Positions 1-40,726 of a stretch of DNA of 40,726 bases are shown here, one piece after another. A program made the translations under genes and the position numbers. The notes below the pieces were generated by a model, which did no database searches, had not been told where the DNA came from, and saw nothing but the letters and a program-made list of their open reading frames with translations. Origin of the DNA: Pyrinomonadaceae bacterium (GTDB lineage Bacteria > Acidobacteriota > Blastocatellia > Pyrinomonadales > Pyrinomonadaceae); contig JAMQPI010000195.1 of assembly GCA_023717565.1 (NCBI GenBank), forward strand, positions 1 through 40,726, written 5' to 3'. Numbering within the stretch: the first letter of the stretch is position 1; every line of letters starts with the position of its first letter.

Positions 1-1
1 G

Positions 2-3000
2 ATGGCGGCCTCTGTTTTAATCACGCTAATCAGCTGTGGAACTGTTTTTTCGCAATCCTCAACGGGTAGCATTTCGGGCACCGTAACTGATCAGAACAAT
101 GCGGTGGTACTGGGCGCTACAGTTCTTGGAAAGAATACCGAGACGGGATTCGTGCGTTCGGCGGTAACGAATTCATCTGGCCTTTACCGCCTCACAGACA
201 TTCCATCCGGACCATCTGAAATAACGATCGCAGCGGCAAGCTTCAGGAAGCTTGAACGGGGCGGCATCACACTCGACGTCGGTCAGAACGCCATCGTCGA
301 TGCAGTTCTGCAGCCGGGCGAGATCGTGGACTCCGTTACCGTCAACGAGAACGCGTCGATGCTCAACTCCAGCACTGCCGAGGTGAGCACGCGCTTCGAC
401 AGCCGTCGCCTCTCTGAACTGCCGATCTCCCCGAACCGTAGTGTTTATAACGTACTTCTGTCCACACCGGGCGTCATCCAGCTGGCAACCGGCCAAGCGA
501 CTTTTAACCAAGTTCTGAGTTTTTCGGCAAATGGCGGACGAACTCGTTCGAACAACTTCATGCTCGACGGTCAGGACATGAACGACCCAACGTTCACCGG
601 CGCCGAGGTCGCTCTAAACAATCCGGATGCGATCCAGGAAGTCAGTATCATCACAAATCAATTCAGGGCTGAATACGGTCACAACGCGGCGTCGATCGTA
701 AATGTCGTGGGTAAATCGGGCACGAATAATTACCACGGCTCATTGTTCTGGTATCACAACAACGAGTATTTGAATGCGTGCAGTAACCTCGACAAGGTTG
801 CCACAGGTGCTCCGACCGGTTTCTGCAATAATGACGCCGCTAGTGACGCCAGAAAACGGGCCCCACTACGCAATGAGAATCAGATCGGCTTTACTTTCGG
901 CGGCCCGTTGACACTTCCGGTGTTTGGTGATGGGGGCGACCGATATGTTTGGAAAGGTACCGATAAAACTTTTATTTTTGGTGATTATCAGCGATGGTCG
1001 GATCGGTCTCTGGTGTCTGGTCCCACGATAAACGGAGCGCCGACCGCTGCCGGGCGAGCCTTATTGCAATCAGTCGTCGGCGATCGTCCTCAAGTTCAGG
1101 CTCTTCTGAGATCTGTGCCCGCAGGAATACCAAACGGCACATTCCAGCAATTTACGATTCTGGGGCAGCCACCTCGGAACGTGGAGCTCGGCGATTTCAC
1201 AGGCTCGTCGCAGTTTGTATTTGACGACCACCAGGGCTCGTTGAGACTTGATCACAGGTTTAACGAAAAGAATTTCTTCTACGCCCGCTACCGATTTGAT
1301 TCGCAGGACTCGTCCGGCGGCGGTCAGGTGACACCGCCCGGGCTGACAACGGTTAACGAATCGAGATCATCGGCTCTGGCAATCGTCCTAAACAGCGTTC
1401 TCACGAGTAGATCTTCGAATGAGGTCCGCTTCGCATGGCTACAATTCAGTTCGCGAGGCGATGCTGAGTTTCCGTTCTCAAAGACGATCCCGGCAATGAC
1501 GATCGTAGGCTTGGGGATGGTTCAATCGAACGCGGGTTCCCGGGCACTAGGCTTTTCTCCCGGTCTGCCCGGCTTTCGAGAGCATGACACCTATCAAATT
1601 ACTGATGCCTTTTCATATGTCACCGGCGCGCACAGTATGAAGTTTGGCGTTGAATTGCGCCGGACGGATGCCAGGCTTCTCGGGATTTTGAATACGAGGG
1701 GAACCTTGACGTATAGCACTCTCTCGAGTTTTGTGAACGATTCCGCCAATCCGGCTACCAAGAACTTCCTGCTGGCGGGCGGCGAGAGTGCAGGTTTTTA
1801 TCGCTGGCATGAGTTCTATGCCTTTGCTCAGGATGAATGGAGGATCCGGGATAGCTTGACCTTGACTCTTGGAGTTCGCTACGAGTATCCGGGTGACCCG
1901 TTAAGTTACTTGAGAGGACTAAATGGCCGGATCCTGGCTGCTAACGGCAACAACCCGCTATTCAAGCTGCTGGGCCCCCTTCCGGAAACCGATGCGAATA
2001 ATCTGATGCCGCGGATTGGCTTCAATTGGAATCCGCGCACGGGCAAAAAGGGGATCATCGGCTTTTTTACGGGAGGAGACAAGCTCGTGGTCAGTGGCGG
2101 TTATGCGCGAACCTATGACCCGATCTTTATGAATATCGTCGTGAATATGGGTGCCTCGTTTCCCTTCGTCGCAACTCCGCGAATGCCGACAACAAATGCT
2201 TTCTTAGCTGTCCGAGATACGACGGTGCCGGATTTGTCTCAGGCGAATCTTTTCACCAGATTTGTGCTTTCGGCAGACATTCGCTCTCCGGCGACAGATC
2301 AAATATCGATTGAGACACAGCGTGAGTTAACGAAGGATCTCGTAATGAAGATTGGGTACATAAGAACGCGAGGAACCGGATTGTTGCAAAGCATCGATGG
2401 AAATCCTTGCCTTCCGCTCCCTGCATGCACTCGCGTGAATCCCAATCTGGGAATAATCAACTTGTACACAAATGCTGCGAGCTCTACCTACGACGCTCTT
2501 CAGGCAAGTTTGACAAAGCGCTTGAGCCGTAATTTCAGTGCCGGCCTACATTACACATGGAGCACGCTCATAGACGATGTGACCGATGTCATTCCTGCTT
2601 CTACGTCGGAATTCTCCCGCTCGCAAAATTCCTTCGATCGTCGCGCTGACCGCGGCCGTTCGGGGTATGACCGCCCGCACCGGTTGACGGGGAACTTTGT
2701 GTATGAGCTTCCGTTCTATCAGCACCAAACCGGATCAACGGGCAAGTTTTTTGGCGGTTGGCAGCTTAATTCCTTCTTCACTTTTCAAAGCGGAGCACCC
2801 TTTACTGTTACGCTTGGTTCGGATCTTACGGGGTCCGGGAATCCGATTCGTCCGAATCTAAATACAAATTTGGATCTATCGAGCATGACGATCAGCGAAA
2901 TTTTGGCCGCCGGTGGCGCGAACCTTTTTCGAGGGCTTTCCCCGGGGCAGCGGGTAGGAAATGCAGGCCGAAATATTCTGCGGTCGGACGGCCTTAACCT

Positions 3001-3202
3001 GGTCGATTTTGGGATCATCAAAAACACACGCTTATCAGAAAATGTTCGGATCCAATTACGAGCCGATATGTTCAATGCCTTCAACTCTCGCAATTTCGGC
3101 ATTCCAAATGGCGCATTTAATTCAGGAGCCAATTTCTTTAATCAATGGGCGACCAACGGCGGTAACCGGCGAATTGTTTTAGGCGCGAGGTTGGCGTTCT
3201 AG
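2..3202 (+). CDS. TonB-dependent receptor, Oar-like, probably 5'-partial
   Basis: Outer-membrane beta-barrel protein of 1066 residues in this window. Residues about 4-18 are hydrophobic and end in a plausible signal-peptidase site, but no basic n-region precedes them, so the true start probably lies upstream of the window. A carboxypeptidase-regulatory-like beta domain follows (about 22-105, starting GSISGTVTDQ). Next come a plug domain (about 130-240, with the LDGQDMND element) and a long barrel ending in phenylalanine, as is usual for BAM substrates. This architecture is typical of the large Oar/TonB-receptor families expanded in Acidobacteriota. The substrate cannot be told. It is separated from the next gene by about 270 bases and is probably not part of the injection-system operon. 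Confidence 0.88.
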   Translation: MAASVLITLISCGTVFSQSSTGSISGTVTDQNNAVVLGATVLGKNTETGFVRSAVTNSSGLYRLTDIPSGPSEITIAAASFRKLERGGITLDVGQNAIVDAVLQPGEIVDSVTVNENASMLNSSTAEVSTRFDSRRLSELPISPNRSVYNVLLSTPGVIQLATGQATFNQVLSFSANGGRTRSNNFMLDGQDMNDPTFTGAEVALNNPDAIQEVSIITNQFRAEYGHNAASIVNVVGKSGTNNYHGSLFWYHNNEYLNACSNLDKVATGAPTGFCNNDAASDARKRAPLRNENQIGFTFGGPLTLPVFGDGGDRYVWKGTDKTFIFGDYQRWSDRSLVSGPTINGAPTAAGRALLQSVVGDRPQVQALLRSVPAGIPNGTFQQFTILGQPPRNVELGDFTGSSQFVFDDHQGSLRLDHRFNEKNFFYARYRFDSQDSSGGGQVTPPGLTTVNESRSSALAIVLNSVLTSRSSNEVRFAWLQFSSRGDAEFPFSKTIPAMTIVGLGMVQSNAGSRALGFSPGLPGFREHDTYQITDAFSYVTGAHSMKFGVELRRTDARLLGILNTRGTLTYSTLSSFVNDSANPATKNFLLAGGESAGFYRWHEFYAFAQDEWRIRDSLTLTLGVRYEYPGDPLSYLRGLNGRILAANGNNPLFKLLGPLPETDANNLMPRIGFNWNPRTGKKGIIGFFTGGDKLVVSGGYARTYDPIFMNIVVNMGASFPFVATPRMPTTNAFLAVRDTTVPDLSQANLFTRFVLSADIRSPATDQISIETQRELTKDLVMKIGYIRTRGTGLLQSIDGNPCLPLPACTRVNPNLGIINLYTNAASSTYDALQASLTKRLSRNFSAGLHYTWSTLIDDVTDVIPASTSEFSRSQNSFDRRADRGRSGYDRPHRLTGNFVYELPFYQHQTGSTGKFFGGWQLNSFFTFQSGAPFTVTLGSDLTGSGNPIRPNLNTNLDLSSMTISEILAAGGANLFRGLSPGQRVGNAGRNILRSDGLNLVDFGIIKNTRLSENVRIQLRADMFNAFNSRNFGIPNGAFNSGANFFNQWATNGGNRRIVLGARLAF

Positions 3203-3473
3203 CGTTCGGGCGGATTTCAAGTATTCCAGCAACCACTGAGCTTCCCACGCTGACTCTATGTACTGCTCGGCAAGACAGCGTAACAAGAGCTAGCATTGCA
3301 AGGACAAATTTATCCTACCAGCCATCCAACAGTCTTGAAAGTTCTTACATTGGTCCAGGCCCGAGTACCTGGACAAAAGTGACCTAGCTGCCCTCAAGAT
3401 CCTGGGCAAAACTGCATCGACAGAAGTGGCGTGAGAATTGCAGAGTCGGGCTCGAGCGAAGAGTTCTAATCCT
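3203..3473. other. Intergenic region upstream of the eCIS operon
   Basis: About 270 bases between the receptor stop codon and the first small gene of the operon. The operon promoter would be expected here. I see no convincing -35/-10 pair, no sigma-54 -24/-12 element and no terminator hairpin with a T-run. Confidence 0.5.
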
Positions 3474-3758
3474 ATGAGGGAGACGAGACGATCGCAGATT
3501 GCTCGGGCGATTCTGGAGTACATTCGTCAACATTTGGAAGCTCAGGATACGTTGGAAGGTATTACTCAATGGTGGTTGCCGGAGGAGATGCGAACGCGAA
3601 CCGTGTTAGTCAGCGACGCACTAACCGAACTCGTCGCCAAAGGATTAATGCTTGAGCACAAGGGCAAGGACGCACAACTGCATTATCGAGTCAACAAACG
3701 CAGGTTGAAAGAAATCGAGGAGTACATTCGAGAGAAATCGCCTGATCTACAATTCTGA
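3474..3758 (+). CDS. Small winged-helix-like protein (hypothetical)
   Basis: A 94-residue soluble protein if started at ATG 3474. An upstream in-frame ATG at 3438 would add 12 residues that look unstructured. The pattern is helix (QIARAILEYIRQHL), a WWLPEE segment, helix (VSDALTELVAKGLM), a probable beta-wing (HKGKDAQLHYRVN) and a charged C-terminal helix. This resembles a winged-helix fold, so DNA binding or a protein-protein contact is possible. It lies 76 bases upstream of the ATPase and reads the same way, so it is probably the first gene of the eCIS operon. Function is not recognised; a role as a local regulator is only inference. Confidence 0.6.
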   Translation: MRETRRSQIARAILEYIRQHLEAQDTLEGITQWWLPEEMRTRTVLVSDALTELVAKGLMLEHKGKDAQLHYRVNKRRLKEIEEYIREKSPDLQF

Positions 3759-3834
3759 CCACCTCCGATCCAGGGATTGTATCCCGACTCCTTACGTCAA
3801 CAGTCTCAAAGACTTAACCGTATCAACGGAATCA

Positions 3835-6060
3835 ATGACCAGCACGTCGGTCGCAAAAGAAATCGGCGCCTCAACTTACGCTCACAATTGGAAATACTTG
3901 TGTGGTGAGTTAAGCCGTCTGGATCTACTTATACGTCTGCAACTCTTGCGACAGGGCGACAAGCAACCAGCCAGTCCATTGGATCAATTTAGAGGACTGG
4001 TGCTGTTCGAGACCGAAATATACCCACTGCTGAACTCCAGCGACGGCGACTCTGCGAAACCCGAAGACATTGGAGGTTCCGAATATCAGGAACTAACTGA
4101 AACGCTCGGGCAACTGGAAACGGAAATCCGAGAACGTCGCGCGAGGATGGCGGAAGATGGCACCTACGTTCCACTCGCTCACCTGGCTCACGCTTTTCAA
4201 CTCTCAAAATTTGAACAGGACTGCCTGCTCATCACTCTCGCGCCGGAATTGAATCACAAATACGAGAAGCTTTACGCGTACCTTCACGACGATGTGACGC
4301 GGAAGAAACCGAGCGTCGATCTCGTGATGAGTTTGCTCCTTCGCGGTACCGACGAGAGGTGGGCGGCGAGAGCCGCGTTCGACCCGGGGGCTTCCTTGTT
4401 TAGATTCCGATTATTGCGAATGCATGACGGTGTCGACGGTGCTCGCCCGTTGATATCCCGCTTTCTGGCGCTCGACGATCGCATGGTTAGTTTTCTTCTT
4501 GGAAGCCTGGACGTTGATGCGCGAATCGAGAGTGCGATCAAGTATTTCAGTCCTCAGGAAACAGTGCCCAAACTGCCGCCGGAACAAGAGTCAATCCGAA
4601 ATGCTGTTCACTCCCACATCCACGGTGGAAACAAACAGAACTTCATCATTTGTTGTCACGGAAGTTATGGCGCCGGCAAGAAGACCTTTGCACGAAATCT
4701 CGCCAATGACCTGGGCTTGCCTCTGATCATCGCCGACGTGTCGAAGATGCTGGAAGGTCCATTTGAAGAGACGATCTGGCTGCTCGGCCGAGAAGCGTTG
4801 CTCCAGTCGTCGCTGTTGTGTCTAGAAAATCTTGATGCTCTCTTGACGGAAGAGGCGACAGCAAAGTCGAGACTTGAAGCGCTGCTCGAGATGTCGCGAG
4901 CGTGTTCGTGGTTAGTCTTTTTGTGCAGCACTCGTCAGGCCAATCTACATCGGTTGTTACAGCAATCGCGCTCGGTCGATCTGCCTTTTCCAATTCCGGA
5001 CGCCGGCGCGCGAAAACAAGTCTGGAAGACCCTGCTGGCTGAATTTGGCGAGACAACAACTAACCTCGACTTCGGCTCACTCGCCAGCAAGTTTCGCTTT
5101 ACCACCGGACAAATCAAGGACGCTCTCGGCGTAGCGCACAATCTCGCCCAGTTACGCACCCCACCCGACAACGAGATCGGGATGAAAGATCTCGAGGCGG
5201 CCTGCCGTTCTCAATCAAATCACAAACTCGGCACCCTCGCGCGAAAAGTAACCCCGGTGCATTCATGGGGCGACATTGTACTGCCCGAGAATTTACTGCA
5301 GCAATTGCGTGAAATCTGCCAGCGAGTTGTTCACCGTTCTCGAGTGCTCGGCGACTGGGGTTTTGGTCGCAAACTGTCACTCGGAAAAGGAATCAATGCT
5401 CTCTTTGCCGGACCTTCGGGTACCGGCAAGACAATGGCTACCGAGATTCTCGCAAGCGAACTCGGGATCGACCTCTACAAGATTGATCTCTCCGGCGTGG
5501 TCAGCAAATACATCGGCGAAACCGAAAAGAACCTGGATCGCGTGTTTGAAGCAGCGGAAGACGCAAACGCAATCCTGTTTTTCGACGAAGCTGATTCTCT
5601 CTTCGGCAAACGCTCTGAAGTCCGCGACTCTCACGATCGGTATGCAAACATCGAAATCTCGTACCTCCTGCAAAAGATGGAAGAGTATGAAGGTCTCGCG
5701 ATCCTGGCTACCAATCTCAAGGCCAACCTCGACGAATCGTTCACGCGCAGACTGGCGTTTACTGTTCATTTTCCGTTCCCCGATCACGCAAGCCGACGGT
5801 TGATCTGGGAAAAAATCTGGCCCGCGGAAGTGGTGCTGGATAACGAGGTGGATCTCGATTGCCTCTCGAGGCAATTCAAACTCAGTGGTGGAAACATCAA
5901 GAACGTTGCACTCGCTGCCGCGTTTCTGGCAGCCGAGGATGAGACGCCGGTCACGGTCGCACATCTGCTGCATGCAACCGGACGCGAGTATCAGAAACTT
6001 GGAAAGCCACTCAGCCCGGATCAGATGGTGCTCAATGCCTATGAAGAGGTGCCGGCGTGA
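3835..6060 (+). CDS. AAA+ ATPase of contractile injection system (Afp15-like)
   Basis: 741-residue tandem AAA+ protein, the ATPase found in nearly all eCIS loci and thought to act in particle assembly. The C-terminal AAA domain is intact: Walker A GPSGTGKT at 526-533, Walker B LFFDEAD around 582-587, and downstream arginines in the ESFTRRL segment. The first AAA domain (about 270-400) is degenerate: it keeps GSYGAGKKT at 276-284, but its Walker B reads LCLENLD and lacks the acidic DE pair. The N-terminal 220 residues are helical and match the usual eCIS ATPase layout. The stop codon overlaps the GTG start of the next gene (GTGA, 6057-6060), indicating translational coupling with the first DUF4157 gene. 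Placing the ATPase at the front of the operon differs from Afp, where it is near the end. Confidence 0.93.
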   Translation: MTSTSVAKEIGASTYAHNWKYLCGELSRLDLLIRLQLLRQGDKQPASPLDQFRGLVLFETEIYPLLNSSDGDSAKPEDIGGSEYQELTETLGQLETEIRERRARMAEDGTYVPLAHLAHAFQLSKFEQDCLLITLAPELNHKYEKLYAYLHDDVTRKKPSVDLVMSLLLRGTDERWAARAAFDPGASLFRFRLLRMHDGVDGARPLISRFLALDDRMVSFLLGSLDVDARIESAIKYFSPQETVPKLPPEQESIRNAVHSHIHGGNKQNFIICCHGSYGAGKKTFARNLANDLGLPLIIADVSKMLEGPFEETIWLLGREALLQSSLLCLENLDALLTEEATAKSRLEALLEMSRACSWLVFLCSTRQANLHRLLQQSRSVDLPFPIPDAGARKQVWKTLLAEFGETTTNLDFGSLASKFRFTTGQIKDALGVAHNLAQLRTPPDNEIGMKDLEAACRSQSNHKLGTLARKVTPVHSWGDIVLPENLLQQLREICQRVVHRSRVLGDWGFGRKLSLGKGINALFAGPSGTGKTMATEILASELGIDLYKIDLSGVVSKYIGETEKNLDRVFEAAEDANAILFFDEADSLFGKRSEVRDSHDRYANIEISYLLQKMEEYEGLAILATNLKANLDESFTRRLAFTVHFPFPDHASRRLIWEKIWPAEVVLDNEVDLDCLSRQFKLSGGNIKNVALAAAFLAAEDETPVTVAHLLHATGREYQKLGKPLSPDQMVLNAYEEVPA

Positions 6061-7430
6061 GCAGACACCACCGCCGATTGAAGAAAAAGGCTCAACAAGA
6101 AAGCTCGATCAAACATCAGCCGAAGCAACGCACCCTCATGAAACAAATGACCAACGCGGGATTGCCGAGTCGAATGTTTGAAGCAGGTAACGCAGCCATC
6201 AGCCATCTGCTGCATGAGGTGAGCGGTGGCAGTCCCCTGGAACCGGCCATACGCAAAGATATGGAAGAAGCGTTCGATACCAATTTCAGTGAAGTACGCA
6301 TTCACGATGACCCGGTAACGGAAGAAAAAGCCGCTGCGGTCAACGCTGAAGCATTCACCCAGGATGATCACATCTACCTTGGAGAAGGCGCGCCGTCACT
6401 GCAGAGTTCAGACGGCAGGAAGCTTCTGGCCCATGAATTGGCGCATGTCGTACAAAAACGGCAGGCAGGCGGGCAGCAATCCAGCGGAATTAATCAACCC
6501 GGCGACGGTTTTGAGGTTGAGGCAGATCGCGCCGCGGCTTCGGCCGCCGCGGGTCGCCCGGTTCACCTGACAAGTTCAGGAGCGCCCCCGGTAGTGCAGC
6601 GTCAGAGCAGTGGCGGCCTGGTGGAGAACCTGGTGGATAAGGCCCTGACGAGCGGGATCAGTCTTACCCAGGACGGCTGGGCCGTAGGCGGCGTAACGCT
6701 CAACGATCTGAAAAAGGCCGGGAAGGCCGCTGAGATGAGTGGCGAAGTACTTGAGAGGGTTGCCAAAGGCAACTTTAGAGAGGCCCTGGACCTTGTCAAC
6801 CCGAAAGATGCCGACGAAGAGAAGAGACTGCTTGAAAAGTTTCGCAAACTCAAAGAAAAAATGGACGCGGTAAAAGACGAGGGTGAACGCAAACGTGACC
6901 AGGAAGAAAAAACCGCCAGGCACGACGAAGCGGTGCGCGAAGGCACGAAAAGGCTTGGAGTGAAAAAGCGCGAGCCCAAATCGGAACTGATCGACCCTGA
7001 CAGTGATACGCGTTTCACAATGGGAGCAACCACGCCGTATGTCGTCGACGATTTCAATCTGGAAAAGGCGGATCTGAAACCGGCGCACAAAAGAAAACTG
7101 AATGAGGTTGCCAGTCGAGCCAGCTCCAACCCCAACGCAGAAATTGAGATCGTCGGCCATGCAGATACAACTGGTAAGCTCGCCTTCAATAAGACTCTGT
7201 CAGAAAACCGCGCCAACGCGGTTCGCGACTACCTGATCTCGCAGGGAGTAGAACCCGGAAAAATCAAACTAGTGAGCGGAAAAGGAAACGAAGAACCGTT
7301 GATTCCCGAAAAGACGGACGCCGATCGCGCGCGCAATCGCCGCGTGGAAATTAGATATTGGGCGGGCGCGGTCGAGAAAAAGAGGAAGACTTATGGCTTC
7401 GGTCTCGGAAAGCTAAAGCTTGATCTCTAG
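6057..7430 (+). CDS. DUF4157 protein with C-terminal OmpA-like domain (candidate eCIS cargo 1)
   Basis: 457 residues from a GTG start that overlaps the ATPase stop. The N-terminus is lysine/arginine rich. It carries a shortened version of the motif shared by its paralogues (AGNAAISHLL, about 43-52), then a DUF4157 domain (about 60-140) with HELAH at 126-130, followed by NQPGDGFEVEAD at 147-158. Residues about 255-305 are highly charged and probably coiled coil. Residues about 332-436 are OmpA/MotB-like: GHADTTG at 368-374 and ARNRRVEI at 426-433 are peptidoglycan-binding signature segments. No signal peptide is visible, so it would be made in the cytoplasm, as expected for particle cargo or a cell-wall anchor of the particle. 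DUF4157 proteins are a known marker of eCIS-associated toxins. A toxic activity for this C-terminus is not evident; binding to cell wall is the safer reading. Confidence 0.85.
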   Translation: MSRHHRRLKKKAQQESSIKHQPKQRTLMKQMTNAGLPSRMFEAGNAAISHLLHEVSGGSPLEPAIRKDMEEAFDTNFSEVRIHDDPVTEEKAAAVNAEAFTQDDHIYLGEGAPSLQSSDGRKLLAHELAHVVQKRQAGGQQSSGINQPGDGFEVEADRAAASAAAGRPVHLTSSGAPPVVQRQSSGGLVENLVDKALTSGISLTQDGWAVGGVTLNDLKKAGKAAEMSGEVLERVAKGNFREALDLVNPKDADEEKRLLEKFRKLKEKMDAVKDEGERKRDQEEKTARHDEAVREGTKRLGVKKREPKSELIDPDSDTRFTMGATTPYVVDDFNLEKADLKPAHKRKLNEVASRASSNPNAEIEIVGHADTTGKLAFNKTLSENRANAVRDYLISQGVEPGKIKLVSGKGNEEPLIPEKTDADRARNRRVEIRYWAGAVEKKRKTYGFGLGKLKLDL

Positions 7431-7448
7431 AGGTGTTTAAAGAAGACC

Positions 7449-8102
7449 ATGCAACGGCTGCCAATCTCATTACCGGTGCTTCCTTCTCCCGCGGTCGAGT
7501 CGCGTAGTGCAGAGATTCTGCGTGGACTGGTTTATACGCACAACCGCGCCAATGCCAATACTGCCGAACTACACAAGACGAGTGTGACAGTTGCGGCGCT
7601 CATCGATCTCCTGGTCGAGCGCGGCATTGTTGGTGGCGATGAACTAAACGAACGACGCAAAGAACTCGCAGAGGAATTGAAACGAGATTACGTAAGCCGC
7701 GGCATGGCGGTCGCGATGCAGGACTTCGACGTCAGCAAGTATGAATTCAAGGGCGGCGCTGAAATCGACTGCGAGAGTCGACTTCATCTCTGTAAGGCCG
7801 CCTGTTGTCGGTTGCCGTTCGCGCTTTCGAAACACGACGTGCAGGAAGGCGTGGTGAAGTGGGACCTGGGCCAGCCATACATGAACGCTCGCGATGACGA
7901 CGGTTACTGCGTGCACCTGAACAAGGAAACATCTAAATGCACTGTTTACAACCAGCGACCGGTTCCCTGTCGCGGTTACGACTGTCGCAAAGACGAGCGC
8001 GTCTGGATCGATTTCGAAGACAGAGTGATCAATCCGAGTGTGGCTGATCCAAATTGGCCGCATAGTCTTGAGAGTGAAACCGTAGAGGCTTCGCATGGCT
8101 GA
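7449..8102 (+). CDS. YkgJ-family cysteine cluster protein 1
   Basis: 217 residues. The family signature is clear: C-x6-C-x3-CC in the first block (CESRLHLCKAACC) and C-x9-C-x9-C-x4-C in the second (from CVHLNKETSKC to CRGYDC). YkgJ-type proteins (CxxxCxxCC family) bind Zn or an Fe-S centre; their biochemical role is poorly known. The N-terminal about 80 residues hold helices (SVTVAALIDLLVERGIVGG) that recur in the second YkgJ copy at 14412. The last 8 bases overlap the start of the next DUF4157 gene, so the two are translationally coupled. A metal- or cluster-related maturation role for the neighbouring cargo is inference. Confidence 0.85.
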   Translation: MQRLPISLPVLPSPAVESRSAEILRGLVYTHNRANANTAELHKTSVTVAALIDLLVERGIVGGDELNERRKELAEELKRDYVSRGMAVAMQDFDVSKYEFKGGAEIDCESRLHLCKAACCRLPFALSKHDVQEGVVKWDLGQPYMNARDDDGYCVHLNKETSKCTVYNQRPVPCRGYDCRKDERVWIDFEDRVINPSVADPNWPHSLESETVEASHG

Positions 8103-10224
8103 AGTTGTTGCCAACAACACGCAGAAGGAAAAGACCACGAACACGGTCGAAAGGGGTTCGCGTGAACTTGGTCCGCAGCCTCTGGGATTGGGGCCTGAAG
8201 CGGGATTGCTTTCACTGCAAGCAAGCGTCGGCAATCGCGCAGTTGGCAAATTCCTCGAGTCGATGTCCCAGTCGTCGCCGGCCTCGGGAGTTTTGGTGCA
8301 ACGGAAGTGCACCTCGTGTGGGCAAGCAGCGAGTAAGTGCTCAGGATGTCGAGACGAAGAAACAATCCAACGAAAAGCTAACAGCGGAAATGGCGCGGCG
8401 CCGGATGTAGGTGCAGTACCTGCCGCCGTTCACCAGGCGCTCGATAGTCGTGGCGGCAGGAGTATCGATCCGACAGTAAGAGGCATGCTGGAGTCGCGCT
8501 TCAACTACAACTTCGGCCACGTGAGAGTCCATCACGATGCGTTAGCCAATCGCGCGGCCGCGTCGATAAATGCTGCGGCATTTACCGTCGGCAACTCGAT
8601 CTGGTTTGGACAGGGACAGTATCAAACCGGAACCAATCGCGGCCTGCATCTGCTGGCGCATGAATTGGCCCACACCATCCAGCAACGCAGGCACGCCGGA
8701 CCACTACAAGGCCGTCTGACGGTTGGCAGTGTTCATGACTCTGCTGAAGCGGCCGCAGACCGCGCGGCCGATGCGGTGTTGAAAAATGGCAGTGTTCCGA
8801 GTTTGGCCGCGGGCTTACCAATACTTCGCCGTCAGCCGCTGCCTTTCACCGATCCCAACTCAGCAGCGATCCAACGGGCAATCCCAATAATTAGCAATAC
8901 CGATGACCCTGACACCGTTGCGGTTGAATACCAGGGGAACAACTATCGTGCGACCAGACGCCTCACCGGCTGGCGTCGCACATGTGAACGAGTAGAGGCC
9001 AACGAAGCTCCACGACTCAGCGCCGATTTCGATAGCAGCAACGCCTGGGCGCAAGTGGAATGGTGCACCGTCGGAGGAAGATCAACCCGTGGGAGAGTTC
9101 GTCTTGGTGTTGATATTCCCGCAGCCTTAGCAAGAACCATTGGCTCGCTGGTTCGCGGCGGACAGGATCCGCGAACAGTTCTTAGCAACACCGACCTCAC
9201 TCCATTCATAGAAGTGGACGTTGCGCGCTCGGGACAGGTTCGCGTGCGCGCCCGCGCGGAGGCAACGGTGCGTCCCGGTCGTGAAGAGGTCCGTGGCGGA
9301 AGAGGCTCCCTTGCGATCGACCTGCCTGGCGCAACCATTGAATTCGAAATCAGGGGAAGCGCACCGGACGCTCCCGGAGGAAGACCCGACATTCAAGGCG
9401 GACTCGTCGTCACGATTCCGTTTGGTACCCGCTCACAACCGGTGCGCTGCAGAGAGGTGGAAGTTTGTCGTTACACCCCGACCTACTCGATTCAATGTAT
9501 TCAGCGAATACCGCCGCGAACACAGCGCCTGCCCGATGAAACTCGCTACTTGTATTTCGAATATGCCACGGACGTCGTAGCAACTCGCGACAGCACGACG
9601 GGTCGAAACCGCCGCACTGAGAACAACCGCGGCGCTGAGCGCAACGAGAGTGAAATCCCTCGGATTCAGCAATTGTTCGATCAAGGATGGAAGGTCAATT
9701 CGATCCGCGGCTTTACCTCTCCTGAAGGACCACGTGAAGGGCCAAGCCAACAGCGACGACAGGAGAGTCGCTTCGTTGGCAACACTCAGCTATCTCAGAA
9801 TCGCGCCGTTGCGGCGCAGCGACAGGTTGAAACGCTCTGCAATCCCAATGGGATGCTGACCATGCGTCAGCGTACTTGTTTCGACGGCACTGTCACACCC
9901 ACGGGCGAAGGTGAGTTGCTCACCGCAGACACAGCAAGCGGACGAGAGATGGAAGGAACGCCGCTGGCGACGCAGGCAGCAGGTCGCTTTCCTACTGAAG
10001 AAAGATCGCAGAGCACACCGCAGATCGAAGAACAGTTGGGTACCGCGAGGCCTGGGCAGAGAGGATCGCTCGTATATCCGTTCTTGCGCCGCGCCACTAT
10101 CACTTTCATGAAAACGGAAACGATCGCTGGAAGAGACACTGAACCGGGACCCTGCTCACCAGAAATTGAGCGAGACGTACGAACGTTTTTTGAAAACCGG
10201 CCGCGGCGTCGGGGCGAAAGATGA
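8095..10224 (+). CDS. DUF4157 protein with zinc-ribbon-like insert and OmpA-like C-terminal region (candidate cargo 2)
   Basis: 709 residues. Motif LQASVGNRAVGKFL lies at 41-54. Two CxxC pairs (CTSCG at 72-76 and CSGC at 82-85) form a probable zinc knuckle. The DUF4157 domain runs about 105-200 with HELAH at 189-193, followed by an alanine-rich version of the SxPxDxxExEAD motif (about 209-228). The middle (about 270-480) is beta-rich and unrecognised. The C-terminal third contains GFTSPEG and LSQNRAVAAQ, the pattern of the OmpA-like fold, but divergent. No signal peptide. It begins inside the YkgJ gene, and its first residues (MAE..NN) resemble those of the DUF4157 protein at 12392, suggesting recent common ancestry. 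The biochemical activity of the middle domain is unknown. Confidence 0.82.
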   Translation: MAEVVANNTQKEKTTNTVERGSRELGPQPLGLGPEAGLLSLQASVGNRAVGKFLESMSQSSPASGVLVQRKCTSCGQAASKCSGCRDEETIQRKANSGNGAAPDVGAVPAAVHQALDSRGGRSIDPTVRGMLESRFNYNFGHVRVHHDALANRAAASINAAAFTVGNSIWFGQGQYQTGTNRGLHLLAHELAHTIQQRRHAGPLQGRLTVGSVHDSAEAAADRAADAVLKNGSVPSLAAGLPILRRQPLPFTDPNSAAIQRAIPIISNTDDPDTVAVEYQGNNYRATRRLTGWRRTCERVEANEAPRLSADFDSSNAWAQVEWCTVGGRSTRGRVRLGVDIPAALARTIGSLVRGGQDPRTVLSNTDLTPFIEVDVARSGQVRVRARAEATVRPGREEVRGGRGSLAIDLPGATIEFEIRGSAPDAPGGRPDIQGGLVVTIPFGTRSQPVRCREVEVCRYTPTYSIQCIQRIPPRTQRLPDETRYLYFEYATDVVATRDSTTGRNRRTENNRGAERNESEIPRIQQLFDQGWKVNSIRGFTSPEGPREGPSQQRRQESRFVGNTQLSQNRAVAAQRQVETLCNPNGMLTMRQRTCFDGTVTPTGEGELLTADTASGREMEGTPLATQAAGRFPTEERSQSTPQIEEQLGTARPGQRGSLVYPFLRRATITFMKTETIAGRDTEPGPCSPEIERDVRTFFENRPRRRGER

Positions 10225-10243
10225 AGGGCGACTGAGTTTGCAG

Positions 10244-12373
10244 ATGCCAAATTCTATTTCGGCAAAGGCTTTGAAGGACGACAGCAGTCTCTCAGCTCGC
10301 GGGCGAGACCAGGCTCCGACGGCAGTGGCCCAACCTGGTTCAGGAAATCAAATACTCGACTTACAGCAGAACGTTGGCAACAAGGCCGTCAGCGATCTAC
10401 TTCAGTGCGGTGGTGATGTAACGAAACTAATGTCCGCCAATCTCAACATCAGCAATCCCGACGATACGAGCGAGCGCAACGCCAGGCAAACTGCATCTCG
10501 CCTCTTATCGTCACCCGACTCGCATGACTCGCGTTCAGCTCCTGGTGAGAAAGGGCAATCTTCCGCGCCAGGCTCACATCGGTTGCCGCGATCGACGCGC
10601 GCTCGTTTCGAACCACAGCTCGGCGTTGATCTCAGTCACGTTAGGTTACACACCGATTCCCAAGCGGCTTCGTCTGCACACACTCTGAATGCAAAGGCAT
10701 TCACATTGGGCTCCGATATCGTCTTCGCGCAGGGCCAATATTCTCCGGAGACGGAAGGCGGTCAACGAGTGTTGGCCCACGAGTTAAGTCACGTGGCGCA
10801 GCAGAGCCACGGCGAAGTCTCTGCAAACACGATCTTTAGAGAAGACGAACCGGATAAACCTAAGATGGCGAGTATGGTCAGTCAAAAGTTCGCTGACCTT
10901 CCCGACGGCCAAGTGGTCTCAGATCCGACCGGAGCAAAGCACGGCATCACTGTAATCCGTCGCGGTGACGAGTTGTTCTATCACCTGCCACCACCTGTCA
11001 ACGCTCAGCGCCAGGTTCCACGACCGCTTGAAGTCAAATCGGGTAAACGCCAGCCCATTAAGTCTATTTCATGGGGCGGTGGTGGAATTTCTCAACGCGC
11101 GTTCGACGTCGACTTTGACACTTTCGACGCTCCGTTCACCGTGAACATTTTTGGTGTAGGCCACACGCAGACACTGATCGACGCACTCTTTCGCAAACCT
11201 GCTGCACTTGAGACGCGTCCCGAAGGTCTGGAAGTTGAAAAGAAGCCCGGGACTCTGCCTCAGGCTCGTCCGAAAGGAGCCGCCTTCAGGACCGCGGAGC
11301 GTTACCACATTCCCGGCGCAACCTTCTCGATGTATGTCTTTAGTTCTCGTGGGGTACAGGTGTCTGACGACACGACGGGCACAAAGCTGTGGGGCCCCGT
11401 CGACGGCAAGGATTTGAAAGACCTGCAAATTTCGCCGGCGGGTGACGTGTTAATAAGTTGGGACGATCCCGAACACAAAGGGAGCAGCATTTTCTCAGTC
11501 AAGTTCAATCTGCGTGGTCCAACCTTCAGTCCAACAGGATTGGGGCGCCTCGAAGTCTCCGCTGAGCGAACGGCGCTACTTGGTGAGTTGAAAGCTTTGA
11601 AGGTGAAAGTCGTTGAACAAGGAAGTCGCTTTAACGAACTCGAGCTGGAAGCCGCGGTGGATACTTTGAAAAGGTGGCAAGGGAAGAAAGGTGTGGTCGA
11701 GTCGCTAAAAGCGAATGGTGTTCCGGGGCTCACGCTGATCAAGGACGTGCAGCTCGAGACTGGCGGCAGTTACGACGACGATAAAGGCGAAGTGAAAATT
11801 CCCGGCGGCGTTAGCACAACGCCGGCCGAGGAACGCAATGTCGTGATTCACGAACTGGCACACGCGTTGTTTCAGGCGAACGGCTTCTATCCGCCAAAGA
11901 AAGGCAAGACACCGGAACACATTAAGGCTGTAGCCAAAGACATGCATGAGGATTCGGATCTTGATCTCATAGATGAAGGCGCCATCACCGGAGCAAGGGT
12001 TAGAAAACCAAGGACCCAGGAACAGTGGGAGAAAGCCCTCAGCTCAAGCGAGAAATTAAACAAGATCTGGCAAGACTTGCATCGCCGGTTCCCCATCTCC
12101 GATCCGGAAGGCACCTCTGACATTCGAGGGTTGGATGTTGCTGACGAGTCGCGTTATGTAGGCGGGCAGCGCGGCGACATCCTGGGACACGGATTCGATA
12201 ACGTCAACGAGTTCGTCGCCAGTTTCGTCGCCAGCTCAATACGCTTTCAGATCGAGATGACAGAGACCATAAAGAATTCCAAAAGTGACTTACTTTTGAT
12301 TCTTTACCGCGAACTCTGGACGTTGGTGAACTCCGATATTGTAAATCTGGGGACGAAGAATCCTTACGACTAG
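10244..12373 (+). CDS. DUF4157 protein with C-terminal zincin-like peptidase domain (candidate cargo 3)
   Basis: I prefer ATG 10244 (709 residues). The open frame can be extended to a TTG at 10166, but that would overlap the previous gene by 59 bases. Motif LQQNVGNKAVSDLLQ is at 40-54. A NISNPDDTSERNA segment at 68-80 precedes the DUF4157 domain (about 110-190, HELSH at 179-183). The C-terminal part has a second zinc-peptidase signature, HELAH at 536-540, and downstream a NEFVAS segment with Glu656. The HExxH plus (D/N)EFxAS pattern fits a gluzincin-type metallopeptidase and would be the toxic activity if the protein is injected. The middle region (about 200-450) is beta-rich and unassigned. 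Proteolysis and its target are inferred; no signal peptide is seen. Confidence 0.83.
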   Translation: MPNSISAKALKDDSSLSARGRDQAPTAVAQPGSGNQILDLQQNVGNKAVSDLLQCGGDVTKLMSANLNISNPDDTSERNARQTASRLLSSPDSHDSRSAPGEKGQSSAPGSHRLPRSTRARFEPQLGVDLSHVRLHTDSQAASSAHTLNAKAFTLGSDIVFAQGQYSPETEGGQRVLAHELSHVAQQSHGEVSANTIFREDEPDKPKMASMVSQKFADLPDGQVVSDPTGAKHGITVIRRGDELFYHLPPPVNAQRQVPRPLEVKSGKRQPIKSISWGGGGISQRAFDVDFDTFDAPFTVNIFGVGHTQTLIDALFRKPAALETRPEGLEVEKKPGTLPQARPKGAAFRTAERYHIPGATFSMYVFSSRGVQVSDDTTGTKLWGPVDGKDLKDLQISPAGDVLISWDDPEHKGSSIFSVKFNLRGPTFSPTGLGRLEVSAERTALLGELKALKVKVVEQGSRFNELELEAAVDTLKRWQGKKGVVESLKANGVPGLTLIKDVQLETGGSYDDDKGEVKIPGGVSTTPAEERNVVIHELAHALFQANGFYPPKKGKTPEHIKAVAKDMHEDSDLDLIDEGAITGARVRKPRTQEQWEKALSSSEKLNKIWQDLHRRFPISDPEGTSDIRGLDVADESRYVGGQRGDILGHGFDNVNEFVASFVASSIRFQIEMTETIKNSKSDLLLILYRELWTLVNSDIVNLGTKNPYD

Positions 12374-12391
12374 TTTTGTCGAGAAGCATCT

Positions 12392-13747
12392 ATGGCTGAA
12401 GCAGCAAACAACAGAACCCACGTCGAGAAAGGTCGCAGCTCGACGCCCAGCCGAGCGCGTCCGGAGTCACAAGAGGCTCGTTCGATTGGCATGGCGGACG
12501 ACATCCTTGCCTTGCAACGCAGCGCGGGTAATCGTGCGGTCAGTCAGTTGTTGCAGTCGGGCGCAGCGAGCCTTCCCGATGAGAACGGTTTCCTCGAGGC
12601 GTCAAACTCAAATTCGCAGCCAGACTCCCAGACTGAGGTTTTGTCGCGGGCTGCTCAGGAATCGTCCCAACGTCTTGATGCGAGCGTTCGCGGTCCAATG
12701 GAGCAGGCTTTGGGCGTGAACCTCGGTGCTGTTCGGGTTCATTCAGGCGCTTCGTCTCACGCGGCCGCGGAAAACCTCGGAGCGCACGCCTATACGATCG
12801 GCTCTGACATTTATCTCGGTAGTGATGCGCAACACTTAAGCCCACGGCACCGAAGCCAACTGCTCGCACACGAGGCAGTGCACACCGTTCAACAAGGCGG
12901 ACGCGCAGTTGCAATTCAGGGAAAGATGGAAGTCAGCCAACCGGGCGACGGCGCAGAAGTCGAAGCAGAAAACATTGCCAGAACGATCATGTCGCCCCGA
13001 TCGTCGCTGGCGATTGGTCTGCGCGATCACCTACGCGCCACTTCGATTCCGCGACATACAATCTCACGCGTCGCAGCGCCACTGATTCAGCGCGATCTGA
13101 AAAAAAATCATCCGGTTGATGAAGGCACTTGGAACCTCAACTTAAAGACCGAATCGCATAAGGGTAAAAAAAGCGGCATGAGCGGAACGCTTAAGTTCAA
13201 GGCTAACGCCAAAGCCCCTGATGCGGATCAGATTCGGATTCTCCAAGTTGCTCGAGTTGAAGATCTCTCGACTGGCAAAGAGTACGCGTGGACAGGTGGT
13301 GAAGCGGCCCGTAGCAAGATCATGTCTCCCGGCGGGACCGGGAAGCACGATCCAGGTTACTTCGTTGATGCGCTGCACGCCACGATTACGCCTCGCACCA
13401 AGAAGACCGATAAGGAAGTCTCGCCATATTACATCGACTACGCGGGGAAGGGTCCGAATAACAAAGATGGCAGCAAGAAAGGCAAGGCGATTACCGAGGC
13501 CTCAATCTGGGATTATCCAGGTTGGAGCAGCAAGTCGCGGTTCTCATTTGAAACTGTAGCGAAGGATTCCAAATCCGGTCATATCTTTGGCTCAGTGGCG
13601 TGGGGATTCACCATCAGCGACAGTGCGAAGGGCACAGTCGATCATGAGTGGGCCTATGGCCGAAACGTCACGTTGATGTCCACCGACTTAGCTGTAGATG
13701 CCTTTAACAAGTACTACAAGAATACCGGGACACCGGGCGCACCCTGA
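12392..13747 (+). CDS. DUF4157 protein, unknown C-terminal domain (candidate cargo 4)
   Basis: 451 residues, starting MAEAANN. Motif LQRSAGNRAVSQLLQ is at 41-55. The DUF4157 domain (about 90-170) carries HEAVH at 160-164, followed by VSQPGDGAEVEAENIA at 181-196. The C-terminal about 220 residues have many glycines and aromatic residues (e.g. WDYPGW, HIFGSVAWGF) and look like a beta-sandwich. I do not recognise an enzymatic motif there. It lies 18 bases after the previous gene stop and 11 before the HEAT-repeat gene. The C-terminal domain could be a binding module or a new effector domain. Confidence 0.8.
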   Translation: MAEAANNRTHVEKGRSSTPSRARPESQEARSIGMADDILALQRSAGNRAVSQLLQSGAASLPDENGFLEASNSNSQPDSQTEVLSRAAQESSQRLDASVRGPMEQALGVNLGAVRVHSGASSHAAAENLGAHAYTIGSDIYLGSDAQHLSPRHRSQLLAHEAVHTVQQGGRAVAIQGKMEVSQPGDGAEVEAENIARTIMSPRSSLAIGLRDHLRATSIPRHTISRVAAPLIQRDLKKNHPVDEGTWNLNLKTESHKGKKSGMSGTLKFKANAKAPDADQIRILQVARVEDLSTGKEYAWTGGEAARSKIMSPGGTGKHDPGYFVDALHATITPRTKKTDKEVSPYYIDYAGKGPNNKDGSKKGKAITEASIWDYPGWSSKSRFSFETVAKDSKSGHIFGSVAWGFTISDSAKGTVDHEWAYGRNVTLMSTDLAVDAFNKYYKNTGTPGAP

Positions 13748-13758
13748 ATAGTAAAGAG

Positions 13759-14415
13759 ATGAGTGATAACAGTTTATCGAATCAATCCGTGGCTAGCGCA
13801 ATTGCGAAAATTCGTTCGGAGGACACGCTCATTCAAAACGACGGCGTTCAGGAACTAATGCACATTGGACCACCGGCAGTGTCTGCATTGCTAACGGTCG
13901 TTGGCGAACAACAGGCTGCACAAAGAGGCCAGGCGATGTATGCGCTATCGGAAATCGCGGACCCTCGCGCGCAACCGGCATTCAAGCTCGGATTGTCGGA
14001 CGACGATGAGCGAGTCAGATCCTACTCAGCGGTGGGACTCTCACGCATCGGGGATGCTGATGCATTGAAGGCCCTCATTCAGACCATCAATGACGCACCC
14101 GATCCGTTGCACCTCGACCTGACACCATCAGTCTTCGCGCTCGGCAGTTTTGGACTGGACGCAGCCGGTGAATTGCTTGAATTGCTACTGGACGAGGATC
14201 AAGACACAAGGCTTCACGCTCAACGTGCCCTCGAAATGATTGTAGGACAACGGCACGGCTTTAAGTTTGGACGGGGATATCCGACGCCCGAAGCCGAGCT
14301 CGAGGCGCAGGCTGAATGGCAAGACAACGGAAACTATGATTACGCCGCTCCCGCTGCTGCACGCATCCAGTCGGTGGAAAAGTTGCGGGATTGGCCAAGG
14401 AAGAGAAAGCAATGA
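13759..14415 (+). CDS. HEAT-repeat protein
   Basis: 218 residues built of short helical repeats of HEAT/PBS-lyase type: VQELMHIGPPAVSALLTVV, AMYALSEIADPRAQPAFKLG, VRSYSAVGLSRIGDADALKA and AQRALEMIV are successive repeat cores over about 25-170. Such repeats are scaffolds for protein-protein contact and have no catalytic residues. The stop codon overlaps the ATG of the next YkgJ gene (ATGA, 14412-14415). Placed between cargo genes, it may be a cargo chaperone, adaptor or immunity-like protein, but the sequence alone does not decide this. Confidence 0.82.
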   Translation: MSDNSLSNQSVASAIAKIRSEDTLIQNDGVQELMHIGPPAVSALLTVVGEQQAAQRGQAMYALSEIADPRAQPAFKLGLSDDDERVRSYSAVGLSRIGDADALKALIQTINDAPDPLHLDLTPSVFALGSFGLDAAGELLELLLDEDQDTRLHAQRALEMIVGQRHGFKFGRGYPTPEAELEAQAEWQDNGNYDYAAPAAARIQSVEKLRDWPRKRKQ

Positions 14416-15143
14416 GCGCTTTACCTGACAGCAACGCATTTTGCGAACAGTCCCCGGCGCCTGTTGGTCCAGTAGTCACTCCGACAGCTTCGCGCGACGA
14501 GCCTGTGACCCAACTTGAACGTCAAGTGGAGCGCGGCAGCTTCTTCACGCATACCGTTCTTGGCGAGAACCGCGTTCGTCTCAACGAGGTCGAGTCGTTT
14601 ACCTACGGCCTTATCGACGCCCTGGTGGCAAAAGGTGTTGTTTCAGCCGATGAAGTGAGCGAAGCAACGCAGCATGTGCGCGATCAACTGGTGGGCCAAG
14701 ACGTCATCGGTGTGGCATTGACACCCGAGACAGCGGAACCCAAAGAAACACCGGTGACGGAAGTCGATTGCGCGGCGCGGATGCATGTCTGTAAAGCAGT
14801 CTGCTGCAAGCTTGATTTCCCATTGAGTATCCCTGAGATCGAAGGCGGGGAAATTAAATGGGATCTCGGTCGCCCGTACCTTATCCGTCACGAATCTGAT
14901 GGCTATTGCACGCACGTTGATCGAGAAACCGGCGGTTGCGGCGTCTATGCAAATCGACCCTCGATATGCCGCGGCTACAGTTGTGCCAACGATGCGCGCA
15001 TCTGGAAAGACTTCGACAAGATGGAACTCAATAATGAATGGATAACTGAACATCTCTACGAATCGCGTCCGCGCGCTCTGAGAGTGTTGATGGATTACAC
15101 AAGGCCAGCTTGCGCCAATGCCGATGGCGAGGGTGAGAGCTAA
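14412..15143 (+). CDS. YkgJ-family cysteine cluster protein 2
   Basis: 243 residues from ATG 14412, which overlaps the previous stop; a TTG at 14391 in the same frame would add seven residues. It is a paralogue of the protein at 7449: C-x6-C-x3-CC (CAARMHVCKAVCC), then C-x9-C-x9-C-x4-C ending CRGYSC. Shared surroundings are IKWDLGRPYL against VKWDLGQPYM and GYCTHVDRETGGC against GYCVHLNKETSKC. The N-terminal helical segment LIDALVAKGVVSADEVSE matches LIDLLVERGIVGGDELNE in copy 1. Like copy 1, it sits immediately before a DUF4157 gene (6 bases). Metal or Fe-S binding is likely from the cysteines; the role is unknown. Confidence 0.84.
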   Translation: MSALPDSNAFCEQSPAPVGPVVTPTASRDEPVTQLERQVERGSFFTHTVLGENRVRLNEVESFTYGLIDALVAKGVVSADEVSEATQHVRDQLVGQDVIGVALTPETAEPKETPVTEVDCAARMHVCKAVCCKLDFPLSIPEIEGGEIKWDLGRPYLIRHESDGYCTHVDRETGGCGVYANRPSICRGYSCANDARIWKDFDKMELNNEWITEHLYESRPRALRVLMDYTRPACANADGEGES

Positions 15144-15149
15144 GAGTCG

Positions 15150-16772
15150 ATGAGCAAGACAACGCAAAAGTCAACAAAGACCCGAGCCGCGCGCATGCCT
15201 GCGGAAAATTGTGGGCCAATCAGTCCATCGCCGCGATCGCAAGCTCACGATCAAATCCTGACGCTGCAACGCAGCCTGGGAAATCATGGGGTTGGTCAGT
15301 TGTTGCAACTGGGCTCGGAACATGCCGGGGTGACTATTAGCAACCCCACCAGTCCATTTGAGCAAGAAGCCGATCAGATTGCGGCACGCCACGGTGATGG
15401 CAATAGTGATGCTCACCGTTCTGGAGCTTCACCACAGAAAGGCAAGCTTGCCAACACGCCCGCCAACATCAGCACTTCTTCCGGCATGGGCCAACCACTG
15501 CCGGAACCCCTTCGCAATTCACTGGAACCTGCGTTTGGCTATGACCTAAGTCAGGTGCGTGTTCATACCGGTGGCGCCGCCTCCGAGACGGCAAAGTCGA
15601 TCAACGCCTCAGCCTTCACGGTGGGACAAAACATCGTCTTTGGCGCAAATCAATATGCACCCGAAACACCCGCAGGCCAGCGTTTGATCGCGCACGAAAC
15701 GGCGCACGTTGTGCAACAAGGTGCCGGCCACGTAATTGCGGGCAGCGGTTTGCCGGTGATCCAACGATCGCCCGGCCCACCGGCGAATCTTGACCTGCCC
15801 TGGACCAAAGGAAGTCATTCGCTTTTTGAAGTTACGAGCAGTGGCATCCGGGTTTTGGTTGGCGTTGCAGGCAGCAGCGAAGCGAGTGTCAGGAAAGTGA
15901 TACCGAAGATCGCGGAACGCGTTTCCAAAGACAACAAGTTAATAAAGGATCCAACCCTTCAAGTTGGTACTGTTTTTATAGCTCCCACCACAACTCGTTT
16001 TGCCCTGCTTCACGGTGAGGGTGTTTTGATGCTGGCGCCGGAGGATGCCGACGTCGAAACCGTGGCGCATGAGATGGGCCATGCAGTTTTTCACGCCTTG
16101 TCGACTCGAGGTAGTTCGAAGGCCAAGGACGCGGAACCATCGAAGAACTTCACGCTGCAGATGGCGGACATCTTTGTAAGGCTTTCCAGCACAAAGGCCG
16201 TAAAGATGAAGGGAACATTGGGGAAGGATGAAACACACGCCATCGGTCTGTGGATGGTCGACCCCTCGCAGTGGAAGCCAGGCGGAAAAGTAGAACACCC
16301 GTGGGACGACCCGGATGAGTTCTTCGCGAGTGCTAAAGAAGCGTATCAAACTGATCGAGCGGCTTTGGTCAAGAGCATCGCGAAAGCAACCAAAGTCGAT
16401 AGCAAAGTTAAAGATCCCGCAAAAGACCTACTCACCGCGCTGGACGACTTACTCGGCTCCGGAAAACTTGGCGCGTCCGCGATATCCGGCGCGCGACTTT
16501 CTGACGCGCAAACTGCGCTTGGCCGACGCACCGGGATCAGCAAAGTAGAAGACACACTCAGCAGCAACCCTGTTTTGGAATGGATATTAGATCCCACGAG
16601 CAGACCGACAGAGGAAAAGGCTGAACCCAGCGTGGAGGCGCCAACCGACTCAACGAAACCTCCAACGCGGCCCAACATGGTCACCGGACCGGGCGGTGTT
16701 AAGGAGCGCATGGAAAAGAAGTTCCAGGAACGCCTGCGCGAAAAAATTCTCGATAGCGTAAACGAACTGTAA
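15150..16772 (+). CDS. DUF4157 protein with C-terminal zincin-like peptidase domain (candidate cargo 5)
   Basis: 540 residues. Motif LQRSLGNHGVGQLLQ is at 39-53, followed at once by ISNPTSPFEQEADQIA at 63-78. The DUF4157 domain spans about 115-195 with HETAH at 182-186. A second HExxH, HEMGH at 307-311, and DEFFAS with Glu390 lie in the C-terminal half, the same gluzincin-like pattern as in the protein at 10244. Residues 490-530 are proline/threonine rich and probably disordered. The layout (motif before DUF4157, zincin after) equals that of cargo 3, so these two form a subgroup. It is the last accessory gene before the structural genes. Injection and proteolytic activity are inference. Confidence 0.83.
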   Translation: MSKTTQKSTKTRAARMPAENCGPISPSPRSQAHDQILTLQRSLGNHGVGQLLQLGSEHAGVTISNPTSPFEQEADQIAARHGDGNSDAHRSGASPQKGKLANTPANISTSSGMGQPLPEPLRNSLEPAFGYDLSQVRVHTGGAASETAKSINASAFTVGQNIVFGANQYAPETPAGQRLIAHETAHVVQQGAGHVIAGSGLPVIQRSPGPPANLDLPWTKGSHSLFEVTSSGIRVLVGVAGSSEASVRKVIPKIAERVSKDNKLIKDPTLQVGTVFIAPTTTRFALLHGEGVLMLAPEDADVETVAHEMGHAVFHALSTRGSSKAKDAEPSKNFTLQMADIFVRLSSTKAVKMKGTLGKDETHAIGLWMVDPSQWKPGGKVEHPWDDPDEFFASAKEAYQTDRAALVKSIAKATKVDSKVKDPAKDLLTALDDLLGSGKLGASAISGARLSDAQTALGRRTGISKVEDTLSSNPVLEWILDPTSRPTEEKAEPSVEAPTDSTKPPTRPNMVTGPGGVKERMEKKFQERLREKILDSVNEL

Positions 16773-16804
16773 CCGGTAAGCCGGTGAGTTAAACGACTGA
16801 ATCA

Positions 16805-18154
16805 ATGATCGATCTACTGGACAACTTAATGCGCCAGCTGCTGCTAGACCAAATTGCAGAGTTGATTGATGAATCGCAGATTCAGTTTCAACCTCCTGAC
16901 GCGACGTGGCGCACCTTTGTCTCGAACCTGACGGTGCTCGGCAATCCGGTTAATGCTCTCAATATTTACCTCTTCGATCTGCGCGAGAACCGCAAGCTGC
17001 GAAGCAACGAGAGATTTCGAAGCATTGAAAACGGGATTGTCAACGACGAACCCGCACCTGCACGTCTGGATTGTCATTACTTTATCAGCGCCTGGAGCCC
17101 GGCACAGGTTAGTCCACTGGTCGAACCGACACTCGACGAGCACGCGCTGCTTTATCAAACCTCAGCCGTACTCGCCCGCACTGGATCTTTCAACCCTTCT
17201 CGCGTTTTTCCGAACGGTTCGTTGCCGCTCAACGCCTGGCCGGCGCCTTTCCGCGACGATGATTTCCCAGTGACGCTGCTACCGGTTGATGGCTTCAACA
17301 AGCTCGCTGAGTTTTGGAGTGGAATGGGCGATGGTGCTCGTTGGAAGCCTGGGATTTACCTCATCGTCACGCTGCCGATAGCGCTGCTGTTAGAGGTCGC
17401 AGGTCCTATGGTGACCACGCGCATCACCGAGTATCGAATAACCGACAGACCGGAGAGTGCAGAAGTGTGGATTCAGATTGGCGGTCACACGTTGTCGCCC
17501 GCGCGATCGCTGGCTGTAGGAAATGCAAACGTTACCAACGTTGGTGGCGGTGGCAATCCCGTTACAGTCGATAATCCGGGCGCCTTCCGTATCGGCGATA
17601 CCGTCACCGCAAATGGCATTACGCGCGCTGTAGTCAACCAGATTGCCGGTAACGATCTGACGCTCAGTCGCGCCTTGCCCGGATTGATCATTGGCAATGT
17701 GTTGCGCATCGCCGATCTGACGCCGGCGCAGGTTAGTTTCCGAGTAACAAATCGTGCTGGTCTGGCTTCAGGTGGTCCAGGCAGGATCACCGGTGATGAT
17801 GCCACTAGTCCAGGCAACATAGTCTCAGAAGAAGCCTTCATCGAGACCGTGCTTGCGACAGACTTCGTGATTTTAAAACCATCCGCCACTCGCACTAGAA
17901 CGTTCAATCTCAACGTCGCGCCGGCCAACGCTCCTCTGCTTGAAGAAGCGTTGCCGAATATCTCGGTGGAGTTACTCAATCTGGCCGGCGATCGACTCCA
18001 ACTAACACAAACAAACGAAGCGGGGCGCTTCACTTTCGGCAACTTGCGACCCGGAAGTTATCAGCTCCGCGCACAGGCACTGGGTCTGGCGCCGGTGTTA
18101 CGCAACATCGATGTTCCTTCGCCCACTGGAGAGTATGACCTGCGGTTCACTTAA
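16805..18154 (+). CDS. DUF4255 tube-terminator protein (Afp16/Pvc16-like) with C-terminal carboxypeptidase-regulatory-like domain
   Basis: 449 residues. The N-terminal about 195 residues are DUF4255: LDNLMRQLLLDQI at the start, TVLGNPVNALNIYLFDLREN, and LDCHYFISAWSP near 80-90. Family members cap the end of the tube and sheath opposite the baseplate and define particle length. Beyond the core are a glycine-rich beta insertion (about 235-300) and a C-terminal domain (about 375-449) with GRFTFGNLRPGSYQLRAQ, a carboxypeptidase-regulatory-like beta-sandwich. This extension is longer than the minimal Afp16 layout and would be exposed at the distal end of the particle. A short hairpin (ACCGG-TAAG-CCGGT, 16772-16785) precedes the gene, just after the upstream stop. 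Confidence 0.9.
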   Translation: MIDLLDNLMRQLLLDQIAELIDESQIQFQPPDATWRTFVSNLTVLGNPVNALNIYLFDLRENRKLRSNERFRSIENGIVNDEPAPARLDCHYFISAWSPAQVSPLVEPTLDEHALLYQTSAVLARTGSFNPSRVFPNGSLPLNAWPAPFRDDDFPVTLLPVDGFNKLAEFWSGMGDGARWKPGIYLIVTLPIALLLEVAGPMVTTRITEYRITDRPESAEVWIQIGGHTLSPARSLAVGNANVTNVGGGGNPVTVDNPGAFRIGDTVTANGITRAVVNQIAGNDLTLSRALPGLIIGNVLRIADLTPAQVSFRVTNRAGLASGGPGRITGDDATSPGNIVSEEAFIETVLATDFVILKPSATRTRTFNLNVAPANAPLLEEALPNISVELLNLAGDRLQLTQTNEAGRFTFGNLRPGSYQLRAQALGLAPVLRNIDVPSPTGEYDLRFT

Positions 18155-18160
18155 CGCTGG

Positions 18161-18177
18161 CGGCCGGGGCCCGGTTG
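18161..18177 (+). other. GC-rich hairpin upstream of the sheath gene
   Basis: Seven-base stem (two G-T pairs) around the triloop GGC at 18168-18170. It sits about 25 bases before the sheath ribosome site and is not followed by a T-run, so it is not a standard terminator. It could mark an mRNA processing or stabilising point between cargo and structural genes; this is speculative. Confidence 0.3.
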
Positions 18178-18213
18178 GTCGTGGCGCCTGATATATGAAA
18201 GAGGAGGACAACC

Positions 18214-20187
18214 ATGGCAGTACAAGTTTCCTATCCCGGAGTTTATATAGAGGAGTTTGCCCCGGCGCCGCCAATTCAGGGTGTAGGCACAAGCACTGCT
18301 GCCTTCATCGGCGTGGCAGTCAGCGGGGATTTGGACGAGCCCACAAAAGTCACGAGCTGGGACCAGTTTAAGCAGCGCTTCGGCGAACAACCGGTGCCAG
18401 GCTTCTTTATGTGGTATTCGGTGCGAGGTTTTTTTGAAAACGGCGGAAACGTCTGTTACATCGTTCGAGCCAGCAACGGCGACTACGATGAACTCGACCT
18501 TCTCAATACTCCTGGCGATCCCGTGATTAGGGTCAGAGCGCGCCAACCAGGGGATAACGTCGCTGCTGGTAACCCGATTCAACTTGCAGTCGCCGCTGCA
18601 CACCTTGTTCCCAATACGTCGTTGGTGTTTCAGCCGACGGGCGCTTTGAATGTCAACGCCGGCGCCGGCGCGAGGGAAGTGACTCTGGCCGCTGGTCAGG
18701 GTGTGAACTTCAAGCCCGACGATTTCATCACTATCGCCGCGATCGGAGAACGTGTTCGTGTTCTCAGTGTCAGCGTCGATACGCTCCGTCTAGCGAACGG
18801 CCTTGTTAACGCTTATGTCGCTGGAGATGCTGTCAGGCTTGCCGATGCGCCTGTCGGGACCCGGACCGTGCGAATTCGCGGTGTGGGAAATTCATTACCT
18901 ACCGGCACTCTCGTGTCCGGAACGATTCTCACCATCACGCAAGGTGCGGCGACCGATTCTCAAGTTGTAGAGTCAGTGCAGACCGAACCTCTGGGTGGCG
19001 GACTGACCACTTATCGAGTAACGTTCAGGGCTGGACTCGATATTCCGCTCAGTCTCGATCCGGCTGATGCCACTCAAGTTGAATCACAGGAATTCAACCT
19101 GGCTGTAACTCAGAGCGGTGTGACCACTAACTACCTCAACCTCTCAGTTGACGCTGCTCATCCAAATTATTTCGCGAGCATTGTCAATACGCCGGGCGGC
19201 CTGGTGCGAACGGAGTTGGTTGATCCACCCCCACCAGTCGACCCGCCCAACAATTTGCCCGCAACTACCGGCGCAACCAACATGACCGGAGGTGCAGCCG
19301 AGAATCTCGCGACGATCGCGGACCAGGATTTCATCGATGCTCTCGACACGCTGCGAGAGGTCGACGATGTAAACATTCTTTCGCTCCCGGATCGCATAAA
19401 TAATCCGGTACAGCAGGCACTGATCGCACATTGCGAGCAGTTGGCAGATCGATTTGCGGTGCTTGACGGCCTACGCCCTGTTCCGGACCAACCTTTGTTT
19501 GGTCCAGGAAGTATTGAAGTGCAGCGCCTATCGGTCGACTCCACTCGCGGTTACGCAGGTCTCTACTATCCCTGGTTGCGCGTTCCACGTCTTGGTCCAG
19601 GTGCTCCAATTCTGGTGCCGCCGTCGGGTCACGTGTGCGGCATCATGGCGCGTTCCGACAACAACCGCGGTGTCCACAAAGCGCCCGCAAACGAGATTGT
19701 CAATGGAGCAGTCGGCGTTGAGCGTTCCATGAGCGACATCGATCAGGGCCAACTCAATCTGCAAGGCATCAACATCATCCGGATCTTTCAGGCTGGCGGC
19801 CGTCCCATGCTTTGGGGTGCGCGAACGACAGCCACAGATCGCAACTGGCAGTACGTAAACGTGCGCAGGCTGTTTCTCTTCGTCGAAGAGTCGATTGAAG
19901 AGGGCATTCGCTTTGCGGTGTTTGAGCCGAACAATCTTCAACTCTGGCAAAAACTAAAACGAAGCATCACCGACTTTCTCACAAGAGTTTGGCGCGATGG
20001 CGGGCTCTTTGGAGCCAAAGCAGAAGACGCGTTCTACGTGCGCATCGATGAAGTTCTAAATCCTTTCTCGGAACAGGCTCTCGGACGCCTGAATATCGAG
20101 ATCGGAATGCGTCCGACCTTTCCCGCCGAGTTCATCATTGTGCGCATAGGCATTTTCCAGGGCGGATCTGAAATAACCGAAGTGTAA
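18214..20187 (+). CDS. Contractile tail sheath protein (Afp2-4-like)
   Basis: 657 residues. The start VQVSYPGVYIEEF is the hallmark of phage and eCIS sheaths. A conserved N-terminal core and the C-terminal core (about 500-657, with GRLNIEIGMRPTFPAEFI near the end) flank a large variable insertion (about 100-370) that would face outwards. The sheath contracts and drives the tube into the target. A very strong ribosome site (AAAGAGGAGG) lies 6 bases before the ATG, fitting a protein needed in hundreds of copies. Only one sheath gene is seen, whereas Afp and PVC have several paralogues. Confidence 0.96.
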   Translation: MAVQVSYPGVYIEEFAPAPPIQGVGTSTAAFIGVAVSGDLDEPTKVTSWDQFKQRFGEQPVPGFFMWYSVRGFFENGGNVCYIVRASNGDYDELDLLNTPGDPVIRVRARQPGDNVAAGNPIQLAVAAAHLVPNTSLVFQPTGALNVNAGAGAREVTLAAGQGVNFKPDDFITIAAIGERVRVLSVSVDTLRLANGLVNAYVAGDAVRLADAPVGTRTVRIRGVGNSLPTGTLVSGTILTITQGAATDSQVVESVQTEPLGGGLTTYRVTFRAGLDIPLSLDPADATQVESQEFNLAVTQSGVTTNYLNLSVDAAHPNYFASIVNTPGGLVRTELVDPPPPVDPPNNLPATTGATNMTGGAAENLATIADQDFIDALDTLREVDDVNILSLPDRINNPVQQALIAHCEQLADRFAVLDGLRPVPDQPLFGPGSIEVQRLSVDSTRGYAGLYYPWLRVPRLGPGAPILVPPSGHVCGIMARSDNNRGVHKAPANEIVNGAVGVERSMSDIDQGQLNLQGINIIRIFQAGGRPMLWGARTTATDRNWQYVNVRRLFLFVEESIEEGIRFAVFEPNNLQLWQKLKRSITDFLTRVWRDGGLFGAKAEDAFYVRIDEVLNPFSEQALGRLNIEIGMRPTFPAEFIIVRIGIFQGGSEITEV

Positions 20188-20204
20188 CGAAAGGAGACTG
20201 AGCG

Positions 20205-20645
20205 ATGGCTACCGGACAAAGAGTCGATCCCTTCGGAAATTTTAATTTTCTTGTCGAGATCGACGGCATCACGCGCGCGGCATTTCATGAAGCAAGCGGC
20301 TTCGACTCAAGCATTGACGTCACCGAGCACCGCGAAGGTGGCGAGAATACGACGATGCGAAAACTGCCGGCGCAAACCAAATACTCGAACATCACGCTCA
20401 AGTGGGGAACAGCGCCTGACCATGACCTTTACGACTGGCATCGTCAGTGGGTTACGGGCGACCCTGCCGCGCAACGAAAGAATGGCTCGGTGATCCTGCT
20501 CGACCGGGCCGGTCAGGAGAAGTTGCGTTGGAACTTTACCAATGCCTGGCCCGCAAAGTGGACTGGCCCAAGTTTTCAGGCTGAAGGTAACGACGTAGCC
20601 ATTGAGACGTTGGAGCTGGCCCACGAAGGACTCGTGCGAGCGTAG
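20205..20645 (+). CDS. Tail tube protein (Afp1/Afp5-like, gp19 family)
   Basis: 146 residues, the usual length of eCIS and phage inner-tube proteins. Family features: DPFGNFNFLVEIDGI at 8-22, FHEASGFDSS, the KLPAQTKYSNITLKWG block, and WHRQWVTGD. The protein stacks as hexameric rings inside the sheath, and cargo is carried in its lumen. A strong ribosome site (AAAGGAG) precedes the ATG, 18 bases after the sheath stop. Only one tube gene is present, so the same subunit must also contact hub and terminator. Confidence 0.95.
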   Translation: MATGQRVDPFGNFNFLVEIDGITRAAFHEASGFDSSIDVTEHREGGENTTMRKLPAQTKYSNITLKWGTAPDHDLYDWHRQWVTGDPAAQRKNGSVILLDRAGQEKLRWNFTNAWPAKWTGPSFQAEGNDVAIETLELAHEGLVRA

Positions 20646-20683
20646 AACAACTAGCTCGAGTCGAGGTCAAAAGGAGGATCGTT

Positions 20684-21046
20684 ATGCTGCAAACAGAGTA
20701 TGAATTCACTCTGCCCATGGGGTATGCGGATGGGGAGGGTGCGCTTCATCGGGAAGGAGTCATGCGACTGGCAACAGCGGCCGATGAAATCCTGCCGCTG
20801 AAAGACCCCCGCGTGCAAAGCAATGAAGCGTACCTGCTTCTGATTCTGCTCTCTCGTGTCGTCACCAGGCTTGGTGCTGTTTCTCAAATCAATCCCAAGG
20901 TGATGGAAGGACTGTACGCCGCTGATCTGGCCTATCTCCAGGACTTCTATAACCACATCAATCGCAACGGAAAAGCGAGTTTGGAGGCAGTTTGTCCGAA
21001 GTGCGCGCACGAGTTTGAAGTGGAGTCGAATGGAACGGGGGGGTAA
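20684..21046 (+). CDS. Small eCIS assembly protein with zinc motif (tail assembly chaperone-like)
   Basis: 120 residues with a strong AAAGGAGG site before the ATG. The N-terminus (TEYEFTLPMGYADGEG) and the helical LLILLSRVVTRLGAV and YAADLAYLQDFYNHIN segments fit the small proteins found between tube and LysM genes in eCIS, and resemble phage tail assembly chaperones in size and place. The C-terminus has CPKCAHEFEVE, half of a zinc ribbon. The frame ends G GGG GGG TAA at 21037-21046. A -1 slip there would continue into the DUF6760 frame and give a product of about 172 residues. The function as chaperone is inferred from place and size. Confidence 0.82.
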   Translation: MLQTEYEFTLPMGYADGEGALHREGVMRLATAADEILPLKDPRVQSNEAYLLLILLSRVVTRLGAVSQINPKVMEGLYAADLAYLQDFYNHINRNGKASLEAVCPKCAHEFEVESNGTGG

Positions 21047-21058
21047 CAGGCTACCCCC
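21037..21058 (+). other. Putative -1 programmed frameshift site with hairpin
   Basis: The heptamer G GGG GGG (21037-21043) is in the X XXY YYZ phase of the upstream gene and directly abuts its UAA stop. After a -1 slip, translation continues as GTA ACA GGC TAC and onward into the DUF6760 frame without a stop until 21199-21201. A perfect 7-base inverted repeat, GGGGGTA (21039-21045) and TACCCCC (21052-21058) with loop ACAGGC, includes the slip site and stop codon. A homopolymer undercall (7 rather than 8 G) would give the same appearance. Confidence 0.55.
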
Positions 21059-21087
21059 TCAAGGCGCTGTATGAGGAGGTAGCCTTC

Positions 21088-21201
21088 GTGGCCTATCACT
21101 TCCACTGGGCTCCTGATGCGATTTTGAATCTGGAACACGCGGAGCGCCGCCGCTGGGTGGAAGAGATTTCCTTAATCAACGAACGAATGAGTCAAGTCTG
21201 A
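21088..21201 (+). CDS. DUF6760 small protein (separate from GTG, or as frameshift extension)
   Basis: The reading frame spells YPLKALYEEVAFVAYHFHW then LEHAERRRWVEEISLINERM, the pattern of DUF6760, a domain of about 50 residues known from eCIS loci. From GTG 21088 the product is only 37 residues and loses the YPLKALYEEVAF part. This GTG has a good ribosome site (GAGGAGGT at 21073-21080, 7 bases away). The conserved segment begins upstream at 21052, where no ATG, GTG or TTG is available. The full domain would therefore need a -1 frameshift from the preceding gene. Function is unknown; it lies between the tube and hub genes, so assembly is a fair guess. Confidence 0.7.
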   Translation: MAYHFHWAPDAILNLEHAERRRWVEEISLINERMSQV

Positions 21202-21207
21202 ACCTCA

Positions 21208-22119
21208 ATGTTAGCTGAAAACAATAAAGGACCAATCCGACGAGGTGCTCGATTACGCGGCACTACACGGCAGGGTCCGAAACCGACTGGTGTGAGTCGT
21301 TGGTCTCGCTGGGCACGGTCGATTGCGCTTCGACACAAGCGTTTCACGCAACGGCGTGACTCGCTGGCGTTGATCGTGCTGCGACTGCGCAGGCCTTTGA
21401 ATATATTTCGCGAGCGTTGGGCGTTCACAACCCGGATAGTCCAACCTCGATTGCAACTGGCCATCAACGCTTTTGTAAAATTGGTCCATTGGAGTCATCA
21501 GCAATATTTTTCGGGTGGACCAACCAGGATCAGTTCCCTTGCGCTAACAGATCAGCGCGTCTTCAGTTCTCCGGGGGTTTTAAGAACTCGTTCTGCACCT
21601 CGCAACCATGGTCGAGGCGAAACCAGCAATCGTCAAATCGCTTTTGCACTCGCAAGCGCCGATCGGGGTTCGACGGCTGGTTTTGTCGAGCCACCGAACG
21701 TCCTGAAGCCGCCTTTAACCTTTGTCTTCGAAAGACTCAAGGCGAGTAAGAAATCGACTCATCCGAGCAGATTTGAAGTGTTGAGTCACCAACAGGCGCG
21801 ATCGATTGTCGAGCGTGTGAGTCAGCAGTCCCGCAGGACTGAAACGATGACCATCGGCACTAACACTGTAATCGAGCGCCAGATGTCCTCACAGACGGCA
21901 GCAACACAGCCGCGACGGCTGTTGAGATCGGTCCAGGCGCCCACACGCGTGATTGAGAAAGCGGCGGCGGCTCCAGTGACGACGGTAGTTGAGACGGCGT
22001 CGTGGTTGCAGGACAAGGTGCCGGTAACTGGATTGAACATCGATCAGATCACTGACCACGTTGTACGACAGTTGGACCGACGGGTGGTCGCGGCACGCGA
22101 GCGAATGGGACGGGTTTAA
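21208..22119 (+). CDS. Basic eCIS-associated protein of unknown function
   Basis: 303 residues, unusually rich in arginine over residues 1-80 (e.g. RWSRWARSIALRHKRFTQRR), a low-complexity middle, and a conserved-looking C-terminal helix pair (about 265-303: LNIDQITDHVVRQLDRRVVAARERMGR). Proteins with the same end, of the form DxVxRxLExRxxxxRERxGR, sit at this place in many eCIS clusters, between DUF6760 and LysM genes. No ribosome site is visible before ATG 21208. An inner ATG at 21847 (AUG of MTIGTN) would leave only the C-terminal 90 residues. Function is unknown; a DNA- or acid-binding character of the basic half is only suggested by charge. Confidence 0.65.
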   Translation: MLAENNKGPIRRGARLRGTTRQGPKPTGVSRWSRWARSIALRHKRFTQRRDSLALIVLRLRRPLNIFRERWAFTTRIVQPRLQLAINAFVKLVHWSHQQYFSGGPTRISSLALTDQRVFSSPGVLRTRSAPRNHGRGETSNRQIAFALASADRGSTAGFVEPPNVLKPPLTFVFERLKASKKSTHPSRFEVLSHQQARSIVERVSQQSRRTETMTIGTNTVIERQMSSQTAATQPRRLLRSVQAPTRVIEKAAAAPVTTVVETASWLQDKVPVTGLNIDQITDHVVRQLDRRVVAARERMGRV

Positions 22120-22143
22120 CTGCGATCACGCAGGAGATAAGTA

Positions 22144-22818
22144 ATGGCTCTGGCGAAAGCGCAAATCAAGAATCTGTTCACCGGCGAGATCTTCCACGTG
22201 ATCTTCAATCCTGAAGACTACACGCTGGCGAAAGACAACAACTTCGCCTCGCAGACGATCCCCGGTCTCGGGTCACCACTGCTGCAGTTTGTCAATGGAA
22301 ATCTCAGAACTCTCGAGATGAATCTGCTGTTTGACACTTACCTTCCGCTGACAACCGAATCGACACCCGTACGCGACGTGCGCGAAGAGACGCAAAAGGT
22401 TGTCGACCTTTTGAAAATCAACGGCGACTTCCATGCGCCACCGATACTCGAAGTTTCCTGGGCATCTCTCTTCCTTCGCTGTGTGCTGGCTCGCGTAAGT
22501 CAACAGTTCATCATGTTTCTCGATGATGGCCGGCCGGTGCGGGCAAGACTGACATGCACCTTTAATGAGTTCATCGACGAGGAACGAGAAGCAAAAGAAG
22601 TCAACCGGCAAACGGCTGACTTCAGTAAGGCCCACGTCGTTATCCAGAACGAAACACTTAGCAGCATCGCACAGTCGTTATATGGAAACCCGCAGCTGTG
22701 GCGTCCAATCGCGATTGCGAACGGCATTGACGATCCGCGGCAGCTGTTTGCGGGTCAGGTGTTGCGCGTACCGGCGCTGCCTTTCACTGATGCACAAAGT
22801 GGAGAAATAGTTCAATAA
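22144..22818 (+). CDS. LysM-containing hub/tube-initiator protein (Afp7-like)
   Basis: 224 residues. The N-terminal part (about 1-155) is the eCIS tube-related domain: AQIKNLFTGEIFHVIFNPEDY, then LQFVNGNLRTLEMNLLFDTY, and ARLTCTFNEFID. A LysM domain follows at about 163-212 (VIQNETLSSIAQSLYGNPQLW ... LFAGQVLRVP). In Afp and PVC this protein connects the tube to the central spike hub. The LysM here is thought to be structural, not secreted, since no signal peptide exists. It has a ribosome site (CAGGAGA) and is followed after one base by the hub gene. Confidence 0.92.
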   Translation: MALAKAQIKNLFTGEIFHVIFNPEDYTLAKDNNFASQTIPGLGSPLLQFVNGNLRTLEMNLLFDTYLPLTTESTPVRDVREETQKVVDLLKINGDFHAPPILEVSWASLFLRCVLARVSQQFIMFLDDGRPVRARLTCTFNEFIDEEREAKEVNRQTADFSKAHVVIQNETLSSIAQSLYGNPQLWRPIAIANGIDDPRQLFAGQVLRVPALPFTDAQSGEIVQ

Positions 22819-22819
22819 C

Positions 22820-24043
22820 ATGGCTGCTCGAATTCCCAAATATGCTCCACAGTTTCGCCTTCGCATAGATGGCGAACCATTGCCTGTTGCTTTGCTGGCC
22901 GCGGTTAGCACGGTGACTTACACGGATGGCATCGAAGGCGCCGACCGTGTCGAGATCACGTTCGCCAACCCAGGGCTGCGCTGGTTGGACCATCCAATAC
23001 TTCAAGCTGACAACAAACTATCTCTGTCAATTGGTTATGCGCCCGACCCGCTCGAAGAGGTGTTTGTCGGCGAGATTACGGGAGTCGAACCTTCATTCCC
23101 GAATGGCGCGATGCCTACGATCAGAGTCACGGCGCAGGACTTTCTGCAACGGTTGACGCACGGCAAGAAGGATCGCGCTTTCCGCATTAGTATTCCCTCA
23201 ATTGGGAATTTTCCTCTTCCCGATCCTGCTGTCGCTGCACTCGTGAGTGCGACAAATCTTCTTATTCCAAATCTCGATCCGATCGGTGGCGCCTTGTCGG
23301 TCTTGATGACACTCGCGGCCTATGTCACAACTCCCGACGGAGGACAAGTGCCAATTCGAAGACAGGAGAGCACCAGCGATTTCGATTTTCTTTCGGGTAT
23401 TGCCAAAGAAAACGGTTGGGAGATGTACATCGACCACACCCAGCAGCCGCGCGGTTATGTGTTGCGTTTCAAATTCCTGATCCAGGACTACGCCCCGAGC
23501 GTTACGCTGCGCTGGGGCAAGTCACTGATGGATTTCACGCCGCGGCTGACTACCGTGGGAGATCTTTTTGGCGTTACGGCGAGAGTTTGGATCGCAACGC
23601 TCAAAACTGAATTTGTGATCGTGGTTGGTTGGGATTTTGATCGCGCCGCCTTCAACCTGCAAATCTATCCCAACCTGATTGGCGACATAGACGCTGTTCT
23701 AGGTCCTGCGGCCGGTGGCAAGACTCTTTCAATAAAACCTACCGGATTCCCGACAGCGCTCCAGGAAATTCTAAGCGAACTTTTGCCGCGCCTTAACAAC
23801 CGGCTTACCGGTTCGGGAACAACTATCGGCGAACCTGCGATCAAGGCCGGAGCAGTCATTAATCTGGAGGGACTCGGTGAACAGTTCAGCGGGCTCTATC
23901 GCATAACGACGGCGACACACACACTCGACAGTAGCGGCTACAAAACAAACTTCGGCGTGAGGAAGGAAGTCTGGTTCGGATCGATTCCCCTCCCTAAAGG
24001 TCCGGTACCGCTGATTCGGCTTCAAGGACAAACGCTCGGCTGA
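22820..24043 (+). CDS. Baseplate hub protein, phage late-control gpD/gp27-like
   Basis: 407 residues. The N-terminal segment FRLRIDGEPLP, then EGADRVEITFANPGLRWLD and LSIGYAPDPLEEVFVGEITGVEPSFP, is the gpD/VgrG-N pattern. It also shows RVTAQDFLQRLTHGKKDRAF and STSDFDFLSGIAKENGWEMYID, where the second hub beta-domain starts. It forms the trimeric hub between the LysM protein and the spike. In Afp the hub and spike are one protein (Afp8); here they are split into this gene and the next, which starts 8 bases later. No unusual features. Confidence 0.92.
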   Translation: MAARIPKYAPQFRLRIDGEPLPVALLAAVSTVTYTDGIEGADRVEITFANPGLRWLDHPILQADNKLSLSIGYAPDPLEEVFVGEITGVEPSFPNGAMPTIRVTAQDFLQRLTHGKKDRAFRISIPSIGNFPLPDPAVAALVSATNLLIPNLDPIGGALSVLMTLAAYVTTPDGGQVPIRRQESTSDFDFLSGIAKENGWEMYIDHTQQPRGYVLRFKFLIQDYAPSVTLRWGKSLMDFTPRLTTVGDLFGVTARVWIATLKTEFVIVVGWDFDRAAFNLQIYPNLIGDIDAVLGPAAGGKTLSIKPTGFPTALQEILSELLPRLNNRLTGSGTTIGEPAIKAGAVINLEGLGEQFSGLYRITTATHTLDSSGYKTNFGVRKEVWFGSIPLPKGPVPLIRLQGQTLG

Positions 24044-24051
24044 GATTCGAC

Positions 24052-24744
24052 ATGGCAAATGAATTTCTTGAATGGGTTGCAGGCAGTCGCAGGGGAACCG
24101 GCCCGGGCAACAATGGTTCGTCGCCGGCAAACGGCTATGCGCTTTCGCCCGCAATTGTTACGAACAACATAGATCTACTGGGCCAAGGGAGAGTGCAGGT
24201 GCGAATTCCAGCGCTTCCAGCTTTCGAACCATGGGCGAGACTCAGTGCGATTGGAGCCGGCTCTTCGAGAGGTTTTGTTTGGGTTCCGGAAATAGACGAT
24301 GAAGTGTTGGTCGCCTTCAGCCAGAACGATGAGAGGGATGCATACATTCTCGGCGGACTATGGAGCACCACGGCGCGTCCTCCGTTGGATCTCTTCAGCG
24401 ACTTCGTGATCAAGCGGGTCATCAAAACAGGAAAGACCGCAGGCCTCGGTCATGAGGTGTTGTTTGACGATGCTATGCAGTCGATCACGATCACCAGTAG
24501 CACCGATCAAAAAATCACTATTGAGCCGACCAAGATTGAATTGGAAAGCACGGGCGGGACTTTGAAGATAACGATGGACCTTACGACCCAGACAATATCG
24601 ATCAGTGCGCCGCTGAAAGTGGAGGTCAAGGCGACGCAGCTCAGTTTGGAAGGGACCGCGCAGGTAGATATCAAAGGCGCGATTATCAACTTACAAGCGA
24701 CCGGGCCCTGCTCCATCCAGGGACTACCGGTGAAGATCAATTGA
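24052..24744 (+). CDS. Spike protein, baseplate assembly protein V/gp5-VgrG-like
   Basis: 230 residues. An OB-fold (about 40-110: GQGRVQVRIPALPAFEPWAR, GFVWVPEIDDEVLVAF, AYILGGLWSTTARPP) is followed by a repetitive beta-helix (about 140-225) made of alternating I/V/T stretches, which would form the trimeric needle. No lysozyme domain is inserted. It stacks below the hub and carries the PAAR tip encoded by the next gene, 6 bases downstream. Confidence 0.93.
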   Translation: MANEFLEWVAGSRRGTGPGNNGSSPANGYALSPAIVTNNIDLLGQGRVQVRIPALPAFEPWARLSAIGAGSSRGFVWVPEIDDEVLVAFSQNDERDAYILGGLWSTTARPPLDLFSDFVIKRVIKTGKTAGLGHEVLFDDAMQSITITSSTDQKITIEPTKIELESTGGTLKITMDLTTQTISISAPLKVEVKATQLSLEGTAQVDIKGAIINLQATGPCSIQGLPVKIN

Positions 24745-24750
24745 GGAGTT

Positions 24751-25032
24751 ATGCCACCAGCAGCGCGCGTCACCGATCCTACGGGACATCCGGGCCTGAT
24801 CTCCGGACCGGGAGTGGCAACTGTCTTAATCGGCGGACTACCAGCGGCCGTAATGGGCGACACCCACGCGTGCAGCATGCCACCACTCGCCGGACCTCAT
24901 CCGCCAACACCGATCGTCAAAGGCAGCGCGACTGTTTTGATCGGAGGTAGACCGGCAGCCCGACTGGGTGACATGTCCGGCTGTGGCGCGCCGATCATTA
25001 TGGGAATGTTCACGGTGGAGATAGGAGGCTGA
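24751..25032 (+). CDS. PAAR-domain spike tip protein (Afp10-like)
   Basis: 93 residues, a minimal PAAR protein: PPAARVTDPTGHPG at the start, repeated VLIGGLPAAVMGD and VLIGGRPAARLGD, and His13, His39, Cys41 and Cys77 as candidate metal ligands. It caps the spike and punctures the target membrane. There is no C-terminal extension, so no effector is fused to the tip. It has a good ribosome site (GAGGAG) before its ATG. Confidence 0.94.
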   Translation: MPPAARVTDPTGHPGLISGPGVATVLIGGLPAAVMGDTHACSMPPLAGPHPPTPIVKGSATVLIGGRPAARLGDMSGCGAPIIMGMFTVEIGG

Positions 25033-25039
25033 TACCGAA

Positions 25040-25456
25040 ATGAATGGAGCGGACGAAAAGAAAGCCTTTCTCGGTGTGGGCCTATCTTTCCCGCCCTGCC
25101 TGAAAGCCGATGGACGGATCTCGACGATAGCATTTGAGGAAGATATCCATCAGGCCATTCTGATAATCCTGAGAACGAACCCGGGCGAGCGCGTGATGCG
25201 GCCGGATTTCGGAGCTGGATTGAATGCATTTCTATTTGAACCAATCAGCGTGTCGACGATGCATTTAATAAAAACACGAGTTGAAGAAGCGTTAATCGAT
25301 TGGGAACCGCGCATTGATGTGGAGCAGGTGAAAGTTCTGAACGATCGCAGCGATCCGGGCCGTTTGCTGATCGACATTACCTATCGCGTGCGGGCCACAA
25401 ACACAGTACGCAACCTCGTCTATCCATTCTATCTCCAGGAGGGAAGCGCTCAGTGA
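25040..25456 (+). CDS. Baseplate wedge protein, gp25/GPW family (Afp9-like)
   Basis: 138 residues with the gp25 signature: ISTIAFEEDIHQAILIILRT, then NPGERVMRPDFGAGLNAFLFEP. It also carries the ALIDWEPRIDVEQVKVL stretch. gp25 joins the baseplate to the first sheath ring. The stop codon overlaps the GTG start of the next gene (GTGA at 25453-25456), pointing to coupled translation of two interacting baseplate parts. Confidence 0.94.
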   Translation: MNGADEKKAFLGVGLSFPPCLKADGRISTIAFEEDIHQAILIILRTNPGERVMRPDFGAGLNAFLFEPISVSTMHLIKTRVEEALIDWEPRIDVEQVKVLNDRSDPGRLLIDITYRVRATNTVRNLVYPFYLQEGSAQ

Positions 25457-28400
25457 TCTCCGAACCGACGATCACGCTTGATGCAAGAAACGCCGAGGAG
25501 TTTGTAAACCAGCTCCTGGTAAAACGGCTCGGCTATGTTCCTGAATGGCAGCCTCAGGCGAAGGGCGTCGATACTGCGCTCGCCGGCATCTTCGCCCGTT
25601 ATCTTTACGCGATTGTGCAGCGATTAAATCAGGCGCCCGAGAAAAACAAGCTTGCCTTTCTCGATCTACTGGGCCTGTCACTTGTCCCTGCGCAACCAGC
25701 CCGCGCACCGATTGTTTTCGAAATTGCTCCGACTGGTCCCGATTCTCAAGCTCCGGTGAACACTCAAGTGGCGGCGCCGCCACCTCCCGGAAGCTCAGAT
25801 CAAATAGTGTTTGAAACAGAACGCACAACCGGGTTGGCAGCGGCGCGACTGAAGGAAGTCGTCAGCTTGTGGCCGGGACGCGATCAATACCTGGATCATT
25901 CGAGCGCATTTCTCGCTGCTCAACCGTTCCAACCCTTCCTGAAGCGTTTACTCGTCGATACACCACACGCAATTTATCTTGCTCATGACACCATTCTCGC
26001 GCTGGCAGGTGAGGTCACGGTGGATGTCGAGTTTGAGCTCACCCAAGCGAGCGCGGAACAACTTAGTCTGCTTTGGCAATACTGGGACGGCAAAGTTTGG
26101 CGTGGATTCAAATCCGCGCGCGCCGCGTGTTCCGAAAAAGAATTCAAACACGCCGACAGCACGAACGGGTTTACAAACAGCGGCAAATTCAGACTGGAAG
26201 CTGATTGTGCAGAAACCAAAAAGACCGCAGTTGACGGCGTTGAAGCCTTCTGGATCCGCGGACTGCTCACAGAGCCATTAGTGGACCGTACGAAACCGCT
26301 TCCAATCGTGGAGACGATTCAGTTGAGCACCGTAATTCAGCGCGAGCTGCGCGCTACTTTAGATATTGACGTTGAAGATACTGGTCCTTCCTCGTCCGAG
26401 ACCAGCATTCTGGCGAACCTGGCTAACGAAGCCGGCGAAAAGCTTTCGGGCCTAAGCGTAAAGATCACCGATCCGTTCGATCCGAATTTTCCCGAGCAAG
26501 TAATGCTGCCACACTCGACTGAGGCAGGAAGATACGATGTCAATATCGAAGCGCGCCAGAATTACGAAGTCAAAGCTTCATTTCCAAAGCTCGAGGCGAC
26601 TGGCAGAGCCAGAAATCTGGATCTGAACCGTGTTTTAACAGCGAAAATTACCTTCAACGTGCAAGGCCTGGATCCGGATAAGGCTTTCGCTGACGGCACG
26701 AAACTGGATTTAACCAAACCGTTTTATCCGTTTGGACAACAGCCTCAACCTGGGTCGGTCTTCTACTTCAATTCTGAAGAAGTCTTTAGCAAGGTTAATG
26801 CGACGATGCAGGTCTATGTCGCAAAAACCGCTACGCCGCTCGACTCTTTCGATATTCCGACCACAACAACCGGCGTCGGCAATCAAACCAAGGCCCCACT
26901 GGAGCATTTGATTGCCTGGGAATACTGGAACGGCAGAAAGTGGGCCACCTTATTCGAGACGACGAGTTTTGCAGACACGGAAGCCGAGGTTATCGACTTT
27001 GGAAAAATCCCTTACGACATGACGACGACTAAGGTGAACGAGGAAGAAGGCCTTTGGATGCGTGCTCGACTGGTGAGGGGAGGATATGGGTTCTCTACCA
27101 ACGTTCCTTCGAACGCCGGGGGTGCGGCCAACAGTTTCACCTACGTTATTTCACAGCCACCCGCGTTAGCTGCGTTTCGCATTGGCTATGGCTGGTCGTC
27201 GCCGCGCGAACATGCCGAGCAAGTGCGCACGTACAATGATTTCAAATACGAAGATCATACCTATGACGCGAAGTGGCCGGGAGCTACGTTCGCTCAGTTC
27301 ACAGTTGTGAGCGATCTAACTCCCGCACTGTATCTGGGTTTCGACAAGAAGCTGCCGGTCGATGATATCGGCTTGTACTTTGACATCGTAGAACAAAAAG
27401 GTGAGACGCGTGGTCCAGCGTTGCTCTGGGAGTATTTCGATGGCTCTGCGTGGCAAGAACTTTCCTTTGATGACGAAACTCGGAATCTGCGGCTTCCCGG
27501 GATCTTTTCGTTCATTGCCGCTGAAGACAGCAAGCCGTTAGCGCGCTTTGGTACCGAACTGCACTTCATCCGCGGCCGCCTTAAAGAAGATGGACCACCG
27601 GGGGAACCGACTGTAAACGGAATCTTTCCGAATGCTGTTTGGGCCACTCAGCACCGCACGCTTAACGATACGCCGTTGGGAGCAAGTAATGGGTTGCCGA
27701 ATCAGGTGTTTCGTTTCACCCAGATTCCGGTTCTGGCAGGCGAGCGAGTGGAAGTGCGAGAGTTGTCCGGACCGCGCGCAAACGTTGAGTGGCGCATCCT
27801 GGCTCTCGAGATCGCGTCGGGTGATGCAGGCATCATTCGCGAGTCGGAAGATCTGTTAGGTCGCGAAGGCCTACAAACAGACATCGTCAAAGGCGATCTG
27901 CGCCTCCGGCGCGACAAGAACAAAAAGGTGGCTGAGGCCTGGGTAACGTGGAAAGAGCGCCCCCACTTCTTCGTTTCCGGACCTGATGATCGTCATTACG
28001 TAATCGATCGCGCGCGTGGCCTGGTGTTCTTTGGCGACGGGGTGAGAGGGCGAATTCCGGAGCCGGGAAGTCAAATACTTTCAAGACAGCATCGTTCCGG
28101 TGGTGGCTTGGCGGGCAATGTTGCTGCCGGCGCGATTAAGCAATTATTGGGCGCAATTTCCGGCGTGCAAGGCGTGTCGAACCCGCGCGCGGCAGAGGGC
28201 GGCGCCGACGGCGAAACGATCGAGAAGTTTGGTCTGCGGGGTCCACAGACGATCAGGCATCGTGGTCGAGCGATCTCCCCTTCGGACTATGAGACTCTCG
28301 CACGAGAAGCCTCACCCGCGGTCGCTGTTGCTCGAGCGATCGCAACACGCAGTGCCGGCGGTCAGAACCTGCCGGGGTGGGTAACCCTCGTAATCATTCC

Positions 28401-28848
28401 CCAAAGCGACGAGCCATGCCCGTGGCCTTCGTTTGGCTTGCGTCAACACGTGCTGGCGTACATCGAAGCACGCGCGCCGGCAGACGTAGTTGCTGCCAAC
28501 CAAATCCACATCACCGGACCTGATTACGTATCGATTGACGTGCGCGCAACGCTGACACCAAAGATCGCTTCAGAAGCGGGTGTGGTGGAGAAACGGGCGC
28601 GGCAGGCCTTGCAGGGGTTTCTTCATCCACTGCGCGGTGGTCCAGATCGCACTGGCTGGTCGCCGGGAAGAGGTGTTTATTTATCCGACGTCGCCGCTGT
28701 ACTCGAACGTGTCGAGGGAATTGACTATGTGAAAGATCTGGCGCTGCTGGTAAACGGAACTTTGCATAACGAACAAGTAACCATTGCAGACGATCGCGTC
28801 GTAGTTGCCGGAAAACTCCGTCTCAAACTCGAGGCCGCTGAAAGATAA
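25453..28848 (+). CDS. Baseplate protein J-like, large (Afp11/gp6-like)
   Basis: 1131 residues from a GTG overlapping the gp25 stop. The N-terminal helical segment (LLVKRLGYVPEWQP) fits the Afp11 family. A long beta-rich middle (about 200-860) holds two related LWQYWDGKVWRGF / WEYWNGRKWATLF / LWEYFDGSAWQELSF repeats. The J-like core is at the C-terminus (about 935-1110: ISPSDYETLAREASPAVAVARA, then GFLHPLRGGPDRTGW). It forms the baseplate wedge with the next gene's product. The W-E/Q-Y-W/F-D/N-G repeats occur three times and are probably duplicated beta domains. Confidence 0.92.
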   Translation: MISEPTITLDARNAEEFVNQLLVKRLGYVPEWQPQAKGVDTALAGIFARYLYAIVQRLNQAPEKNKLAFLDLLGLSLVPAQPARAPIVFEIAPTGPDSQAPVNTQVAAPPPPGSSDQIVFETERTTGLAAARLKEVVSLWPGRDQYLDHSSAFLAAQPFQPFLKRLLVDTPHAIYLAHDTILALAGEVTVDVEFELTQASAEQLSLLWQYWDGKVWRGFKSARAACSEKEFKHADSTNGFTNSGKFRLEADCAETKKTAVDGVEAFWIRGLLTEPLVDRTKPLPIVETIQLSTVIQRELRATLDIDVEDTGPSSSETSILANLANEAGEKLSGLSVKITDPFDPNFPEQVMLPHSTEAGRYDVNIEARQNYEVKASFPKLEATGRARNLDLNRVLTAKITFNVQGLDPDKAFADGTKLDLTKPFYPFGQQPQPGSVFYFNSEEVFSKVNATMQVYVAKTATPLDSFDIPTTTTGVGNQTKAPLEHLIAWEYWNGRKWATLFETTSFADTEAEVIDFGKIPYDMTTTKVNEEEGLWMRARLVRGGYGFSTNVPSNAGGAANSFTYVISQPPALAAFRIGYGWSSPREHAEQVRTYNDFKYEDHTYDAKWPGATFAQFTVVSDLTPALYLGFDKKLPVDDIGLYFDIVEQKGETRGPALLWEYFDGSAWQELSFDDETRNLRLPGIFSFIAAEDSKPLARFGTELHFIRGRLKEDGPPGEPTVNGIFPNAVWATQHRTLNDTPLGASNGLPNQVFRFTQIPVLAGERVEVRELSGPRANVEWRILALEIASGDAGIIRESEDLLGREGLQTDIVKGDLRLRRDKNKKVAEAWVTWKERPHFFVSGPDDRHYVIDRARGLVFFGDGVRGRIPEPGSQILSRQHRSGGGLAGNVAAGAIKQLLGAISGVQGVSNPRAAEGGADGETIEKFGLRGPQTIRHRGRAISPSDYETLAREASPAVAVARAIATRSAGGQNLPGWVTLVIIPQSDEPCPWPSFGLRQHVLAYIEARAPADVVAANQIHITGPDYVSIDVRATLTPKIASEAGVVEKRARQALQGFLHPLRGGPDRTGWSPGRGVYLSDVAAVLERVEGIDYVKDLALLVNGTLHNEQVTIADDRVVVAGKLRLKLEAAER

Positions 28849-28851
28849 GCT

Positions 28852-31137
28852 GTGAAGATACCGTTACCAAATCTTGATGATCGCCGTTGGTCGGATCTCG
28901 TAGACGAAGGCCGATCATTGATTCCACTCTACGCACCGGAGTGGACGGATCACAACGTTCACGATCCAGGCATAACAATCATGGAGTTGCTCGCCTGGGT
29001 CGCTGAGATGGATATCTATCAACTGAACAGGATTTCCGATCTTCACAAGCGAAAGTTTTTGGCTCTGGTGGGGATAACGCCAAAGCCGCCGCAGGCCGCC
29101 CGCACTGTACTAAGCTTCATTTTGAAAGCAGGCAGTTCGCCACTTGAGTTGCAACCGGAAACGCAATTCGCCGGCGCCGATCCTTTTGGTGAACACACGC
29201 CCTTCCGGATTCTCGATTCAATCACTGTTGTGCCTGGCAGGCTTCACTCAATTCAAGCGAAGGATGCAACGGGCTTTCACGACGTTACAGATCATTGGCG
29301 GCGAGAAGAGCACTTCGGCGTGTTTGGCGCGATTCCTGAAGTAGGAATGGAACTCTATCTTGGTTTTACTGAACCTGTACCTTCCGGTGTGCCGCTGAGT
29401 CTTTATTTTCAGTTTGTGGGAGACCAGTGGAGCGAAAATGAACGTCAACGCATCATCGACGAGTTGAAAGAGCGGCAACAAGTGTGTCGACCGCCTGACA
29501 ATGCATGTGCGAAACCGTCGTCCGAGCCTGCGGTGGAAGACCCGTTTGATGTAAAGCTGCATTGCCGCACTAGAACTTCCTGGGAGTACCTTGCCGATGC
29601 CACGGGCGAAGGCAAGTGGCTGACATTGGAGCCCAAACGTGAAGACGTCAGCGATGACACGTGCGCTTTCGGTCTCAGTGGGCGCGTGGTGCTGAAGACG
29701 CGTGGTCCAATGAGAAAGAAGGCGGTCGGAGAGATTCCGGACCAACTCTTCTACTTTCGCTGTCGCTTCGAGGCGGGGGCCTACGACGCTCCGCCCATAA
29801 TTCGGTCGTTAATCATGAATGCCGCAACGGCCGAACAGGCGGTTTCAGTTGAAGAGAAGTTCATTATTGGTGCCGGTGCTCCAACCTCTGGAGACGAGCC
29901 CGTAGTCGGAGAAAGCTCAGTTCTCCGCATGGCCGCAAACCTTCTTCCCGATCCGGGAAGAAAGGAACGAAAGATAACCAGCCTCATTATCGAGAACGAT
30001 GATCCGGACCAACTCGGACTCGGTGTGCTCGCTTATAAGAAAGCGACGACAACGAATCCCGGAGATCTCATCATCGAAGGTTGCCTGGTTGGCGGAGGAA
30101 CAGGCGCTCCTCACCAGAAGATGACGTTACCCGCATTTCCTGTGCAGCAGTCGAGCCTCAGACTTTTCAGTCTCGAGAACAATCAAAATCTGCCAGCGAG
30201 CCGGTGGCACAGTTGGCAACGGCGAGAAGACTTCGTCTCGTCGAAGCGCACTGACTTTCACTTCCTGCTGGATCCGACAAACGGCGAAATCACTTTCGGT
30301 GACGGCGAGACTGGTCGCGTTCCGCCGTCAAGTGCATTGGTCTTCGCCTCTTACAACACGACCCGCGCCGACGCGGGCAATCTCGCGATTCGCAGCGCGA
30401 TGGAACTGCGTGATTCAGCACACAACCGCGTCGCAGTCCAGAATTTCAATTCAGTAAAAGCCCATCTGGAAAAGATCACAAACGCGATCGACGCAAGCGG
30501 AGGACTCGCCGCTGAGACATTGGAAAGCGCTGCGGCGAGAGCGATCGAGTTGATGGACGATTCGAAACGCGCAGTCACGCTAAAGGACTATGAGACGCTC
30601 GCACTCACAACACCCGGCGCTAAAGTCGCTAGAGCTTCAGCGAAGGCAAACCTTCACGCAAGTTTCCCCTGTTTGAAAGCGACGGGAGTGATCACCGTAG
30701 TCATATTGCCAAACATGCCCGTCAAGAGGCCCACGCCGAGCCGGGGCTTGCTGAGGACTGTGGCGTCGTACCTCGATCGTCGCAGAGTGCTTGGCACTCG
30801 TGTGGAGGTCGTTGGACCAACATATCTGGACGTAACGGTGAGAGCAAAAGTCCAGAGCGTGAAAAACGTGAGCAAGACAAACCTCAGGCTGAGAATTGTC
30901 CAAGCATTAGACGGCTTCTTCCATCCTCTGACCGGTGGTCCAGAACAGACGGGCTGGCCATTTGGCCGCGATGTTTATCGGTCGGAAGTATTACAGGTGA
31001 TTGACGAAGTTATTGGAGTGGACCACGTAATTGCTCTCGAGTTGAGTGCCGAAGGGTGCGAGCCGCAATGCGGAAACATTTGCCTGGCGCCTGGCTGGTT
31101 GGTATCCGCGGGGGAACACGTAATCGAAGTGCTCTAG
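28852..31137 (+). CDS. Baseplate protein J-like (Afp12-like)
   Basis: 761 residues from GTG 28852. The N-terminus DLVDEGRSLIPLYAPEWTDH and DPGITIMELLAWVAEMDIYQL is typical of eCIS Afp12-like proteins. The J-like core starts near 573 (AVTLKDYETLALTTPGAKVA). The late segment GFFHPLTGGPEQTGWPFGR aligns with GFLHPLRGGPDRTGWSPGR of the preceding protein, so the two are old paralogues making up the wedge heterodimer. The end has three cysteines (CEPQCGNIC) before CLAPGWLVSAG, possibly metal-binding. Confidence 0.92.
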   Translation: MKIPLPNLDDRRWSDLVDEGRSLIPLYAPEWTDHNVHDPGITIMELLAWVAEMDIYQLNRISDLHKRKFLALVGITPKPPQAARTVLSFILKAGSSPLELQPETQFAGADPFGEHTPFRILDSITVVPGRLHSIQAKDATGFHDVTDHWRREEHFGVFGAIPEVGMELYLGFTEPVPSGVPLSLYFQFVGDQWSENERQRIIDELKERQQVCRPPDNACAKPSSEPAVEDPFDVKLHCRTRTSWEYLADATGEGKWLTLEPKREDVSDDTCAFGLSGRVVLKTRGPMRKKAVGEIPDQLFYFRCRFEAGAYDAPPIIRSLIMNAATAEQAVSVEEKFIIGAGAPTSGDEPVVGESSVLRMAANLLPDPGRKERKITSLIIENDDPDQLGLGVLAYKKATTTNPGDLIIEGCLVGGGTGAPHQKMTLPAFPVQQSSLRLFSLENNQNLPASRWHSWQRREDFVSSKRTDFHFLLDPTNGEITFGDGETGRVPPSSALVFASYNTTRADAGNLAIRSAMELRDSAHNRVAVQNFNSVKAHLEKITNAIDASGGLAAETLESAAARAIELMDDSKRAVTLKDYETLALTTPGAKVARASAKANLHASFPCLKATGVITVVILPNMPVKRPTPSRGLLRTVASYLDRRRVLGTRVEVVGPTYLDVTVRAKVQSVKNVSKTNLRLRIVQALDGFFHPLTGGPEQTGWPFGRDVYRSEVLQVIDEVIGVDHVIALELSAEGCEPQCGNICLAPGWLVSAGEHVIEVL

Positions 31138-31145
31138 AGAAAATC

Positions 31146-32405
31146 ATGTCCAATCGACCATTCATTCTCGAACGATTCCAATACTGGCAGGGACAGAAAC
31201 TGCTGGGAAGAGATTTTCGTGACCAGCTCGCAAGGGAAGCTCAGTTGCGCTGGTGGCATAACCGAGCCCTGCATAAGTCCTATGGCGTGTCTTATGGTTT
31301 TCAAGTGTCGCGGGTGATTGAGGCGGGCGAGTTTGTGGCCGTTCGTGTTACGTGCGGCGTCGCTTACGACTGTTTTGGCAGAGAACTGATTCAACAAGAC
31401 ACGCGCGACATTAGGTTACCGGCCGATGTACCGGAAAGGAGTCCGAAAGTTACGCTGGTTGCAACTTACAAAGAGAGCTGGCGATGTGGAAACGAATGCA
31501 CTCCGGTCTGTGCGTGTCGAACTGATGAGCCGCTACTGCAGTGGAGAGTCTCTCGTTCGCGAGATTTATCCGACGGCGTGCCACTGCTGGAAGTTAGCTA
31601 TGAACCATCGGCGTCCCTGGCTGAGTTTCCCTCAAGCTTCAAAATCCCGACAACGCTCGAGAAGAGGGTTAGCTACGACCGTGAGCGGAAGCTATTGCTT
31701 GCCATAGATGGTTTGCAGCCCGAAGAGCACGCAGAATTGCTTGCGTTATCTCCACCACCACCTCTCAAAGGTGCTTTCGATCTCATTCTGGCCGCCACTG
31801 AGCGTTCGCCCGCATTGAATGAAGATTTCTCGGCCCAACAGGCGCGCGCCTTGGCGCGACCTCGAATCGGCCGCGGCGCCACTGTGCCCGGGAATACAAG
31901 TTGGGAAGAGTGGTCCGAGATTTTGGCTGATGGTGATAACGGAAAGGTTTCACTACCAGTTGGCGTACAGGTCACCATTGATACGTCCAGCGCTGGGTTC
32001 ACACAGTTGCCCTGTTACTTCGCCTGGCTCCAGGGTTCTCTTTGGAATAAGACAAACATTGAATTCTTTCCAGTGCCACTAAGTCATATCGATCACGAAA
32101 CGACTACTCAGTTCCGATTCCGAGCATGGATGCCGCCGTTGATTACTGTTCTCGGTTCGAGAGCGCGCCTTGCAAACGCAACGCCCGTCCCGGCGACGTT
32201 CAAACGGGAATCCGGTATTGAATCCGCTGGTTTCTCGGTGAATGAGTTTGTAAATTTTGCGCGACAGCAGCGCCTTTATGTTTGTTGGATTGGCATTCAG
32301 GAACAACGGGGGCAGGGCGGCCTCACCTGTGAGCCACTGAGAGACTGTGAGTGTGTCGCCAGCGAAACGGATGTAAACCACCAGCAGGAAAGCGCGAGGA
32401 ATTGA
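31146..32405 (+). CDS. Baseplate-associated paralogue A (shared N-terminal module)
   Basis: 419 residues from ATG 31146, 8 bases after the previous stop; an open frame from 31056 would overlap the baseplate gene and adds 30 unlikely residues. The N-terminal module (about 5-90) reads ERFQYWQGQKLLGRDF, then LRWWHNRALHKSYGVSYGF and CGVAYDCFGRELI. The same order of motifs recurs in the proteins at 32409, 35959 and 36803. The C-terminal half has a region parallel to that in paralogue B (GVQVTIDTSSAGFTQLPCYFA against GLTAVIDTRECGFRTTPCYSA), so A and B are the closest pair. No known domain is recognised. The place between baseplate and tail protein I suggests an outer baseplate or fibre-adaptor part. 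Confidence 0.72.
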   Translation: MSNRPFILERFQYWQGQKLLGRDFRDQLAREAQLRWWHNRALHKSYGVSYGFQVSRVIEAGEFVAVRVTCGVAYDCFGRELIQQDTRDIRLPADVPERSPKVTLVATYKESWRCGNECTPVCACRTDEPLLQWRVSRSRDLSDGVPLLEVSYEPSASLAEFPSSFKIPTTLEKRVSYDRERKLLLAIDGLQPEEHAELLALSPPPPLKGAFDLILAATERSPALNEDFSAQQARALARPRIGRGATVPGNTSWEEWSEILADGDNGKVSLPVGVQVTIDTSSAGFTQLPCYFAWLQGSLWNKTNIEFFPVPLSHIDHETTTQFRFRAWMPPLITVLGSRARLANATPVPATFKRESGIESAGFSVNEFVNFARQQRLYVCWIGIQEQRGQGGLTCEPLRDCECVASETDVNHQQESARN

Positions 32406-32408
32406 TCT

Positions 32409-33554
32409 ATGGACTTCCTTAAACAAACACGCACCATCGAGCGGTTACAGTTTTTTAACGGGCAGCGTCTTTTCGCCGAGGACCTTCAGGGATTGGACGC
32501 GTTCAACCGCGAGATGCGGTGGCTTCATAACATAAGCCTGCACCAAGTCGGCATTGGCAATGGCTTTGCCGTCGTTGGGAAGAGAGGCGATCGCGAAGTC
32601 CGGATCGGTCCCGGGTATGCAATCGATGGTCTGGGTAGAGAGATCGTTTCCATTACTGATCATGTCGAACCAGTGCAACCGGTAGCCGGCGAAGACGGCG
32701 GGACACCCACGCTGTTTGACTTGACTATCTCTTATGGTGAAGAACTCGAAGAAGCGGAACAGCGGGAAGGAATATGTAAGCAGCAAGGCACCATCCGTTT
32801 AAAGGAAGAGCCGGTGTTTTGCTGGATCGAATTGGACGCGGATGGTCAACCCAAAGACCAGGATATCGCCAAAGAGATCCTTTCCGGTATGCGGATCGTG
32901 CTTGCCAGGGCTGAAGTATTGAACTGCCAACTTGAAAAAGATATTTCGGTGGCGCAGCGGCTCAACGCGCGTGTCGCTACCCAACCATACATCTGTTGTG
33001 GAACTTCAACGCCCATCTGGCGACCGTTAATTCTTGCGCCTTTGGATCCCGGCGCCATTGGTAGAGACCCGGTTCTGAGTCAAATCTCGGAGGTCCTGAC
33101 GTTCCTTCCAATCATCTTTCCCATTGGACTGACGGCTGTCATCGATACGCGCGAGTGCGGATTTCGAACCACCCCCTGTTATTCAGCTCGAATTGCAGGA
33201 ACGAGGGTTAGGCACGTGCCTGTGCCGAGCCCCCTGAACGAAGGGGATACGATGCCTTCGATCACACCGACTATCGATCTCGCCTTTATCATTGATGGCT
33301 TTGTCCAGATTGTTGATCCTCAACCTAATCAATTCACCATTAATGTTTTATTGATAGGGCAACTGCTGGTGCCCGATCAGAGCAGGAGGCGTGCAACGGC
33401 GAATTTGCTGAACACATTGATTCCCTCGATTAATCAGAAGAACGTGGACCAGCAAAGTCAAAGGGCAATTGACAGTCTCTTTAAATACTCCAAAGACCCC
33501 GACACCAAAGAAGAAAAAGGATGGCATGTTGTCTGGATGGGAGTGGAGGACTGA
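32409..33554 (+). CDS. Baseplate-associated paralogue B (shared N-terminal module)
   Basis: 381 residues. The module is ERLQFFNGQRLFAEDLQ, then MRWLHNISLHQVGIGNGFAV, and IGPGYAIDGLGREIVSI (about 10-80). Beyond it lie an acidic stretch and a second conserved part with GLTAVIDTRECGFRTTPCYSA, shared with paralogue A. The C-terminus ends GWHVVWMGVED, as A has LYVCWIGIQE, so both end in the same beta-strand. It is 3 bases after A and 3 bases before the tail protein I gene, so co-translation is likely. Function not known; structural role inferred. Confidence 0.72.
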   Translation: MDFLKQTRTIERLQFFNGQRLFAEDLQGLDAFNREMRWLHNISLHQVGIGNGFAVVGKRGDREVRIGPGYAIDGLGREIVSITDHVEPVQPVAGEDGGTPTLFDLTISYGEELEEAEQREGICKQQGTIRLKEEPVFCWIELDADGQPKDQDIAKEILSGMRIVLARAEVLNCQLEKDISVAQRLNARVATQPYICCGTSTPIWRPLILAPLDPGAIGRDPVLSQISEVLTFLPIIFPIGLTAVIDTRECGFRTTPCYSARIAGTRVRHVPVPSPLNEGDTMPSITPTIDLAFIIDGFVQIVDPQPNQFTINVLLIGQLLVPDQSRRRATANLLNTLIPSINQKNVDQQSQRAIDSLFKYSKDPDTKEEKGWHVVWMGVED

Positions 33555-33557
33555 GTC

Positions 33558-35912
33558 GTGAGCGAAACGAACGAAGACAACTTCCTGTTTCTGAATGTCG
33601 ATGGGAAGTGGCCCAATTTCAACCACAAGGGCCTCGAGTTGCGACCGGATGGAGCACTGCAACTCCATTCGTTGCCGTTGCTAATCTCGCCCGCTGAAAC
33701 ATCGTCAACGTCAATACCTGATGGTCCATCAGGCATTGCTGTCGACGTTGACGGCACGATCTATTTTACCGATCCAAAAAACCATCGACTATTTAAGATC
33801 GACGCCTGCGACGATAGCATTTGTCGTTTGTCCTGCATTGGTGGAGAAGGAAGTAAGCCTACTCAACTGAATACACCACGAGGATTGTTGATCCCAGACT
33901 ATCGCCACTCGTTGTTCTTGGCCGACAGTGGAAATCATCGAGTGCAGGTTTTCGATATTGATTCATGGCAGCTTGGCGGAGTCTGGGGACAATCAAGTAT
34001 GGCAGCCGAGCCGCAAGCCTCGTCAGATGCTGGCCGCTTCAATACGCCGTGGTCCCTGGCGGCTGATCATCACGGCAACGTCTATGTAGTTGATTACGAG
34101 AACCGGCGAGTTCAACGGTTCAATCGAACCGGCGACGTCAAACCCTCATTCTGGGAGCAAATGGCCAACGCCAAAATCCTGAAGCGGCCAAGCGGAATAG
34201 CTGTTCACGACGATCAACGCGCACTGCGTATATATGTCATCGACGAGACTCTGCATTCGGTGTTTGTGTTCTACGGTAATGGATCCCCGGTTCTTGGACG
34301 ATCATCCAAGCCCGTATCCATCGGCTCGATGCAGTTAAAGAAACCTATGGGCATAGCCGCAACACGCGACGCCATTTACGTCGGGGATAACGAGCGACAG
34401 CGTGTTCTGAAATTCCGGACCGGTGATTTTGAGTTTATCGGCGAGGCGGTTGGCTATCGTGGTCCTGTGGCAGCCCTTGCACTCGATCGGAAAGGCAATC
34501 TGCTCGTTCATAGTGGTGGTTGTGCTGCTCCCGTTAGGCTGGCAATCGAGAAAGGGTTTCTGACCCGGGGCGTTTTATGGAGCAAAGCAATCAAAGCGAG
34601 CGAGGCTCCGGTCAACTGGCACCGCGTGCAAGCTACGACCAACGCCCTTCCCAGCGGCGCGCACCTGAGGCTGTTTGTTCACACCTCTGATGACAGATCG
34701 GCTCCGCCCGTGGTGAATCCCGATATCGCTGATCCGTTTTCCGATCCGAAATGGCGCCCGCAATCGAGCACACCGGACCCATTCTCAGGCGTCAAGGATC
34801 TATTCATCGGTGGACGGCCGGCAGAGTTTTTGTGGGTTGGCGTTCTGTTCTCTGGCGATGGCAGAAGCACGCCAGTGGTTCCCCAACTGCGCGTCGAGTT
34901 TGACCACCAGACCTACCTCAATCATTTGCCTGCGATCTTTCGCGAGGACATATTCGTTGATAAGAACCATCCGCCTTTGCATGCCGGTATTACTGGGATA
35001 CCCGGAAATGGTTGCGCTAAATCGCTGCTGGGACACATTCCAGACCATCAAATCTGCGTAGCCACCGGCAGTTGCTGTTGCGGTGACTTCCTGCTTCGTT
35101 TCATTTCTTTATTCGAAACATTTTTTACTGAACTGGAAGATCGCATTGCGATACTTTCCCTGCTCTTCGATCCACGGGTGATTCCAAAGGAATTCCTACC
35201 GTGGCTGGCGGGCTGGTTGGCGCTTGACCTGGATGAGGATTGGGACGAGGCGCGGCAGCGACGGCTCATTGCCAAAGCATTCGAGCTCTACGGACGTCGG
35301 GGCACGGTGGAGGGACTGCGTGAATCATTAAGGTTGTTTGCCGGCGTAAACGCAATCATAGAGGAACCAATAATCAATGCGGCGTGGTGGTCACTGCCGG
35401 CTGAGGCCGCGACCTGCAATTGTGGTAAGTCGACTCCTAGAGCGAAGCAGAAACAATGGCAGTCGACTGAGAATTCGATCCTGGGAGTAAACACGATGTT
35501 GGCTCCAGCGCATCCTCAGGGAGCAGTGGTCGGATCAACTGCGACTCTCGATCACTCACACTTAATTACAAACGAGGAATTCGGCGCTCCGCTCTTTGAC
35601 GATGTGGCTCACCAGTTCAGTGTTCAGTTATATCGATCTCAGTTGCAGTGCACTCAAACACTACCCAAAGTCCATGCCGTCATCGAAGCCGAAAAGCCGG
35701 CGCATACCGGCTATCACCTTTGCATAATCGAACCGCACATGCGTGTGCACTTTCAAGCGCGCCTGGGGATCGACACTGTTGTAGCAGGCCCACCGTTGGA
35801 AACGAGATTGCGGGAAGGAATGTCGCTTGGTGGAGACAATCCACTGGCTGGTCAATCGCCAGGAAGCGTCGGCAAGGACAATCGGTTGGGAACGACGACA
35901 AGAGTGGGTTGA
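33558..35912 (+). CDS. NHL-repeat / phage tail protein I fusion
   Basis: 784 residues from GTG 33558. Residues about 53-330 hold NHL-type beta-propeller repeats: GIAVDVDGTIYFTDPKNHRL, GLLIPDYRHSLFLADSGNHR, SLAADHHGNVYVVDYENRR, GIAVHDDQRALRIYVID, GIAATRDAIYVGDNERQR and ALALDRKGNLLVHSGG, about six blades. After a linker the tail protein I-like part begins (about 450-600: TYLNHLPAIFRED, FLPWLAGWLALDLDEDWDEA, LYGRRGTVEGLRESLRLFAG), the baseplate-fibre connector of P2-like tails and eCIS. The remaining C-terminal 180 residues are beta-rich. The propeller could bind sugar or protein on the target, or be a structural collar. Confidence 0.85.
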   Translation: MSETNEDNFLFLNVDGKWPNFNHKGLELRPDGALQLHSLPLLISPAETSSTSIPDGPSGIAVDVDGTIYFTDPKNHRLFKIDACDDSICRLSCIGGEGSKPTQLNTPRGLLIPDYRHSLFLADSGNHRVQVFDIDSWQLGGVWGQSSMAAEPQASSDAGRFNTPWSLAADHHGNVYVVDYENRRVQRFNRTGDVKPSFWEQMANAKILKRPSGIAVHDDQRALRIYVIDETLHSVFVFYGNGSPVLGRSSKPVSIGSMQLKKPMGIAATRDAIYVGDNERQRVLKFRTGDFEFIGEAVGYRGPVAALALDRKGNLLVHSGGCAAPVRLAIEKGFLTRGVLWSKAIKASEAPVNWHRVQATTNALPSGAHLRLFVHTSDDRSAPPVVNPDIADPFSDPKWRPQSSTPDPFSGVKDLFIGGRPAEFLWVGVLFSGDGRSTPVVPQLRVEFDHQTYLNHLPAIFREDIFVDKNHPPLHAGITGIPGNGCAKSLLGHIPDHQICVATGSCCCGDFLLRFISLFETFFTELEDRIAILSLLFDPRVIPKEFLPWLAGWLALDLDEDWDEARQRRLIAKAFELYGRRGTVEGLRESLRLFAGVNAIIEEPIINAAWWSLPAEAATCNCGKSTPRAKQKQWQSTENSILGVNTMLAPAHPQGAVVGSTATLDHSHLITNEEFGAPLFDDVAHQFSVQLYRSQLQCTQTLPKVHAVIEAEKPAHTGYHLCIIEPHMRVHFQARLGIDTVVAGPPLETRLREGMSLGGDNPLAGQSPGSVGKDNRLGTTTRVG

Positions 35913-35958
35913 TCAGATCAACACACAGGAAATTCGAAGCTCACATACGGAGGAAGTG

Positions 35959-36789
35959 ATGTCACATAATTTACAGCGTCATCCGCGGAGTAATCATAAG
36001 GTTCCTGCCGATCTAAAAACACCGGTGCGGAACCACTATTTTTACGGCAAGCTGCTCGACGTCTTTCATCTGGAGTTGGAGCAGGAGTACTTCAACTCCA
36101 AACGTTGGTTGCATAACCGTCTGATAACTGGTCCAGGAGTCGTCTGCGGTTTAAAAGTGGAACTAACCAACGATGAGAAGAGCGTCGTAGTCGAGCCCGG
36201 TTTCGCCATCGATCGATGCGGGCGCGAAATTATTGTGGCCCGCCACTCGAAGCCGTACTTGCTGCCCGAACTCCCACCCTACGAAGCTGATAAAACAAAG
36301 AAGGGTTACGAGGGCGCTGAACAGAAACGGCCGAAACAACCAACCGAACCTGAGCGTCGCTACTACTGCGAGATCCCGTTTGCCCATGTGGTCTTGTGTT
36401 ATCACGAGTGCGAAACCGATCCCATGCCGGCGATGGCCGGAGATTGCGAAACGGTAGCGCTCTGTGCCTCGGGTTCGGTTCGAGAACAGTATTCGATCGA
36501 GATAAGAGATGGTTTCGCGCCGAAGAGGGAGAGTAGTTTTCCTCGCAATATTGTTGATGGGGGAGAAATCAACTACCGGGCTTTGGTGGATTACGTTACT
36601 GGGTCTTGTCGCAACTATCCGGACGATTGCTGCCTCCCTCTTGCAAATATCGAACTAAGTGAAGGCAGTCATGGCTGGGACCCCGAAATAGACAACAGCA
36701 TTCGACCAATCGTCTATACAAATCGGCTGCTCTGGGAGCTCATTAGTTCACTGGCAAGACATGGAGAGGCCGCAGAGACTGAAGTTTGA
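35959..36789 (+). CDS. Baseplate-associated paralogue C (shared N-terminal module)
   Basis: 276 residues from ATG 35959, chosen because of the ribosome site CGGAGGAAG just before; an upstream ATG at 35827 would overlap the previous gene. The module is RNHYFYGKLLDVFHLELEQ, then YFNSKRWLHNRLITGPGVVC, and VEPGFAIDRCGREIIVA. The rest is cysteine-rich (CYHECETDPMPAMAGDCETVALC, in pieces; also CRNYPDDCCLPLANIEL), which might hold metal or disulphides. It is most similar to paralogue D, directly downstream after 13 bases. Function unknown. Confidence 0.72.
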   Translation: MSHNLQRHPRSNHKVPADLKTPVRNHYFYGKLLDVFHLELEQEYFNSKRWLHNRLITGPGVVCGLKVELTNDEKSVVVEPGFAIDRCGREIIVARHSKPYLLPELPPYEADKTKKGYEGAEQKRPKQPTEPERRYYCEIPFAHVVLCYHECETDPMPAMAGDCETVALCASGSVREQYSIEIRDGFAPKRESSFPRNIVDGGEINYRALVDYVTGSCRNYPDDCCLPLANIELSEGSHGWDPEIDNSIRPIVYTNRLLWELISSLARHGEAAETEV

Positions 36790-36802
36790 CAGGAGGAAGC
36801 AG

Positions 36803-37951
36803 ATGAAAACTGAAACAATATGCCGGGAAACGACATGTGGTCCAAGCAGCGGGGAACGGCCTCGTTATTATGCGCGCCAGCTTATAACTTCTGACGACCT
36901 GACGCTGGAACAGGAATATTTTCGTAACCGGCTACGCCTGCACAATCGCATGCTGCACGGGTGGGGAGTGGTCTGCGGTGCGAAAGTTTGCCTGCTCCCA
37001 AAAGCCGGGGAAAACGGCAACGGCAAGCGCTTTGAGCCGTGGATGGTCGTGGTGAAACCAGGATACGCGCTCGATCCGTGTGGCAACGAAATTCATATCG
37101 ATTGTGCGCGCCCAGTCGACTTACGCAAGCGCGATGGTGTGAATGGTGTTACGGGCGAGCCGTGCGTTGAAGCAATGGATCCGTGGTGCGTGGAAGTCTT
37201 CGATGAGCAAGCCGCCGACGAGTTATACGTTGCAGTCAGGTACAAGCAGTATGCAACTCGACCGGTTCGCGTTCAGCCAACGGGCTGTGGTTGCGACGAC
37301 ACGCATTGCGAGAATTCGCGCTGGCGTGATGGTTACGAGATCAGAATTCTCGACTACTGCCCTGACACTCATACCGATCGACCGGATCTTGAAACTTTGG
37401 GCCATGGTCCCAATCCTGAGTGTCCCCCATGTCATCCGGATGATGCCTGGGTCGTTTTGGCTAGAGTCACGGTCGCGGAAGACGGGGCAGTTCAGATCGA
37501 CAACTGCCAGTGCCGCAGACTAGTACTGTCGCTCCAGGACTTCTGGTGGGAATGCGACAATCCCGTACGAGCCACTAAGGTTGCTGAATTTGGGCCCAAC
37601 GAGGAACGGAACAAGTATCTGGATGTATTGGCCGACAAGTTGAAGGAAGAAGCTGAAGCCGAGGGTGTCATTATCGCCTACGTTCCCAAGGTGGGCGACG
37701 CTACTGACTTTTTTGGTGAGGCCAAAAAGTATTTGCAGGAAACGCGTGGCATCCGTGCAGAACGGATCACATTCAGTGAAGGAACACACCGGACGAAGAT
37801 GGTGGTGGAGTTGTGGTTGGTTCCGAAAGGTGCAGAAAAACCAACGCCGTCTGCGGAGGGGACCGTAGTGGAGGATGAGCCGGCAAGCGATGAGACTGAA
37901 CCGGAGCCTCGTGCGAAGCGACCTCGAATAAAGCGGGGGAAGAGCAAGTGA
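36803..37951 (+). CDS. Baseplate-associated paralogue D with C-terminal extension
   Basis: 382 residues from ATG 36803, preceded by AGGAGGAAG; a longer frame from 36761 would overlap paralogue C. The module is RPRYYARQLITSDDLTLEQE, then YFRNRLRLHNRMLHGWGVVCG, and VVKPGYALDPCGNEIHI. The middle has several cysteines (GCGCDDTHC, CPPCHPDDAW, CQCRRL). The last about 90 residues before the tail (LDVLADKLKEEAEAEGVII, RGIRAERITFSEG, VVELWLVPKGAE) resemble a small OmpA-like module I recall from Acidobacteriota proteins; that is from memory and unverified. The tail is highly charged (KRPRIKRGKSK). It is the last gene of the operon. Confidence 0.7.
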   Translation: MKTETICRETTCGPSSGERPRYYARQLITSDDLTLEQEYFRNRLRLHNRMLHGWGVVCGAKVCLLPKAGENGNGKRFEPWMVVVKPGYALDPCGNEIHIDCARPVDLRKRDGVNGVTGEPCVEAMDPWCVEVFDEQAADELYVAVRYKQYATRPVRVQPTGCGCDDTHCENSRWRDGYEIRILDYCPDTHTDRPDLETLGHGPNPECPPCHPDDAWVVLARVTVAEDGAVQIDNCQCRRLVLSLQDFWWECDNPVRATKVAEFGPNEERNKYLDVLADKLKEEAEAEGVIIAYVPKVGDATDFFGEAKKYLQETRGIRAERITFSEGTHRTKMVVELWLVPKGAEKPTPSAEGTVVEDEPASDETEPEPRAKRPRIKRGKSK

Positions 37952-37975
37952 TTCTGGGGACACGGATGTGACGGA

Positions 37976-39364
37976 TTAACTGATGCTGGTCTTGAAGCGG
38001 GCGACGTCGATTTGGTGTTTCTGTATGAGTTGCCAGAAGGCGCGTCGGTTCTTCTGCGCCACTTGAGCCGCGCGGGTGATGTTGCCTTTGCACGCGGAAA
38101 GCAGTCCTTGAATATAGTCGCGCTCAAAACGAGCGATCTCTTTTGCTTTTGCCTCTCGCAGCGACTGTTGCGCTCCACTGCGTCCCGCAGGAGAGACGAG
38201 ATCGTGAGGTTGCAGTACTGAACCTTCGCAAAGCACCACGGCCCTCTCTATCACGTGCTCCAACTCCCGGACGTTGCCCGGCCAATGGTGGACCATCAAT
38301 AACTGCAAAGCTTCCGACGAAAAGTCACAGACATCTTTGTCCAACTCACTTGCGAAACGAGCGAGAAAATGGCGCGCCAGCAGTGGGATGTCTTCTCGCC
38401 TCTCGCGAAGCGGTGGAAGGATGAGTGAGACGATATTCAACCGGTAATAGAGATCCTGTCGCACTTTGCCGTTCGCCACCGCTTCTTCGAGATTGAGATT
38501 GCTCGCCGCGATGATGCGAACGTCTGCGCGTCGAATTTTGGAGGATCCAAGCGGACGGTACTCCTTCTCTTGCAGGAACCGCAGCAGCTTCACCTGAGCA
38601 AACACAGGCAGGCAATCAACCTCATCCAGAAAGAGGGTCCCGCCGTTGGCTTCCTCAATTAGTCCCGTTTGCAACGTGGCCGCGCTGGTAAACGCTCCCC
38701 GCTCGTGACCAAACAGCTCATTCTCCACGAGCTCCGCCGGAATTGCGCCGCAATTGATCGGCATGAACGGCCGGCCCTCGCGCGAGCTGCCGTAGTGAAT
38801 GGCCCGAGCATATAGCTCCTTGCCTGTACCTGTTTCACCCGCGATAAGAACGTTAGCTTCACACTTTGCGATCATCGGGATCTTTCTTAGTTGATCCAAA
38901 AAGACCGGGCTTTCGCCGATCACCTTCTTGATTCCGAAATGAGATCCGTTGAGGGGGCTGGCTTTTGAAGAACTGGCGGTTGGCCTGATCAACTTCAGCG
39001 CGCGTGGCAACACTTCCGAAACTCTGAGTGGCGAAGTGACAAAATCGGACGCGCCGTTCTCCAGCAGCTCAACGAACTGATCCGGTTCACACGTTTTAAG
39101 CACCACGATGATCGGAATGTTCGTTGCGGCACGACCGGCAGCTTTCAGCAGTGTCATCGTCTGCTGCCGCGAGGCGGGGATAACTGTAAAAACCACACCG
39201 GGATTGAACCGTTGAATTGACTTCCCGAGCTCGCGACTCGTATTCAACAGCTCGCCTTCATCGAGCGGATGCACTTCCACGGCGAAGCGAGGTTTGAGTA
39301 TCGCTTCCAATTCGCGGCTCCAGCGGCTGGTGCCGCCGAGCAATAGCGCGCGTTCTAACATCAT
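37976..39364 (-). CDS. Sigma-54-dependent transcriptional activator with pseudo-receiver domain
   Basis: 462 residues. Residues about 5-125 fold like a response-regulator receiver but lack the key residues: the usual phosphorylated aspartate is replaced in FNPGVVFTVIPAS and the usual lysine in SDFVTSPL is serine. The AAA domain (about 145-380) is complete: GETGTGKE at 176-183, GAFTSA at 223-228 in place of the usual GAFTGA, Walker B TLFLDEVD at 243-250, and WPGNVRELEH at 361-370. A Fis-type helix-turn-helix ends the protein (about 412-455: FERDYIQGLL, GNITRAAQVAQKNRRAFWQL). It is convergent with the eCIS operon with 24 bases between. Control of the operon through sigma-54 is plausible but I saw no -24/-12 element. 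ATG occurs twice in a row (39364, 39361). Confidence 0.93.
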   Translation of the reverse strand: MMLERALLLGGTSRWSRELEAILKPRFAVEVHPLDEGELLNTSRELGKSIQRFNPGVVFTVIPASRQQTMTLLKAAGRAATNIPIIVVLKTCEPDQFVELLENGASDFVTSPLRVSEVLPRALKLIRPTASSSKASPLNGSHFGIKKVIGESPVFLDQLRKIPMIAKCEANVLIAGETGTGKELYARAIHYGSSREGRPFMPINCGAIPAELVENELFGHERGAFTSAATLQTGLIEEANGGTLFLDEVDCLPVFAQVKLLRFLQEKEYRPLGSSKIRRADVRIIAASNLNLEEAVANGKVRQDLYYRLNIVSLILPPLRERREDIPLLARHFLARFASELDKDVCDFSSEALQLLMVHHWPGNVRELEHVIERAVVLCEGSVLQPHDLVSPAGRSGAQQSLREAKAKEIARFERDYIQGLLSACKGNITRAAQVAQKNRRAFWQLIQKHQIDVARFKTSIS

Positions 39365-39465
39365 GACGTGAAGGTTCGGCTAGCGAGGTTTCGTTTTCCG
39401 AACGCGAGGTCGAGGCAGAAAGCCTACAAACTAATCGTAGACGCTTTTAGTTACGAGGACTGGGC

Positions 39466-39477
39466 TGTTCATGAACA
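39466..39477. promoter_or_regulatory. Palindromic operator candidate TGTTCATGAACA, copy 1
   Basis: Perfect 12-base palindrome about 102 bases upstream of the activator start codon. Size and symmetry fit a dimeric regulator site; it is the closer of two copies. The binding protein is unknown; autoregulation by the Fis-type HTH is one possibility. Confidence 0.4.
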
Positions 39478-39608
39478 ACTCCTATGACGGGTTAGTGCAA
39501 GCGCATGACGTGAAGGTTCGGCTAGCGAGGTTTCGTTTTCCGAACGCGAGATCGAGACAGGAAAGCCTACAAACCTATCGTAGACGCTTTTAGTTACGAG
39601 GATTGGGC

Positions 39609-39620
39609 TGTTCATGAACA
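39609..39620. promoter_or_regulatory. Palindromic operator candidate TGTTCATGAACA, copy 2
   Basis: Identical palindrome in the second duplicated unit, 143 bases further from the gene. Two equal sites at this distance would suit activator-type upstream binding and looping, but this is inference. Confidence 0.38.
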
Positions 39621-39646
39621 ACTCCTATGACGGGTTAGTGCAAGCG

Positions 39647-40090
39647 CTTGAGATGATTTGATTCTAATTTAGCTAAAAAACATCAAAGATTGTGCCTGAC
39701 GGGCGACCGAGGAGTCAGCGTTGGCAGCATTGGGGGAATTCAACGATTTGCCAAGGATCTAACAACTTGAATTCAAGCGAAATGAGGGAACAGCCGGCCT
39801 CCACGGGTGTTCAGCAATCTGTCGAGGTCGGCAACGATATTACTGTAAGACTTAGAAGTCAATAATTAATTGCCTCTTTGCAATTAATTGCCTCTTTGTT
39901 ACTCAAAGAAAATGTCAGCATGAGAACAATTACCTTGAAAGAGAAACAACCACGGCGATGCGACATAATAACGGGGCTTGATCGCCCATGACCTCTTTCC
40001 TGAAAATGGTACCAACTTAAAATAGAAAAGCGCCGGGCTGACACCTCCATTTATTGGAACATTTCGAGAGTCAAACATCTGGTTCTTGGA
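39647..40090. other. Non-coding, AT-richer region with short direct repeat
   Basis: No gene is supported here. The only clear structure is a 17-base direct repeat (AATTAATTGCCTCTTTG) at 39864-39880 and 39882-39898, separated by one base. The short minus-strand frames in this stretch have no recognisable content. Confidence 0.6.
39864..39898. repeat. Two-copy 17-bp direct repeat
   Basis: AATTAATTGCCTCTTTG occurs at 39864-39880 and again at 39882-39898. Likely a slippage duplication. Confidence 0.8.
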
Positions 40091-40250
40091 TCAGTTCGGG
40101 TTTGTTGCCAACCGGCATTCGCCCGGTGTTTGTTGGCCAAGCAAGCTGGGTAGACGATATTCGTCATAGTCCCGGCGCCTGATCCACGCTTCAATCGTCT
40201 GCCTCGCGTCAGCGAAAAAGAACGAGAAAACAGCACAAGTATCAACCCCT
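40051..40250 (-). pseudogene. Remnant of IS3-type transposase C-terminus
   Basis: Read on the minus strand from about 40230, the frame gives ADARQTIEAW, RDYDEYR and LGQQTPGE, which match the C-terminal end of IS3-family integrase-core transposases (consensus of the kind DAR-IEAWR-DYN--RPHSSLG--TP-EFA). The key RPHSSLG reads RLPSLLG, and two residues are inserted in the AWRRDY part. After TPGE the homology seems to continue in another frame (GWQQTRT), ending near 40051. The remnant is short, broken and not functional. No terminal inverted repeat was found. Confidence 0.65.
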
Positions 40251-40568
40251 AAGGAGTTGAGTGCAGTTGGAAGTTTGCCGAGATTTTGCGCGGAATGAAA
40301 AATCTTGAGACACGATTCGAAGGGCAAATCTCATAGCCTACCAACGAAATCATTAACCTTGGACACTCATTCAGGGCAGACTGTGGGTGCAAAACTCCCA
40401 CGCTCTTACATGTAGTTCGAAGCAATCTAAATAAGCAGCAAAAACAACGATTTCTTCTGCGCTGATTGACCGTACCAGGATCAAATGTGGCGCCCTATGA
40501 TAAGATTCCGTCACAAGTTGGCTCTTAGTTAAAGCTCACAAAGTCTGTAAGTTGTTGATTCTAGACGT
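40251..40568. other. Non-coding stretch upstream of tRNA
   Basis: No gene is seen between the transposase remnant and the tRNA. The tRNA promoter should lie in the last 60 bases, but I can only note an AT-rich stretch (from about 40540, containing TTGTTGATTCTAGA). Confidence 0.5.
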
Positions 40569-40645
40569 GGCGGGGTAGCTCAGCCGGTTAGAGCGTGGGA
40601 TTCATAACCCCAAGGTCGGGAGTTCGAGTCTCCCCCCCGCTACCA
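40569..40645 (+). tRNA. tRNA-Met (CAU)
   Basis: 77 bases with encoded CCA end. The acceptor stem is GGCGGGG (40569-40575) pairing with CCCCGCT (one G-T pair). The D-arm is GCTCAGCCGGTTAGAGC, the anticodon loop is TTCATAA with anticodon CAT, and the T-arm contains GTTCGAGTC. The first pair is G-T, not the C-A mismatch of initiator tRNA, so an elongator Met tRNA is more likely. An Ile tRNA with modified CAT (k2C) cannot be fully excluded. Confidence 0.95.
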
Positions 40646-40726
40646 GTTTATTTCCACTCACCCACCAGCACGAACGGCGCCCAGTAAAAAGGCGCGCTAT
40701 GTCTTTTGCCGGAGATCATTGCGAGC

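Follow-up and report, generated by a model that had tools for sequence, protein, structure and literature searches.

A −1 frameshift very probably joins a tail chaperone-like protein to DUF6760 in an eCIS

How is a conserved domain translated when no start codon precedes it in its own frame? The question is raised by the window analyzed here, the whole 40,726-nucleotide stretch of DNA from a Pyrinomonadaceae bacterium, in which sheath, tube, spike, baseplate, eCIS core and Pvc16 genes lie together as an eCIS. Behind its tube gene, as in a G/GT-type arrangement, comes a small gene, here gene 1, and behind gene 1, in the −1 frame, comes DUF6760. The features are as follows.

15150-16772: eCIS_core (DUF4157) protein, upstream of the Pvc16-like gene
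16805-18154: Pvc16_N protein
18214..20187, + strand: sheath protein (family match)
20205..20645, + strand: tube protein (Phage_T4_gp19, E=8.4e-49), directly 5' of gene 1
20684..21046, + strand: gene 1, phage tail assembly chaperone-like, short product of 120 aa with an ATG start
21037..21043, + strand: slippery heptamer G_GGG_GGG, seven G, its phase kept in relatives
21044..21046, + strand: 0-frame stop TAA, abutting the heptamer
21043..21201, + strand: −1 frame extension with DUF6760 (PF20546, E=2.2e-18)
21049..21084, + strand: downstream hairpin with arms 21049-21060 and 21073-21084 and a GGCUACC/GGUAGCC core, 5 nt past the heptamer
21208..22119, + strand: variable Arg-rich ORF of 303 aa at the tape-measure position, its role assigned by position
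22144..22818, + strand: CIS_tube + LysM protein (family matches)
22820..24043, + strand: phage tail / baseplate hub-like protein (phrog_52 tail protein, E=3.5e-20; phrog_196 baseplate hub, E=9e-6)
after the hub-like protein: spike OB protein, PAAR, gp25 and baseplate J

The order tube, chaperone, variable ORF, LysM/hub recalls phage gene order. A metallopeptidase match of the eCIS_core protein is weak and under the cut-off. Rfam gives nothing matching to E=1 in 20600-21400, and PADLOC nothing for three proteins.

Gene 1 ends in ACG GGG GGG TAA, with the heptamer in X_XXY_YYZ phase and touching the stop; the original prediction had both coordinates and phase right. It also proposed that a −1 slip would run without a stop into DUF6760, and the −1 frame is indeed open from 21019, just after a TGA at 21016-21018, to the TGA at 21199-21201, with DUF6760 scoring 66.5 bits against a family cut-off of 27. 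By coordinate count, the predicted long product of gene 1 and DUF6760 would have ~172 aa, and its predicted junction peptide, in the window version, is NGTGGVTGYPLK. ATG, GTG and TTG are absent from the −1 frame of the window between the upstream stop and the conserved Tyr codon (21052), which agrees with the prediction that DUF6760 has no in-frame start. The first in-frame candidate is GTG 21088, inside DUF6760 at residue 15 of the modelled stretch; in the AlphaFold model of the domain (pLDDT 94.6; helices 5-19, 23-27 and 31-50), this codon falls within predicted helix 1 (5-19).

Relatives were gathered from three sources. A scan of genome contigs with DUF6760 gave 43 loci. In the window's phylum, searches with PF20546 (E<=0.001, seed genome counted in) matched 3 of 297 genomes; in sets centred on other genomes the counts were 19 of 194 (a Calothrix), 16 of 246 (a Streptomyces), 6 of 349 (a Nitrosomonas; three of the six above the family cut-off), 22 of 251 (an Anaerolineae), 9 of 196 (a Natrinema) and 4 of 199 (a Bacillota genome). 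Plasmid records gave 34 DUF6760 matches, nine of which were used. The 133 sequences comprise 132 loci and the window, of which L001 is a copy. Left out before counting were L081 (no profile match), seven copies, and L080, L082 and L093 (no gene 1 nearby); removal of copies leaves 125 distinct DUF6760 loci including the window, 122 of them with gene 1 alongside, and omission of L095, where DUF6760 is in frame 0, leaves 121 for the slip-site counts. L021 and L023, which belong to a single MAG, and L060-L062, which the tree shows as identical, were retained; clustering of the 121 loci by the gene-1 body, at 80% identity without gaps, yields 100 clusters (75 G_GGG, 17 G_GGA, 1 T_TTT and 7 with no site nearby). 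Alignments A3 and A4 hold 56 and 50 of the 121 loci. The 122 distinct loci span 10 phyla of Bacteria and Archaea, and named slip-bearing loci belong to Acidobacteriota, Acetothermia/Bipolaricaulota, Nitrospirota, Pseudomonadota, Chloroflexota, Actinomycetota, Cyanobacteriota, Bacillota, Deltaproteobacteria/Myxococcota and archaea (Methanosarcinales and Halobacteria, one phylum in the tree labels). CIS genes adjoin 118 of the 121 loci other than the window, and 117 of these 121 have a tube match on the same strand, lying upstream within 1.5 kb in 84.

In 121 of the 122 distinct loci, the window included, DUF6760 lies in the −1 frame relative to gene 1; the exception is L095, where it has a separate start, and a fused gene 1-DUF6760 was found in none of the 122. 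In 114 of 121 loci, with the non-canonical G_GGG_GAR counted, a slip site in phase is present no more than 20 codons from the stop: 92 are G_GGG_GNN, 21 G_GGA_AAN and one T_TTT_TTA. When the site nearest the stop is taken in each of the 121 loci, the G_GGG class consists of G_GGG_GAA (37), G_GGG_GAG (26), G_GGG_GGG (18), G_GGG_GGA (9) and two others, and the remainder of G_GGA_AAT (15), G_GGA_AAG (3), A_AAC_CCR (4, read from GGAAACCC ends), T_TTT_TTA (1) and six loci with none. Thus the commonest site is G_GGG_GAR, unlike the G_GGG_GGG of the window, and haloarchaea use G_GGA_AAN. The T_TTT_TTA of L130, from the Bacillota sample, is in phase, overlaps a G_GGT_TTT and stands where the G-run would be, likely a swap of slip site.

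The sites are far more frequent than the encoded amino acids would dictate. Any slip site occurs in the last eight codons of 110 of 121 loci, against a mean of 16.4 (maximum 28) in 500 synonymous shuffles that preserve the encoded residues and the codon usage of the locus concerned, and G_GGG_G in 89 of 121, against 9.4 (maximum 18). In control regions of the same loci, none of 116 tube-gene ends carries G_GGG_G and one carries any slip site; for windows of the gene-1 interior the counts are 2 and 13 of 484. Selection on the amino acid sequence alone gives 87 loci with Gly-Gly/Glu among the six final codons; GGG is used in 86 of them (17.4 expected), and in the same 86 the preceding codon ends in G (37.0 expected), even though it encodes 11 different residues, Leu, Ala, Met, Pro, Ser, Val and Thr among them. 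The sole miss, L031, has GGGAAAG. Likewise, of 22 loci with Gly-Asn/Lys in the last eight codons, GGA is found in 20 (5.4 expected) and a preceding G in all 22 (10.1 expected).

The original prediction also placed a perfect 7-base stem over the slip site. That stem, read as the G-run paired with a C-run, and the stem 21049-21060/21073-21084 exclude each other, and it is the latter, downstream stem that is found in the minimum-energy fold and in the relatives. The window hairpin has a folding energy of −21.9 kcal/mol and a z of −3.22 against synonymous shuffles; against dinucleotide shuffles the window alone is mildly unusual, with z −1.26 over 68 nt (20 of 200 as good) and −2.09 over 52 nt (7 of 200). 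Across the 121 loci, compared with protein-preserving shuffles, the mean z is −2.50, with 84 loci below −2 and 90 in the lowest 5%. By site, the mean z is −2.76 for G_GGG, −1.71 for G_GGA, −1.35 for L130 and −1.57 for the seven loci with no nearby site, a value that makes loss of the stem in these seven not clear. The hairpin lies 3-5 nt downstream of the heptamer and is formed by DUF6760 codons. It comes in two types: type 1, with the GGCUACC/GGUAGCC core, in 73 loci, and type 2, UACGCGACC/GGUCGCGUA-like, in 19; 29 of the 121, about 20 of them haloarchaeal, fit neither. Several slip-less loci still fit (L009, L098 and L129 type 1, L094 type 2). In the G_GGG loci the spacing from heptamer to stem is 5 nt in 62 of 68 type 1 and 3 nt in 17 of 18 type 2 cases. 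Covariation scores are 0.202 for type 1 (0.126, sd 0.008, when shuffled), with both sides changed in 6 of 11 pairs, and 0.102 for type 2 (0.066, sd 0.008), with both sides changed in 3 of 14. The paired percentage is biased, because the type sets were picked by pairing; the shuffle test over all 121 loci is unbiased. Codon choice is also constrained: where the 93 G_GGG loci have Val at +27, in 80 cases, the codon is GTA 64 times, against 12.7 expected. The hairpin is held at the nucleotide level in loci of 33-77% G+C and is a putative stimulator of the slip.

Candidate starts are unevenly distributed. In 76 of the 121 loci, among them the window, there is no ATG, GTG or TTG within 30 nt upstream of the domain, and in 55 the whole open stretch is devoid of them; the other 45 have a candidate within 30 nt. 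A start is nearby in 40 of the 115 slip-bearing loci too, and since it coexists there with a slip site, both routes may act in those 40. Of the six loci without a slip site, L092, L094, L097, L098 and L129 have an ATG at −9, which seems to replace the slip; when a tree is built from the two proteins, with a root chosen just for display, four of the five group in a single clade beside slip-bearing rows, as fits a slip replaced by a restart codon. An ATG-started DUF6760 without a G-run in close relatives was the finding that the original prediction had set against itself: such loci exist, five of 121, and none of them is close to the window. The sixth, L009 (Streptomyces flaveus; junction near 2990-3010), keeps the frame and the hairpin, has a broken G-run and no start codon within 30 nt; it may be a pseudogene, an error or another mechanism. 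The plasmid gene tables, which are incomplete, start DUF6760 at ATA in L048 and ATT in L055, have an odd start in L047 as well, and lack the gene in L052. The odd starts in L047, L048 and L055 are ATA, ATT or a TTG inside the domain. Odd or missing annotation is expected if DUF6760 has no start of its own.

Could DUF6760 instead be a separate protein, made by termination and reinitiation on an overlapping start (or on a rare AUU, AUC, AUA or GUA), with GGGGGA as the ribosome-binding site? The 45 loci with a start within 30 nt, the GTG or ATG that often overlaps the stop in the type-2 hairpin group, the ATG at −9 of the five slip-less loci and the ATA and ATT starts in L048 and L055 would all be in line with this. 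We nevertheless regard reinitiation as improbable: a start within 30 nt is lacking in the window and in 75 other loci, the codons at −9 and −6 vary widely in loci without a start, G_GGA_AAN in haloarchaea and T_TTT_TTA in L130 are heptamers for slipping and not binding sites, and a stable stem over the supposed start would be expected to hinder initiation. The independent start at GTG 21088, an alternative raised in the original prediction, has in its favor an AGGAGGT, widely conserved, that ends 7 nt upstream and might act as ribosome-binding site. This AGGAGGU, however, finds its explanation in the stem, to whose 3' arm it belongs; GTG occupies that codon in only 13 of the 93 G_GGG loci, and a start there, inside the domain, would remove most of the predicted helix 1; the alternative is not supported and we give it very little credence.

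Transcriptional slippage, adding a base on the G-run, might be suspected from the seven G of the window. But most G_GGG relatives have five or six G, and the haloarchaea have GGGAAA, with no long homopolymer; moreover, a downstream hairpin and a fixed codon phase would suit a ribosomal event, and slippage of this kind appears highly unlikely. As to a sequencing error or a broken gene, the window's genome is in 735 contigs, but the same arrangement recurs in 121 of 122 distinct loci of many phyla, including plasmid records labelled complete, and this conservation refutes the explanation, whose chance we put at practically nil. For the same reason a miscalled G-run, also entertained at the outset, is ruled out: comparison of the relatives finds the G-run, its phase and the missing start all conserved across many phyla, a pattern that miscalling in a single assembly cannot explain.

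Programmed −1 frameshifting that yields a G/GT-type chaperone pair, one form short and one long, is to our mind highly probable on the sequence evidence, and a −1 frameshift in the window's own eCIS, well supported by its sequence, very probably takes place. The phase, the slip site, the absent start, the hairpin, the conservation of all these and the chaperone homology can be read from the sequences themselves; the occurrence and rate of frameshifting and the function of both products are what we infer. Some of the ribosomes on gene 1 would slip back one base at G_GGG_GGG, just ahead of the stop, with the hairpin 5 nt downstream as a brake assisting the slip, and those that slipped would continue through DUF6760. 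One start site would then give the 120-aa chaperone and some of the ~172-aa chaperone-DUF6760 fusion. By homology with lambda gpG/gpGT and the Mu/P2 type, the short form may coat a protein that serves as filling or measure of the tube, perhaps the one encoded by the variable ORF immediately downstream. In the long form, the DUF6760 portion may recruit tube subunits.

The putative chaperone role agrees with the relatives of gene 1. Gene 1 is related to phage tail-assembly chaperones, with phrog_508 matched by 56 of 56 members, and the fold is that of the YqbN/HK97 chaperone. The closest named frameshift product by structure is Mu FS-gp41 (P0DJY4; E=2.8e-3, rank 9). The top viral fold match is an uncharacterized Bacillus phage protein (1.2e-7), and T4-like baseplate hub assembly proteins are among the best viral fold matches (E from 1.6e-6). 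In Pfam, 10 of the 56 members match Phage_TAC_7 and 12 match Gp41_Mu, but weakly (best 0.0021 and 0.01, respectively), and unrelated zinc-ribbon families are matched equally often. The original prediction had the small gene standing in place of a tape-measure chaperone; its phage-type frameshift is supported, but the small gene is itself tail-assembly-chaperone-like. A tblastn search of 50,697 phage records with DUF6760 and gene 1 found no relative of either half at the sensitivity used, and a viral-contig scan with the window's DUF6760 gave 32 candidate stretches and no confirmed relative. DUF6760 has weak phage profile matches, to phrog_10636 in 27 of 50 members (best 5.8e-7) and to the tail protein phrog_1756 in 18 of 50 (best 1.7e-4). 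A fold search of viral proteins with DUF6760 gave no match at E<=0.001, and PDB sequence searches nothing meaningful. The 50 matches listed from that fold search include small proteins of phages and three that are named as tail-assembly or tape-measure chaperones; TM reaches about 0.8, a lead only.

The possible client is less uniform. A variable ORF occupies the tape-measure position in many loci, other genes are found there in several lineages, and some loci have a second tube-like gene there. The 303-aa ORF of the window (21208-22119) has no family match and no tape-measure homology detected in Pfam and PHROG profile searches; its C-terminus, LDRRVVAARERMGRV, resembles the C-termini of several relatives that differ in length. 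It may be a tube-filling protein and, as such, a client of the chaperone. Eight ORFs at this position were scanned, of which six have no Pfam match and two, cyanobacterial, are FHA. The FHA-domain ORFs lie directly after DUF6760 in two filamentous cyanobacteria (L018, 3150-5240; L052, 2650-4968).

The arrangement resembles that of phage chaperones at several points. In passages of PMC5009743, lambda gpG/gpGT and its relatives in long-tailed phages slip by −1 close to the 3' end of a small gene for a chaperone and gain a C-terminal extension in the −1 frame; in the model described there, gpG binds the tape measure and the T part brings in the tube protein. Unlike gpG/gpGT, the machine here is a host-encoded injection machine and the extension is DUF6760. 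The haloarchaeal G_GGA_AAN also resembles the G_GGA_AAC/AAG sites given for haloarchaeal viruses in the same source (PMC5009743). In the PRFect study, across about a thousand SEA-PHAGES frameshift sites, GGGGGAA is the sequence given for the 'fivetwo' motif (PMC10885494), and the same heptamer and the same explanation by G:U re-pairing apply; unlike the eCIS relatives, the PRFect data come from phages, and 'contractile injection' is absent from the text of PMC10885494 as available. The structure of gene 1 and its weak Pfam matches also recall Mu gp41/FS-gp41 and the P2 gpE group (Phage_TAC_7, Gp41_Mu), whereas a C-terminal CxxC and the hairpin are features of the eCIS gene-1 group. P2 E is frameshifted. 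T4-like tail chaperones reportedly, going by the title of a paper, use an alternative to translational frameshifting, whereas in the eCIS group the slip is the rule. For CIS themselves, Tme, an effector, is a tape-measure-like protein encoded immediately upstream of baseplate genes (PMC11126660), a possible type of client; 'frameshift' is absent from the available text of that paper and, unlike Tme, the 303-aa ORF has no detected tape-measure homology. Two CIS papers report that their clusters lack a tape-measure gene (PMC11566945, PMC10066040) and, in their passages on the clusters, name no tail chaperone. In the open-access papers searched, the starts of abstracts and the matching passages hold no report of frameshifting in an eCIS chaperone. 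The mechanism is of a known kind; what appears to be new is its presence in host-encoded machines of two domains, with this hairpin.

If true, this is a case of recoding in machines that are not viral, maintained in 10 phyla, and it would explain why the DUF6760 gene is hard to annotate, being missing in L052 and oddly started in L047, L048 and L055. Possibly, and we consider the chances evenly balanced, CIS of both domains inherited an ancient G/GT-type switch in which the slip fixes the ratio of the two forms and translation thereby sets particle length or cargo loading. Such a switch would supply the assembly chaperone that goes unnamed in the CIS parts lists examined, and lineages could have exchanged slip sites (G_GGG, G_GGA, T_TTT) or traded the slip for a restart codon. 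A conserved slip in the chaperone gene would offer a direct handle on tube length and cargo loading in CIS.
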